In this document: piece after piece, positions 1 to 64,000 of the stretch
How positions within the stretch are numbered: the stretch's first letter is position 1
How the letters are laid out: each line of letters starts with the position of its first letter
NCBI RefSeq assembly: GCF_009730595.1
Contig: NZ_CP046276.1
Location: forward strand, 310,001 to 374,000
DNA: 64,000 nt
Origin: Spiroplasma tabanidicola
Lineage (GTDB): Bacteria; Bacillota_I; Bacilli_A; Mycoplasmatales; Mycoplasmataceae
Direction: 5' to 3'
Made by a program: the position numbers and the translations under genes
The notes under the pieces: model-generated
The model's input: only the letters and a program-made list of their open reading frames with translations
Databases searched by the model: none
Told to the model about the DNA's origin: nothing

Positions 1-250
1 AATCTCTGTTATTGGAATAAATCCAGTAAATCTTGCAAAAATATGTAAAAAAGATTGAGCATTAGATAATGCCGGAAACATTGTTTATGTATATGAAACA
101 ATACCAGTTGATGCTATTGATTTTATCATGATAAAAGATAAGGCAAATTTAAAACGCATTGAAACATATGTTAATGCAAATGATATAAATATTGATGTTT
201 TTTATGGAGAAACTGGAAATATAAATAAAAAAGAAAAAGAGGTTAAATAA
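1..250 (+). CDS. C-terminal part of an unknown protein
   Basis: An open frame enters from the left edge (codons start at base 2) and ends at TAA 248-250, one base before the proS start. The visible 82 residues contain one TGA-coded Trp, then a mixed hydrophobic segment and a Lys/Glu-rich tail. I do not recognise the family. The near-contact with proS suggests co-transcription. Confidence 0.6.
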
Positions 251-251
251 A

Positions 252-1675
<1,424 letters not shown>

Positions 1676-1676
<1 letters not shown>

Positions 1677-1718
1677 AAAATATAAACTGTTCACATTAGT
1701 AAAATAGTTTATGTTTTT
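1676..1718. terminator. Bidirectional hairpin between proS and the Fic gene
   Basis: A-rich arm ending in ATAAACT (1682-1688) pairs with AGTTTAT (1706-1712) and the flanking A6/T6 runs extend the stem on both sides. It lies between two convergent genes, so it can stop transcription from either side. Confidence 0.75.
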
Positions 1719-2819
1719 TTATCATTTTTTTCCAACAATAATATCAACAATTTTTTTGAATTCATAGTGTTTACTATCTGCAACTTTTTTTACTTCACAT
1801 TGTTCTAATAAAATATTAAAAATACCAACAAAAGTTGCATCATCGATATCATCAAACTTTGGTTTACACTTGAAATAAACTCTTGAAAAAGTAAAAATTG
1901 GATATTTAGAGATATATTCAAATATAGTTTTTTTAAGTTCTCTATACCTTGGATTTTCTTCTTTGATTATTTCATTTCTAATTCTTACAATAAGCTTAAT
2001 CGCTTCGCTAAAAGTTTTTATATTAGATTCAAGTTGATAAACAAGTAAATCTAAAAAAAAATCTATTCATTTTTGAAAATCACAACTATTATCAAGTTTT
2101 GCTAACTCTTGATAATATGTAAATTGGTCTTTTAAAATACCTTTTGAAATGTAAAAATAAGGTTTAGTTGATAAGTCATATTTGTTAATTATTAGATTAA
2201 ATAAGATTCTTCCAGTTCTTCCATTACCATCAGTAAAAGGATGAATTTTTTCAAAATAAGCATGAGCAATCGCGCCTTTTACAAGAGCTTCTAAAACTTT
2301 ATTGCATCCTTCAAAACCTTTATTATCATTTAATCAATTGACAAAGTCATTCATATAAATTGGAACGTCTTGTGGTTTTGGTGGGTAATAGTTTGCTATT
2401 TTTACTTGTTTAATTCTTCACATTCCTGGAATTGCATTAATTGCATGAACAGACATCATATTTTGAAATAAATCACGATGAATATTTAAGATTAACTCTT
2501 CAGTAAAAAGTTTATTGTTTTTTATTGCTAAGTTAGCATTTTTTAAAGCATTTACATAATTTGATATTTTTTTACTTGTGGGAGTATCTTGTGCAAGAAG
2601 TTCAACATCATTTGTATCCAATCCTTCAATCATATTTGAATGCCTAGCTTCATATTTCAATAATTGCATAGATAAAAACTGAGTATCAAAAGGTGAATTA
2701 TCCAAGTATCTATTATAATTTATAAATAACTCAACTATTTTATCAACCTTTTTTTGAAATTCTAAAGGTTTAAATTTAACATCATATATTTTATATAGTT
2801 CTTTTCTAATATCTTCCAT
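1719..2819 (-). CDS. Fic family protein
   Basis: Fic-domain protein, 366 residues, probably an AMP/nucleotide-transferring enzyme acting on another protein. The active loop HPFTDGNGRTGR is intact (about residues 205-216), with the catalytic His and the phosphate-binding GNGR. An N-terminal helical region carries a SxxIEG-type motif (SNMIEGLD, about residue 70), which in class II/III Fic proteins is near the inhibitory helix. The C-terminal third is winged-helix sized. An upstream TTG at 2828 is possible, but the AAAGAAAG ribosome site sits 11 bases before ATG 2819 and only 2 before the TTG, so I chose the ATG. The gene stands alone, convergent with proS. The target is unknown. Confidence 0.88.
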
Positions 2820-2978
2820 ATAAGTCAATACTTTCTTTACTAATTATATCAAAATAAAAATTAGGTAAATTTAATACAATAAACATATTTTATAAAAAAA
2901 TTAAAAAGCAAATTTTAAAGTTATAATAATTTTGTAGAGATATCAAAAAATAAATATTTAATATTGCAAATTAAAGAA

Positions 2979-2986
2979 GGGGGGGG
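2979..2986 (+). repeat. G8 homopolymer in the ribosome-binding region of the next gene
   Basis: Eight consecutive G (2979-2986) directly follow AAGAA and end 6 bases before the ATG at 2993. Such a G run is rare in DNA this AT-rich. It forms the Shine-Dalgarno region, so a change in length would alter ribosome-site spacing. Confidence 0.7.
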
Positions 2987-2992
2987 ATTTAC

Positions 2993-3529
2993 ATGGAAAA
3001 TGTAAAACCTGGGGATAAACTTCTTGTTCATGCATATAAACATAACGGAAATTTATATAGATCATGAGATAGCGGAATTGTATTAGAATCTAGTGAAAAA
3101 CACTTAATATTAATAAATCAAGAGGTTTTAATAACAGAAGTAACAGGAAGAAAATGAAAGACTAATGAACCTGCAATTTGATTTTTCTTCAAGGATTATT
3201 GATTTAATGTTATATGTATGTTTAAAGATAGTGGGATAAATTATTATTGTAATTTAGCATCACCTTTTATAGTAGAATCAGAAACTATTAAATATATTGA
3301 TTATGATTTAGATATAAAAGTTTTTAATGATGGAAGCTATAAAATACTTGATTTAAAAGAGTTTAATAGAAATAGAATATCTTTAAAATACACAAGAAAT
3401 ATTATCGAAACTGTATGAGAAAGTATTGATAAATTGAAAAAAATGATTAAAGAAAAAAAAGACTTTTTTGATCATGACTATGTAACAAAATTGTGAGAAT
3501 GATATTTACAAAGTGGTTTTGCAAAATAA
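2993..3529 (+). CDS. DUF402 nucleoside tri/diphosphate phosphatase (Ntdp-like)
   Basis: 178 residues, close in length to Bacillus subtilis Ntdp (YgaC, 176 residues), a DUF402 enzyme that removes phosphate from nucleoside tri- and diphosphates. Family signatures present in order: HAYKHNG and RSW near the N-terminus, ITEVTGRKW, EPAIWFF, DYWFNVICM, YYCNLASPF, and IDYDLDIKV followed by an acidic stretch; these carry the metal and phosphate-binding residues of the family. The start is the ATG preceded by a strong but odd G8 ribosome site. Monocistronic, ending in a palindromic terminator shared with the convergent ROK gene. The fold assignment is firm, the substrate is inferred. Confidence 0.9.
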
Positions 3530-3555
3530 AAAGTTGAATTTAAATTCAACTTTTT
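3528..3555. terminator. Perfect 28-bp palindromic bidirectional terminator
   Basis: A5-GTTGAATTT followed by its exact complement and T5, centred at 3541/3542, between two convergent genes. Confidence 0.85.
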
Positions 3556-3557
3556 AT

Positions 3558-4412
3558 TTATTGATGTGCACATCCTAGTAAAGTTGCATTAGTAATATCT
3601 TTTGCAAATTCACAAGGTGTTACAAATGATATATCTTTTGTAACAACAGCTATACGTTTAAATATCTTTTGAAAAAACTCTTTATTATTTAATGCTACAC
3701 TACCTCCAACAACAAGGATTTCAGGGTTTAAGAAATATATTCCTGTTGAAAAAAATTGTACAAGCTTATCTTCTAATTCTTTAAAATACTGATTTATAAT
3801 TTCGTTGCTATTTGTATTGTATAGATCAAATGCTTCTTTAGCGCTATTTACTTCAACTCCACGTTTCTTTAATTGTCTTGGTATATTGGAACCACTTCCA
3901 AAAAACTCTATTCCAGATTTAACTTCATCGCCTTGTGAAAGATCTGGAATTGCATTTGCAATCTCACAAGCAGTTGTAGAATATCCATTTAAAATTTTAT
4001 TATCAATTACAAAACCAGCCCCAACTCCAGTTGAAATTGTAACAAATAAAACAGATGATTTGTTAAACACTAATGCTTGGCCTAATGCTGCAATATTTGC
4101 ATCATTGTTAAAAGCAATCGGTACATCAAAATCTTTTTTAAACATATCTAAAACATTCATATTTGATCATCCAGGTAAATTATGAGTATTTAAAATCATT
4201 CCTCTTTTTAGATCTAATGGACCTGGAATGCATAATCCTATTCCTTCTAATTTATCACTTTCACTTGCTTTTTTAATATACTCTTTAATAATGTTGTAAG
4301 TTGTTCAAGGATTTTTTACATCTGTTTCAAAAATTTTTAAATCCTTAATTTCAGATCCAAAAACTTTTGCTATTCTTGTAGAAGTTCCTCCAATATCGAT
4401 CGCTATTTTCAT
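3558..4412 (-). CDS. ROK family sugar kinase (glucokinase-like)
   Basis: 284 residues. The N-terminus has the phosphate-binding DIGGT motif (residues 5-9), then GIGLCIPGPLD and the NLPGW loop, the catalytic Asp in NNDAN (about residue 102), and STGVGAGFV. These mark a ROK kinase that phosphorylates glucose or a related hexose or amino sugar in the cytoplasm. The zinc-binding cysteine cluster (CxCGxxGC) found in most ROK kinases after the GEIGH motif is absent; here the region reads TTACEIANAIPDLSQGD. The ATG at 4412-4410 is preceded by AGGAG. Single gene, convergent with the DUF402 gene and divergent from lepA. Confidence 0.85.
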
Positions 4413-4537
4413 TTATATCTCCTTTTTTTTTATACAACTATATATTAAATTATTTTTAAACTTATTTAAATAAAATATTATTTCAAGTAAAATCAATTTA
4501 TGCAAAAATGAAAAATTAATATTTATGGAGGTCTATT

Positions 4538-6340
4538 ATGGACAAATCAAAAATAAGAAACTTTAGTATAATTGCCCATATTGACCATGGAAAATCTACT
4601 TTAGCAGATCGAATTTTAGAATTGACAGGAAGTGTTGATAAAAGAGAAATGCAAGCGCAATTACTTGATTCAATGGATATAGAAAGAGAACGTGGGATTA
4701 CAATCAAATTAAACTCAGTTCAATTAAAATATAAATCAAAAGATGGAAATGAATATATTTTTCATTTAATTGATACTCCAGGTCATGTTGACTTTACTTA
4801 TGAAGTTTCAAGAAGTTTAGCAGCATGTGAAGGAGCTTTACTTGTAGTTGATGCAAGCCAAGGAATAGAAGCGCAAACATTAGCAAATGTTTATTTAGCA
4901 TTAGATAATAACTTAGAAATAATTCCTGTTATTAACAAAATAGATCTTCCAGCAGCTGATGTTGAAAGAGTAAAAGAAGAAATTGAAAACGTCATAGGAA
5001 TTGATTGTAGTAATGCACCAATGATTAGTGCTAAAACTGGTTTAAACGTTGAAGATGTTTTAGAAGCAATAGTAAAATATATCCCTTATCCTCTTGATGC
5101 AGATGATAGTAAACCGTTAAAAGCTTTAATATTTGATTCTTATTATGATAAATATCGTGGAGTAATGGCTTCAATTAGAATTGTTGAAGGAAGTGTTGAA
5201 GTTGGCCAACAAATCAAAATGATGCAATCTGGAGCTACTTATGAAGTAACAGAAGTTGGTGTAAAAACTCCTTTTGAAGTTAAAAAAAATAAACTTGAAG
5301 CAGGAGAAGTTGGTTGATTAAGCGCATCAATCAAGACAGTTAGAGATGTACAAGTTGGAGACACAATCACAACTAAAGAAAATGGAGCAACAGAACCATT
5401 ACATGGTTATAAAAAATTAAACCCAATGGTATATTGTGGTATTTATCCAGTTGATACTGCCAAATATAAAGATTTAAAAGAATCACTTGAAAAAATAAGT
5501 TTAAGTGATGCTAGTTTAGTTTATGAACCAGAAAGTTCACAGTCATTAGGGTTTGGTTTTAGATGTGGATTTTTAGGTTTATTGCATATGGATGTAATTC
5601 AAGAAAGACTTGAAAGAGAATATGATTTAACTTTAATCGCAACAGCTCCTTCTGTTGTTTATAAAGTGAATATGACAAATAATGAAACTATTGAAATTGA
5701 TAATCCTGCTTTTTTACCAGAACCTCAAAAAATTAATACAATTGAAGAACCTTATGTAAAAGTTTCGATTATGACTCCAGATCAATATCTTGGAGATTTA
5801 ATGGGATTATGTCAAGACAAACGTGGAAATTACATTAATATTGATTATATTGATGATACTAGAAGAAATTTAGTTTATGAAATGCCTTTAAATGAAATAG
5901 TTTTTGATTTTTTTAATAAATTAAAATCAATATCAAAAGGTTATGCTTCATTTGATTATGAGTTAATCGGATATAAAGTATCAAAATTAGTTAAAATGGA
6001 TATTTTATTAAATGGAGATGTTGTTGATGCTTTATCAACAATTGTGCATAAAGATTTTGCTTATCATCGGGGAAAAGTATTAACAGAAAAATTAAAAGAA
6101 ATAATACCAAGACAAAACTTTGAAGTACCAGTTCAAGCTGCAATTGGATCAAAAATTATAGCAAGAGAAACTATAAAAGCTATGAGAAAAAATGTTTTAG
6201 CAAAATGTTATGGTGGAGATATTTCTCGTAAGAAAAAGTTATTAGAAAAACAAAAAGAAGGTAAAAAAAGAATGAAAGCAATTGGTTCTGTAGAAGTTCC
6301 TCAAGAAGCCTTTATTGCTGTGTTAAAATTAGATGATTAA
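4538..6340 (+). CDS. lepA: Elongation factor 4 (LepA), ribosomal back-translocase GTPase
   Basis: Full length at 600 residues. GTPase motifs in order: AHIDHGKST (P-loop, residues 13-21), RERGITI (switch I), DTPGH (switch II), NKID, and SAKTG. Domain II, the EF-G-like domains III and V, and the LepA-specific C-terminal domain ending in the basic [16 protein letters not shown] stretch are all present. EF4 binds translating ribosomes. The ATG is preceded by GGAGGT at the right distance. The next gene starts 65 bases downstream with no clear terminator, so read-through is possible. Confidence 0.97.
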
Positions 6341-6405
6341 TTTGACTATAAGTGTTGTTATTTAAATATATTAAATATATAATAATGAAAAGTAGAGGTA
6401 TGAGT

Positions 6406-7332
6406 ATGAAAGCTGTAAGAAATTGAAGATTTGTTATTTTTTTATTTATTGATTTAATGGCTATACTAGTTATGCCTTTTTTAGTTATTGCAAAAATAGA
6501 CACTGGTTGAGTAGTTAGTTACACTATTCATAATTTACAAACGCTAGATATTTTAAATATAATGTTTGCATTACTTTATTTAACTTTTTCAATTGTTGCA
6601 AATTGTACAAAAGATAAAGTAATGAAAGTTTTTGGTGGAATTAATGTAGTTGCATCATTAATATTTATTTTAATAATTGGTATGTATTGTTTTGCTGATT
6701 TAACATCAAATTCATCAAGAATTATGTTTGGAATTATGCTTATGATATTTGTTGCAGTTGACATTATTTTAACAATACTTTCTACAGCAGTTAACTTACA
6801 AGCAACAACAATTATTCAACAAGTTGGAAATGGAGCATATGCAAATAGTGATATATCATCTGTACCAATGCCGATGATTAATAATGTTGAAATTCAAGAT
6901 TCTACTGCTTTAAAAGCAAGAATTCACCAAATGCAAGGTGGGTTGAGCAAAAGTTATGATGAAGCAATTGATGAAATTGAAAAAACTGGATATTTAAACG
7001 GTATAAAAGTCGGTTTAGATTTAAATGATAGTGATGATGCTGTTAAAATTAAACCATTATCTATTGAAGAAGCAAGAGCACAAAATATTGTTCCTCAAGA
7101 AGTATTGCAACCAAAAAAAGAAAATAACTCATTTTATGAAACAGAACAAATTAATACTGTTCAACAATTTCAAAATGCTAAAAATGACTTCTTAGACGAA
7201 GATCCATTAGCATCAATTTATAATAATGAAGATTATGATAGTATTAGTTCTACATCATTATCTAGAAAAGATAGTGGATTAGCAGGTGGATTTAAATATT
7301 TAGCTAAAAAAAGAGATGATAGTTCTCATTAG
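6406..7332 (+). CDS. Membrane protein of unknown function
   Basis: 308 residues. The first 150 residues hold about four hydrophobic helices (for example FVIFLFIDLMAILVMPFLVI and the IVASLIF/LMIFVAVDIILTI regions). The rest is a hydrophilic, acidic cytoplasmic-type tail with many Asp, Glu, Gln and Ser. No family recognised. Of two in-frame ATGs, 6406 has the ribosome site (GAGGT) 6 bases upstream, while 6400 abuts it, so I chose 6406. It is followed by a short T-rich gap and another membrane gene. Confidence 0.75.
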
Positions 7333-7412
7333 TTATAGAATGTAGAATTTAGTTATATACTAAATTCTTTTTTTATAAAAATGATAAAATCATAAAGTTA
7401 GAGGGTGAAATA

Positions 7413-8402
7413 ATGCTTAATGCTATAAAAGAAAAGAAAGAAAAAACACCAAAAGAGAGTTTTAAAACAAGATTTTCAAAAAAATTTAAAAAGTTTAAAG
7501 ATGATATTAAATTAAAAACTAAGGAACAATTATCAGCTGCCAGAGCAACAAGTAGATTTTTTTTAATATTAGTATTAATTTTTAGAATTGCAATTATATT
7601 TTTTTGAATTATAGCACCAATTATGATGACCCTAGCATTCGCTTATGATCCTGGAACTAGAAACTTAGTTTGATATATTTGCGCAACAGTTGTTCATCCA
7701 AAAATGCTTAACGGAGAAGTTCTCTTTACTGTTGATATTGCATATGTTAATAATGTTATAAATATTGCTGCACCAATCATTTGATTTGCTTCGTTCTTAT
7801 TAATTTTTTTATGTGTAGTTTTACCATTCTTTTATACAAGAAAATGAGCAGGAAAAGCATTTTTTGCTTTTAATTTATTTTTTTGACCATTATTTTTTTT
7901 AGGTATTGATTATGCAATTTACTTTTTAAAATCAAGATTCCCAATGGGACCAGATATAGATATCAATGGTCCTCAATATCCTTTAAGAATTTCATATCTT
8001 GCACTTAATGAAACTTATACTTTTAAAAGTCCTTGAAATATCGTTTATCAAATTACATGATGTTTTTTACTTCTAGTAGGAGTATTTGTTTCTGTTGAAG
8101 CAGGATTAATTAAAAGTTATAAACTTGATTATGATGATTTATATTCACAACCAAAAGTTGGTCAATCACTTGTTGATAATGTAATTGAAGGAAGACTTGA
8201 GTTTGGAGAAATTAAAAGTGAAGATTTAAATACTGAAATTAAAAACTTACGCAAAGATTTAATCGATGAAGATAGACAAAGAAGAATTGATAGACTAGAA
8301 AAAATAGCAGAAGAAAGAAAAGCAAGAAAATTAGCAAAGAAAAATAAATATTCTAAAAATAAAAGTAGTGAAAAAATAAAAAAGAAAAACCTGAAAAAGT
8401 AA
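7413..8402 (+). CDS. Polytopic membrane protein of unknown function
   Basis: 329 residues reading TGA as Trp. A basic N-terminus (residues 1-45, Lys-rich) is followed by about five or six hydrophobic helices and then a long charged, probably coiled-coil tail rich in Lys and Glu (about residues 265-329). No family recognised. RBS GAGGGTG precedes the ATG. The last residues come from an A-rich tract; a one-base shift there opens a longer tail ending at TAG 8423-8425, so the annotated C-terminus is uncertain. The metalloprotease gene starts 50 bases later. Confidence 0.75.
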
Positions 8403-8451
8403 AAAAGGAAAAAGATAACAAGTAGATTTGTTAATTTAAGAGAAGGTAATT

Positions 8452-9120
8452 ATGTTGAAACTAAAAAAGACACTAAGCTATAAAACGCAACCGATTGAGT
8501 ACGATTTAATTTTAAGAGATCAAAAATATATAAGACTTAAAATTGTTGACACAAAACTTTCAGTGTCTGCACCTTTGAGTATTCAAGATTGAGAAATTGA
8601 ACATTTTATTTATAAGAATATAGCAAAAATTCAAAAAGTAATAGATTTTAAAGAAAAGAATAAAAAAGTTGAAGTTGCAAATCCTGGATTCGTAAAAATT
8701 TTTGACAAAAAAATTGAAACATTTTTTAGACTTCAACCAAATGAAAATCAAAAAAATACTTACAAATTATATGAGTCATTAGAATTAACAATAAAACATA
8801 TGTATAAAAAAATGTCTATTGAATATTACAATATATTTGTACAAAGAATAAGTTATTGAAAACAAGTAATGAATTTAGATTTTAAAAATTTGTCAGTAAA
8901 AGAAATGAAAGGAAAATGAGGAATTTGTTATCCTGAAAAATCAAAAATCGTTTTAAATATCAGATTAATTCATTATCCTCTTGATGCATTAGATTATGTT
9001 ATTGTGCATGAGTTAACCCACTTAGTTCATAAAAATCATTCTAAAAATTTCTGATACTATGTTCAAAATTACTTACCAAATTATAAAAAAGCTAGTGATT
9101 TATTAAAAGTAGTAATTTAG
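8452..9120 (+). CDS. YgjP-like (M48-related, DUF45) metallopeptidase
   Basis: 222 residues. The C-terminal half shows the YgjP family pattern: [43 protein letters not shown] (split here only for description), with the zinc motif HELTH near residue 186 followed by a third ligand in the HKNHS segment. The family is a small zinc metallopeptidase, usually soluble; its substrates are poorly known. The N-terminal half is the variable YgjP region. ATG at 8452 follows AGAAGG at 6 bases. Confidence 0.88.
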
Positions 9121-9161
9121 ATATAATAAAAGTATAATTATTCTTATAAGGAGTTATGACT

Positions 9162-10142
9162 ATGGGCTGAAAAAAGGAGTTTAAAAAGTTCCAAAAAGAG
9201 TTTAATAAAAAAAGCTCAATTTTTAACAACTCTTTTGATGAGTCAAGTTTTATAGAATGAGAAAGAGCATCTCAAGATGTTTATTATTGAACGATTGAAA
9301 ATATTTTAGCAATGATCGAATCATATAATTTAGAAATTAAAGAGTTTTTAAATAATCAACTTTTTCCAAATAAATTAGAAGAAGCATACAATTGAAGATT
9401 TATAAGTTTAGATTATAATGAAGAATTTACTTCATATCCTTGTACAAGTTTTTTTGAAAAAACCTATGATTTTTTAAACAAAAAAATTGGTAGTTATGGA
9501 GCAACCTTAGTTATTAGTGCATGTACAAAATATTGTTATTATACAACTATAAAATTTTGAAAAGTTTTTAATGCAACTTTTTCAAATAAAAACATCAATG
9601 ATAAGACTTTGTTACGGGTTTTTGAAGTTATGCAAAGAACTGCTTTAGATGCTATTGAATGTATTGTTGAAAAAGCTTTATTATTAATTGCAGATATTGA
9701 TATTGTTCCATATAAACATCATTTGTTGGTTGAAGAAATCATTGATTTAGGAGATGATTTTACATATCATTGAAGTAGAATGTTTGATCAAGTTGTTGAT
9801 TTAACTTTAGAAACTTACATTTATCAAAAAGATTTCAATGAAACTATTCACTCATTTACTCAAGAGTATTACAATAATATTGATGAAACTGATGGTGATT
9901 TTGAAGATTTCTTTGAAAAAACAAAAACATTAGTATTTAATGATGAAGTAAATGATGCATTTAATTACTTTGGAATTTCAAAAATGGATCGGCCTAGTGA
10001 TTTTAAAAAAATATATAGAAAATTAGCAAAACAATTTCACCCAGATGTTAATCCAGATCCAAATGCAGCTATTGAAATGAAAAAAATTAATATGTTTAAA
10101 ACTATCATCGAACAATATTACGAAAAATACGAAATAGTTTAG
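9162..10142 (+). CDS. Protein with C-terminal J domain (DnaJ-like)
   Basis: 326 residues. Residues 1-260 are a mainly helical, Trp/Tyr-rich region I do not recognise. Residues about 262-326 form a J domain: DAFNYFGISK, FKKIYRKLAKQFHPDVNP with the HPD motif near residue 293, then a closing helix. J domains recruit and stimulate Hsp70 (DnaK). There is no zinc finger or G/F region, so this is not DnaJ itself; the J domain is at the end rather than the start. The ATG at 9162 sits 8 bases after AAGGAG; the ATG at 9156 is too close. First of four tightly spaced genes. Confidence 0.85.
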
Positions 10143-10153
10143 GAGAAGTGAAT

Positions 10154-10846
10154 ATGGAAAAAGAAGTTTGAAATAAATTATTAAAATCTTCAAATGAACT
10201 AATTAAAAATTTTGATAAATCTGAGTTAATAAATGTAGTTAAAGATTTTAGTGAAAATTTAGTTTCTTTTAGTGAGAAATATGCTTTAAATAGAGATGGT
10301 TTTTATAAATATATTAATAAAACGTACAAAAAAACCTTATTACAAGCAATAAATATAATTTCATCAGCAGATAGTGTTGCTGTAATTATGCAGTTAAATG
10401 AAGGTGTAAATGATTATATTATTTTAATCAATCTTTTTAGACAACTAATGGTGACATTAGATTCTTTATCAAGTGAGTATTGATTACAATTAATAAATGT
10501 AACAAAAACAAGTGATGGTGAATTTGCAAAATATATTATTAACCAAGCAAATTCATTAGGATTTGAAAAAAATGATAAACAATTAAAAGAAATAGAAAAA
10601 AATGCAAAAAAATTCAATTTTGTTAAGGATGAGTATTATAATAAAATATTGAATAGAAAACTTTGAAATGATGTAAAAGAACTTGAAAAAACAATTTTTA
10701 TCAAGCCTGATGGTGATTTTGAGTATTTCAAAGAATTACTTTCAATAAAAGATGAGTTAGCAGAAGATATGGTTATTAATTTATGAGCAATTCTTGCAAT
10801 TGCAATAAGTTATTTAGACTATTTGAATGAGTTGCTGAAGGGATAA
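10154..10846 (+). CDS. Unknown helical protein in the J-domain gene cluster
   Basis: 230 residues, predicted soluble and mostly helical with no signal peptide. It has no motif I recognise. It starts 11 bases after the J-domain gene with GGAGAAG as ribosome site, and the next gene starts 7 bases after its stop, so the genes are clearly co-transcribed. A functional link to the J-domain protein is inferred from position only. Confidence 0.75.
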
Positions 10847-10853
10847 ACAAACA

Positions 10854-11666
10854 ATGAAATACAAAGAATGAGAGTATTACAGTCATATACCAAAAGATAT
10901 AATTTCAAATGAGGTTTATATGCTTCTTTCGCTTTTTGGTTCTGAAAATCGATATTTAAAATTACTTGAAAAAAGATGATTTGAAAAAAGAGATATGATT
11001 GATTTTAGAGATTATATGGAAAATGCATTTGAAGAAACTGAAGTAACAGAAAAACAAGAAGTAGATAGAGATAGTTTGAGTTGCTTATTAAGATTAATGG
11101 CTATTTGTGATACATTCTCAGATTATGAGTATATTTATGATGTTTCAAAAAAAATTTATGAAGATCCAGACATTAAAGACAAAGATCAAAGACTATATGA
11201 TTATGCATTTGTTGAATTAATAGTTACATTATATGATGCACTTGTTAATGAGTTTAAAGATCTAACAATAATGACAAAATATAAACCAATTACAGAAGAA
11301 TTAATTAATGAAATAGTGAAATTATCTGAGCTATTAGATGATTCTAAATTGGTAGTTAAAAAAACTTATTTGATAAATGACTTAATAAGTGATCTTTTAG
11401 ATTTATTAGAAGATGATAGTGAAAATAAAAATGAATTTGAACACTCAGAAGAAGTTGTTCTTTACAACTTTGCAATTTATTATTCAACTAAATTTTATTT
11501 TGCATTGTTACTAAGAGAAAAAATAATAGCCGAAGAAGAAAAAATAACTAATACTATTATTGAAGAAAATAAACCATTAATGGAAGAAGATGGCATGAGA
11601 ATGTCTGAAACTATTATGTTAAACGAAGATGCAAAAGAAATATTTTATAAAACATTAAAAAATTAG
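10854..11666 (+). CDS. Unknown acidic protein in the J-domain gene cluster
   Basis: 270 residues, strongly acidic (runs such as LLEDDSENKNEFEHSEE), without membrane segments. No known family. Its start ATG 10854 reads through two TGA Trp codons early on and lies 7 bases after the upstream stop; the ribosome site is weak, which suggests translational coupling. Confidence 0.75.
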
Positions 11667-11676
11667 GGACAAAAAA

Positions 11677-12132
11677 TTGAGCAATTTACAAGACAAATTT
11701 CCATTTTGTTGCAAAAAAGATAGTACATATTTTTCAACATTATTGGAAAACTATCTAAATTTAAGAAAAAAACAAAGTGGTTTAGAAATCTTGAATAATG
11801 ATTATAAGATTTATAAGAATTTATCATTATCAAATTTAGACGTTTTATTTTTAAAAGTTAAAAACTTAGTTGAAAAAGTTAATGACCAAGACTTAAAACA
11901 ATTAGAAAAAAAGTTTTGAGATATTAGTAGCATATTATTTATTTATTATATTAAATTAGTGTTTCAAACTATTCTTGATGATTTTGATCAAAATGAGTTT
12001 TTAAATTACATTAAAAATAAAACGATTTATTCTCAAATTATTGCGATGACTAAGAATTTAGAAACTGCTTGGAGTATAATAAAAGAAATTTTAGATGATA
12101 TAGAAACTTATAATAACACTATATTGTACTAA
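11677..12132 (+). CDS. Unknown small protein in the J-domain gene cluster
   Basis: 151 residues starting with TTG at 11677, preceded by AGGGAC at 6 bases; no better ATG is in frame nearby. Cysteines FCCKK occur near the N-terminus; the rest is helical. One TGA Trp is needed to reach the TAA. Last gene of the cluster; the lipoprotein gene follows after 20 bases. Confidence 0.65.
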
Positions 12133-12152
12133 AAGTAGATAGAAAAGAGAGT

Positions 12153-12686
12153 ATGAAAAAGATTTTAAGTATATTAAGCTCTATTACTTTGTTAGCAACT
12201 CCATCAGTTGTTGTTGCATGTGGAGATTCAAACGCTAGTGATAAAGAAATAAAACCATTAACTTATAAAGAAGGAATATTGGATAAAGATGTAATTAAAG
12301 CAATTGAAGAATTTGGAGAATTTTTATTTGAAGATAATAAATTAGCAGTTGATTTAGATGACATTGATTTTAAGGATTTTAATTTTGAATTTAGTAATTT
12401 ATTTAACCTTGATACAAAAATTTTAGGAACACCAATTGAAAATGGAAAAGTTTTTGATACTTTAAAGAAATCATTTGTAGAATTAGAGAATTTAAACCAA
12501 ATTGGAAAAACCACAAGCACTATTGAATATAACTTTTTCTCAATGAAGGGTAAACAAGGAAATACAAGTTTTATGCTTTATGAAAATAAAGTATCTATAA
12601 ATGCTTTAAGTATTAAAAAATCTTATATTAAAACAATTTATGAAAAAAATGTAGCTATTGATCAATCAAAAACTGAAGATCGATAA
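12153..12686 (+). CDS. Small lipoprotein
   Basis: 177 residues. A classic mollicute lipoprotein signal peptide (MKKILSILSSITLLATPSVVVAC) places the lipidated Cys at residue 23, so the mature protein is anchored on the outer face of the membrane. The mature part is acidic, with no known domain. RBS AGAGAG precedes the ATG. It is probably transcribed with the upstream cluster and ends at a strong terminator. Confidence 0.88.
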   Translation: MKKILSILSSITLLATPSVVVACGDSNASDKEIKPLTYKEGILDKDVIKAIEEFGEFLFEDNKLAVDLDDIDFKDFNFEFSNLFNLDTKILGTPIENGKVFDTLKKSFVELENLNQIGKTTSTIEYNFFSMKGKQGNTSFMLYENKVSINALSIKKSYIKTIYEKNVAIDQSKTEDR

Positions 12687-12695
12687 TATATTTTT

Positions 12696-12723
12696 AAAAC
12701 ACCTCACAATAGGTGTTTTTTTA
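12696..12723 (+). terminator. Rho-independent terminator
   Basis: AAAACACCT (12696-12704) pairs with AGGTGTTTT (12711-12719), loop CACAAT, then T run. Confidence 0.9.
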
Positions 12724-12816
12724 TACTTTAAAAAAAATATCATTTTTTAAAATTTTTTTTATTTGATTTAAGATTGATTTTAAATGGTTTATTTATAGTT
12801 AATAAAAACTAAAAGA

Positions 12817-12845
12817 TTGATAAAAAGTGTAATTAAACATAATAT
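12817..12845 (+). promoter_or_regulatory. Promoter of the repeat surface protein
   Basis: TTGATA (12817-12822), 17-base spacer, TAATAT (12840-12845), 54 bases before the ATG; this is a good sigma-A type match in a 213-base gap that holds nothing else recognisable. Confidence 0.6.
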
Positions 12846-12899
12846 ATAAGAGTAAAAGTAAAAATGATAGTGAATAATAAAATTTAGAAAGGAAAGCTT

Positions 12900-15800
12900 A
12901 TGAAAAATCTACTTGCTCTTCTATCATCAATGATTATAGCAACTTCATCTTTAAGTACAATAACAAACTCATCTGTTAGTAGAAAACCTAGTGATCATAA
13001 TAACTCTAATCTAGATAATAATGGCGGAAACAGTGATGAAGGTGGACAAAGTAATACTCTTCCAAATGAGGATCCTAGCACGCCAGAAACACCAGTTCAA
13101 CCTGAAGAACCAAGTGTTCCAGCTGATACAAGAAGAGAACTTGAAGAAGTAATAGTAAATCATAAATTTGAAAATTTAAAAGCTTATAGTGAAGATGATT
13201 TAAGAAATGAATTATTTAATAGATATAGTGAATTAAAAGGAGAAGTAACATTTTCACAATATAAATATGATGAAAATGAATTTAGTGGTAGTTTATTAGT
13301 TTCTTCTAATGAAAACTCTGAAAAATACAAAGGAAATGTAACTATTCATTTTAGTGTTTATCACTATGCTAAAACTGATTTCCAATTAGAGAAAAAACAT
13401 GTAGAATTGAGAATTGGAGAACAAAAAAATATTTTAGTTAAAAATTTTAATCAATTAGTAGCACCAGAAAATTATCCTCAAGCTGAAAAGTATGATTCAA
13501 ATTATTTAGAAGTAAGTTTTGATAAAGAAGTACAAAGTGTTGTTATTAAAGCGAAAGATGTAAAAGAACCACCAAAAGATAATGCACTAGAAGTTACATT
13601 AATTTCTGCTGATGGAAGAGAAAATAGCAAACAAAAAATAAGTGTAACTTTATGAGCGAAAAAAGTAGACTTTCAATTATGCGAAAATTCAATTAACTTA
13701 AAAGCTGATAGAAATAGTAGTAAAATCGTTAATATTTCAAATTTTGATGACCTATATGATAGTTCAAATATTCCATATAAAGTTGAAGTTGATGATAATG
13801 GTAAAAATTATATAAGCGCTAGTTTAACTGCTGAAAATAATGGTATTTTAATATCATCTATAAATGGATATACAAGTGACAAATTAAAAGTAACAGTAAT
13901 TGCAAAAGAACATAGTGAAATTATTGAAGTAACATTAGATTGTCCTGCTGTAAAAGCAGTTTTAGAACACAAATCAGTTGATATGAACATTAAAGAAGAA
14001 ACGTATATAAAAATTTCAAACTACGATGAATTATATGTTCAAGACAATATGCCAGATAAAATTTCAGTTAGTGATACAAATATTTTAAAAGCTGAGTTAG
14101 ATATAAATAAAAAAGCAATTAAAATAACTGCATTTAATAAACCTGTTGTAAATGCTTGAGTTAAAGTATGATCAAATAATTTTTTAAATGAACCACAAAC
14201 AATTAATGTAAATATAAATACATTAGATGTTAACTTTGAGTTAGAAAATCATGATTTATCTCTTGTTTATAATCAAAAAACAAGTATAAATGTAAAAAAT
14301 ATTAACGACTTATATGATGCAGATAAAAACCTACCAAAACAATTTGAATATAATCATGATTTATTAAGTGTTGAGTTTAATGAAGTTACAAAACAAATTG
14401 ATATTATTGCAAAATCAAATGAAGCTACAAATCAAGTAATTAAAGTAAGCTCAAAAATTGGTCATTTTGAAAATATTAATTATTCAATTACAGCTCCAAA
14501 AGCTGACTTTAGATTAAAAACTCATGATGCAAAACTTCAATACAATAGCGAAGTAAGAATTCAAGTTGAAAATATAAATGAATTATATGGTGCTGAAAAA
14601 AACTTACCATCAGAATTTAGTGGATATGATAAAGATGCAATTAATGTAAGTTATGATAATGTAAAAAATGAAGTAGTGATTGTTGCAAAACAAAAAGAAG
14701 TAGCAAGCGGAACAATTCTAGTTAAATCAAAAACAGGCCACAGTGAAGAAATAAGTTATTCTGTTTCAATTCCTAATGTTGACTTCAAATTAGAAGCTAA
14801 AGAAATAAATCTAAAGTATAATGAAAAAACAACTTTAAAAGTTACAAATATAAACGATTTATATGGTGCGTCAAAAAACTTACCAACTAAATTTAGTGGT
14901 TATGATACTAGTGCTATCGATGTAAGTTATGATAGTAAAAATAATCAAGTTGTAATAGTTTCAAAACAAAAAGAAGTTGCAAATGGACAGATAATAATCG
15001 AATCAGAGTCAGGAGCTAGAAAAGAAGTTAAATTTACTGTTTCAATTCCTAATGTTGACTTCAAATTAGAAAAAACAAATGTAGTACTTCAAGCAAAAAC
15101 AAAAACAACTATTGATGTTACAAATGTTAATGAATTATACGATGCATACAAAAACTTACCAACTGAATTTAGTGGATATGATACTAATGCAGTAAGTGTA
15201 AGGTATAACAGAAAAAATGCTCAAATTGTAATTGAAGCTAAATCAAAAGAAGTTACAAATGGAATAATAACTGTTAGATCTAAAGAAGGTAATGTTGAAA
15301 CTATTACTTATTCAATTACTATTCCAAAAGTTGACTTTAAATTAGATACTACTTCAATTAATTTAGAAGTTTATAAATCAACAAGAATTAAAGTCACAAA
15401 TGTTAATGACTTATATGATTCTGATAAAAACTTACCAACTGAATTTAGTGGATATAATAAAGATGCAATTGATGTAAGTTATGATAGAAGTGTAAATGAA
15501 ATTGTAATTGTAGCAAAAGATCAAAGTGTCAATAACGGTTCAATTACAGTACGTTCAAAAAATGGATCAGTTCAATCAATTACTTATTCAATAACAATTC
15601 CACAAGTAGATTTTAAATTAGGTAGTGTAAGTCAAATGAATGCTGGAGATACTCAAGAAATTGATGTAACAAATGGAAGTTCATTAGTACACTCAGATAA
15701 TTATCCATCTGTATTTGAATTTAGCAAAAATGGGGTAGTTTCTGCAAGTTATGATTCTGTAAGACATAAAATCATAGTCAAATCTTTATCAAAAGATATT

Positions 15801-16634
15801 TTCTGTAGAACTTTAGAAATGACAATTAAATCAAAAAATGGTAGAGTTTCTAAAACAGTAAAATTTGATGTAATTAAACAGTTCGATTTAAGTACATTAA
15901 ACGGAGATTTGGGAAAATTTGATAAATTTGATGCAACAGCTATGAAAAATAAATTTTATGAGTTAAATAAAAACATCGGATTTAATAAAGATATTTTTGA
16001 TGGATTGGAAATTTATGAGCAAGGAAAAGATTCAGCAAAAATTAGAGCACAAAGTGATTTAGCTAAAAAATGATTTAAAAATAGTTTAGACATAAGTTAT
16101 AAAATTCCACCTGAACCATTAGTTTATAATATGAATGATTCTTATGATGCAAAATGAACTAAAGATTCAAGTACAGTGGGTTCAATAAAAAGAATTGAAG
16201 ATTATGGTGGAGTATCCTTCTTTAAATCACTAGGAAAACAAGTTTCTTCAATCAAACAAGAGTATACAAAAATGAAACTTACATTTACAGTAGAGGCAAA
16301 ATGATCTAAACCTTATAAAGGTAGTGTAAATTGAGATGATTCAAATAGTCATTACGAATCTTCAGAAAAATATGAGTTAGAATTACCTATAGAAAATTTA
16401 AATAACGGTAACAAAACTCAAATATTTAAAATTGAAAAAAGTTATACAGAAAGTAATGGTATTAAGGATGTTGCTATTTTTACCATTTATATAACTTTAA
16501 ATGTTACAGGAGGTCGTATAAATGGAATTATATACCAAGACATTTCAACAGAAAGATTACATGCTGAAGGTAATTATGATTGATTTTCAGCAAAATATAA
16601 AACAAGTTTTGATTTAGTAACATTTAAAAATTAG
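12900..16634 (+). CDS. Large repeat-containing surface protein
   Basis: 1,244 residues. An N-terminal signal-like helix (MKNLLALLSSMIIATSSLSTI) resembles the neighbouring lipoprotein's, but no Cys lies in the lipobox position. Next comes a Ser/Asn/Pro/Glu-rich linker (about residues 25-75), a unique domain, and then about nine tandem beta-type repeats of 92 residues (about residues 159-995). Each repeat shows VDFKL, a central N(I/V)NDLYxAxKNLPxxFSGYD, then VSYD and a closing SIxIPx; repeats 5-8 are the most alike. The fold looks Ig-like (inferred). A unique 245-residue C-terminal domain follows. The likely role is an extracellular adhesin or surface layer protein. RBS AAAGGAAAG. One gene with its own promoter and terminator. 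Confidence 0.85.
13377..15885 (+). repeat. Nine tandem 276-bp coding repeats
   Basis: The period is 276 bp (92 codons), measured between the two GTTGACTTCAAATTAGAA copies at 14778 and 15054. Early copies and the last one are diverged; the units from about 14,500 to 15,600 are close in both DNA and protein. Confidence 0.85.
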
Positions 16635-16636
16635 TA

Positions 16637-16669
16637 TTTAAACATTGAATATAACTCAATGTTTTTTTA
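16637..16669 (+). terminator. Terminator after the repeat protein
   Basis: AAACATTGA (16640-16648) pairs with TCAATGTTT (16656-16664), followed by T7. Confidence 0.88.
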
Positions 16670-16748
16670 TTTTTATGTTGAATTATGATAAAAAAATCCT
16701 AAAAATTTGGTATTATTTTTTTATGTGAAACATTTAGGAGAAAATTAA

Positions 16749-18572
16749 ATGAGCAAAAAAATAATAAATATTGCTGTTATAGCACACGTTGATGCAGGAA
16801 AGTCAACATTAGTAGATGCATTTTTAAATCAAGCTGGAGTTTTTAGAGCAAATGAAGAAGTAAAAGAACAAGTTATGGATAGTAATGATCAAGAAAGAGA
16901 AAGAGGAATTACTATTTATTCTAAGAATTGTGCTATTGAATATCATGATTATAAAATTAATATAGTTGATACGCCAGGCCATGCTGATTTTTCAAGTGAA
17001 GTTGAAAGAATTATGAAAACAGTTGATACTGTAATTTTGTTAGTTGACTCAGCAGAAGGACCAATGCCTCAAACTCGTTTTGTCCTTTCAAAAGCTTTAG
17101 AATTAGGTTTAAAACCAATTTTATTAATTAATAAAATAGATAAAAAAGATCAAAGAGCATTAGAAGTTGTAGATGAAGTTTTAGAGTTATTTATGGAATT
17201 AGATGCAAATGATGAACAATTAGAATTTAAAACTTTATTTGGAATTGCAAGACAAGGAATTGTTAAATACTCAATCGATGAAGAATCAAATGATTTATCA
17301 CCTTTATTTGAAACTATTATCAAACAAGTAGGGAATTATCCAACAGAGTTAATAAATGAAAATCCTCAGTTACAAATATCTTCACTTGCATATGATTCAT
17401 TTATTGGAAGATTAGGAATAGGAAGATTATTTAAAGGTGTTTTAAAAGAAGGACAACAAGTAGCTATTTCTAAAAATGATGGAACAATAAATCGTGAAAA
17501 AATCTCAGGTTTATTTGTTTATCAAGGATTAAAAAGAGTTCAAGTAAAAGAAGCTCAAGCAGGAGATATTGTTGTTGTTTCAGGAATTAAAGATTTAACA
17601 ATCGGAGATACAGTTAATAATCCTGATAATATTGACGCTCTTCCTCCGATCATTATTGAAGAACCAACAATGAGTATGAACTTTTTAGTTAATACTTCAC
17701 CATTTGCAGGAAAAGTAGGAAAATTTGTTACAACTAGAAACATTAAAGAAAGATTAGATAAAGAATTAGAAGTTAATGTTGGATTAAAAGTTGAAAGTTT
17801 GACAGATTCAAGTGCTGATGGATTTAAAGTTTTAGGTAGAGGAGAATTGCATTTATCTGTTCTTATCGAAACAATGAGAAGAGAAGGTTTTGAATTAGGA
17901 ATTTCTAGACCAGAGGTTGTTTTTAAAGTGGATGAAAAAGGAGAAAAACTTGAACCAATCGAAAAAGTAATAGTTGATGTGCCATCAGAATTCTCAGGAA
18001 CAGTTATTAATAAACTTAATTTAAGAAAAGGAAAAATGCTTGATATGGATTCTGACGGAATTAGAGATAAAGTAACTTATGCAGTACCTACTCGTGGATT
18101 AATTGGATTTAAATCTGATTTTACAAATGACACAAGAGGTGAAGGAGTTATGGTTAAGTCTCTAATTGGATATGAACAATACAAAGGACCAATTGAAGGA
18201 AGAATCAATGGAGTTTTAGTATCAATGGCAAGTGGAGTTTCTTTACCTTATGCTTTAAATAACTTAGAAGATCGTGGAATTTTATTTATCGGACCACAAG
18301 TTCAAGTTTATGATGGAATGATAGTTGGTTTACACTCAAGAGATAATGATTTAGAAGTTAATCCAACTAATGCTAAAAAACTTACTAACACTAGATCTAG
18401 TGGTACAGATGATGCTGTAAAACTTACTCCACCAAGAAAATTCACATTAGAAGAAGCTCTTGACTTTATTGAATGAGATGAACTTGTTGAAGTTACGCCA
18501 GATGATATTAGATTAAGAAAAAAATGACTTTCAAGTAATGAAAGAAGACAACATAGAAATGATCCTCACTAG
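16749..18572 (+). CDS. typA: Ribosome-associated GTPase TypA/BipA
   Basis: 607 residues, normal family length. GTPase motifs in order: AHVDAGKST (residues 11-19), RERGITI, DTPGHADF, NKID. EF-G-like domains II, III and V and the TypA-specific C-terminal domain (DSDGIRDKVTYAVPTRGLIGF) follow. The protein binds the 70S ribosome and assists its assembly. The final 32 residues require TGA as Trp. AGGAG lies 7 bases before the ATG. Own transcription unit. Confidence 0.96.
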
Positions 18573-18590
18573 GAAAATTTCTATTTTTTT
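18554..18590 (+). terminator. Terminator overlapping the typA stop codon
   Basis: TAGAAAT (18554-18560) pairs with ATTTCTA (18577-18583), with an inner CCT/AGG pair; the TAG stop is inside the hairpin, followed by a T7 run. Confidence 0.65.
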
Positions 18591-18652
18591 ATTTTTTTAT
18601 AAAAAAAATTCTATTAAAATCAACAAAAAACTTAATATTAGTGGGCATTTAG

Positions 18653-20041
<1,389 letters not shown>

Positions 20042-20051
20042 CAATCTAATT

Positions 20052-20076
20052 AAACTCTATTTATAGAGTTTTTTTT
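20052..20076 (+). terminator. Terminator after eno
   Basis: AAACTCTA (20052-20059) pairs with TAGAGTTT (20064-20071), then a T run. Confidence 0.9.
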
Positions 20077-20103
20077 ATGTATAATTTTTTTGAGGTGAAA
20101 AAA

Positions 20104-21117
20104 ATGCTTTTTAAAACAAAAAAGAATAATGCTATTTTTTGAGTTTTATCATTTGCATTTTTTTTCACTATATTTACTGCTTTTGCTTTTTTTGATTTCA
20201 AAATATCAAAAAGTGTTTTAGATAGTAATGTTAAAAATGATGGTTTTGCAAGTTTTATAATGTATTTTTTTAATATATATGGACATTCTATAATATGTTT
20301 TCCAGTTTATTTTTCATTTGCAATTCTTACATTGTTACTTTTTAAAAGAGCAAAAGGAGCTTTAAATAAAGTTTTTTATATTATTATTCAAGTAGTTTAT
20401 GTTGTAGTTTTTATAATAGCATTATGTTTTTTTAGTTTTTATAAAACTATAGAAGATTGAAATGATAATGCTAATAGAACTCAATATATAATGCAATTAA
20501 CAATAAGCTCTTTAATAATTGTGTTAGCAATAATAACAATTACTTTAACTTTATTATTTTCACATACAAATAAAATTGTAAAAACAAAACCTGACATTGA
20601 AAAAATTGCATTTCAAGCATTACTGTGTTTAATTTATATTTCAATAAGTATGGCGGTTGTATATTTTTTAAAAATAGCTGTTGCAAGACCAAGACCAAGA
20701 GAAATATTTGCTACTAAAGATCCTTTAAATGAATTTAAGTATCCATTTGAAATTAGTACAAAAAATAGAAGTGGACAAAGTTTTCCTTCTGGTCATGCTT
20801 TATCTTCTACAAGTATGTTTGGTTTTTTATTTTTCTTTGACAAAGAAACTAAGAAAAAAAATATTAAATATATTTTAATGATTATTTTTTCACTTCTTAC
20901 TTTTTTAACAGATATTTCTAGAGTGTTAATATTAGCACATTTTATCACAGACGTTTTAATGGCAAACTTCTTAGCATGTTGTAGTTATTATTTAGTTAAA
21001 GATTGTTTAGCAAAATATCTTTATAAAAAAGATCAAAAAATAAAAAATAAAGATGATTCTGAAATAAAACCTAGGAAAAGTAAAATAAAAAAAGTTGAGG
21101 AAAAACAAAATGGCTAA
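20104..21117 (+). CDS. Membrane phosphatase of the PAP2 family
   Basis: 337 residues with about six membrane helices. The three PAP2 catalytic motifs are present in order: KIAVARPRPR, PSGHA and SRVLILAHFITD. Such enzymes remove phosphate from lipid phosphates (phosphatidate, phosphatidylglycerol phosphate, polyprenyl diphosphate) at the membrane; which substrate applies here is unknown. The C-terminus is a Lys-rich cytoplasmic tail. Its last codons overlap the ruvX start by 8 bases, so the two are translationally coupled. RBS GAGGTG precedes the ATG at 20104. Confidence 0.9.
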
Positions 21118-21532
21118 ATATGTTGGTTTAGATATTGGTTCAAAAACAATTGGTATAGCAATTAGTGAAGGATTTATTGCAAATTCACATTCAACAATTA
21201 GATTTGAAGAAAATGATTTTAAATCTGGCGCACAAAAATTAAAAGATTTTTTAGAAGCAGACGGTTTTGAAAAATTAATAATAGGTTATCCCTTTAATAT
21301 GAATGGTTCATCTGGGTATCGTATTGAAATGGTTGAAGAATTTATTGAAAACTTAAAATTATTTATAAACATAAATGATAATAATTTAGTAAAAATAGAT
21401 GAAAGACTAACTTCAAGAATGGCAAAATCAATTATGATTGAAGCTAATTTGAGTCGAAAAAAACAAAAAAGTTCAAAAGATCAATTAGCAGCTCAACTTA
21501 TTTTAGAAACTTTTTTGAATAATAATAATTAG
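21110..21532 (+). CDS. ruvX: Holliday junction resolvase-like nuclease (YqgF/RuvX)
   Basis: 140 residues, RNase H-like fold. N-terminal GLDIGSKTIGIAISE carries the first catalytic Asp; GYPFNMNGSSGYR, KIDERLTSRMA with the catalytic Glu, and KDQLAAQLILE with the last Asp follow. The family is essential and linked to 16S rRNA 5' processing or junction resolution. The ATG at 21110 is inside the PAP2 gene end, with TTGAGGAAA as ribosome site; an in-frame upstream ATG-like codon at 21095 is not supported. Confidence 0.92.
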   Translation: MAKYVGLDIGSKTIGIAISEGFIANSHSTIRFEENDFKSGAQKLKDFLEADGFEKLIIGYPFNMNGSSGYRIEMVEEFIENLKLFININDNNLVKIDERLTSRMAKSIMIEANLSRKKQKSSKDQLAAQLILETFLNNNN

Positions 21533-21560
21533 TATAGAATAAAAATATGGAGGAAAATTA

Positions 21561-22127
21561 ATGCAACACCCACTTGTAAAAGAGATTTTATTAACAGAAG
21601 AACAAATCGAAAAGCGTGTTAAAGAACTTGGAGATGAAGTTACAAAATATTATAAATCTCAAGAAGTAAAAGAAAACACTTTAATATTAGTTGGACTATT
21701 AAAAGGATGTGTTCCTTTTATGGCTAAACTTATGTCAAAAATTGATTATCAATGCCAAACAGAGTATATGAAAGTCTCATCATATTTTGGAGCAACTCAG
21801 TCTAGTGGAAAAGTAAATATCTTACTAGATTTAGGAATCGATATTGAAGGAAAAACAGTATTACTGGTTGAAGATATTATTGATACTGGGCTAACAATAC
21901 AATATGTAAAAGAATATTTAGAATCAAAAAATCCTAAAGAAGTTAAAGTTATAGCCTTAGTTGATAAACCAGAAGGAAGAAAAGTTGATGTTGAACTTGA
22001 TTGATGTGGCTTTTCAATTCCAAATAAATTTGTAATTGGTTATGGTCTTGATTATGATGAAAGATTTAGAAATTTACCATATGTAGCAGTTTGTGATACA
22101 GATAAATTAGATGATTGAAAATGATAA
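21561..22127 (+). CDS. hpt: Hypoxanthine-guanine phosphoribosyltransferase
   Basis: 188 residues after two C-terminal TGA Trp codons. Purine salvage: joins hypoxanthine or guanine to PRPP. The PRPP-binding motif [14 protein letters not shown] is intact (about residues 97-110), with [11 protein letters not shown] upstream and the hood region [19 protein letters not shown] at the end. Strong GGAGG ribosome site. Follows ruvX by 28 bases and is probably in the same operon. Confidence 0.96.
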
Positions 22128-22155
22128 AAACTTTTTAGTTTTTTTTTTTTTTTTA
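22127..22155 (+). terminator. Terminator after hpt with a T16 run
   Basis: AAAAACT/AGTTTTT hairpin with a 3-base loop, followed by 16 consecutive T (22139-22154). Confidence 0.7.
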
Positions 22156-22251
22156 TTTTAATAGTTTATAAAACCTTTTAAATTAACCCTTTTTTACTAA
22201 AAAAGTTGTATTTATCTAAATCTATACAAAGAATAGTTATATAATATTTAG

Positions 22252-23235
<984 letters not shown>

Positions 23236-23265
23236 TTAATATTTGCAAAAGAGGAGAAAATTATT

Positions 23266-24720
23266 ATGCAAAAACAAATAGAGTTTTATGAACCTAATCA
23301 ATTAGAAAAGAAAATTAAAAGAACTAAAATCGTTACAACAATTGGACCAAGTACAAATACTAAAGATGCAATTAGAAAATTATTTGAAAATGGAATGAAT
23401 GTTGTTAGATTAAACTTCTCACATGGATCTCAAGAAGAACATGAAGCAAAAATAAAAATGGTTTTAGATTTACGAAAAGAAGAACAAAAACCAATTTCTA
23501 TTTTACTTGATACAAAAGGACCAGAAATTCGTGTTGGAAAAATGAAGGATGGTAAACAAGAAATAAAAGCTGGAAGTGATATTAGAATTTATACTTTAGA
23601 AGAAGAATATAAGAACAGAGAATGCGATACAAACGAAATGACTGTATCATATGATATGAGTGTTGATTTAAAAAGTGGAGACACAATTTTAGTTGATGAT
23701 GGAAAATTAACAATGCATGTTGTAAATGTTGAACCAGGAATTGTTAGTTGTAAAGCATTTAATCATCATATTGTTAAAACAAACAAACGTATTAACTTAC
23801 CAGGTGTTGACTTTTCATTACCATTCTTAAGTGATAAAGATGTTTCAGATATTCGTTTTGGAGCAAAAAATCAAATTGATTATATCGCAGCTTCTTTTGT
23901 AAATACTGCGCAAAATGTTAAAGATATTAGACAAATTTTAAAAGAAGAGAAAAAAGAACATATTCAAATTATTTCAAAAATTGAATCAAAAATCGGAATT
24001 TTTAATATTGATGAAATTGTTGATGAAAGTGATGGAATAATGGTTGCAAGAGGGGATTTAGGATTAGAAATTCCTTACTATGAAGTACCTCACTGAGAAA
24101 AAGAAATTATTAGAAAATGTCGTGAAAAAGGAAAAATCTGTATTGTTGCAACTCAAATGTTAGAATCAATGACAGACAATCCTCAACCAACTAGAGCGGA
24201 AGTAACTGATGTTTATTATGCAACAGAACTTGGAGCAGATGCAACAATGTTAAGTGGAGAATCTGCTGCAGGAATTTATCCTTATATTACAACTCATACA
24301 ATGGCAACAATTAATAAACGTGCTGAATTGAACTTTTATGGAAAAATCTATTATGATAGAGCGTTAGAAATGGCTCGTAACTCTACAAGTGGAAAAAGAG
24401 CAGAAATTGCTGATGAACTTGCGAATATTACTAGAAATGGTAAATATGAATATGCAGTTGTATTATCAAGATCTGGAGAATTATTAAAAACTATTTCTAA
24501 ATTTAGACCTAATGTTACAATTCTTGGAGTTATTGAAGATGAAAAACTTTGAAATGCATTTGGATGTTGACATTCAATCTTTATGAATAAAGTTGATAAA
24601 GTTGATGATGTAATTAACAAACCTGAATTAGCAGCCGAAATTGCTCGTTTATGAGGAGCAAAAAAAGGTGAAGAGATCTTAATTGTTAAATCAGAAGATA
24701 TAATTAAACATATTGTTTAA
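23266..24720 (+). CDS. pyk: Pyruvate kinase, first copy
   Basis: 484 residues. Makes pyruvate and ATP from phosphoenolpyruvate. The active-site elements are intact: NVVRLNFSHG, LLDTKGPEIRVG, KIESKIG with the catalytic Lys, DGIMVARGDLGLEIPYYEVP, and ATQMLESMTDNPQPTRAEVTD. The short C-terminal domain matches the Mollicutes form without the extra PEP-utiliser domain of bacilli. Directly after pfkA with GAGGAG. Ends at a strong terminator, so the second pyk copy is a separate unit. Confidence 0.96.
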
Positions 24721-24746
24721 AAAAATGGGAGAAATCCCATTTTTTA
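24720..24746 (+). terminator. Terminator between the two pyk genes
   Basis: AAAAAATGGGA pairs with TCCCATTTTTT over a GAAA loop. Confidence 0.93.
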
Positions 24747-24765
24747 TGTAGAAATGGTTGTTAAA

Positions 24766-24774
24766 TGTTATAAT
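24766..24774 (+). promoter_or_regulatory. Extended -10 promoter of the second pyk
   Basis: TGTTATAAT: TATAAT at 24769-24774 preceded by TGn, 28 bases before the ATG. No good -35 box is seen. Confidence 0.5.
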
Positions 24775-24802
24775 TTTTAATGTAAAACAAAAGGAGAATA
24801 AA

Positions 24803-26245
24803 ATGAAAACTTATAACTTAAAAGATAAAGTAAAAAGAACAAAAATCATTACAACTCTAGGACCTTCAGTTCACTCAAAAGGTGCTATTAATGAGTTATA
24901 TGAAAATGGTATGACAACAATTCGTTTAAACTTCTCACATGCTGACTTTCAAGAACATGGAGAAAGAATAAATTGGTTGAAAGAGTTAAGAGAAGAAATT
25001 AACAAGCCAATCTCAATTTTATTAGATACAAAAGGACCAGAAATTCGTGTTGGAAAAATGAAAGACGGAAAACAAGAAATTAAAGCAGGAACAGATTTAA
25101 CTGTTTATACAGATCCTGAAAGCTTTGCGTTAAGAGAATGTGGACCGACAGAATTACAAATGTCTTATGATATGAGTCAAGATGTTAAAGTTGGAGACGT
25201 TGTTTTGATTGATGATGGAAAATTAACAACTCACGTAACTAGTGTTGATAAAGACAAAAAAATTGTTATGTGTAAAGCATTTAATAGACACATTGTAAAA
25301 ACTAATAAAAGAGTAAACTTACCAGGAGTAGACTTTACTTTACCGTTTTTAGCAGAAAAAGATTATAATGATATCAAATTTGGAATTCGACAAGGCGTTG
25401 ATTATATTGCAGCTTCTTTTGTAAACTCAGCAGATAATGTTGCAGAAATTAGAAAAATTTTAAAAGAAGAAAACGCAGAACACGTACAAATTATTTCAAA
25501 AATTGAATCACAAATTGGAATTGATAATATTGATTCAATAATTGATGCTAGTGATGGGATTATGATTGCTAGAGGGGATTTAGGATTAGAAATTCCTTAC
25601 TATGAAGTGCCATTCCAAGAAAAAAGAATTATTAGAAAATGTCGCGAAAAAGGAAAATTAGTAGTTGTTGCAACTCAAATGTTAGAATCAATGACAGACA
25701 ACCCTCAACCAACTAGAGCGGAAGTAACTGATGTTTATTATGCAACAGAACTTGGAGCAGATGCAACAATGTTAAGTGGAGAATCAGCAAATGGAGACTA
25801 TCCATTTATTACAACTGAAACAATGGCGACAATTAATAAACGTGCAGAAATTGAATTTTATACAAAACTATATTACGAAAAACAATTAGAAAATGCTAGA
25901 AAATCAACTAGCGGACAAAGAGCAGATATTGCAAACCAATTAGCTAAAAATACTATGGATGGAAAGTATGAATTTGCAGTTGTTGCTTCTAGAACTGGTG
26001 AATTATTAAAAACAATTTCTAAATTTAGACCAAATGTTACAATTCTTGGCGTTAGTGCAGAACCTAAATTATGAACTGCATTTGGAGTTTGACATTCAAT
26101 CTTTATGAATAGAGTTGATGACTTTGATAAGTTCTTAAATGACGAAAAAGCAATTATTAATATTGCAAAAAGTTGAGGAGCTAAAATAGGTGAAAAAATC
26201 TTATTTGTAAGAAATGAAAATATTAAAGAATTAGTAATAGTTTAA
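24803..26245 (+). CDS. pyk: Pyruvate kinase, second copy (paralogue)
   Basis: 480 residues, closely similar along its length to the preceding pyk, with all catalytic motifs kept (RLNFSHAD, DTKGPEIRVG, KIESQIG, ARGDLGLEIPYYEVP). Differences cluster in the B domain (DPESFALRECGPTELQ against EEEYKNRECDTNEMT) and the C-terminal domain, which holds effector sites in other pyruvate kinases. ATG 24803 follows AAGGAG at 7 bases; an in-frame upstream TTG is not supported. Own promoter and palindromic terminator, so it can be controlled apart from pfkA-pyk. Confidence 0.95.
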
Positions 26246-26275
26246 AAAATTTGACATATGTCAAATTTTTTTTTA
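26244..26275 (+). terminator. 28-bp palindromic terminator after the second pyk
   Basis: A6-TTTGACAT and its exact complement, 26244-26271, followed by more T. Confidence 0.9.
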
Positions 26276-26327
26276 TTTACTAAAGTATTTTTATAAATAA
26301 GCATTTATTAGAAAATCCCTTATAATA

Positions 26328-26375
26328 AAAATAAAACTTTTTTTTAAATTTTTATAAAAAATAAAACTTTTTTTA
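26328..26375. repeat. Two direct repeats 30 bp apart upstream of the PTS promoter
   Basis: AATAAAACTTTTTTT occurs at about 26330 and again at about 26360, exactly three helical turns apart and just before the -35 box. It is a possible operator. Confidence 0.4.
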
Positions 26376-26383
26376 TAAAACTC

Positions 26384-26411
26384 TTGTTATTTTGGAAAAA
26401 TATTCTATAAT
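26384..26411 (+). promoter_or_regulatory. Promoter of the PTS operon
   Basis: TTGTTA (26384-26389), 16 bases, TATAAT (26406-26411); the ATG of the IIB gene follows after 22 bases. Confidence 0.6.
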
Positions 26412-26433
26412 TATTGTGAAAGGAATTAAAAAT

Positions 26434-26748
26434 ATGTTAAAAATATTACTATGTTGTTCTGCAGGAATGTCAACTAGCATGTTAGTTTCTAAAATGCAAT
26501 CCGCAGCACGTCGTGAAGGTTTAGAATGTAAAATAGAAGCTATGAGCATAACCGAAGGTAAGCAACAAATAGACAAATGAGATGTAGTTATGTTAGGTCC
26601 TCAAGTCGGTTATGGTTTAAAAGAGTTTGAAGGAGTTACAACTAAACCTGTAGCAATTATCCCAGCGCCAATTTACGCTGTTGCAAAAGGTGCAGAAGCA
26701 ATTCAAATGGCTAAGGACATGGCGAAAAAAGCTGGAATAAGTTTTTAA
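26434..26748 (+). CDS. PTS lactose/cellobiose-type EIIB
   Basis: 104 residues. Cytoplasmic phosphotransfer subunit of a beta-glucoside or diacetylchitobiose PTS. The phosphocysteine loop LLCCSAGMSTSMLV is at the N-terminus (Cys 8 by family alignment). DVVMLGPQVGYGLKEFEG and PVAIIPAPIYAVAKGAEA are the typical second half. GAAAGGA ribosome site. First gene of an operon with the IIC and a GH1 enzyme; the IIA is about 9 kb downstream. Confidence 0.94.
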
Positions 26749-26856
26749 AAAGTTAAAGTAGTATTTGTGTAAAGTGTATGTTTTTTATTTATTAATTAGC
26801 AAAAACTTTTTATTATTAATCTTTTGTTACTACTAGATTAAATTAGGAGGATAAAT

Positions 26857-29322
26857 ATGAGTACAGGAAAAAATGCCGAAGCATCAAAATTAAAAGTTTG
26901 ATTCGGAAAAAAATTTGTTCCTGCAATGAATAAATTAGGATCACAAAAACATTTAGCAGCAATGCGTGATGCTTTTGGTACATTGCTTCCATTGACCATC
27001 GCTGGATCACTGGGACTTATTATTGGTTCTATAGGATTTGCCGGAGGGGGTTCTGGTTATGTTTCTGTTTTAGGATTATTTGCTAAAATGATACATCCTG
27101 AACTTTCGAATCAAGCAATCACTGACTTCATTCAAAATGATGCGGTGTTTTCAAAAATATGATTAATTGGTACATATACATTTAACCAATTAAACGGAAT
27201 CACAATAGGATTCACATCAATTTGATTTTCATTTACTTTTGGATATTTCTTATCTATGAGCAGAAACTTCAAATTACCAATTTTAGGAGGATTTGCTTCA
27301 ACAATTGGATTTATGGCTACAACAATGGGGAACGTTAGTTTCTTCCAAGGTGCAGCTGGATTAATCTCAGCAATTATTTTTGGAGCAATTTCAACAGAAA
27401 TTTTTATTAAATTGTCTAACGTAAAAGCATTATATATAAAACTACCAGACGGTGTACCACCAAGTGTAAGTAAATCATTTGCAGTTTTCTTACCATTCTT
27501 GTTCACAATGTTAATTATGGCATCAATGAATTTAGTGGTATTTATTCCTGCATTTTTTTGACAAGATACATTTAGAGTTAACTCTGCATCACAGTATGCA
27601 GCAAGTACCCCAGCAGAATTTGCTAGAATGTTAACAAGTATTTTAGGGTTGGGAGATAATGCCGAAGCTGCTTATAATAAATTTGTAAACGCTGAGTCTA
27701 CTCCAGCAGCTTTGAAAGATATTAGTCAAGATATGTTTAACAAAATATATGATATAGCACAAAACTTTAAAAATTCTTTAAATGGTAAAGAATTTAAAGA
27801 TATTACAAATTCAGATATAACTCAAGCTTTTGAAAGTTTAAAAAATCTATATGGAACATTAGGTGAAAGTGACCAAAATATTTTCACAACATTTATATTA
27901 ACATTAGCTGGTAAAAATGACATATACTCATTTACATCATCAGCCGCTTCACAATTTATTGAATATAATGGAGCTTATGTATTTTTTGCAAAATATAGAG
28001 CAGCAAGTATTAATCATGACCAATTCGGACTTGCTGCTGCAGTATATCAATTCTTTGTAACATTCTTATTATCATTTGCTAAAGGATCAGCTGGAGGATT
28101 AGGATTAGCATTAGCATATGCATTCTTTATTTCATTCTTATGATTCTTTGGAGTTCACGGATCAAATGTAGTTAATGGTGCATTTTCGCCAATATGGCAA
28201 ATGATTTTAATTGTTAACTTAACATTAATTTCAGATTTAGGTTATACAGTAGCGGCTAAATCTGGAGAATTGGGAGTATTTTCCACTCCGATATTCGATT
28301 GTTTTATGAATATTGGTGGTTCAGGAGCGTCATTAGCTCTAATTATAGGAACGTTTGTGTTCTCGCGAAGACAAGATAATAGGAAAATATCATTATACTC
28401 TGCACCTTGTGGTGTATTCCAAATTAACGAACCAATTGTATTTGGTTTCCCAATTGTTTTAAATGGTAGATATTTAGCACCATTTATTATAGCACCAATG
28501 GTAAATATCTTCTTAGCATGATTAGCATCTCCAGGTGTGTTGAATATGATTGGTTATGCAGAACTTCAAGTTCCATGAACAACACCATTCTTAATTGCAT
28601 CACCATTAACATATATTCATACAGCAGGACAAGCGTTTGTTGTAGCATTAGTATGTTTTGGAGCATCATTTGGAATTTATACACCATTCATATTATTAGA
28701 CAATATTTTACACTTCAAAAAATTAAGAAAAGAAAATATTGAAGAATACAATAGACAAATGAGATTCTTTAATGACCCATACCTTAGAGCAACTATTAAA
28801 TTAGAAGATAAAGTTGAAAGAATCGTAAGTTATGGTGAATCAGCATTTAGTAATGCAGAAGCACAAAATAGATTCTGAGAACAAAAATTAACAAATCCTG
28901 CTAAATTAGAAAGCAGAAAAGCAAAAAACTTAGCTATTGCTGATGCAAAAGTGGCATTTTATGATTACAAAGCAGAAATTGTAAAACAAACTGGTGAAGT
29001 AAGAAATAATATGTTACAAGAAGCTTGAGAAAAACCAAGAAGAATTAATGAAGCTAAATTCTTATTAAATGAAAAAGTTTTATCTCATGAAGTAACAGAT
29101 ATTAAAAATGAAAAATTAGCTTTAAAAGATCAAATTAAATCTATCAAAGACGAATTTGTAACAAAAATGCCAGATATTAAATCAAAACAATTAAATGAAA
29201 AACAAAAATATATGGAATTAAAACGTCAAAATAATGAAAAACTTAAAGCTAAAAAAGCAGAATTAAAACAACAATTAAAAGATATTAATATGAAATTTAA
29301 AGAAAGTAAAATAAAAGCTTAA
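26857..29322 (+). CDS. PTS lactose/cellobiose-type EIIC, enlarged
   Basis: 821 residues, nearly twice the usual 430-450 of LicC/CelB-type permeases. Core motifs are clear: the LTIAGSLGLIIGSI first helix, FFGVHGSNVVNGAFSPIW, and NEPIVFGFPIVLN, the sugar-binding signature. Two additions are unusual: a 130-residue hydrophilic segment splitting the membrane domain (about residues 235-368) and a long Lys/Glu-rich C-terminal extension after the last helix (about residues 615-821) that looks coiled-coil and cytoplasmic. TGA Trp codons are spread throughout and the frame is unbroken. AGGAGG precedes the ATG. It imports and phosphorylates a beta-glucoside with the neighbouring IIB and the distant IIA. 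Confidence 0.92.
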
Positions 29323-29347
29323 TTTAAATTCTAGATAGAGGTAAAAA

Positions 29348-30835
29348 ATGAAAGATTTTCTATTTAGCGTATCTACTTGTGCATTTCAAATAGAAGGTGC
29401 AAGATCGCTAGGTGGTAGAAGTCAATCAATTTGGGATGAGTTTACAAAAAGAAATTTTGTTATACCACCCATCGGAAAGGCTTCAAGAGAAATTAATAGT
29501 ATTGAAGTTGCAGCAGATTTTTATCATAAATATAAGACTGATGCTAGAATAATGCATAAACTTGGTTTGAATGCATTTGTATACAACATGGATTGAACAA
29601 GAATTTATCCAAAAGATGAAAACTATGTTAACCCTGAAGGAATAAAATTTTATATTGATTTCTTTGAAGAATTTAACAAAAAAAATATTAAACCAATCCC
29701 TGTCTTATTTCATTGAGACACACCTCTATGAGCAGAGATACGTGGTGGATTTCAAAATAAAGAAATTCAAAACTGATTTAGAAATTATGCTCGAACATGT
29801 TTCAAACATCTGGGTAAATATACAGATGTTTGATTTGTTTCTGATGAAAATTCAACTTTTTCAAGAGATGCTTATTTAAGTGATTATTTACCTCCCCAAA
29901 AAGTAGGTAAATGAAATTTTGTAAACGCTATTCATAATTTAAATATGATAGCAGCTGTTACAAAAGAAGAATTTGAATTAGCAAAAAAAGAAGGATATAT
30001 ATCTAAAGAAGCAATTATTGGTGTTGATCACGATTGGTCACCACCAATTGCTTTTTCTGAGGATATTGAAGATACAAAAGCATGTGAAAGATATAATGAG
30101 TGAAATTTAGAATTATATTTATCACCAAGTATAAAAGGAGTTTATCCTAAAGTGTTTTTTGAATATATTAAAAAAAATAACTTAAACTTTGTAATTGACA
30201 ACTTAGATTTAGAATATCTTAAAAAAAATAAACTTGATTTAATTGGATGAAATTATTATCGACCTGTATTTATTGCTCATAGTGTTAAAAAATATAAAGA
30301 TGAAGATTGACATATTCCACCTCAGTATGATGAAGAACTTGATATTTATTATGTATTTCCAAAAAAACAAAAATATACAAAATGAAACTGACTAATAAAT
30401 CCAGATAGAATTATTACTGGTTCTCAAGAATTATGTAAAATTTATGGCGCAAGTACCCCACTTATGATTTTAGAAAATGGTATGGGAGATTTTGACAATA
30501 AAAGCGAAGAAATGATTATAGATAATGACAGAATTAATTATTTATCTATTCATTTACAAAAAGTTTTAGAAGCAAAAAAATTAGGTATAAATTTTATTGG
30601 CTACTCTTTATGAACATACTGTGATATATATTCACCAAGTGGTGGGTATAGAAAAGATTATGGTTTAGTTAGTGTTGATTTTAATTCTACAATTAGAGAA
30701 AGAAAGCCAAAACTTAGTTATGCATGATATAAAAAAGTTATTGAAAATAAAGGCAACGAAGTTTTTTTTGATATAGATACTTTAAAAAAAGAATTAAAAA
30801 TTATTTTAGATGAATGAGATTTATTTTTTAAATAA
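29348..30835 (+). CDS. Glycoside hydrolase family 1 (6-phospho-beta-glucosidase type)
   Basis: 495 residues. N-terminal STCAFQIEGA, the FHWDTPLW barrel strand, and the nucleophile Glu in LMILENGMGDFD are present. The usual T(F/L)NEP acid/base motif reads VSDENS, with Glu 167 kept but the flanking Asn and Pro changed. SPSGGYRKDYG near the C-terminus resembles the Ser-Lys-Tyr phosphate-binding triad of phospho-glycosidases, so it should cleave the phosphorylated disaccharide made by the adjacent PTS. ATG 29348 follows AGAGGT. Confidence 0.9.
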
Positions 30836-30904
30836 ATTCTATAGTTATTGTTTTTAAAAAATAATAAACTATATAGTAAAATATAAATAGTTAGGAATAA
30901 GATT

Positions 30905-31150
30905 ATGCAGTTTTTAAAAATTTTTGATGCAGTACCACCAGCAACTCCATTACAATGAGTTTTTATAATTCTAGCAATAATATTTATTGTTGGTCCTGGA
31001 TTTGTTTGAGTAGGTTTATCATTTTATAGTAAATCAAAAAGAAGGCCTATTCCACGTTTACATTTAATAATGTTTGGTGTACAGATTTTAGGAATTCTTA
31101 TAGGAATATTGTTAATTGTTTTTGGAGCAATGGCTACAGCCAAATCTTAA
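30905..31150 (+). CDS. Small two-helix membrane protein
   Basis: 81 residues with two hydrophobic helices (about residues 16-39 and 53-77) joined by a basic loop KSKRRPIPR. No family recognised. TAGGAAT ribosome site before the ATG; DUF3284-like gene follows after 9 bases. Confidence 0.75.
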
Positions 31151-31159
31151 TGGAGAGTT

Positions 31160-31786
31160 ATGAAAAAATTTGATTTAAAAGATAAAGTTCTAATTAAGAG
31201 TGGTGAAGATTATTATAAATTAAAAGATGAATTTGAAAAATTAGAACAAGAATTTGAAAAAAAAGTTTATTCTTCTATGATGGATGAGACAAAAAGAATT
31301 CAAATGATAATCAAAAAAGCAGTTATTAAGGCTCCTGTGGATGAAGTGTTTAAAGCATTTGTAAAATTAGCTTTAAAAGATTTAAATCCGAATATAGATA
31401 TAAACGAAATTGAAGAAGGGTGTTTTGGAATAACTTCAAAAAAAAGTAGCAATCAAACTTTTAGAGTAGATACTTACGAAATTGATGAAGAATTCACAAT
31501 TAAGTACTTTGGTAAAAATAATGCATATATAAGATCTATTTTATTCAAAGGCGTAAAAAACAAAACTAAAATAAAATATACTGATACAAATATTAGCAAG
31601 GAAACTATATTCGGTTTAAAATTGAACTACTTAAAAGGAGTTTATCAAAAATCTAGGAAGTTTAGTTTTGCAATACAAGTTATAAATTTAAAATTATTGG
31701 TGGAAATCTTAGATGAAACTAAAAAAAATAAATATAAAGAAAAAATTAAAGAATTAACTAAAAAGTTAATTAAATATCAAGAATAA
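31160..31786 (+). CDS. DUF3284-like (SRPBCC-fold) protein
   Basis: 208 residues, soluble and Lys-rich. The segment KAVIKAPVDEVFKAFVK followed by a short beta-rich region resembles the start of an SRPBCC/START-type domain. DUF3284 proteins of this kind are commonly found beside cellobiose PTS and GH1 genes in Firmicutes, which fits the context. The assignment is by pattern and neighbourhood, so moderate. GGAGAG precedes the ATG. Last gene of the sugar operon. Confidence 0.6.
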   Translation: MKKFDLKDKVLIKSGEDYYKLKDEFEKLEQEFEKKVYSSMMDETKRIQMIIKKAVIKAPVDEVFKAFVKLALKDLNPNIDINEIEEGCFGITSKKSSNQTFRVDTYEIDEEFTIKYFGKNNAYIRSILFKGVKNKTKIKYTDTNISKETIFGLKLNYLKGVYQKSRKFSFAIQVINLKLLVEILDETKKNKYKEKIKELTKKLIKYQE

Positions 31787-31816
31787 AAAAACATTCTTTT
31801 AGGAATGTTTTTTTTA
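31787..31816 (+). terminator. Terminator of the PTS operon
   Basis: AAAAACATTC pairs with GAATGTTTTT over TTTTAG, then T. Confidence 0.92.
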
Positions 31817-31870
31817 TTACATTTTAATATATAATTATTTTGTTAAATTAAAGAAATAGAAGGACAATAT

Positions 31871-33820
31871 ATGAAAATCATATTATTAGATGGACAAGTA
31901 AAAAATTATGAGCAACCAAAATCTGTGTTAGACATAGCAGGAGATATTGCTATTAGTTTAAAAAAGAAATGTGTCGGGGCTATTATAAATGATAAAGATG
32001 TTTTAACAAATACCGCGCTTATAGATAAAGATTGTAAATTAGAATTAATTACTGATAGACATGACTTGTATAAGTCTGTTATAAACTATACCGCAAGAAT
32101 AATAACAGTTTTTGCTTTAAAACAAATATATCCAGATGCAGAAATTGTTCCGCAAAGTGATGATCTTTCAAATGATGAGTTTTCTGTTTATTTCGATTAT
32201 CCAAAGGGAATGAAATTTGAAGAACTAAAATCAGTTGAAGAGAAGGCAAATAAAATGATTGCTGAAAAAACAGATTTTGTTTTTGGAAAATATAGCGAAG
32301 AAGAATTCCCAGAGTTAATTAGAAAAATTAATATTAAAAAAGAATATCAAGATTATGTTAAAAAAGAATGTGAATCTAGATATATCAAATATGAAATAGG
32401 AAATTATAAAGATGATTTATTTTTTGCAAGACATGCACTTTTAAAAAATACAGGAAGTCTTTTTAAAATTGAGTTAACTCAATTAACAGGAGCATATTTC
32501 TTAGGAGATTCTTCAAAACCAATGATTTATAAATTACATGGTTTAGCAGCACAAAGTAAAGAAGATTTTGAAGTTTTAAAAACCAGATATGAAGATCAAA
32601 GAAATAATGATCATAAATTTATAGCAAAGAATTTAGAAATATATCATTTAGATCCAATTATTGGTCAAGGATTACCAATATGATTACCTAATGGAACAAT
32701 CTTGAAACAAGAAATTAAAAAATATTTAATGCAAAAAGAATTTGAATATGACTTTATACAAATTGAAACTCCAGTTATTGGAACTTCAGATTTATATAAA
32801 AGAAGTGGTCATTGAGACCATTATCGTGAAGATATGTTTTCACCAATGCAACTACCAAAAGAAGAAATGGTTTTAAAACCAATGTCATGTCCACATCACA
32901 TTAGTGTTTATAATTATAAACAAAGAAGTTATCGTGAATTACCATTGAGATTTGCAGAACATGCTTTGCAACATAGATATGAATCATCAGGAAGTTTAAC
33001 AGGTCTTGAAAGAGTTAGAGCAATGGAATTAACTGACTCACATATTTTTGTAAGACCAGATCAAGTTAAAGAAGAGTTTATTCGTTGTTTTAATCTTATT
33101 CAAGAAGTTTTATCAACATTCGATATAAAAATTGATTATCTTTCACTTTCGTTAAGAGACCCTAATGATAAACATAAGTATTTTAATGATGATAAAATGT
33201 GAAACGAAGCCGAAGAACAACTTGAACAAGTGTTAAAAGAATTAAAATTAGATTATAAAAAAATGATAGGTGAAGCTGCTTTTTATGGACCTAAATTAGA
33301 CATTCAAGCAAAAACTGCTTTAGGACATGAAATAACAGTTTCAACAATTCAATTAGATTTCTTATTGCCTCAAAAATTTGAATTAGCTTATGTTGGACCA
33401 AATAGGGAATTATTAAGACCAATTATGATTCATAGAGGATTAGTAGGAACTTATGAAAGATTTATTTCTGTTTTATTAGAACAAACTAAGGGAGTTTTAC
33501 CATTATGATGTACTCCAAGACAAGTTGAAATTATTCCTGTTCAAAATAACGGAAATAATGAATATTCAGAAAAAATAAGAAAAGAATTAAAAAAACACGG
33601 AATAAGAGCTGAAATTGATAAAAGAGATGAAAGATTAAGTTATCGTGTAAGAGATGCTCAAATTAGAAAAATACCATTCCAATTAGTTTTAGGAGAAAAA
33701 GAAGAAAAAGAAAACTTAATTACTTATAGAAAATATAGTAGTGAAGAATCAGTAACTATAAAACTCGAAGATTTTATCAAATTGTTAAAACAAATTATTG
33801 ATGATAAAGTTTATGTATAA
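31871..33820 (+). CDS. thrS: Threonyl-tRNA synthetase with degenerate editing domain
   Basis: 649 residues: TGS domain (1-60), N2 editing domain (about 65-225), class II catalytic core (motif 2 region and zinc ligands in MSCPHHI..., [24 protein letters not shown]) and anticodon-binding domain (about 535-649). The catalytic core looks intact. In the N2 domain the editing HxxxH aligns with Tyr 73 and Ile 77, and the editing Cys of C-GPH aligns with Phe 184, leaving only His 188, so hydrolysis of Ser-tRNA-Thr is probably lost. RBS AGAAGGAC. Own terminator. Confidence 0.96.
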
Positions 33821-33827
33821 AAATTAT

Positions 33828-33852
33828 AAAAATAGCTTTTGCTATTTTTATT
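33828..33852 (+). terminator. Terminator after thrS
   Basis: AAAAATAGC pairs with GCTATTTTT over a TTTT loop. Confidence 0.9.
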
Positions 33853-33924
33853 TTATTTATAAAAATAAATAGTTTTTGTTAATATATAAATAACAAAATT
33901 GATATGAATAGTAAAGAGGATAAT

Positions 33925-35757
33925 ATGGCTAGAAGAAAAAAAGAAAAATATATAACTGATAAAAATTTTACTTTTAAAAAAATGTTTGCTGCTTTAATAA
34001 TGGTTGGTGGAGGCATCAAAAGACACCCAATAGTTTTTAGCTTTTGTACTATTTTTACAGTAATTGATGCAATTGCTTGATCTTTTTCTGCTGTTGTTAT
34101 CAAAGGTTTAACAACAATTTTATTAGATCCTACTAAAACCACCGAAACTTCAAGTTTATATGGTTGAGTTGAGTTAACATGACAACAATGAATTTATTTT
34201 GGAATAGGAATGTTTTTCTTGTTTGTTGTAGCAGAGTTTTTAACAAATATAACTGCAGGAATATTTTCAAAAAAACTTGAAATAGATTTAAGAAAAGCTG
34301 CTTTAAAACATTTAGTAGATATTGACATTAGTTATTATTCTAGAAATCAAATTGGTTTGATAATGACTAGAGTAATTGGTGATAGTCAAGGAATTGGTGA
34401 TGCTTTTAATATGTTTTATTTAACATTTATTTGAATGTTAGGTAGTGTATTTTCAACAATTGCAATCATGTTGAGTATTGATACAACTCTTGCTTGAATC
34501 GCAATTGGTTTATTAGTTGTTATGCTTATTATAATTTGTATTATGTTTCTTTATTTTAGAAGAGCAAATGTTATCGCTTTTGATGTAAGACAAAATATAG
34601 ATGCAGATATAATTGATAGATTAATAAATATTAGATTAGTTAAATCAACTGGTTCAGAAAATTTTGAATCAAATCGTAATAAAGAGCTGCATAAAAAGTA
34701 TGAAGAAAGAAAAAATCATGCTGTTGTTTGACAGGGTGCATTAAATGTTTTTAATGGGGTTATGATCTCCTTACTTCCTATAATTATGTTAATTATTTGT
34801 ATTTATTTATATCAAGGAAAAATGCCAATAAAAGAATTTTCTAGTTTAACAGTTACATTTATAAGTGCAAGTACAAACTTTTTAATTAATTTATCTGTAT
34901 TAACTCAAATCTTGCGTGGAATGATGTGAATGTCAAACTGTGCTATGCGATTAAATTATATATTTGACGAAAAAACTATTATTCATTTTATTGATGATCC
35001 AGTAAAAATAAAAACAATTGAAACAATTGAGTTTAAAAATGTAAGTTTTAATTACCCTGAATCTCCGCATGTAAAAGTTTTACCAACCATAAATATCTCT
35101 TTTGAAAAAGGAAAAAGCTATGCGTTTGTTGGAGAAACAGGAGTTGGAAAATCTACAATCGCAAAAATGCTTTTAAGATTTTATGATGTTACAACGGGTG
35201 AGTTATTAATAAACGGAATAAATATAAAAAATCTTGATTTAGCAAATTATTTATCTCATGTTGGATATGTTGAACAAGAACCTCAAATTTTATACGGAAC
35301 AGTTATGGATAATTTAAAATATAGTTTGGGATGAGAAGCGACTCACGAAAAAGCAATCGAAGCGTCTAAAAAAGCAAAGCTACACGACTTCATTGAAACC
35401 TTACCTGATAAATATGATACAATACTAGGGGAACGTGGTTTTATGTTTTCTGGAGGTCAAAAACAAAGATTGATTATTGCAAGATTGTTTTTAAAAAATC
35501 CTGAGTTACTAATATTAGATGAAGCAACTAGCGCTTTGGATAATATTGTAGAAAAAGAAATACAATCAGAATTAGATGAATTGATGAAAAATAGAACAAC
35601 AATTGTTATTGCGCATAGATTATCAACAATAAAAAATGTTGATAAAGTAATCGTATTAGAAAGAAACGAAGGAATAACACAAATTGGAAGCTTTGACGAA
35701 TTAAAAGTAACACCAGGAAGATTTCAAAAACTATATAATTATGGATTACTAAAATAA
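33925..35757 (+). CDS. ABC exporter, fused membrane and ATPase domains
   Basis: 610 residues: six-helix membrane domain (about 30-340) and ATPase domain (about 355-610). ATPase motifs are complete: Walker A GETGVGKST, Q-loop VEQEPQ, signature FSGGQKQRL, Walker B LLILDEATSALD and switch HRLS. A half-transporter of the MsbA/MdlB/LmrA kind that works as a dimer; substrate unknown (lipids, peptides or drugs). RBS AGAGGA. PTS IIA follows 18 bases later and may be co-transcribed. Confidence 0.93.
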
Positions 35758-35775
35758 AATGAATGAGGTATTATT

Positions 35776-36096
35776 ATGGCAACAGATTTAAATTGAGAAG
35801 AAATATCAATGGGTATAATTACTTATGCTGGAATGGCAAAAACAAATGCAGTTTTAGCAATCAGAGAAGCAAAAGAAAAAAATTATGATAAAGCAAGTGA
35901 ATTAATTAAAGAAGCTCACGATAATATTGTAACTGCTGAAAAAATGCATATGGATGTTATTACAGCAGAATGTAATGGTGAAAAAATTGAGTTTAAAGTT
36001 TTATTTATGCATGCAGAAGATCAAATGTTAACAACTCAATCTATGATTGTTTTAGCAGAAGAAATGATTGATATGTATAAAGTTATCAATAAATAG
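35776..36096 (+). CDS. PTS lactose/cellobiose-type EIIA
   Basis: 106 residues, all-helical. The phosphorylated His is His 79 in LFMHAEDQML; the family's HAQDH second His is Gln here. EKMHMDVITAE is also typical. It receives phosphate from HPr and passes it to EIIB, most likely the one at 26434. GAGGT precedes the ATG at 35776. It is separated from its IIB/IIC by thrS and an ABC gene, and followed by a MupG-like gene. Confidence 0.92.
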
Positions 36097-36098
36097 TT

Positions 36099-36122
36099 AA
36101 AAATGTCTTATGACATTTTTTT
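36099..36122 (+). terminator. Terminator after PTS IIA
   Basis: AAAAATGTC pairs with GACATTTTT over TTAT. Confidence 0.85.
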
Positions 36123-36180
36123 ATTTGCTAATTTATATATTTAAATTATTGATAAAATTATATTAGAAGTGAGGAAAGAT

Positions 36181-37281
36181 ATGAAAAAAAGAATAGGAAT
36201 ATCAATTTTTCCTGAACAGTCAAGTTTTGAAGAAGACCAAAAATATTTGGATAAAGCTTGAAGTTTAGGTTATGAAGTTGTTTTTACAAGTATTTTACAT
36301 TTTGTAGGTAGTGAAAACGAGAAAGAAAAAGCAAAAAAAGTTTTAAGAGTTGTTAAGTATGCAAAAGAATTGGGATTTTATACAATTGTTGATGTTGAAT
36401 ATAAATCAATGGATTTGATTGGAATTTCAATAAATGATGCATCTAAATGTAATGAGTATGGAATTGATTGTTTAAGATTGGATTCTCCAAGTTTACCAGC
36501 TGAAATTGCATTTGTTACACATAACAAAGCAAAAGTAGATATTCAATTAAATATGTCAAATAATGATAGCTTGATAGATAATGTAATGGATTTTAAACCA
36601 ATTGCAAATAGATTGAGTGGATGTCATAACTTCTATCCATTAGAATTTACAGGACTTCCATTTGATTATTTTATGGAATGTAATAAACGCTATTTAAAAT
36701 ATCGGTTAAACACTTCTGCTTTTATTGGAAGTCATCACGGAGTTATGACAAGTGCAGTTGGACAAAAAGAGTTACCAACAATTGAAGAAATAAGATATTT
36801 ACCAGTTAGTCAACAAGCAAAAGTTTTATTTTATACAGATGAAATTGATACAGTCTTATTTGGAAATGCATATGCAACAGATGAAGAATTAAAAGAATTA
36901 GCATCAGTTGATAGAGATGAAGTTACTTTTGACTTAAAATGTGTTGAAGGTGTTACAGATATTGAAAAACAAGTTTTATTATTTGATCACTATCGTAGAG
37001 GTGATATTACAGAATATTTTATAAGAGCAACACAAAGTAGGGTTAAATTTAAAAATGATGATTTTCCAGCTAGAAAATCTAAAAGTTTTTATAATCGAGG
37101 AGATGTTGTAATTATAAATAACAGTGATAAAAAATATAAAGCTGAAATTCATATTATATTAGAAGATAACTTTGCAGATAAAATTGGAAAGTATAATTAT
37201 CTAGGAACTATTAGTGAGTCTGAAAAAAGGTTAATAGATTTTGTGGTTCCTTGAAAACAATTTAGATTTAATTTGGTTTAA
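36181..37281 (+). CDS. MupG/DUF871-family phospho-glycosidase-like protein
   Basis: 366 residues: an N-terminal TIM barrel and a C-terminal cyclophilin-like domain, as in DUF871. Motifs: GISIFPEQ at the start, DCLRLDSP, CHNFYPLEFTGLPFDYF and KELPTIEEIR. In Staphylococcus the family member MupG cleaves 6-phospho-MurNAc from a disaccharide phosphate imported by a PTS. Mollicutes have no peptidoglycan, so the substrate here is probably another phosphorylated disaccharide or environmental material. GAGGAAAG precedes the ATG. Next to PTS IIA, but separated from it by a terminator. Confidence 0.85.
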
Positions 37282-37440
37282 TATTTAACATATAAATATT
37301 TAATTTATTATAAAAAATTAAAAAACTAATATAAAATAAAAATGAAGATAAATTTCAAAAAGGAGATTGACATTATAATTATATAAATTGTTGATTTCTT
37401 TTTTTTATGAAGTATATTTATTTTCACGGAGGAATATTAA

Positions 37441-38688
37441 ATGAAAAAATTACTTTCTATATTGGGTGCTGCAGCTATTTTGGGTTCATCTGCGTCAAAT
37501 GTTGTTGCTTGTAATAGCGATGATGAACTAAGTGTTGTATTTATACCATCAAATAATGCAACAGAAATAATTAACACAGTTAAACCATTAGAAGATAAAC
37601 TATCAGCTAAATTAAAAGAAAAAGCAGAAGCTGATGGAAGAACTTTTTCTAAAAAAGTAAAAGTTTCAGTTTCAACTAGTTATGAAGTTGCTGGAAATGA
37701 ATTAAGTGATGGTACAATTGATGTTGCATTTTTACCAATTGGAACTTATGAATCAATTAGAGGTACTTTGGATCAATCAACTGGATTATATAGTAATGCC
37801 GCGGTATTACTTAACGCTTCAAGAAGTGGTGTAACCCCAGATACAACTCTAAAGGAATTTAAAACAAATGATAAATTTGATAGCTCAAAAGCTTCAAAAG
37901 TTATGGATGCAAATTTATCATATGATTTGTCAAATAATTATAATAATATAACAAAAAATGGATTTTCAACTAAAAAAGAAGCACAAGAAAAATTACTAGA
38001 TGACAGTAATAAAGCATCTTATTACAGATCATATATTTATGCAAATGTTAAATCATTAAGTGATAAATATAAAATTGATTTTTCTAAGGTTGCAAAAGAA
38101 GAATATGTAACAAAATTAAAAGACATATTTACAAATGAAAATAATTTTACAGGAGAAAACGCATTGAAATTTGCTTTTGGAAAATCAAAAACTTCAAGTG
38201 CAAGTGCTTTATATCCAATCATGTGATTAAAAAATGTTATCGGTTTAAATGATACTCAAGTAAAAAAACTTTGAGATTTAAAAACTAGACAAGAATCTTA
38301 TCCTGAAGCAGCTTCAAAATTAAACTCTCAATCATTTGATTTTGCAGTTGGATACAGTGATATAAGAAATGAAATTAGCAATGAAAGTGAATCGCTTGAA
38401 GCATTCAAAAATACAGTTGTAGTAGGAGCAAGTGATGCAATTTTAAATGATGGAATTCAATACTCTCGTAAAAAATTAAAAGATGAAAAATTAATAAGTG
38501 ATTTAAGAAAATCTTTTGAAGAATTAGCAATTTCTGAAGCAGATATTTTTAAAATTTATAATCACACAGGTTATGTTGGACCAGACGAAGGAAGCGTTAC
38601 TGATTTTGAAAAAAGTACAGACTCTGCAATAACAAATTGATCTAAAACAACATCTGAAATCTTAAAAATGATCGAAAACTGATCTTAA
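37441..38688 (+). CDS. Substrate-binding lipoprotein, phosphonate/p37 type
   Basis: 415 residues. Signal peptide MKKLLSILGAAAILGSSASNVVAC gives a lipidated Cys 24. The mature part begins LSVVFIPSNNATEI and has the two-lobed periplasmic-binding pattern of PhnD/p37, with TIDVAFLPIGTYES. In Mycoplasma hyorhinis the equivalent p37 protein binds thiamine pyrophosphate, so thiamine or a phosphorylated compound is a likely ligand. GGAGGA precedes the ATG. First gene of a three-gene transporter, although a hairpin terminator lies between it and the ATPase gene and would give more lipoprotein than the rest. Confidence 0.88.
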
Positions 38689-38693
38689 TATAA

Positions 38694-38721
38694 AAAAATG
38701 TGAGAGTTATCTCACATTTTT
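38694..38721 (+). terminator. Intra-operon terminator after the binding protein
   Basis: AAAAATGTGAGA pairs with TCTCACATTTTT over GTTA; likely partial read-through into the ATPase gene 12 bases on. Confidence 0.85.
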
Positions 38722-38732
38722 AAAGTAGAAGC

Positions 38733-39500
38733 ATGATTAAATTCGATAATGTAAATAAAGTGTGACCAAACGGTAAACACGCTTTAAAAAATATAAATTT
38801 AGAGATTGAAGATGGAGAGTTTGTTGCAATAATTGGATTATCTGGAGCTGGAAAAACAACATTATTAAAAACTATAAATCAAATTAACACTATTACTAGC
38901 GGAGAAATTATAATAGATTTTTATAATAAATATGAAAAAAAAGAAGAGTTTAATGTACACAAAATCAAAGGAAAAAAATTAATTAGATTAAGACAAAAAA
39001 TTGGATTGATGTCTCAAGAATATAATAATATCGAAAAATTAAGTGTTTTAAAAAATGTTTTAAACGCAAGAATATCAAGAATTAATTTTTGAAGATCTTT
39101 AACGGGTATATTTTCTAGATATGATAAAGAAATAGCGTTAAAATCATTAGAAAAATTAAATTTATTAGAATATGCTTATGCAAGAGTTGAAAACTTAAGC
39201 GGGGGACAACAACAAAGAATTGCCTTAGCAAGAACGATAAGTCAGCATCCTGCATTAATAATTGCTGATGAACCTGTCTCTGCTTTGGACCCAATTTTAG
39301 CAAATCAAGTAATGAATGATTTTGCTTTAATAAATAAAACAGATAAAATAACTGTTATTATAAATATTCACCATGTGGAACTTGCAAAAAAATATGCAAC
39401 TAGAATAATTGGTGTTAAAGATGGAGAAATAGTTTTTAATGGACCATCAAAAGATTTAAATGAGGAAAAACTTAAATTAATTTATGGAGAAAATTATTAG
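38733..39500 (+). CDS. ABC transporter ATPase, phosphonate/p29 type
   Basis: 255 residues. Walker A GLSGAGKTT, signature LSGGQQQR, Walker B ALIIADEPVSALD and switch His in IHHVELAKKYA. PhnC-like length and motifs. It energises import with the fused permease that follows directly. The ATG at 38733 has AAGTAGAAG upstream. Confidence 0.93.
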
Positions 39501-39502
39501 TT

Positions 39503-42142
39503 ATGCAAAAAAGAATATTTAATGCAATTATTTCTAAAGATGTTTTTAAGATCAATAATAGTTATTCAAAAGCACCAAAAAAAGTCTTTTTCTATACTTT
39601 TTTTTGTGTAGTTATTTGTTTAATTATTTTTGGATTTAATTTTTTAGATATTAATTGAGCTAAATTTTTTAATAGTTTTTCTTTGTTCGGTGAAAAGTTA
39701 AAAAAATTAGTAAATTGAGACTTTAAAAATTTTCTAGAAAAAGATAATATGGGAATTTCTTTTATGAATAGTGCTTTAAAGTCGATTTGAGAAACAATCT
39801 CAATGGCTTTTGCAGGTTCAATATTGGGGGTACTGATTTCAATCCCTTTTTCAATAGCAGCAGCATCTAACATTGTGAAAAATAAATTTATTAATAATTT
39901 TTCAAGATTTATTATTGCTATTTTTAGAACTATTCCATCTTTCACTTATGCTTTAATTCTGGTTGGATATTTTGGTCAAACAATGGCAACGGTAACAATA
40001 GCAATAACAATTTTTAGTTTTTCAATCACATCAAAGTTTTTGTTTGAAAGAATTGAACACATTAATATAAACATATTTATTTCAATGCAAGCTACAGGAG
40101 CTAATAAATTTAGATCATTTAGATCCGCAGTTGTTCCACAAATCTCATCACATATTATTTCTGCAGCATTTTATGCTTTAGAAACTAATATAAGATATAT
40201 TTCAGTTATCGCTGGAGTGACGGGTGTTGGAATAGGTCAACTTATAAATAATGGTGTTTCATATGGTCGTTACGATAAAGTTGGATTTATGCTTGCCTTA
40301 TTAATAGTTATTATAATTTTTTTAGAAATACTGATTTACATAATTAAAAACTATATTATTTTTGATAGAGATTATTTACTAGATCAAAAAGAACAAAAAA
40401 AAGCTATCAAAATACAAAATGCTATAAAAAAAGAAAATAACTTAAGATTTTATATAAAATATATTCTGTTAAAAGAATGAAACTCAGAATTGAGTATTTT
40501 AAAAGCAAATAAAAAAACAAATTTACAACAACTTCGTGAAAAAAAAATAGAAAAAAATAAAATAATAAATAAGTTTAAAGAAGAATATAAAAAAAATATT
40601 TTAAAAGACAAACAAAAATTTGTAGAATATAGGAAAGTTCATTTAAACTCAAGAAATTGGTTTATCTTCAATGAAGAATTAAACAATTATGTTAGAATGG
40701 ACAAAATTTATATAACAAAAATTAATTTGGAAGTATTAAATTTAAAAGAAAAAATGATAAGTGAAATAAAAGACACTGCATTTTCAAAACATCAAGAATT
40801 TAAAAAAACTTTAACAGTTGAAAAAGTATTAAAACAAAAACCTTTATTTTTTATAAAAAGAATGGTTATGTATTTATTGATACTTGGTTTATTTGCATAT
40901 TCTATTTCCTTAGTAAAATTTAGATTAGAAAATGATGCAACTATTGCATCTACGAATCAACATATTAAAGAAATATTTAATATTGATTGAACTGGTTTGT
41001 TTAAAAAACACGGTAACGCACCATACAGTGTAATCTATTTATTAATAGAAGGAATATCTATATCAATCATTGGTACTACACTAGGAGCAATTTTTGCTTA
41101 TATTTTTGGAGTTATAAGTTCTGAAAATATTGTTAACTTTTATGTAGCTAAGTTCTTTGTAGTAATTAATTCAGCAATAAGAGCAATTCCTTCTTATATT
41201 TATGCCATTATTTTTATTTCGTTAGTAGGTATGGGACCTTTTACAGGAGCTCTTGCTTTAATGATGGGGTCAATTGGAATGTTATCAAAATATGATCGTG
41301 AAATCTTTGATGATATAAATATGAAATTAATTTCACAATTACAAGCTACAGGATTGAACAAATGGCAACGTATTAAGTATGGTATTTTACCACAGTCAAC
41401 TAGTAGTATAGTTTCTTATATTGCATATCGTTTTGATATAAACTTTAAAGAAGTATCTGTTTTAGGTGCTGTTGGAGCAAGTAACATGGGATACTTACTA
41501 AATAGTTATTTTTTACAACAATATTTTTCAGAGTTTGGAACTTTACTGTTAGGAATTATGTTAGTGACAATTTTAATCGAAATTATTTCTTCAACCTTAA
41601 GAGCAAAAATTAACTTAGGTGTTAACCCTAAATGAGTTGATCAAATAATTTTATGAATTAAACATCATTGATTTGCATTATATAAAGCAAATGAAAAATT
41701 AAAATTTAAAGAAAATAATTTAAGCTTTGATGAAGCATATGCTTTTTATGGATATACAAATAAAACTATTTGTCAAAATGCAAAAGAAATTAAAAAGACA
41801 AAAAAATTATCTTATAAAGTATCTTGATTGATCTCTTATTGTAATTATTTTGATATTGAATTTAAAAATGAAAATTTCAAAGACTTAAAAATGCTTTATA
41901 AAAAACACAATGAACTTTTGAAAGTTAATGTTAATGAATTTAAAAAAAGCAGAAAAGAAAAAATTAAGTTTTTGATAAGTAAAAAAACTGAAGATAAACA
42001 AAAATTAAAAACTTATTATAGTAGTGAAATTAATAAACTAGAAACTAATTATCAAAAAAAAGAATTTAAAAAAGAATTTAGAAAGAATAAAAACTATATT
42101 AATCGTAATACAAAAATTGCAATTAATAGTTTGAATTATTAG
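39503..42142 (+). CDS. Fused double ABC permease, phosphonate/p69 type
   Basis: 879 residues with two complete permease modules in one chain: about residues 95-300 (MQATGANKFRSFRSAVVPQ as the ATPase-contacting EAA-like loop) and about 490-710 (LQATGLNKWQRIKYGILPQ). They are joined by a 170-residue Lys-rich cytoplasmic linker plus a membrane helix. A basic coiled tail follows. PhnE proteins usually hold one module (about 260 residues) and dimerise; Mycoplasma p69 is similarly large. The ATG lies 2 bases after the ATPase stop, so expression is coupled. Frame unbroken with TGA Trp codons. Confidence 0.92.
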
Positions 42143-42150
42143 GTGAAAAA

Positions 42151-43083
42151 ATGTTTACAAAATTAATTGAATTAATATCTTCTCATAATAAAATAATTCT
42201 TTTGCGACACATTTCTCCAGACTTTGATGCAATTGGTTCTCAAATGAGTATCTTTCAGTTTATTAATGATAATTTTAAAAATAAAACTATAAAGTTAGGA
42301 ACAACTCTACCAGAAGAATATAAATGTATAGGCAAAGTTGACAATTTAGTTGAACAAGATTTTGAAAAAGCATTAGTTATTATAACAGATACAGCAAATA
42401 CAGCTAGAATTGATATAGAAGATGTAAATTGACTAAAAAAAGCAACAGTATTTAAAATTGATCATCACGTAAATGTAGATAAATATGCAGATTATGAAAT
42501 AGTTGATGCGTCATATCCTGCTACATGTGAGCTATTAACAGATTTATTTTCGAAATCTAACTTAATTTTTTCTGATAAGACTGCTTTTTATTTGTTTCAT
42601 GGTCTTGTAACTGATACTGATAGATTTATGTTTAGAAATGTTACTAATAGAACTTTTAAAATGGCAGAAATATTGTCTAAAAAAATTGAAGATTTAAACT
42701 CTATTTATAAAAATATTTATCAAATTAATACAAATGAAATTAGATTAAAAGGATATATTCTTTCTAATTTTAAAATAGTTAAAAATGAAATAGCATATAT
42801 TTATTTAAACAAAGAAGTTTTGAAAGAGTATGAAATTAATAACCCAGATAAAGTTGCGTTATGAGTAAATATGCTAGGAGAAATTAAAAACATAAAATTA
42901 TGATTATTTTTTGTTGAGAATGATTCTCACATAAGAACAGAATTTAGAAGTCAGTCAATAAATGTTAGATTAATTGCAGAAAAATTCAATGGTGGAGGTC
43001 ATGTAAGCGCAAGCGGTGCTAAACTATTTGATAGTAAAAGTATTGATTTAGTTATTGAAGAGTGCATAAAAGCATCTATATAA
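42151..43083 (+). CDS. DHH-family phosphoesterase (NrnA/MgpA-like)
   Basis: 310 residues. Motifs in order: RHISPDFDAIGSQ, TDTAN, KIDHH, VTDTDRF, and the DHHA1-type GGGHVSASG near the C-terminus. The family degrades nanoRNA and pAp (or c-di-AMP products) with Mn in the cytoplasm. GGTG precedes the ATG, 8 bases after the permease stop. Ends in a strong terminator. Confidence 0.92.
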
Positions 43084-43092
43084 CTTTAGATT

Positions 43093-43121
43093 AAAAACAA
43101 GTGTTATATCACTTGTTTTTA
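43093..43121 (+). terminator. Terminator after the DHH gene
   Basis: AAAAACAAGTG pairs with CACTTGTTTTT over TTATAT. Confidence 0.93.
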
Positions 43122-43297
43122 GTTTACTTAATTTTTAACAAAAAAACTTTCTAATATTTGTAGTTATTTTTAAGAACCAACATAAAATACATTATATTTT
43201 TATTATTTCGTAAAACAAATAATAATTATTTAATTTTAAAACATAGATATATTTTAATTATAATAATATTTGACATATAGAATTGAGGAACATTAAA

Positions 43298-44962
43298 TTG
43301 AGTTTATTTGTACAAAAAATTACTAATATCTTAAATAAAATAATCATAGAAAATAATTTAAAAGGCGAAATAATTATCGAAAGCTCAAAAGACGAAAATA
43401 AAGGAGATTTTTCAACAAATTTTGCCTTGATAAATTCGAAATTAAATGAAAAAAAACCTAGAGAGCTTGCAGGCGTTTTAATAGCAAGTTTAAGTAGAGA
43501 AAGTTTATTTGATAAAGTTGAAATAGCTGGACCAGGATTTATTAATATGACAATTAATAAAGAAAGTTTAGGTGAAGTTATTTTAAAAGTTCTAAAAGAA
43601 AAAGATCAATATGGTAAATCAAGGGTTAAAAATTTAAAATATAATCTAGAATTAGTTTCTGCAAATCCAACTGGATATCTTCATATAGGACATGCAAGAA
43701 ACGGAGCAATTGGTGATAGTGTTGCAAGAATTTTAAAGTTTGCTGGATACGAAATAGAAACAGAATATTATACAAATGATGCTGGAAATCAAATTAATAT
43801 TAGTGCGTCAACTTTGTTTTATCATTATAAAAACTTATTAAATGAACCTGTAAATCAACCAACAGAAATGTATGGTGGGGATATGTATATTGAGGTTGCT
43901 AAATTATTTTTAGAAAAATTTGGTGACAAATTTAAAAATGCAAATATAAATGAAGATAATAAAATAGATGATCCTGAAATTCATAACATATTTAGAAGTG
44001 AATCAATTAGTTTTTTTATGAAAATAATAAAACAACAACTAAAAGATTTTGGTGTAGAAGTTGATTTATATACAAGTGAAGCAAAAATGTATGAAACACA
44101 TGAAATCGAAAAAACATTAGATTTATATGAAAAATTGGGAAAGACATACACTAATGATAATGCTTTATGATTGAAAACAACCGAATTTGGCGACGATAAA
44201 GATAGAGTTTTAAAAAAATCAAATGGTGATTACACCTATATAACTCCTGACTTAGCAAGTCATAATTCAAGATTTAAAAGAAGTAAGGCAGATTTGTATG
44301 TTAATTTTTGAGGTGGAGATCATCATGGTTATATTAATCGTATGAATGCAGGCTTAGCATTATTAGGATACCCATTAGGAATTTTAAAAATAGATATGAT
44401 TCAAATGGTAAGATTAATAAAAGATGGAACAGAATTAAAAATGTCAAAACGTAAAGGTACAGCAATTTGACTTATTGATTTACTTGAAATGGTAGGAAAA
44501 GATTCAATAAGATATATGCTAGTATCTAAAAATCCATCAAGTCATATGGATTTTGATTTAGATGTTGTTTTGAAAAAAAATAGCACAAACCCAGTTTATT
44601 ATGCACAATATGCAACTGCAAGAGCTTATAAAATTATTCAAAAAGCTAATGATTTAAATTGAGATTTAAATAACTCTAATTTTAATTTATTATCAACTCA
44701 AAAAGAAAAAGAAATAATTTTATTGCTTGATGCTTTTAATAAAACTGTAGAATATAGCGCAAACAATCGTTTACCTAGTGTGATTTGTGATTACATTCAA
44801 AATTTAGCAAAAAGGTTTCACTCATATTATTCTGATTTTAAAGTAATTGATGAAGAGAATGTTGATTTAAGTACTCAACGTTGTCAATTAGTTAAAGCAA
44901 TATATCAAGTATTATCAAATTGCTTTGATTTAATTGGAATTGATGTTATAAATTCTATGTAA
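43298..44962 (+). CDS. argS: Arginyl-tRNA synthetase
   Basis: 554 residues starting at TTG 43298, chosen because GAGGAA sits 7 bases upstream; the TTG at 43283 has no ribosome site. Class I synthetase: N-terminal Add1 domain, the HIGH motif in [12 protein letters not shown] (about residue 132), KMSKRKGTA later, and the DALR anticodon domain at the end. A gap of 177 bases upstream is AT-rich with a TATAAT-like box near 43260 and nothing else recognisable. Confidence 0.95.
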
Positions 44963-45000
44963 AAATAATAAAAAAAACATAAATATATAAAATATTGATA

Positions 45001-45006
45001 TATAAT
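45001..45006 (+). promoter_or_regulatory. -10 box of the infC operon
   Basis: TATAAT 150 bases before infC, upstream of a structured leader; a -35 box is not clear. Confidence 0.45.
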
Positions 45007-45024
45007 TATTTTGTTTAAAAAGAA

Positions 45025-45150
45025 GAAGCACATGCTCACCACAACTTTTAGGAAGTGGTAATAAACTATTTATTATTCTTAAATCTAAGAAAATTTAAAT
45101 AATTTTGAGTGTGTCGTTAATCTTTTTTAAGGACACACTTTTATTTTGGA
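45025..45150 (+). ncRNA. infC leader with attenuator (L20-leader type)
   Basis: A long structured leader before infC-rpmI-rplT. CCAC...GTGG forms an upstream hairpin (about 45039-45058). AGTGTGTC (45108-45115) then pairs with GACACACT (45132-45139), followed by TTTTATTTT, which is a terminator structure placed before the first gene. In Bacillus the L20 protein binds such a leader and causes early termination. The binding site itself was not verified by structure. Confidence 0.65.
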
Positions 45151-45156
45151 GGAACA

Positions 45157-45690
45157 ATGGCAGAAAATAACAAAAGCGCAAAAACAGAATTTGTTAATAA
45201 AGAAATTAGAGCAAGACAAGTGCTTGTAATCAATGAAGATGGTACTAAACTAGGACCTATTAATAAATTTGAAGCAATTAAAATGGCAGAAGAACAAGGA
45301 TTAGATTTATTTCAAGTAGGGATGCAAGACAATCAAACTGCTATTGCAAAAATCTTAGACTTTGGTAAATACAAATACGAGCAAAAAAGAAAACAACGTG
45401 AAAATAAAAAAAACCAAGTTAAAGTTGAAAATAAAGAAATTAGACTTACAGTTGGAATTGGCGATCACGATATGGATACCAAAGCTAGAAAAGCAAGAGA
45501 ATTTTTAGAAGAAGGCGACAGAGTTAAAATCTCATTGAAATTCAAGGGTAGAGAAATAGCTTATCAAGAGTTCGGGAAACAAACTTTAGACAAGTTTTTT
45601 GAAAAAATAGAAGATATTGCAAAAGTTGAAAAAGAAGCAAAACTAAATACAAGATTTTTAGATATGTATGTGGTTCCTAAAAAAGGTTAA
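45157..45690 (+). CDS. infC: Translation initiation factor IF-3
   Basis: 177 residues, full length. N-terminal domain with NKEIRARQVLVINEDGTKLGP and a basic linker (KRKQRENKKNQ), then the C-terminal domain GDHDMDTKARKAREFLEEGDRVKISLKFKGREIAYQE. Binds the 30S subunit. ATG after GGAGGAAC. Confidence 0.98.
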   Translation: MAENNKSAKTEFVNKEIRARQVLVINEDGTKLGPINKFEAIKMAEEQGLDLFQVGMQDNQTAIAKILDFGKYKYEQKRKQRENKKNQVKVENKEIRLTVGIGDHDMDTKARKAREFLEEGDRVKISLKFKGREIAYQEFGKQTLDKFFEKIEDIAKVEKEAKLNTRFLDMYVVPKKG

Positions 45691-45711
45691 TTAAATAGAA
45701 GGAGAATAGCT

Positions 45712-45906
45712 ATGCCAAAAATGAAAACAAAAAGCGCTCTAGCAAAAAGAGTGAAAAAGAATGGTACAGGTAAACTAAAAAGAGGTCACGCTTATAGATC
45801 TCACTTAGCACAAAACAAATCAACTAAACAAAAAAGACATCTTAAAAAAGCATCATTTATATCAGCAGGTGATATGAAACGTCTAAAAGGATTATTACAA
45901 AACTAA
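45712..45906 (+). CDS. rpmI: Ribosomal protein L35
   Basis: 64 residues, highly basic, starting [14 protein letters not shown] and containing [17 protein letters not shown], the L35 pattern. GAAGGAGAA precedes the ATG; between infC and rplT as in most bacteria. Confidence 0.98.
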
Positions 45907-45923
45907 AAGGTAGGTAGAAAAGT

Positions 45924-46289
45924 ATGGCAAGAATTAAATTTGGAAAAGTAACCAGAGCAAGAAGAAAACGTTGAATTAAAAGAGCAAAAGGATACTACGG
46001 AACTAAAAAAGCAAACTATAAAAAAGCTCATGAACAAGTAGTAAGATCAATGCATTATGCATTTGTTGGAAGAAAACTTAAAAAACGTGACTTTAGAAAA
46101 TTATGAATTGTGCGTATCAACGCTGCTGTTAGACCTTTAGGATTAAGTTATTCAAAATTTATGAACGGAATAAAATTAGCTGGAATTGATATTAACAGAA
46201 AAATGCTATCTGAGTTAGCTATTCATGAACCTCAACAATTTGCAAATATTGTTGAAGCATCAAAAAAAGCTTTAAGTGCTAAAAAATAA
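45924..46289 (+). CDS. rplT: Ribosomal protein L20
   Basis: 121 residues. [24 protein letters not shown] and the RDFRKLWIVRINAA core are diagnostic; Trp residues are coded by TGA. L20 assembles the 50S subunit and probably represses its own operon through the leader before infC. Confidence 0.98.
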
Positions 46290-46301
46290 AGATAAAATAA
46301 T

Positions 46302-46343
46302 AAACAGATTTTAGAGCACAACTCATAAATCTGTTTTTTTGTT
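46302..46343 (+). terminator. Terminator of the infC operon
   Basis: AAACAGATTT (46302-46311) pairs with AAATCTGTTT (46327-46336), then T. Confidence 0.88.
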
Positions 46344-46366
46344 ATTCATAAAGAAGGAGAATCAAT

Positions 46367-46702
46367 ATGGCAAAGTTTAATAATGGTGTTATTGATTTTG
46401 ATAAAGAAGATATTGAAGCAGCTTGAGAAAATGCTCCACATCTTGTTAATAAAGAAAAAGAAGAATACAGAATGTGCTATATTTGTAAATTCCATATGCT
46501 TAAAGAGAATTTTGACAAAGATAAGTTGAGTACTTATGGATGAATTGTTGATCTAATAAATTTGAAAAAATTAGATTTAGATCATAAAAATTTTATAGCT
46601 ATCCATCCATGATGTATGGAATATAAAAAAGGCTTAGATAATAGATCATTATTAAAAAAAGTAAAAGCTCAATTATGAGCGTTTAATGATAGTAAGGAAT
46701 AA
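46367..46702 (+). CDS. Small protein with CxxC and HxxC motifs, unknown
   Basis: 111 residues. MCYICKFHM (about residue 38) and AIHPWCMEY (about residue 82) could bind one zinc ion; otherwise no recognised family. AAGGAGA precedes the ATG. It lies between the infC operon terminator and the ABC pseudogene. No close context for its role. Confidence 0.7.
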
Positions 46703-46784
46703 TTTAAAAATGACGAGTGAATATAAAAAAATAATTAAGTAAATAACTAAAAATTGACTTAATTTATTCGAAAGAAATGAAAAA

Positions 46785-47479
46785 ATGAATAAAATAGTAA
46801 GAAAATATTGATTTAGTATTTTTTTGTGTTTAATTTTAAAAGTTATAGGTGATATTGTTTTTATATCTTCTAGTTATTTTTTATCTAAAATAGTTAATCA
46901 GATTATAAATGAAAATAAGCATTTTTTAGATTTGTGATTTTTAGTGCTGCTAACAGCGATAGGAAACATTTCCGGAATAGTTCTAGAATATTTTAGTAAT
47001 TTGATAGCAACAAAATTATCTTATAAATTAAAAATGAAACTTATAGAAATTGTTGCTTTAAAAATTAATTCTTTATCAGATTTAGAATATGAAAAATATA
47101 AAAAAGGTGAGTATTTATCTTGATTTAAAAATGATGTTCCGAATGTATATTATGCAATAAGTGCAAAATTAATATTTCTATGATCGGATTTAATATTATG
47201 TACTATTTCTCTTATATTAATTTATATTTTTGTAAGTTACATATTACTTTTGTTAACTTTAATAGGAGGAGTTTTAATTTTATTAGTTCCTATATTTTTG
47301 GGTAATATAAAATCAAAAATACAATCAAAGCTATCAAAAGAACAAGGTGTATTTACGCAAGGAATAGAAAAATATTATAAATGGATATACTGAATTTTCT
47401 TTTAGAAATAAAAAAAGTTTGTTTAAAAAATTAATTACAAATTATTCTATTAGAATAGAAAAATATAAGTTAAAAAAAT
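46785..47479 (+). pseudogene. 5' part of an ABC exporter gene, frameshifted and cut by an insertion
   Basis: ATG 46785 opens an exporter membrane domain (MNKIVRKYWFSIFLCLILKV, about six helices). The frame ends at TAG 47403-47405. A one-base shift near 47,375 restores NGYTEFSFRNKKS, matching INGYKELSYRNKK of the intact paralogue at 51,600. The restored frame runs to the left end of the insertion sequence at 47479. Removing the insertion and one AAT duplicate joins it in frame with 50134 onward. Confidence 0.9.
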
Positions 47480-47492
47480 AGAATAGACAACC

Positions 47493-48390
47493 TTAAAGAG
47501 ACCAAAAAATCTTATGATATTTGGTTTTTTTTTTATTATATAAATAATTTTGTAAATTATTTCTTTTAATAATGAATTCATCAAAAAATAATTTAAACTC
47601 TATGATGCTTTTAAATTCATTTCCATATTCTGCAAAAAAACAGTCTTTGTATCAACCGTTTAAAGCTTCTGTTGGTGCGTTATGTTTAAATCCAGCTTCA
47701 GACATTGATAAAACTAAATTTGGACATAAATTAATTAAATCTTTTACCGCATATGATGCATTTGCAATTTTTCGATCAGTTTGAAGTATTGTAAAATCTA
47801 CTTTGTATTTGCTTATAACTTTTATTACCTCTTTAATTGTTTTTACAACAACTTCTGAGTTTTCACTTAAAGAAAAATTATAAGCAATCATATCTCTGTT
47901 ATATCAATTATATGCAAACTCACCAAGTATTTTAACTTTTTTGCCTTTAGTTATAAGGTCTAAATATGAACCGTCCATTCCTATTTTTTGTAAATTATAT
48001 TGAGTACTAAAATCTTTCTTAATTAGATCAGGTACAACATTACCTCTTTGGAGATTTTGTCTTTTATGTTCTCTATTAATTTTTTCTAATTTTACTAACT
48101 TTTTATTTCGTAATTCATTTATTATCTTATAACTAATATTAACTTTAAACTCATCACTTATTCAAGAACTAACATTTCTAGAACCGGATGAACCATTTTT
48201 TTCTGTAAACTTATTTATTAAAACAACTGCTTGATCATTATATTTTCTTTTTAATTCTATTGTTTAATTTTTTAAAAGCTCTTCTTTATTTTTATTTTTT
48301 CATTTAGCATAATTAGAAAAATTAACAAATAGAGCTTTACATTTATCTTTCATATTTAGTTCACAAGACTCATCAAAATAAATCACATTA
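47493..48390 (-). pseudogene. orfB (DDE transposase) of the outer element, 3' part
   Basis: The frame beginning just left of the inner insertion reads DESCELNMKDKCKALF, then a TAA at 48264-48266, then about 255 more residues. The DDE core is recognisable: GMDGSYLDL (Asp), ILQTDRKIANASY (Asp) and NAPTEALNGWYKDC (Glu). The stop codon and the separated 5' end make it inactive. It ends inside the left inverted repeat. Confidence 0.85.
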
Positions 48391-48427
48391 TAAACTGGGA
48401 AAAATAAATTCTACAGTTTTAAATATT

Positions 48428-48452
48428 AACGCCGGCACTAGCTGGCGTTTTT
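48428..48452. other. GC-rich hairpin at the end of the inner transposase
   Basis: AACGCCGGC and GCTGGCGTT pair across ACTA (one G-U), the most GC-rich spot of the region, followed on the plus strand by T5, so it could stop transcripts entering from the left. Confidence 0.55.
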
Positions 48453-48486
48453 CAATTTAAAACTTTTTGTATTCTTTTGTTATTAT

Positions 48487-48558
48487 ACCAATCTATATAC
48501 CAATCTATATACCAATCTATATACCAATCTATATACCAATCTATATACCAATCTATAT
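48487..48558. repeat. Six tandem copies of a 12-bp unit
   Basis: ACCAATCTATAT repeated six times without change; on the minus strand it codes IDWY six times inside the inner transposase. Confidence 0.95.
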
Positions 48559-49640
48559 GGTTAAAAATTTCTTTGAAGCTCATTTTGCTTGTATTAATAT
48601 GATTTAGATATTCTCCTTTTAAACAACTAAAAAAATATTTAATTTCTCTATTATCTAAGGAATTACCAACTCTGCTCATTGAAGTTTGGCCATTTATCTG
48701 TTTTATTAATCAGTAACCTCGTTACTTGAATATTGAGAACCATGATCTGAATGTAGAATAAAATTAGATTTATTAATTTTAGTTATAGTATCAACAACCA
48801 ACTGTGTATTATTATTTTTTGACAAGCATCATGACTCAATTTTTTTAGTTTTATGACTAATAGCAGCAGATATATAATAATAATTTCCTTCTACCAAACC
48901 AGGTATGTAAGATACATCAGTCGCAATAATATTATCAATACTTGGATTATAATTGCGTTTAACTAAGTCTTTATATTTAGCATAAATATTTTTCGATTCT
49001 TGTTTTCTTTTTTTAATTCTTGTTTTGATTATAAAACCTCATCTTTTTAAATAATGTCTTAAAGTTCTATCGCATATGAATATTTTTTCTTTTTCTAATA
49101 ATATACTTATTTTTCTACTGCCATAGATAAACTTAGACTCACTTAAGATTTTCACAACTTCACTTTTTAAATTATTGTATTTATAACTTCTAATTTTTTG
49201 CTTTTTATAAAAAGTTGTTCTATGCATTGATATAATTCTTGCCTTCGTACTAATATTTAATGATTTTATTTTATTAATAGATTCTTTCTCTCTTTTATCT
49301 CTTTGGTTTTTTATTCAATCTTCGATTATTTCACGTTTTTGTTCTTCTGTTAGATCATTAATTATTCCAGGAATATCAGAATCATCTCTCTTTTTATGTC
49401 TTCCTGAACCTTTTTTTCTTTTTAAACTTTTCATACCATAATTATCTAATAAATAAGCTTTTTGTTTTATTCTTTTTTGAAGATTTTGCGAAAATTTAAT
49501 TTCTTTTAATTTAAATTTACGATACTCTTGTTCAGCTATTTTAATTCCTTTTGTTTTATATATTCCGATTATCTCAGCTCATTGTTCTATTGTTAAATTT
49601 TTTGACATAAAAAATTCTACACCTCTTTCTTGTGTAGAAT

Positions 49641-50054
49641 TTATTTTTCCCTGTTTATTATATGCATTGTTTTTCAGGCCTTCTTACTTGTTTGTATCTT
49701 CATTTGAGTTTTCGATAAATTCATGAAAGAAGGCATGCGCTTTTCCAAAAACTCAATTTTTGCCTTATCTTTTAACTTTTCTTTTTTAAGCTTGTTTAAT
49801 TCTTTTTCAAGTTTCTTATTTTCATCTTTAAGCAATTTATTTTCAATGTCTTTTTTCATATAAATATTAACCTCACAAGGCGAATAATTTAATTCGCTTT
49901 CTAATTCGTTAATATTATATCTTTTTACTCATTGTTTTATTTGAACTTGACCACTTTTTAAGTTTAATTCTTCAGAGATTTTAGAAGTTTTTTCTCCAGC
50001 TAAAAACTTTTTAATAGCAATTAATTTTATCTTTTTATCTATTACTTTTGGCAT
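49641..50054 (-). pseudogene. orfA (helix-turn-helix) of the outer element
   Basis: ATG 50054 opens MPKVIDKKIKLIAIKKFL, a helix-turn-helix that binds element ends, followed by a Lys/Glu leucine-zipper coiled coil (MKKDIENKLLKDENKKLEKE). The reading frame now runs through the TTA duplicate into the inner element and ends at TAA 49641-49643. In the intact element it would overlap orfB, which lies one frame back, as in other IS3 members. Confidence 0.8.
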
Positions 50055-50130
50055 ATAAAAACAACCTTTCTATAGAAACTTATTATTTAAACTTTTTTAA
50101 ATAATTGGTCTCTTTAAGGTTGTCTATTCT

Positions 50131-51023
50131 AATATAATTTTGGATTTTTATTTAATTGTTTAATAGGTATTTTTCAAATGATACTACAGCAAAGTTGAAT
50201 AATAGTAGCGGCTGTATTATACTTTTTAGATTTAGTAAAGCCCGGTGCGCTATTACTAACAACAGCTTGTTCTTCTTTCTTTTTGTCTGGTTTTGTAGGT
50301 TTGGTTAGTGATGTTTCAAATGCAAAAGAAGGAAAAAGTTTAATAAAAAAATACAAAATAGAGAATAAAATAAAAAAAGAAATATTTAAAAATATTGAGT
50401 TTAATGAATTAGAAATAAGAAATTTAAATTACTCTGTTGAAAATAAACAAATATTTAAAAATTTTAATTTAGAATTTAAGAAAAATAAGAAATACTTAAT
50501 AGTTAGGGAATCTGGAAAAGGTAAATCAACTTTATTTAGAATAATATTTGGTATCATAAAAAATCATTCAGGAGATATTTTTATAAATAAAAATATAAAT
50601 TATAAAGATTTAAGTGATAAACAAATTAAAAAAATTATTTCATATTTACCTCAACAACCAACAGTTTTTGATGACTCAATTAGAAATAATGTAAATTTAT
50701 GAGATAAAAGTATTAAAGATGAAAAGATATTAGAGGCATTAAAAAAAGTTAATTTATTAAATATTGATAAACAAAGTTTAGATACTAAAATAAATCCAGA
50801 CAATAAAAACTTTTCGGGTGGGGAAGTTCAAAGAATGGCAATCGCAAGAGCTCTTGTTGAAGATAAACAAATTATAATAATGTATGAGATAACTGCAAGT
50901 TTAGATAAATTTAATAGAAAGAGCATTGAAGATCTTGTAGGTGATTTGAATAAAACTGTTTTATATATTTCTCATACAACAGAACTAGATAATAAAAATT
51001 TTGATTATGTAATAAAGTTATAA
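50131..51023 (+). pseudogene. 3' part of the interrupted ABC exporter gene
   Basis: Continues the membrane domain (FGFLFNCLIGIF...) and adds the ATPase domain. The nucleotide-binding site is eroded: Walker A reads VRESGKGKST (the first Gly is Arg) and Walker B reads IIIMYEITASLD (the Asp before the catalytic Glu is Tyr), while FSGGEVQR and the switch SHT remain. Together with the frameshift and the insertion, this shows a decayed gene. The stop TAA lies 11 bases before the paralogue's ATG. Confidence 0.88.
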
Positions 51024-51034
51024 GAAAGGAAATT

Positions 51035-52618
51035 ATGAAAAAATATTTTAAAAAGATATGAGTATATTATGTTTTTTATACATTAATAGATATATTGAGT
51101 AGTTTAATCTTGAACTATAGTTTTTTAGCAGTAGGTCAAATACTTGACGATGCGATGAATAAAGATAAAAACAAGTTAATTATTCATACAATAGTGATTA
51201 TTGTAGGACTTAGCATAAGTCAAATTTTATCTAGTTTTAACAGTTTTATTATTGTTGCTAGAGCAAACAAAAAGTTAATTATCGAAATTAGAAAAACAAT
51301 ATCAGATAAAATTAATTCATTAAGTTTTCAAAACTATAGCGAATATAAAAAAGGTCAGTATATATCTTGATTTACAAATGATGTTGAACTAATTCAATCA
51401 AATGTTTTTGACCCAATTTATAGTATATTTAAAAATACACCATCAATTTTTATAATAGCTTATTCATTTTATTCACTTAATTGAATACTAGGAGTGATAG
51501 CTTTTATTTCTGTGATTGTATCGATAGTTTTACCAATGTTTTTTTACAAAAAAGATGAAAAGTATAATTATCAATATTCCAAAACTTCAGAACAAAATTC
51601 AACTAAGTCTCTATCGTTAATAAATGGTTATAAAGAATTATCATACCGTAATAAAAAAGAAACTTTCAGTAAATTAATTTGTGATATAAACAAACCGATT
51701 GAACTTTTAAAGAGTAAAATAAAATCTTTTGATTATAGTAAAAATTTGATAGGTAGTTTAGTTAGAAATTTATTTAAAATAGCAATCGTTTTAGTGGGAA
51801 TTTACCTATTTTCCATTGGAAAAGCAACAGCTGGTTCTGTTATATCAGCGCCAGTAATAACTTATAATTTAAACAGTTCTGTTTTAAGTTTGGCAAATTC
51901 TTTTATAAAAATTAAAACTGTAAAAAAAATAAAGGAAAAATTTATTTTTGAAAATGCACAAGAAGATAATTATATTCCTAAAAAAATTCGATTTAAAAGT
52001 TTAAAAATTGATAATTCAACATTTTTTATTGAGAAAAGAAAAATTTATAGCAATTTTGAATTAGAAATAAAAATTAATAAAAAATATTTGTTAATAGGTG
52101 AGTCCGGAAAAGGAAAGACAACTTTATTCAAAATAATATTTGGTTTAATAAATAATTATAAAGGAGATATAAAAATAAATAATGAAATAAATTATAAATC
52201 CTTAGATGTAAAAGATATATGAAACTTAATTGCATATATACCACAAGAAAGCATAATATATAATGCATCAGTTAGGGATGATATAAGTTTATTTGATGAT
52301 TCAATTAATGACGAAGAAATTATTGATGTTATGCACAAAGTGAATTTAAAAAAATGATTAAATGAAAATAATCTTAATACTATGTTGGTTAATGATACAA
52401 AAAATTTATCAGGAGGCGAAGTGCAAAAAATTGCTATTGCAAGAGCGTTACTACAAAATAAACCTTTTATGATTATGGATGAAATTACTGCCAGTTTGGA
52501 CAACGAAAACAGATTAAACATTGAAAAAATGGTTGCAAATTTAGATAAAACAGTACTATTTATCTCTCATACAATTGATATAGATAATAATAATTTTGAT
52601 TTAACTATAAGATTATAA
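51035..52618 (+). CDS. ABC exporter, intact paralogue of the broken gene
   Basis: 527 residues: membrane domain (about 1-300) and ATPase domain (about 325-527), with Walker A GESGKGKTT, IPQES Q-loop, LSGGEVQKIAIARAL, Walker B MIMDEITASLD and SHT. Closely related to the broken gene just upstream, so the pair probably formed a heterodimer or tandem duplicate before the insertion. Substrate unknown. AAAGGAAA precedes the ATG. Confidence 0.9.
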
Positions 52619-52624
52619 TAATTA

Positions 52625-52680
52625 TAAAAAAAATAATTGTAAACACTTATAATTTTAAAAAAGATTCACAATTATTTTTT
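52625..52680. terminator. Convergent terminator between the ABC gene and trpS
   Basis: AAAAAATAATTGT and ACAATTATTTTTT flank a long A-rich loop; the right arm overlaps the trpS stop. Confidence 0.65.
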
Positions 52681-53685
52681 CTTGTAATTCAATCCAACCA
52701 AGTTTTTAACTTTATTAATTTTTTTAAAAGCTTTTTCTTTTGCTTTTTTTGCACCTATTTCTAATCATTCTTCAACTTGTTTAGAATTGTATATTTCTTT
52801 GTATTTATTTTGAATTGGAGTTAGTAAGTCTACAACAGCTGCGCTTACTTCATCTTTTAATACTCCATAATCTTTTTCTTTAAAAAACTCTTCAACGTCT
52901 TCAATACTTATATTTTTTAAACAAGAGTATATAGTAATCAAATTACTTACACCGGGTTTATTTTCAGGGTCAAATTTGATTAAGTTTTCACTATCAGTAA
53001 CCGCAGACTTAATTTTTCTTTTAACTTCATCAATATTATCTAATAAGGCTATGTAAGATTTAGGATTATCAGAAGATTTTGACATTTTTTTTGTAGGATC
53101 CTGTAAATCTAAAATCTTTGCACCCACTTTTGGAGTATATTCTTCTGGAATTTTAAACATTTGTCCGTATTTAGAATTCATTCTTTCTCCAATACTTCTT
53201 GTTAATTCTATATGCTGCTTTTGGTCTTTTCCTACCGGTACTAAATCTGCATCATATAATAAAATATCTGATGCCATTAAAACCGGATACATTAATAATC
53301 CTGAAGGAATAAATTCAGTACCATTACTTGATTTTAATTTACTTGATTTATCTTTAAATTGAGTCATTCTATTAAGTTCACCAATATTTGTATTACAAGT
53401 TAAAATTCATGATAATTCACTATGTTCACTTACATCACTTTGTAAAAAAACTGTAGCTTTATTTGGATCTAATCCACAAGCAAAATATAGGGCAATTGCT
53501 TGTTTTATATTTTGTCTTAAAACTTCTTTTTCAATTGGTGTTGTAATTCCGTGTAAATTAGCTACAAATATGTACATATCATATTCGTCTTGTAATTCAA
53601 CAAAATTTTTTAATGCCCCAATATAATTTCCTAATGTAATTTTTCCAGTGGTAGTAATACCAGAAACCATTCTTTTTTTATCCAT
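52672..53685 (-). CDS. trpS: Tryptophanyl-tRNA synthetase
   Basis: 337 residues. Class I synthetase: the HIGH-equivalent GKITLGNYIGALKNF (residues 14-28), the KMSKS loop KKMSKSSDN, and ASDILLYDADLVPVGKDQKQH. In mollicutes this enzyme also serves the tRNA that reads TGA as Trp. ATG 53685 follows AAAAGGAA. Single gene on the minus strand. Confidence 0.96.
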
Positions 53686-53845
53686 AGTAAAATATTCCTT
53701 TTCATATGCATATGGTTATACAATAAATATTATAAATATAATTAATCTATATTGTTAATTAAAAATTATTAATTTAATTAAAAAACCCTATCAATATCTC
53801 TTAAAAATATTTAAAATAGTGATAGCGATTAAAAAGAGGTAAGAG

Positions 53846-54649
53846 ATGTTTAAGTTTAATATAGTAAATAATGATTATGAAATAACCAAAGCGCCAGTTT
53901 TGAATTTAAAAGAAAAGTTGCTCGAAAAAGGACATATAATTGATGAAAAAAATCCCGAATATGTATTTATAATTGGAGGAGATGGAACATTTTTAAAAGC
54001 TGTTCGTCTTTATCAAGAAAAATTAGATTTAGTTAACTTCGTACCTTTTAAATTTGGAGGAATAGGATTTTATACAAACAAAAATGACTTAAAACAAATT
54101 GATATGATAATTGATAAATTAGAAAAAAATGATTTATTTAATTTAACTTATCAATTATTAGAAGTTGAGAATGGACCAACTACCCATTATGTAGTTAATG
54201 AAATAAGAATTTTAAATGAAAAAAAACCTCTTTATGTAAAGGTATTTATAAACGATGAATATTTAGAAACATTTCATGGAACTGGACTAGTTGTGTCAAC
54301 TTCAACTGGAAGTACAGGATATATTAAATCAGCTGGAGGAAGTGTTGTTTTACCTAAAAATAGTGGCTTGTATCAAATTCAAGAATTAGTTCCTGTAAGT
54401 ACAAATCGCTTTAGAACTTTAAACTCACCAATTATTTTAAATGATAGTTATTATGTAAAGTTAGAATTTGAAACTGAACAAGAGGTGCTGATTTGTGATA
54501 CTCATGTGACAGAAGTACATGGAACAATTTTGAATATTAAAGTAAGTAACAAAAAAATAAAAGTATTAAGCCATAAAGATCCTAAATCAATGAGTGAAAT
54601 AAATATATTAAGAGAAATATTTATTATTGATAAGAAAGAAGTGGAATAA
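53846..54649 (+). CDS. nadK: NAD kinase
   Basis: 267 residues. IIGGDGTFLKA (nucleotide-binding GGDGT) and STSTGSTGY are the two defining motifs. Phosphorylates NAD to NADP. GAGGT precedes the ATG. Its TAA overlaps the ATG of the next gene by one base, so the two are translationally coupled. Confidence 0.94.
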   Translation: MFKFNIVNNDYEITKAPVLNLKEKLLEKGHIIDEKNPEYVFIIGGDGTFLKAVRLYQEKLDLVNFVPFKFGGIGFYTNKNDLKQIDMIIDKLEKNDLFNLTYQLLEVENGPTTHYVVNEIRILNEKKPLYVKVFINDEYLETFHGTGLVVSTSTGSTGYIKSAGGSVVLPKNSGLYQIQELVPVSTNRFRTLNSPIILNDSYYVKLEFETEQEVLICDTHVTEVHGTILNIKVSNKKIKVLSHKDPKSMSEINILREIFIIDKKEVE

Positions 54650-55020
54650 TGAGCAATAATTTGATTTATATAATGGTTGGAATAATATCTGCATTATGTT
54701 TAATCTCTCTTTATATCTATCTTTCTTTTACAAAAAGAATAAATATAAAATTTAAAAGAAATAAATTACAAAATGATCCTAAAGCTTTTACCTATTCAAA
54801 TATTATGAAAGGTTTAGGTGGAATAGAAAATGTTTCTTCAATAGAAAAAGATAAAATTTATTTATTAAGTTATAGTATTGTAAATATTAAGTATTTGAAA
54901 TCAATTGGTATAAAAGTAGATAACCAAAAAGATTATGTGGTTTTAGATGTTAAAAATTTTAATATGAATAACTTTTATAAAAAGTTAGAAAATGAATTAG
55001 AAAAAAATAAAAACTCTTAA
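54649..55020 (+). CDS. Membrane-anchored EIIB-like domain protein lacking the active Cys
   Basis: 123 residues. A single N-terminal helix (about 5-27) anchors it. The soluble part, SNIMKGLGGIENVSSIEKDKIYLL followed by YLKSIGIKV, follows the fold pattern of the PTS glucose-type EIIB domain (ALGGxENI...CxTRLR...), but the phosphocysteine and the TRLR residues are replaced, so it cannot transfer phosphate. Starts on the last base of the nadK stop. Role unknown. Confidence 0.65.
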   Translation: MSNNLIYIMVGIISALCLISLYIYLSFTKRINIKFKRNKLQNDPKAFTYSNIMKGLGGIENVSSIEKDKIYLLSYSIVNIKYLKSIGIKVDNQKDYVVLDVKNFNMNNFYKKLENELEKNKNS

Positions 55021-55040
55021 TTCGAGTTTTTATTTTTTTC
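55003..55040. terminator. Shared terminator at the end of the EIIB-like gene and the rhodanese gene
   Basis: An A-rich arm ending in AAAAACTC pairs with GAGTTTTT and a T-rich arm, overlapping the ends of both convergent genes. Confidence 0.7.
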
Positions 55041-55332
55041 GACTATATCCATAAGCTCCACCAATTAATACTTTTGCATTGTAACCTTTTTCACTTAAAA
55101 ATTCAGCTGATTCACCACTTCTGTTTCCAGCATTACAAACTGTGACAATTAATCTTTTTTTATCATTTCCAACAATTGCTTGATAATTTGATAATAACTT
55201 ACTAATTTCGCAATTTATTGAATTAGGAACTTTTGGTAATGTTTTATATTCCATATCAGTTCTTACATCAATTATTAAAACATCAGGATCATTTTCGATT
55301 TGTTTGAACTCCTCATAACTTATACTTCTCAC
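55030..55332 (-). CDS. Single-domain rhodanese-like protein
   Basis: 100 residues. One rhodanese domain with LIIDVRTDMEY and the active loop CNAGNRSG with the catalytic Cys (about residue 66). Possible sulfur transfer. GTG start at 55332 with GAGGTG 6 bases upstream. Convergent with nadK. The 223-base gap to the next gene holds only AT-rich sequence. Confidence 0.9.
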   Translation of the reverse strand: MRSISYEEFKQIENDPDVLIIDVRTDMEYKTLPKVPNSINCEISKLLSNYQAIVGNDKKRLIVTVCNAGNRSGESAEFLSEKGYNAKVLIGGAYGYSRKK

Positions 55333-55555
55333 AATAACACCTCAAAATTATTATATCACTTGTGATCAAGTGATTATTTTTTAAGAATTTTATAATAAAA
55401 TGTTGGTAAATATATAAACTTACTATGTATTTTTGTTAAAAAATAAATTATAATCATAAAGATTAAACCTGTTGAAAATTTTTAATATATAAGATAATCA
55501 TTAAATTTACATACCTTTAAAAAATAATAGAATTGAATAGGAGAGAATTATTAAT

Positions 55556-57268
55556 ATGGCAGAAATTAAGTTTATGGCCCTTGGTGGTCAAGACGAAAGA
55601 GGTAAAAATGCCTTTATTGTAAGTGTTGATGGAGACTTATTTGTTTTTGATGCAGGAATTAAATTTCCAGAAAGAAGTATTTTAGGGATTGATGTTGTTA
55701 TTCCTAGTTTTGAATATTTAGAAGCAAATGCAAAAAAAATAAAAGGAATATTTTTATCTAATCCAAGTAGCAATAATGCTGGAGCAATAAGTTATATTTT
55801 AAGAGTAATTGATGTTCCAGTTTATTGTAATGAATTAACTTCAACACTTTTAAAATATAGAAATTTAAAATATAGAATAAAAAATAGAGAAAATAACTTC
55901 AAAATTGTAAATGATAAAGATATTGTCAAATTTGGTAAAAACAGTGTAGAAATTTTTAGAACTACATCAAGTTTTCCTGAAACTTTTGGATTTGCTTTAC
56001 ATACAGAAGATGGAACAATTGTTTATGCAGGAGATTATATAATTGATGGTAATGAACAATCATGATTTTCAACAGATATGAATCACTTAGCAAAAATTGC
56101 AGAAAGAAATGTTTTAGCACTTTTAAGTGACTCAGAATATGCTTCAAGAATTGGATATACAGTTCCAAATCATCGAATTGATAAATATATCGCAACGCCA
56201 ATGAAAGATCTTAAACATCGTTTGGTTTTAGGATTATTTGAAGAAGATGTATTTAAATTATTTGAAATTATCAAACAAGCAAAAGAACAAGGAAGAAAAA
56301 TGGCGATTTATGGTAAAACAATTTCAAAAGTTGTTGAATCAAAAATCATTCAAGATTCTTTAAAAATTTCAAAAGATGACATCATCTCATTAGAAGAGTA
56401 TATGAAATCAACAGATGGAATTTTAGTTTTAACTGGAGCAGGAGATTTATTATATTCTAGATTAGCAAAAATCGCTGCTGGAAATGATGAAGTTATTGAG
56501 TTTTCAGAACAAGATACTATTGTTTTAGCAACTCCTCCAGCAGCAGGGGTTGAAAAACGTCATGCCGAAATTTTAGATGAACTTGCAAGAACAAATGCTA
56601 ATTTAATTGCTTTGAGTGATAAAAATATTTGAGCAATGCGTGCAAGTTATGAAGATATAAAATTAATGACTAGAATTATGAAACCAAAAAGTTTTATACC
56701 AATTAAAGGGTTATACAAAGAATTTTTAAGTGCAGAAAGAGCAGCGCTTGAAGCTGGTGTTAAAAAAGAAAATATTCAATTAATTAATAATGGACAAGTG
56801 TTAAAAATTTCAAAAGACGGAAGACTTGTAATTGCTTCAGAAATGATAAAAACAAGTGATGTTTATGTTGATGGAATTGGAGTTGGAGATATTGGTGCTG
56901 TAGTTTTAAACGAAAGAAAACAACTTGCAACAGATGGAGTTGTAAGTATTGGTGCAAATATTGATGAAAAAACAAAAGACTTAGCTTCATTAATAGATAT
57001 TCAAATGCGTGGAGTTATTTATATTCAAGAAGATAATCCAATTTTTAAATTAATGCAAAAGCAAATTGTGACAATTTTAGAAAAATACAAGATTGAGGCA
57101 AAAACAAAAAACATTCCATATGATTTAAATAATATTAAAAAAGATATTATTTCTAAAATTAGAAGTTCTATAAAACAAGAAACAGGAAAGCAACCAATTG
57201 TATTGGTAGTTGTAAATGAAATTAATGTTAATTCGTTTTATGAGCCTAAAAAGAAGGTAAATAAATAA
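55556..57268 (+). CDS. RNase J homologue with lost catalytic residues
   Basis: 570 residues, full RNase J layout: metallo-beta-lactamase domain with inserted beta-CASP domain and a C-terminal domain. The metal motif THGHEDH reads SNPSSNN (residues 68-74), the later TxSxPD His is Thr (TTSSFPETFG), and the HVSGH motif and VHGEY loop read IWAMR and IKGLY. The metal ligands I can align are gone, so ribonuclease activity is very unlikely. The reading frame is intact, so it may be an RNase J2-like scaffold partner of an active RNase J elsewhere. AGGAGAG precedes the ATG. Confidence 0.9.
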
Positions 57269-57343
57269 ACCAATTTCTCGGTTTATTTTTTTTATTAAGA
57301 ATATAATTTAAATATAATATTTTTTAAATGAACAAAAAGTAAT

Positions 57344-58195
57344 GTGAGTAATCTAAAAAAACTAATATATTTTTTAAGTATTTTAATTTCTTCAACTATA
57401 ACTTCTCAAACAATCTCAGTGCTATTTTTTCAGGAACAATTATAGATAGAAATGAAGAAGCAAAACAAAGTGATATTTGCTATTTTGTTGGAAATATTAA
57501 AAAATATGTTTTAAAAGAATACAAAATTCCAACAAAAGAATCGTTAGTCACTTTATTAAGTGCAAAAGCTAGATTTAAAGTTGTTTTAGAAAATATTGAA
57601 AAAGAAAGCACCATATTTTAGATAAATTATAAATCATTAATCACAAAAATAAAAATACAAATTATGTAAAACAGATTTTTATTTCCTGAAATTAAAAGTA
57701 ATTCTCTTGCCATGAGTAAGATCAAAAATAAATCAATTAATTTAAATTACATAGTTAAAATTAATGAAGTAGATAAAAAATACATTAAAAATTTTTTGAT
57801 GAATTAGTTTATAACGGAGAATTAAAAAAATATAATAATCATGATGATAATCTTAGGCTTGTTTTTAATAATATATTAAGTGAAACATTAGATGAAAAAG
57901 TATTTAAATTTATATTTAAAACTTATGTTTTAGATTACGCAATATTTCTAGCATTGGTTATAGTGATGATTTTGCACAAGACTATGGAATTAATAACAAC
58001 TTTTTAAATATCTATGGTAAAGATGGTATGAAATTTAGCAATTATAGTTTAATCCCTTTAAATATAGAGCATTTTAATTACACAAGAGATATAAACTTTG
58101 ATTTTGGTAATGTAATAACTTGAACAAGAAAAGAGTCAAAATTAAATAAAAAGATTGATTTAAATGGTTTTGATAAAGATAGAATTATAAATTAA
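57344..58195 (+). pseudogene. Decayed gene with signal-like N-terminus
   Basis: A GTG/ATG region opens a hydrophobic N-terminus (SNLKKLIYFLSILISS). Continuing it needs a shift near 57,430, passage of stops at 57619-57621 and 57667-57669, and shifts near 57,797 and 57,945. The joined protein would be about 280 residues, ending DKDRIIN. Probably an exported or lipoprotein-like gene. No family recognised. Confidence 0.65.
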
Positions 58196-58274
58196 AAATT
58201 TAATTTGATTTACTTAAATGATTTTAAAAATTAACCAATACTTCTGAAGGGTTTTTAAAATATTTACTAATTCA

Positions 58275-58574
58275 ATGTTTAAAGAGTTTTTTGCAAACTT
58301 CAGTAATTTATTTTTACAAGAACTAATAAATTTTTATATAACAAATATAACTATAAAAGCAAATAAAAATATTTATCTATATCCTAATAGTCAATTGAAG
58401 TTGGATAATAAATCTAGAACAAATTATAAAGATTTTTTTCTAGCTAATAAACATAAAAATGTTTTAAATAATGTAGAGTTTAATTTATTATTTAGTGCGA
58501 ATCAAAAGAGTACAAATTTTTTGAATAGTTTAAACGAAATAAGATTTTATATAAGTTATGAAGATTGAAATTAG
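58275..58574 (+). pseudogene. Short leftover reading frame
   Basis: About 99 residues (MFKEFFANFSNLFLQELINFY...) ending at TAG 58572-58574 after one TGA Trp. No ribosome site and stops close upstream in frame. It lies between two decayed genes and is probably part of the same remnant. Confidence 0.45.
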
Positions 58575-58590
58575 AAAGAAAGCTGATAAT

Positions 58591-59140
58591 ATGAATAGTA
58601 AAAAAAATAAAAAAAAAGTTAGTTTCAAAATTAGTGATAAAATTTAGAATAAATTATAATTATAGTATTTTAGGTGTTTTTAATTTAATTAGTTTATTAA
58701 TATTATTTTTAATGCTATATATTCCATTATAAGATAAAATATATATAAAATTTTTTGCAGTTGGTGGTTATTTTTTTTATCATTGATAAAAGTTTTATTT
58801 TTATATCTTTATTTACTCATAAATATTATTTTAAAACAAAGCTAATTGTTTATATTTGTTTTACTGTTTTTCTTTTGCATTTTGCAGTTTTTGTTTAAAA
58901 AAAGATAATTTCAAATAGTATGGAATGAAGAGAATTTTATGTGTGAGATTTTGAAATCAAAAGTTAACATTATCTGTAGTAGTGTTTACTATCTTTATTT
59001 CTTCAATTTTAACGGTTTTAATTTGTTGTTTTTTGTATTTCAATTATAAGCTTATTAGTCCGTATATGATTGTCTTTTTTAGTGCAGAAAAACAGTTGAA
59101 TCAATTCAAATTAACAAATAAAATAATGAAGATTATTTAA
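58591..59140 (+). pseudogene. Decayed membrane protein gene
   Basis: ATG 58591 opens MNSKKNKKKVSF and stops soon; other frames show hydrophobic segments (YSILGVFNLISLLILFLML and VVVFTIFISSILTVLICCF) up to TAA 59138-59140. At least three frame disruptions. Remnant of a membrane protein. Confidence 0.55.
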
Positions 59141-59160
59141 AAATAAAAAAATAAAAAATG

Positions 59161-59196
59161 AAATTGATATTTTTATCAATTTTTAGTCTTTTTTAT
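59161..59196 (+). terminator. Possible terminator before ftsK
   Basis: AAATTGATA pairs with TATCAATTT over TTTT, with T-rich sequence after it. Confidence 0.55.
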
Positions 59197-59262
59197 AAAT
59201 TATGGTAAAATTCTATAAAATATATTAAAATAAACAAGTAAGGGCAAATATAGGGTGATTAT

Positions 59263-62262
59263 ATGAATGATTATGGGCGTAATCATATTACACTAGATGC
59301 TAACGATGATGATCGTACAAGAGCACTAGATATCCAAAGAAAACAAAGAAGACCTGATTCAATTGCATGAATTATTTCAGCGCTACTTTTATTTTTCATA
59401 AATGTTGTAGCATTAGGAAGAATAACGGTGATTGGACAATTGTTAGATGATTTAGTCTTCACTTTTTTGTTTGGTTGATTTAAGTATTTTTTATATTTAT
59501 TGTTTTTTATAATCGATTTTGCCATATACTTTGGTATTAAATTTAAACCCAAAAAGAGATTTTTAGCCATGATTTTTGTAACTTGAATAATGTGTTGTTG
59601 AGTAATTTCATCAATATTGTTTATTGTTGCGCATAATTTAAAGTCAGATGATCTTGTAATTCCTAATTATTGAAGTAAAGATATTTTTTTGAACTCTCTT
59701 AAATCTTATCTAACTCAGTGAAAAACTCATTCATTCTTTGGTTCAACTCAAAATTTACTAGTTTCAAGTAAAGATAGTTATTTTACAACATATGCTGGGG
59801 GAGGATTTATTGGTGCATTTTTATCAGGAATATCAAGCTATTTAACTATTTATGGTTCATTAATTTTAGCTTTAGTATTTTTCTTTATAAATATGGTTTG
59901 AATTTTTACAGGAGATCCATTTTATTTGTTTAAACCAAAAAACAAAAGAAGAGGAAAAAGATTAAGAATTTTATCGTTAAAAAGTAAAGATAGTAATGGA
60001 AATATAAATAAAATAAAAAGACCTAAAAGAAATAGCATTTTTAGTGTGATTAATTTAGATGGTGAAAGAACATTAGATGAGCGTGATATTTTAGCATCAG
60101 TAAAAGAGTCTGATATTACAATTGAGATGCCTAGTTATATAAAAAATAGTGATCATTATATTTATAGAAATGTTGATGAAAACTTTTATAATGAAGATTA
60201 TGTAAGTAGTCCACAAGCAAGTTATGATCCAATTTTTGATTTTGACCAAAATATTTTAGGAAGTTCAAGTAAAGGTTATTTGCAAGTTCAAGATAATTAC
60301 AATAACTTAGCAGAACAACAAAATTTTCAACAATATCAAAATTTTAATAATCAAAATAATTACAATTATCAACAATCTTATCAGCAAACTCCAAAATTTA
60401 TGAATCAATATCAAGATATGGGATATACTAATAATCAATTTACCGGAAATGATAACTCATTATTTGCAAACAGTCAAATAGAAGCAAAAGAAAATTTTAT
60501 CGAAGCACAAGAAGATGTAAGAAAAGCATTTGAAAGACAAACAAGTATAACTCCCCATGGTTTTAATGGAAAAACTCAAGAGTTTTTAAGTGCAATGAAA
60601 AAAGAAAAACTAGAAAAAGAAGGTCAAGTTCAAAGTACATTAGACCAATTTTTAGTAAAAGATAAAGTGTATAAAAACGAAGTTGAAACAAATGCCTTTA
60701 GTGAAGAATATGTTTCTCCAATGGAAAATATAGTTAAAACAAATTTTCATGGTGACTATGGTTATTCAAGACAAAATAACTCTTCAAATACAATCGAATT
60801 AGATACAAATAAAGCAATCGAAAAAACTGTTTTTGTAAATTTAGGGTATCAACTTCCCTCAATCGAGTTATTAAACGTTGATGAAAATAGTAGACATGAA
60901 TATGAAAAACTAAAAGCACAAGCGCAATTAAAAGAAAATTCAATAAATAATACCTTTAGAGAATTTAATGTTGATGCTAAAGTTGTGGATAAAAATATTG
61001 GTCCAACTGTGACAAAATTCGAAGTACAACCTGGACCAAGAACTAAAGTTAATAATGTAACTAGTTTAGAAAATGATTTAAAATTAAGTTTAGCAACTCA
61101 AAATATCAGAATTGAAGCACCTATCCCAGGTAAAACTTTAGTAGGTATTGAAGTGCCTAATGATACTTCAATGGTTGTTCCTTTACGTAGTGTTATAGAA
61201 AAAGCACCATTAACAAAAATAAGTTCTAAACTATTATTTGCTATTGGTAAAACAGTCTCTGGAGAATTATTGTTTGGAGAATTAGATAAAGCTCCCCACT
61301 TGTTAGTTGCTGGATCAACAGGTAGTGGTAAATCGGTTATGATTAATGGAATTATTACATCAATCTTATTAAGAGCTAAACCTCATGAAGTTAAATTACT
61401 TTTAATCGATCCTAAAAAAGTAGAATTATCTATTTATTCATCAATTCCACATTTACTTGCACCGGTTATTAGTGATATGAATTTAGCGAATAGTGCATTA
61501 AAAAAAGTAATTAATGAAATGGAACGTAGATATGCTTTGATGCAATCTACTAAAACAAAAAATATCGAAACTTATAACGCAACTGTTAAAGATCCTGCAA
61601 AAAAATTACCATTCTATGTTGTTGTGATTGATGAGTTAGCTGACTTAATGATGACTGCAAATAAAAAAGATGTTGAAGATTCAATCAAAAGAATTACTCA
61701 AATGGCTAGAGCGGCAGGTATTCATTTAATCGTAGCAACTCAAAGACCATCAACAGATGTTATAACAGGAGTTATTAAATCAAACATCACAACTAGAATC
61801 GGATTTTCAGTTGCAAGTACAATTGATTCAAGAACTATTTTAGATTCATCTGGTGCTGAAAAATTAATTGGAAAAGGGGACTTATTATATCATCCACCAA
61901 ATGCAAATAATGTTACAAGAGCACAAGGTTCATTTGTAAGCGATGATGAAATTAAAAGAATTGTTGATCATTGTTCAAGACAACAAAATCAAATGTTTGA
62001 AGAAGAATTTATGGTTCAAGAAAATGAAAGTTATGAACCTTCTGGAGGTTCAAGACAAAAAGACCCATTATTTGAAGAAATAAAACAATATGTTATAAGA
62101 GAACAAAAAGCATCAACCAGTTTAATTCAAAGAAAATTTTCAATCGGTTATGGAAGAGCTGCAAGAATAATTGATGAACTTGAAGAAAATGGTGTAATAG
62201 GACCAGCAAAAAACAACTCAAAACCAAGGGATGTTTATATTAAAAATGGAGACTTTTATTAA
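59263..62262 (+). CDS. ftsK: DNA translocase FtsK/SpoIIIE
   Basis: 999 residues. N-terminal domain with four or so membrane helices (about residues 30-215), then a basic stretch, a Gln/Asn-rich low-complexity linker (about residues 340-400), the alpha domain, and the RecA-like motor with Walker A AGSTGSGKS (about residue 685) and Walker B VVIDELADLMM. The gamma winged-helix domain (QRKFSIGYGRAARIIDELEENG) is at the end. It pumps DNA at the division septum. The start is ATG 59263 with AGGGTG upstream; all upstream TGA codons are Trp. Confidence 0.96.
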
Positions 62263-62295
62263 AAACAAAAAAAGGATATTATCCTTTTTTTGTTT
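62263..62295. terminator. Bidirectional terminator between ftsK and the next gene
   Basis: AAAACAAAAAAAGGATA and its complement meet near 62278, overlapping the stop of the minus-strand gene. Confidence 0.92.
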
Positions 62296-62909
62296 TATGT
62301 ATAATTTAATTCAATATCACTAGATAAAAAATATGGATTATTAAATCTATCGCTTAAACTTATAATTGCACTTTTATTTGATTTATCAATATTTTTTACT
62401 ATTAAACCTTTATTATATTCTTCAATATTATTAGCTTTTAATAAATGACTAATAATTTTTCCTTCTCCTGGATGAATTGCTCCAAACTTTAAGTTATTTA
62501 AAGTTGTTATATTAATTAAGTTATTTAAATCCAATTTTAAAAAAGTCTTTACAGTTGCACTACCACTTAATGAAACTTGCTCCAAACTATTTTCTTTTCC
62601 TTCTTTAACAGTTACTTTAATTGATTTTATTTGTTCTTGATTATCAATATGTAGTTTTGTTGCTTCGTAATCTGAAAAAAACTCAAAGTTTACAATATCA
62701 AATAAGTATTCAACATCTATATCAGTTTTAACAAATTTATTAACTCGATTAATAACATTTTGAGCATAATCTTTTAAGTTTAAAATTGTTAATTCTTGAC
62801 TGATAATTTCACTTGCGCTTAATGCAATATATCCTTTTAAAACAGCTTTGTTAAAAAGCTTGTATGCTCCTTTTTTATCAACAAAATCTTCTATTCCTTT
62901 TATATCCAT
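62295..62909 (-). CDS. Unknown conserved-looking protein
   Basis: 204 residues, soluble, acidic and helical-to-mixed, with no recognised motif. The start is ATG 62909 with AAGGAGAAAG just upstream; an in-frame ATG at 62942 lacks a ribosome site. Convergent with ftsK and divergent from uvrC. Confidence 0.75.
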   Translation of the reverse strand: MDIKGIEDFVDKKGAYKLFNKAVLKGYIALSASEIISQELTILNLKDYAQNVINRVNKFVKTDIDVEYLFDIVNFEFFSDYEATKLHIDNQEQIKSIKVTVKEGKENSLEQVSLSGSATVKTFLKLDLNNLINITTLNNLKFGAIHPGEGKIISHLLKANNIEEYNKGLIVKNIDKSNKSAIISLSDRFNNPYFLSSDIELNYT

Positions 62910-63023
62910 ATCTTTCTCCTTAAATTTAAAAATATTATACATATTATTTAAACAATTAACTTTTTTTATAAAATATTTAGCATTCTTAAAAAATACTATA
63001 ATATTTTTATGAGGTGAAATGTT

Positions 63024-64000
63024 ATGAGTGTAGAAAATCAGTTAAAAACTTTACCTGAAAAACCTGGATGTTATATGTATTTTAATAAAGATAATAAAGT
63101 TATCTATGTTGGTAAAGCAAAAAACTTAAAAAAAAGAGTAAGTTCATATTTCACAAAAGCTCATGATGTTAAAACAACTAAGTTAGTTAGAGATATTGTA
63201 AAATTAGAAACAATTATTACTTTAAACGAAAAAGAATCGCTTTTATTAGAACAAAATTTGATTAAAAAATATAAACCAAGATACAATATTGTTTTAAATG
63301 ATGATAAAAATTATCCCTATATTGCAATTACTAATGAAAAAGATCCTGAATATATTTATGTAAGAAATTACAATGCAAAAAATAAAAAATCTTTTGGTCC
63401 TTTTCCTGATGGAAGTAGTGCTAGAAAAATTTTAAGAACAATTGAAAGAATTTATCCTTTAAGAAGATGTAAAGGAAATTTAGGTCATCCTTGTACTTAT
63501 TATTATATTCAACAATGTAGTGGTGCATGTTTTAAAGAAGTTGAACAAACTTATTATGAAAATCAAATTAAAAAAATTGAAAATTTCTTTTTAGGAGTTT
63601 CAGATGATGTTCAAAATATTTTAGAGTCTAAAATGTTACAAGCTGCAAAAAATTTGCAATTTGAAGAAGCGCAAAGAATCAAAGAGATAATCGAACATCT
63701 TAAATTTACAACAGAAAAACAAGATGTTGATTTAAATGATAATATTAATCGTGATATTTTTAACTATTATGAATTTGAAAACTATATTTGCTTTACAGTT
63801 TTATTTTATAGAAGTGGAAAACTATCTTTAAAAAATAATGAAGTTATTAAAAATGAAGGTCAAGATATTAATGATTTATTTAAAAGTTATATTTTACAAA
63901 TATATACAAAAAATTTAGTACCTGACTTTATAGGTATTCCTATTGAAATTAATGTTGAAGATTTAAAATTATATTTAGAAAAAAATATAATAAATGAAAA
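63024..64000 (+). CDS. uvrC: Excinuclease ABC subunit C, 5' part
   Basis: The first 325 residues; the gene runs off the right edge. The GIY-YIG nuclease domain is at the N-terminus (PGCYMYFNK...VIYVGKAKNLKKR), followed by the four-Cys cluster (CKG..C...CSGAC) and the UVR motif LQFEEAQRIKEII that binds UvrB. Nucleotide excision repair. GAGGTG precedes the ATG. Confidence 0.95.
   Translation, partial: MSVENQLKTLPEKPGCYMYFNKDNKVIYVGKAKNLKKRVSSYFTKAHDVKTTKLVRDIVKLETIITLNEKESLLLEQNLIKKYKPRYNIVLNDDKNYPYIAITNEKDPEYIYVRNYNAKNKKSFGPFPDGSSARKILRTIERIYPLRRCKGNLGHPCTYYYIQQCSGACFKEVEQTYYENQIKKIENFFLGVSDDVQNILESKMLQAAKNLQFEEAQRIKEIIEHLKFTTEKQDVDLNDNINRDIFNYYEFENYICFTVLFYRSGKLSLKNNEVIKNEGQDINDLFKSYILQIYTKNLVPDFIGIPIEINVEDLKLYLEKNIINE

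Follow-up and report, generated by a model that had tools for sequence, protein, structure and literature searches.

Why would a bacterium keep a full-length ribonuclease J whose catalytic metal site has been replaced, and to which RNase J lineage does such a protein belong? Both questions are raised by a gene in the window, i.e., the whole 64,000-nt stretch of Spiroplasma tabanidicola DNA analyzed here, taken from a complete genome of 1,284,335 bp in which TGA is read as Trp. In a scan of named genomes, those nearest to it were Spiroplasma, Mesoplasma, and Williamsoniiplasma. The gene forms a single frame from an ATG at 55556 to a stop at 57268, exactly where the original prediction had placed it, and its translation is 570 aa long. 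This frame needs code 4 (TGA = Trp): its two TGA codons encode Trp170 and Trp359, and under code 11 it falls apart into stretches of 169, 184, and 210 aa.

Identity and genomic neighborhood of the protein

The gene and its surroundings comprise the following features:

55540..55545, + strand: GGAGAG, probable ribosome-binding site, 10 nt 5′ of the ATG (direct sequence reading)
55556..57268, + strand: RNase J2 (rnjB) ortholog without catalytic metal site, 570 aa, code 4 (translation, TIGR00649, tree)
56903..57223, + strand: C-terminal domain RNase_J_C, residues 450–556, kept (Pfam PF17770, 62.5 bits)
59263..62262, + strand: ftsK/spoIIIE, conserved downstream neighbor and synteny marker outside the J2 protein (Pfam, linkage)

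The TIGR00649 profile covers the whole protein (residues 4–553 against profile positions 1–545 of 546; 409 bits, E 2.6e-122), Pfam matches are to RNase_J_C and RNase_J_b_CASP, and HMM, Pfam, and fold evidence together place a metallo-β-lactamase, a β-CASP, and an RNase J C-terminal domain in one chain. An AlphaFold2 model (pLDDT 84.5, pTM 0.73), poor only at loop 441–447, matched Staphylococcus epidermidis J2 (VIA; Z 47–49, 2.1–2.4 Å over ~430 residues) and full-length Bacillus subtilis J1 (Z 44.7, 536 residues), and its top Foldseek match was PDB 9a5v, whose title denotes an RNJ2-RNJ1 integrative model from crosslinking MS. Chains of the INTS11 and CPSF73 type also appeared in the fold search (Z 28–29), but the best sequence and fold matches are bacterial RNase J, which sets the protein outside the eukaryotic CPSF/Integrator family. 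The prediction of a full-length RNase J homolog in an open 570-residue frame is thus borne out by the code-4 frame, the TIGR00649 profile, and the AlphaFold2 model.

Three lines of evidence identify this protein (hereafter window J2) as the RNase J2 (rnjB) ortholog: the tree, the nearest solved structure, and linkage to ftsK/spoIIIE. With active-site columns removed, the J2s of the order formed one clade (SH-aLRT 99; 99/99 in the careful tree) adjoining the J2s of sister families, with all J1s, including those of B. subtilis and S. epidermidis, across a supported branch (99). The best PDB sequence match of window J2 was S. epidermidis RNase J2 (313 bits, vs 284 bits for B. subtilis J1), and that of the active paralog encoded in the same genome was a J1 (590 bits). 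The ftsK gene starts 2.0 kb downstream of J2 on the same strand, and this linkage (downstream, same strand, ≤5 kb) was present in 21 of the 37 genomes tested, the present one included; 11 of the 21 lie outside the order. We take the rnjB-spoIIIE neighborhood of B. subtilis to be the same. Tree, PDB matches, and linkage also rule out a separate, recent J1 duplicate. The original prediction had contrasted the protein with typical RNase J2; it is itself an RNase J2 by lineage, although, to judge from its residues, not of the J2 catalytic type.

Between J2 and ftsK (57269–59262, ~2 kb), the sole ORF is 118 aa long and has no Pfam match, and searches of the J2 flanks, this interval included, found no RNA families (Rfam) and no tRNA. 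Elsewhere in the window, at 46785–52618, the frames of ABC transporter genes are broken or shortened, and the opposite strand carries IS3-like transposase frames at 48706–50054.

Active site, phosphate pocket, and RNA cleft

We used B. subtilis J1 numbering, in which the seven metal ligands are H74, H76, D78, H79, H142, D164, and H390 (PMC5383250). In the alignment, six of the seven are replaced in window J2: H74N, H76S, D78N, H79N, H142S, and H390K, i.e., N69, S71, N73, N74, S138, and K384 in its own numbering. Of the active-nuclease signature (HxHxDH plus His142, Asp164, and His390), one ligand in seven is therefore present, and the initial reading that all visible metal ligands had been replaced was slightly too strong, since D164 is kept as D160. 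The other His motifs are changed, as had been noticed: the HTSGH segment of the 5′-phosphate pocket has become WAMRA, and HGEY has become KGLY. The altered positions, read from the alignment, are:

55757..55777, + strand: SNPSSNN, residues 68–74, replacing (T/S)HGHEDH; H74, H76, D78, and H79 lost
55967..55969, + strand: Ser138, replacing metal ligand His142
56033..56035, + strand: Asp160 (“AGDY”), equivalent to Asp164 of B. subtilis J1, sole surviving metal ligand
56240..56248, + strand: Glu229-Glu230-Asp231, replacing Ala232-Ser233-Asn234; acidic cluster in the RNA cleft
56438..56446, + strand: Ala295-Gly296-Asp297, replacing Ser300-Gln301-Gly302
56627..56647, + strand: IWAMRAS, residues 358–364, replacing the 5′-phosphate pocket (H364, S366, and H368 of B. 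subtilis J1); includes TGA-encoded Trp359
56705..56707, + strand: Lys384, replacing metal ligand His390

Window J2 resembles the RNase J2s of Bacilli (S. epidermidis 6K6W, S. aureus, B. subtilis) in tree lineage, three-domain fold, an active J1 paralog, ftsK/spoIIIE linkage, and an eroded HxHxDH motif. However, the first two His, at a minimum, survive in known J2s, as His142 usually does, and S. epidermidis J2, with HGHEHA, holds one Mn ion and has measurable activity, whereas in window J2 Asp164 alone is left, the 5′-phosphate pocket is gone, and acidic residues line the cleft. The residues of the one-metal site (two N-terminal His and His142) are likewise absent, their places being taken by N69, S71, and S138. 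The claim that the loss goes beyond that of typical RNase J2 accordingly stands against S. epidermidis J2, which keeps HxHxHA and one metal (PMC7864078), with the loss being near-complete rather than complete because Asp164 stays. Window J2 is also a full-length homolog of RNase J1 (RnjA), with ~25–30% identity and the same fold, but it differs from J1 in having lost the seven-ligand site and phosphate pocket that are intact there, and lies on the opposite side of the tree.

The acidic replacements bear on the earlier idea that the protein positions RNA. In Mycobacterium tuberculosis RNase J, Ser240 touches an RNA phosphate (PMC10119312), and from the numbering we infer that the Ser233 column, beside A232, would be its equivalent. 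Since phosphate-contacting residues have been replaced by acidic ones, RNA positioning in the protein's own, former cleft is disfavored, and this acidic cleft probably no longer holds RNA.

The original prediction had also proposed looking for an active RNase J in the genome, and there is one: an intact J1 (L001, G000:C1:1040443-1042077) with seven of seven ligands and intact motifs, whose frame also requires code 4. A homolog of RNase Y is encoded as well (434 bits, slightly below the family cut-off). In this active J1 (“DGKDMTGKASN”), as in those of the order, the C-terminal-domain motif DGxGxGDIG is lost, and the dead J2 retains it; we considered this as a reciprocal loss of a dimer motif, but J1s of sister families are changed alike, so that it is not specific.

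Distribution and selection across Mycoplasmatales

Two full-length RNase Js were found in 60 of 60 family genomes, spanning 12 genera. The second copy was degenerate in all 60 (every sequence read), and the first was intact in all 35 that were read, the remaining 25 being assessed by HMM score alone. Identical losses in 20/20 genomes of the genus and 60/60 of the family exclude chance loss, and the family-wide presence of a dead J2 also rules out a strain-specific, one-off event.

For the order as a whole, we compiled 99 J2s, i.e., the 60 from the family and 39 second copies from other families, with one gene counted twice (L097 = L105). At most two ligands remained in 98 of these 99 sequences (none in 14, one in 75, two in 9, and four in 1), whereas all seven were present in 71/71 J1s; copies were sorted into first and second by their ligands, and the tree built without ligand columns confirmed this split on a sample. 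Asp164 was retained in 81/99 J2s. The A232 column was D/E in 91/99 J2s and the G302 column in 84/99, compared to 0/71 J1s for each, and the residues replacing lost ligands varied between families. The degenerate J2 L097 (G070; GNAITEN) falls in the same clade as window J2.

In other families of a class-wide sample, second copies mostly retained 4–6 ligands, so that the loss is graded: partial in sister families and near-total in the order. The sole exception within the order, L128 (G108, family f11; HHQQ..H..D), retains H74, H76, H142, and D164. It comes from an assembly 75% complete with 4% contamination and may represent an intermediate with one metal site. L128 nests inside the clade of its own family (support 100/99), among fully degenerate J2s, which suggests several independent losses. 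Minimum parsimony, however, requires only 2 changes, including a regain in L128, and is shorter than several losses; without such a regain, several independent losses follow. Copy number also varied: a genome of family f9 (G083) has two dead J2 copies with near-equal scores (G083:C1:629593-631251 and 1338882-1340540), and three RNase Js were seen in genomes of family f20 of the class, e.g., G236, where L173, L174, and L175 comprise a J1, a J2, and a third intact copy outside the other J1s.

Selection, which the original prediction had proposed to measure, was evaluated through Nei-Gojobori dN/dS for the 103 within-genus species pairs whose dS was <1.2; because dS is partly saturated, the close pairs alone are firm. 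In these, J2 dN/dS was 0.011–0.08 (closest pair 0.011), indicating strong purifying selection. Median dN/dS over the 103 pairs was 0.14 for J2 and 0.083 for J1, and median pairwise dN, 0.14 for J2 and 0.09 for J1, shows the faster evolution of J2. Across 20 species, 295 of 570 J2 sites were invariant. The dead segments of the cleft are conserved rather than drifting, with variability of 0.089 for residues 60–80 and 0.068 for residues 355–372 against a protein mean of 0.185, and residues 447–461, in the region of the C-terminal domain, are among the most conserved of J2 within the genus. Overall, the C-terminal and β-CASP domains of J2 were ~2.2–2.4× more variable than their J1 counterparts. 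A strongly conserved pseudoenzyme, as originally proposed, is supported by both the dead J2 of all 60 family genomes and the purifying selection.

Probable role beside RNase J1 and alternative readings

Given the loss of six ligands in a protein strictly kept in mycoplasmas and their relatives, we consider a structural subunit, not an enzyme, to be its most likely role. Specifically, window J2 would be a pseudonuclease that pairs with the intact J1 and supports J1 assembly, stability, or 5′–3′ exonuclease action, a reading to which we give a probability of about three in four. As judged from its residues, it would be unable to hold two catalytic metals or a 5′-phosphate and would thus not act as a nuclease; the full-length protein would be retained as a subunit with the J1 of the same cell, helping that enzyme to assemble, persist, or degrade RNA 5′–3′. 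Mollicute J2 would then be the endpoint of a known trend in which the scaffold stays and the active site goes. Of what was first proposed, a subunit of the active RNase J is the better half, and a likely one.

Results from relatives are consistent with this subunit role. In S. aureus, mutating the active site of J2 left growth like wild type while J2 deletion was sick, and J2 was proposed to be mainly a structural partner for J1 (PMC3937233). In Enterococcus faecalis, inactive J2 mutants bound J1 like wild type (KD 81–89 vs 74 nM; PMC5383250). Heteromers of J1 and J2 are a known state in relatives, e.g., B. subtilis and E. faecalis (PMC6759994, PMC5383250), one of these papers, citing Mathy et al. 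2010, describes stable J1/J2 heterotetramers whose activity is altered (PMC6759994), and the minimal cell Syn3.0 retains both RnjA and RnjB (PMC4993169). By analogy, J1 and J2 of Spiroplasma presumably bind one another. However, in E. faecalis the weak activity of J2 is itself of importance to pilus production (PMC5383250), and S. epidermidis J2 is mainly a monomer when on its own (PMC7864078), so that results from one relative are not automatically transferable. The faster evolution of J2 and the greater variability of its domains relative to J1 are also not what is expected of a uniformly frozen interface, and count against the subunit model.

J2 could also act apart from J1, as a β-CASP scaffold binding RNA, ribosomes, or proteins, e.g., a hub for RNA-decay proteins. 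The J2 interactomes of Streptococcus mutans include partners besides J1 (PMC6759994), the altered cleft segments are conserved as a new ligand site might be, and the RNase Y homolog is encoded in the genome; still, the sequence indicates no specific alternative partner, J1 and J2 co-occur in every family genome, and heteromers are known in relatives (PMC6759994, PMC5383250), all of which make an independent role improbable. A further proposal, which we put forward tentatively and with low confidence, is that across Mycoplasmatales the former active site of J2 became a conserved acidic pocket and took on another function, controlling the sole RNase J-type 5′–3′ exonuclease of these minimal cells, for example by mimicking or repelling RNA or by binding a basic segment of J1, the ribosome, or another partner.

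A nuclease that persists through residual or metal-independent activity, or through a metal held by D160 and the new acidic cluster, appears very unlikely. The retention of the D160 ligand across most of the order, the conserved acids at E229–D231 and D297, and the ability of S. epidermidis J2 to function with one metal (PMC7864078) would fit such an enzyme, but that metal site consists of H76, H78, H80, H144, and E166 (S. epidermidis numbering), of which window J2 has an acid only at the E166 equivalent. E. faecalis J2 loses its activity when the first two His, both missing here, are mutated (PMC5383250), and replacements that differ from family to family are unlike a catalytic site. As for a decaying pseudogene or an artifact of frame or genetic code, the two TGA codons under code 11 and the faster evolution of J2 might suggest it, but code 4 is valid for the whole group and J1 requires it too, and dN/dS far below 1, the invariant sites, and the presence of the gene in every family genome refute this explanation, to which we assign a negligible probability.

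The active/dead pairing has a counterpart in eukaryotes, where INTS9 and CPSF100, partners of INTS11 and CPSF73, also combine a β-CASP nuclease with a metal-dead homolog, INTS9 having been termed a pseudoenzyme (PMC7980224). These families are distant, with different C-terminal domains and a function in 3′-end processing instead of 5′–3′ decay, so that the likeness is a parallel only. Closer to hand, MG423 of Mycoplasma genitalium and RnjB (MMSYN1_0257) of JCVI-Syn3.0, the latter compared by description only, are annotated as ribonucleases, and J1 and J2 of Mollicutes are still treated as nucleases (PMC4014445). While weak-site RNase J2s are already known, the literature searched, whose coverage is incomplete, held no description of an order-wide loss combined with an acidic cleft, making the novelty of this combination provisional.

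Whether J2 serves as an enzyme or a scaffold is still debated: S. aureus can do without the J2 active site, and E. faecalis cannot. Mycoplasmatales appear to have performed this experiment naturally at the scale of an order, discarding the active site while the protein stayed under strong selection, even in near-minimal genomes, and a structural role of J2 thereby becomes directly testable in a minimal cell. The pair offers a bacterial parallel to the active/dead couples CPSF73/CPSF100 and INTS11/INTS9. It also suggests that mycoplasmas and minimal-cell models are credited with too many nucleases where these proteins are annotated as “ribonuclease J.”
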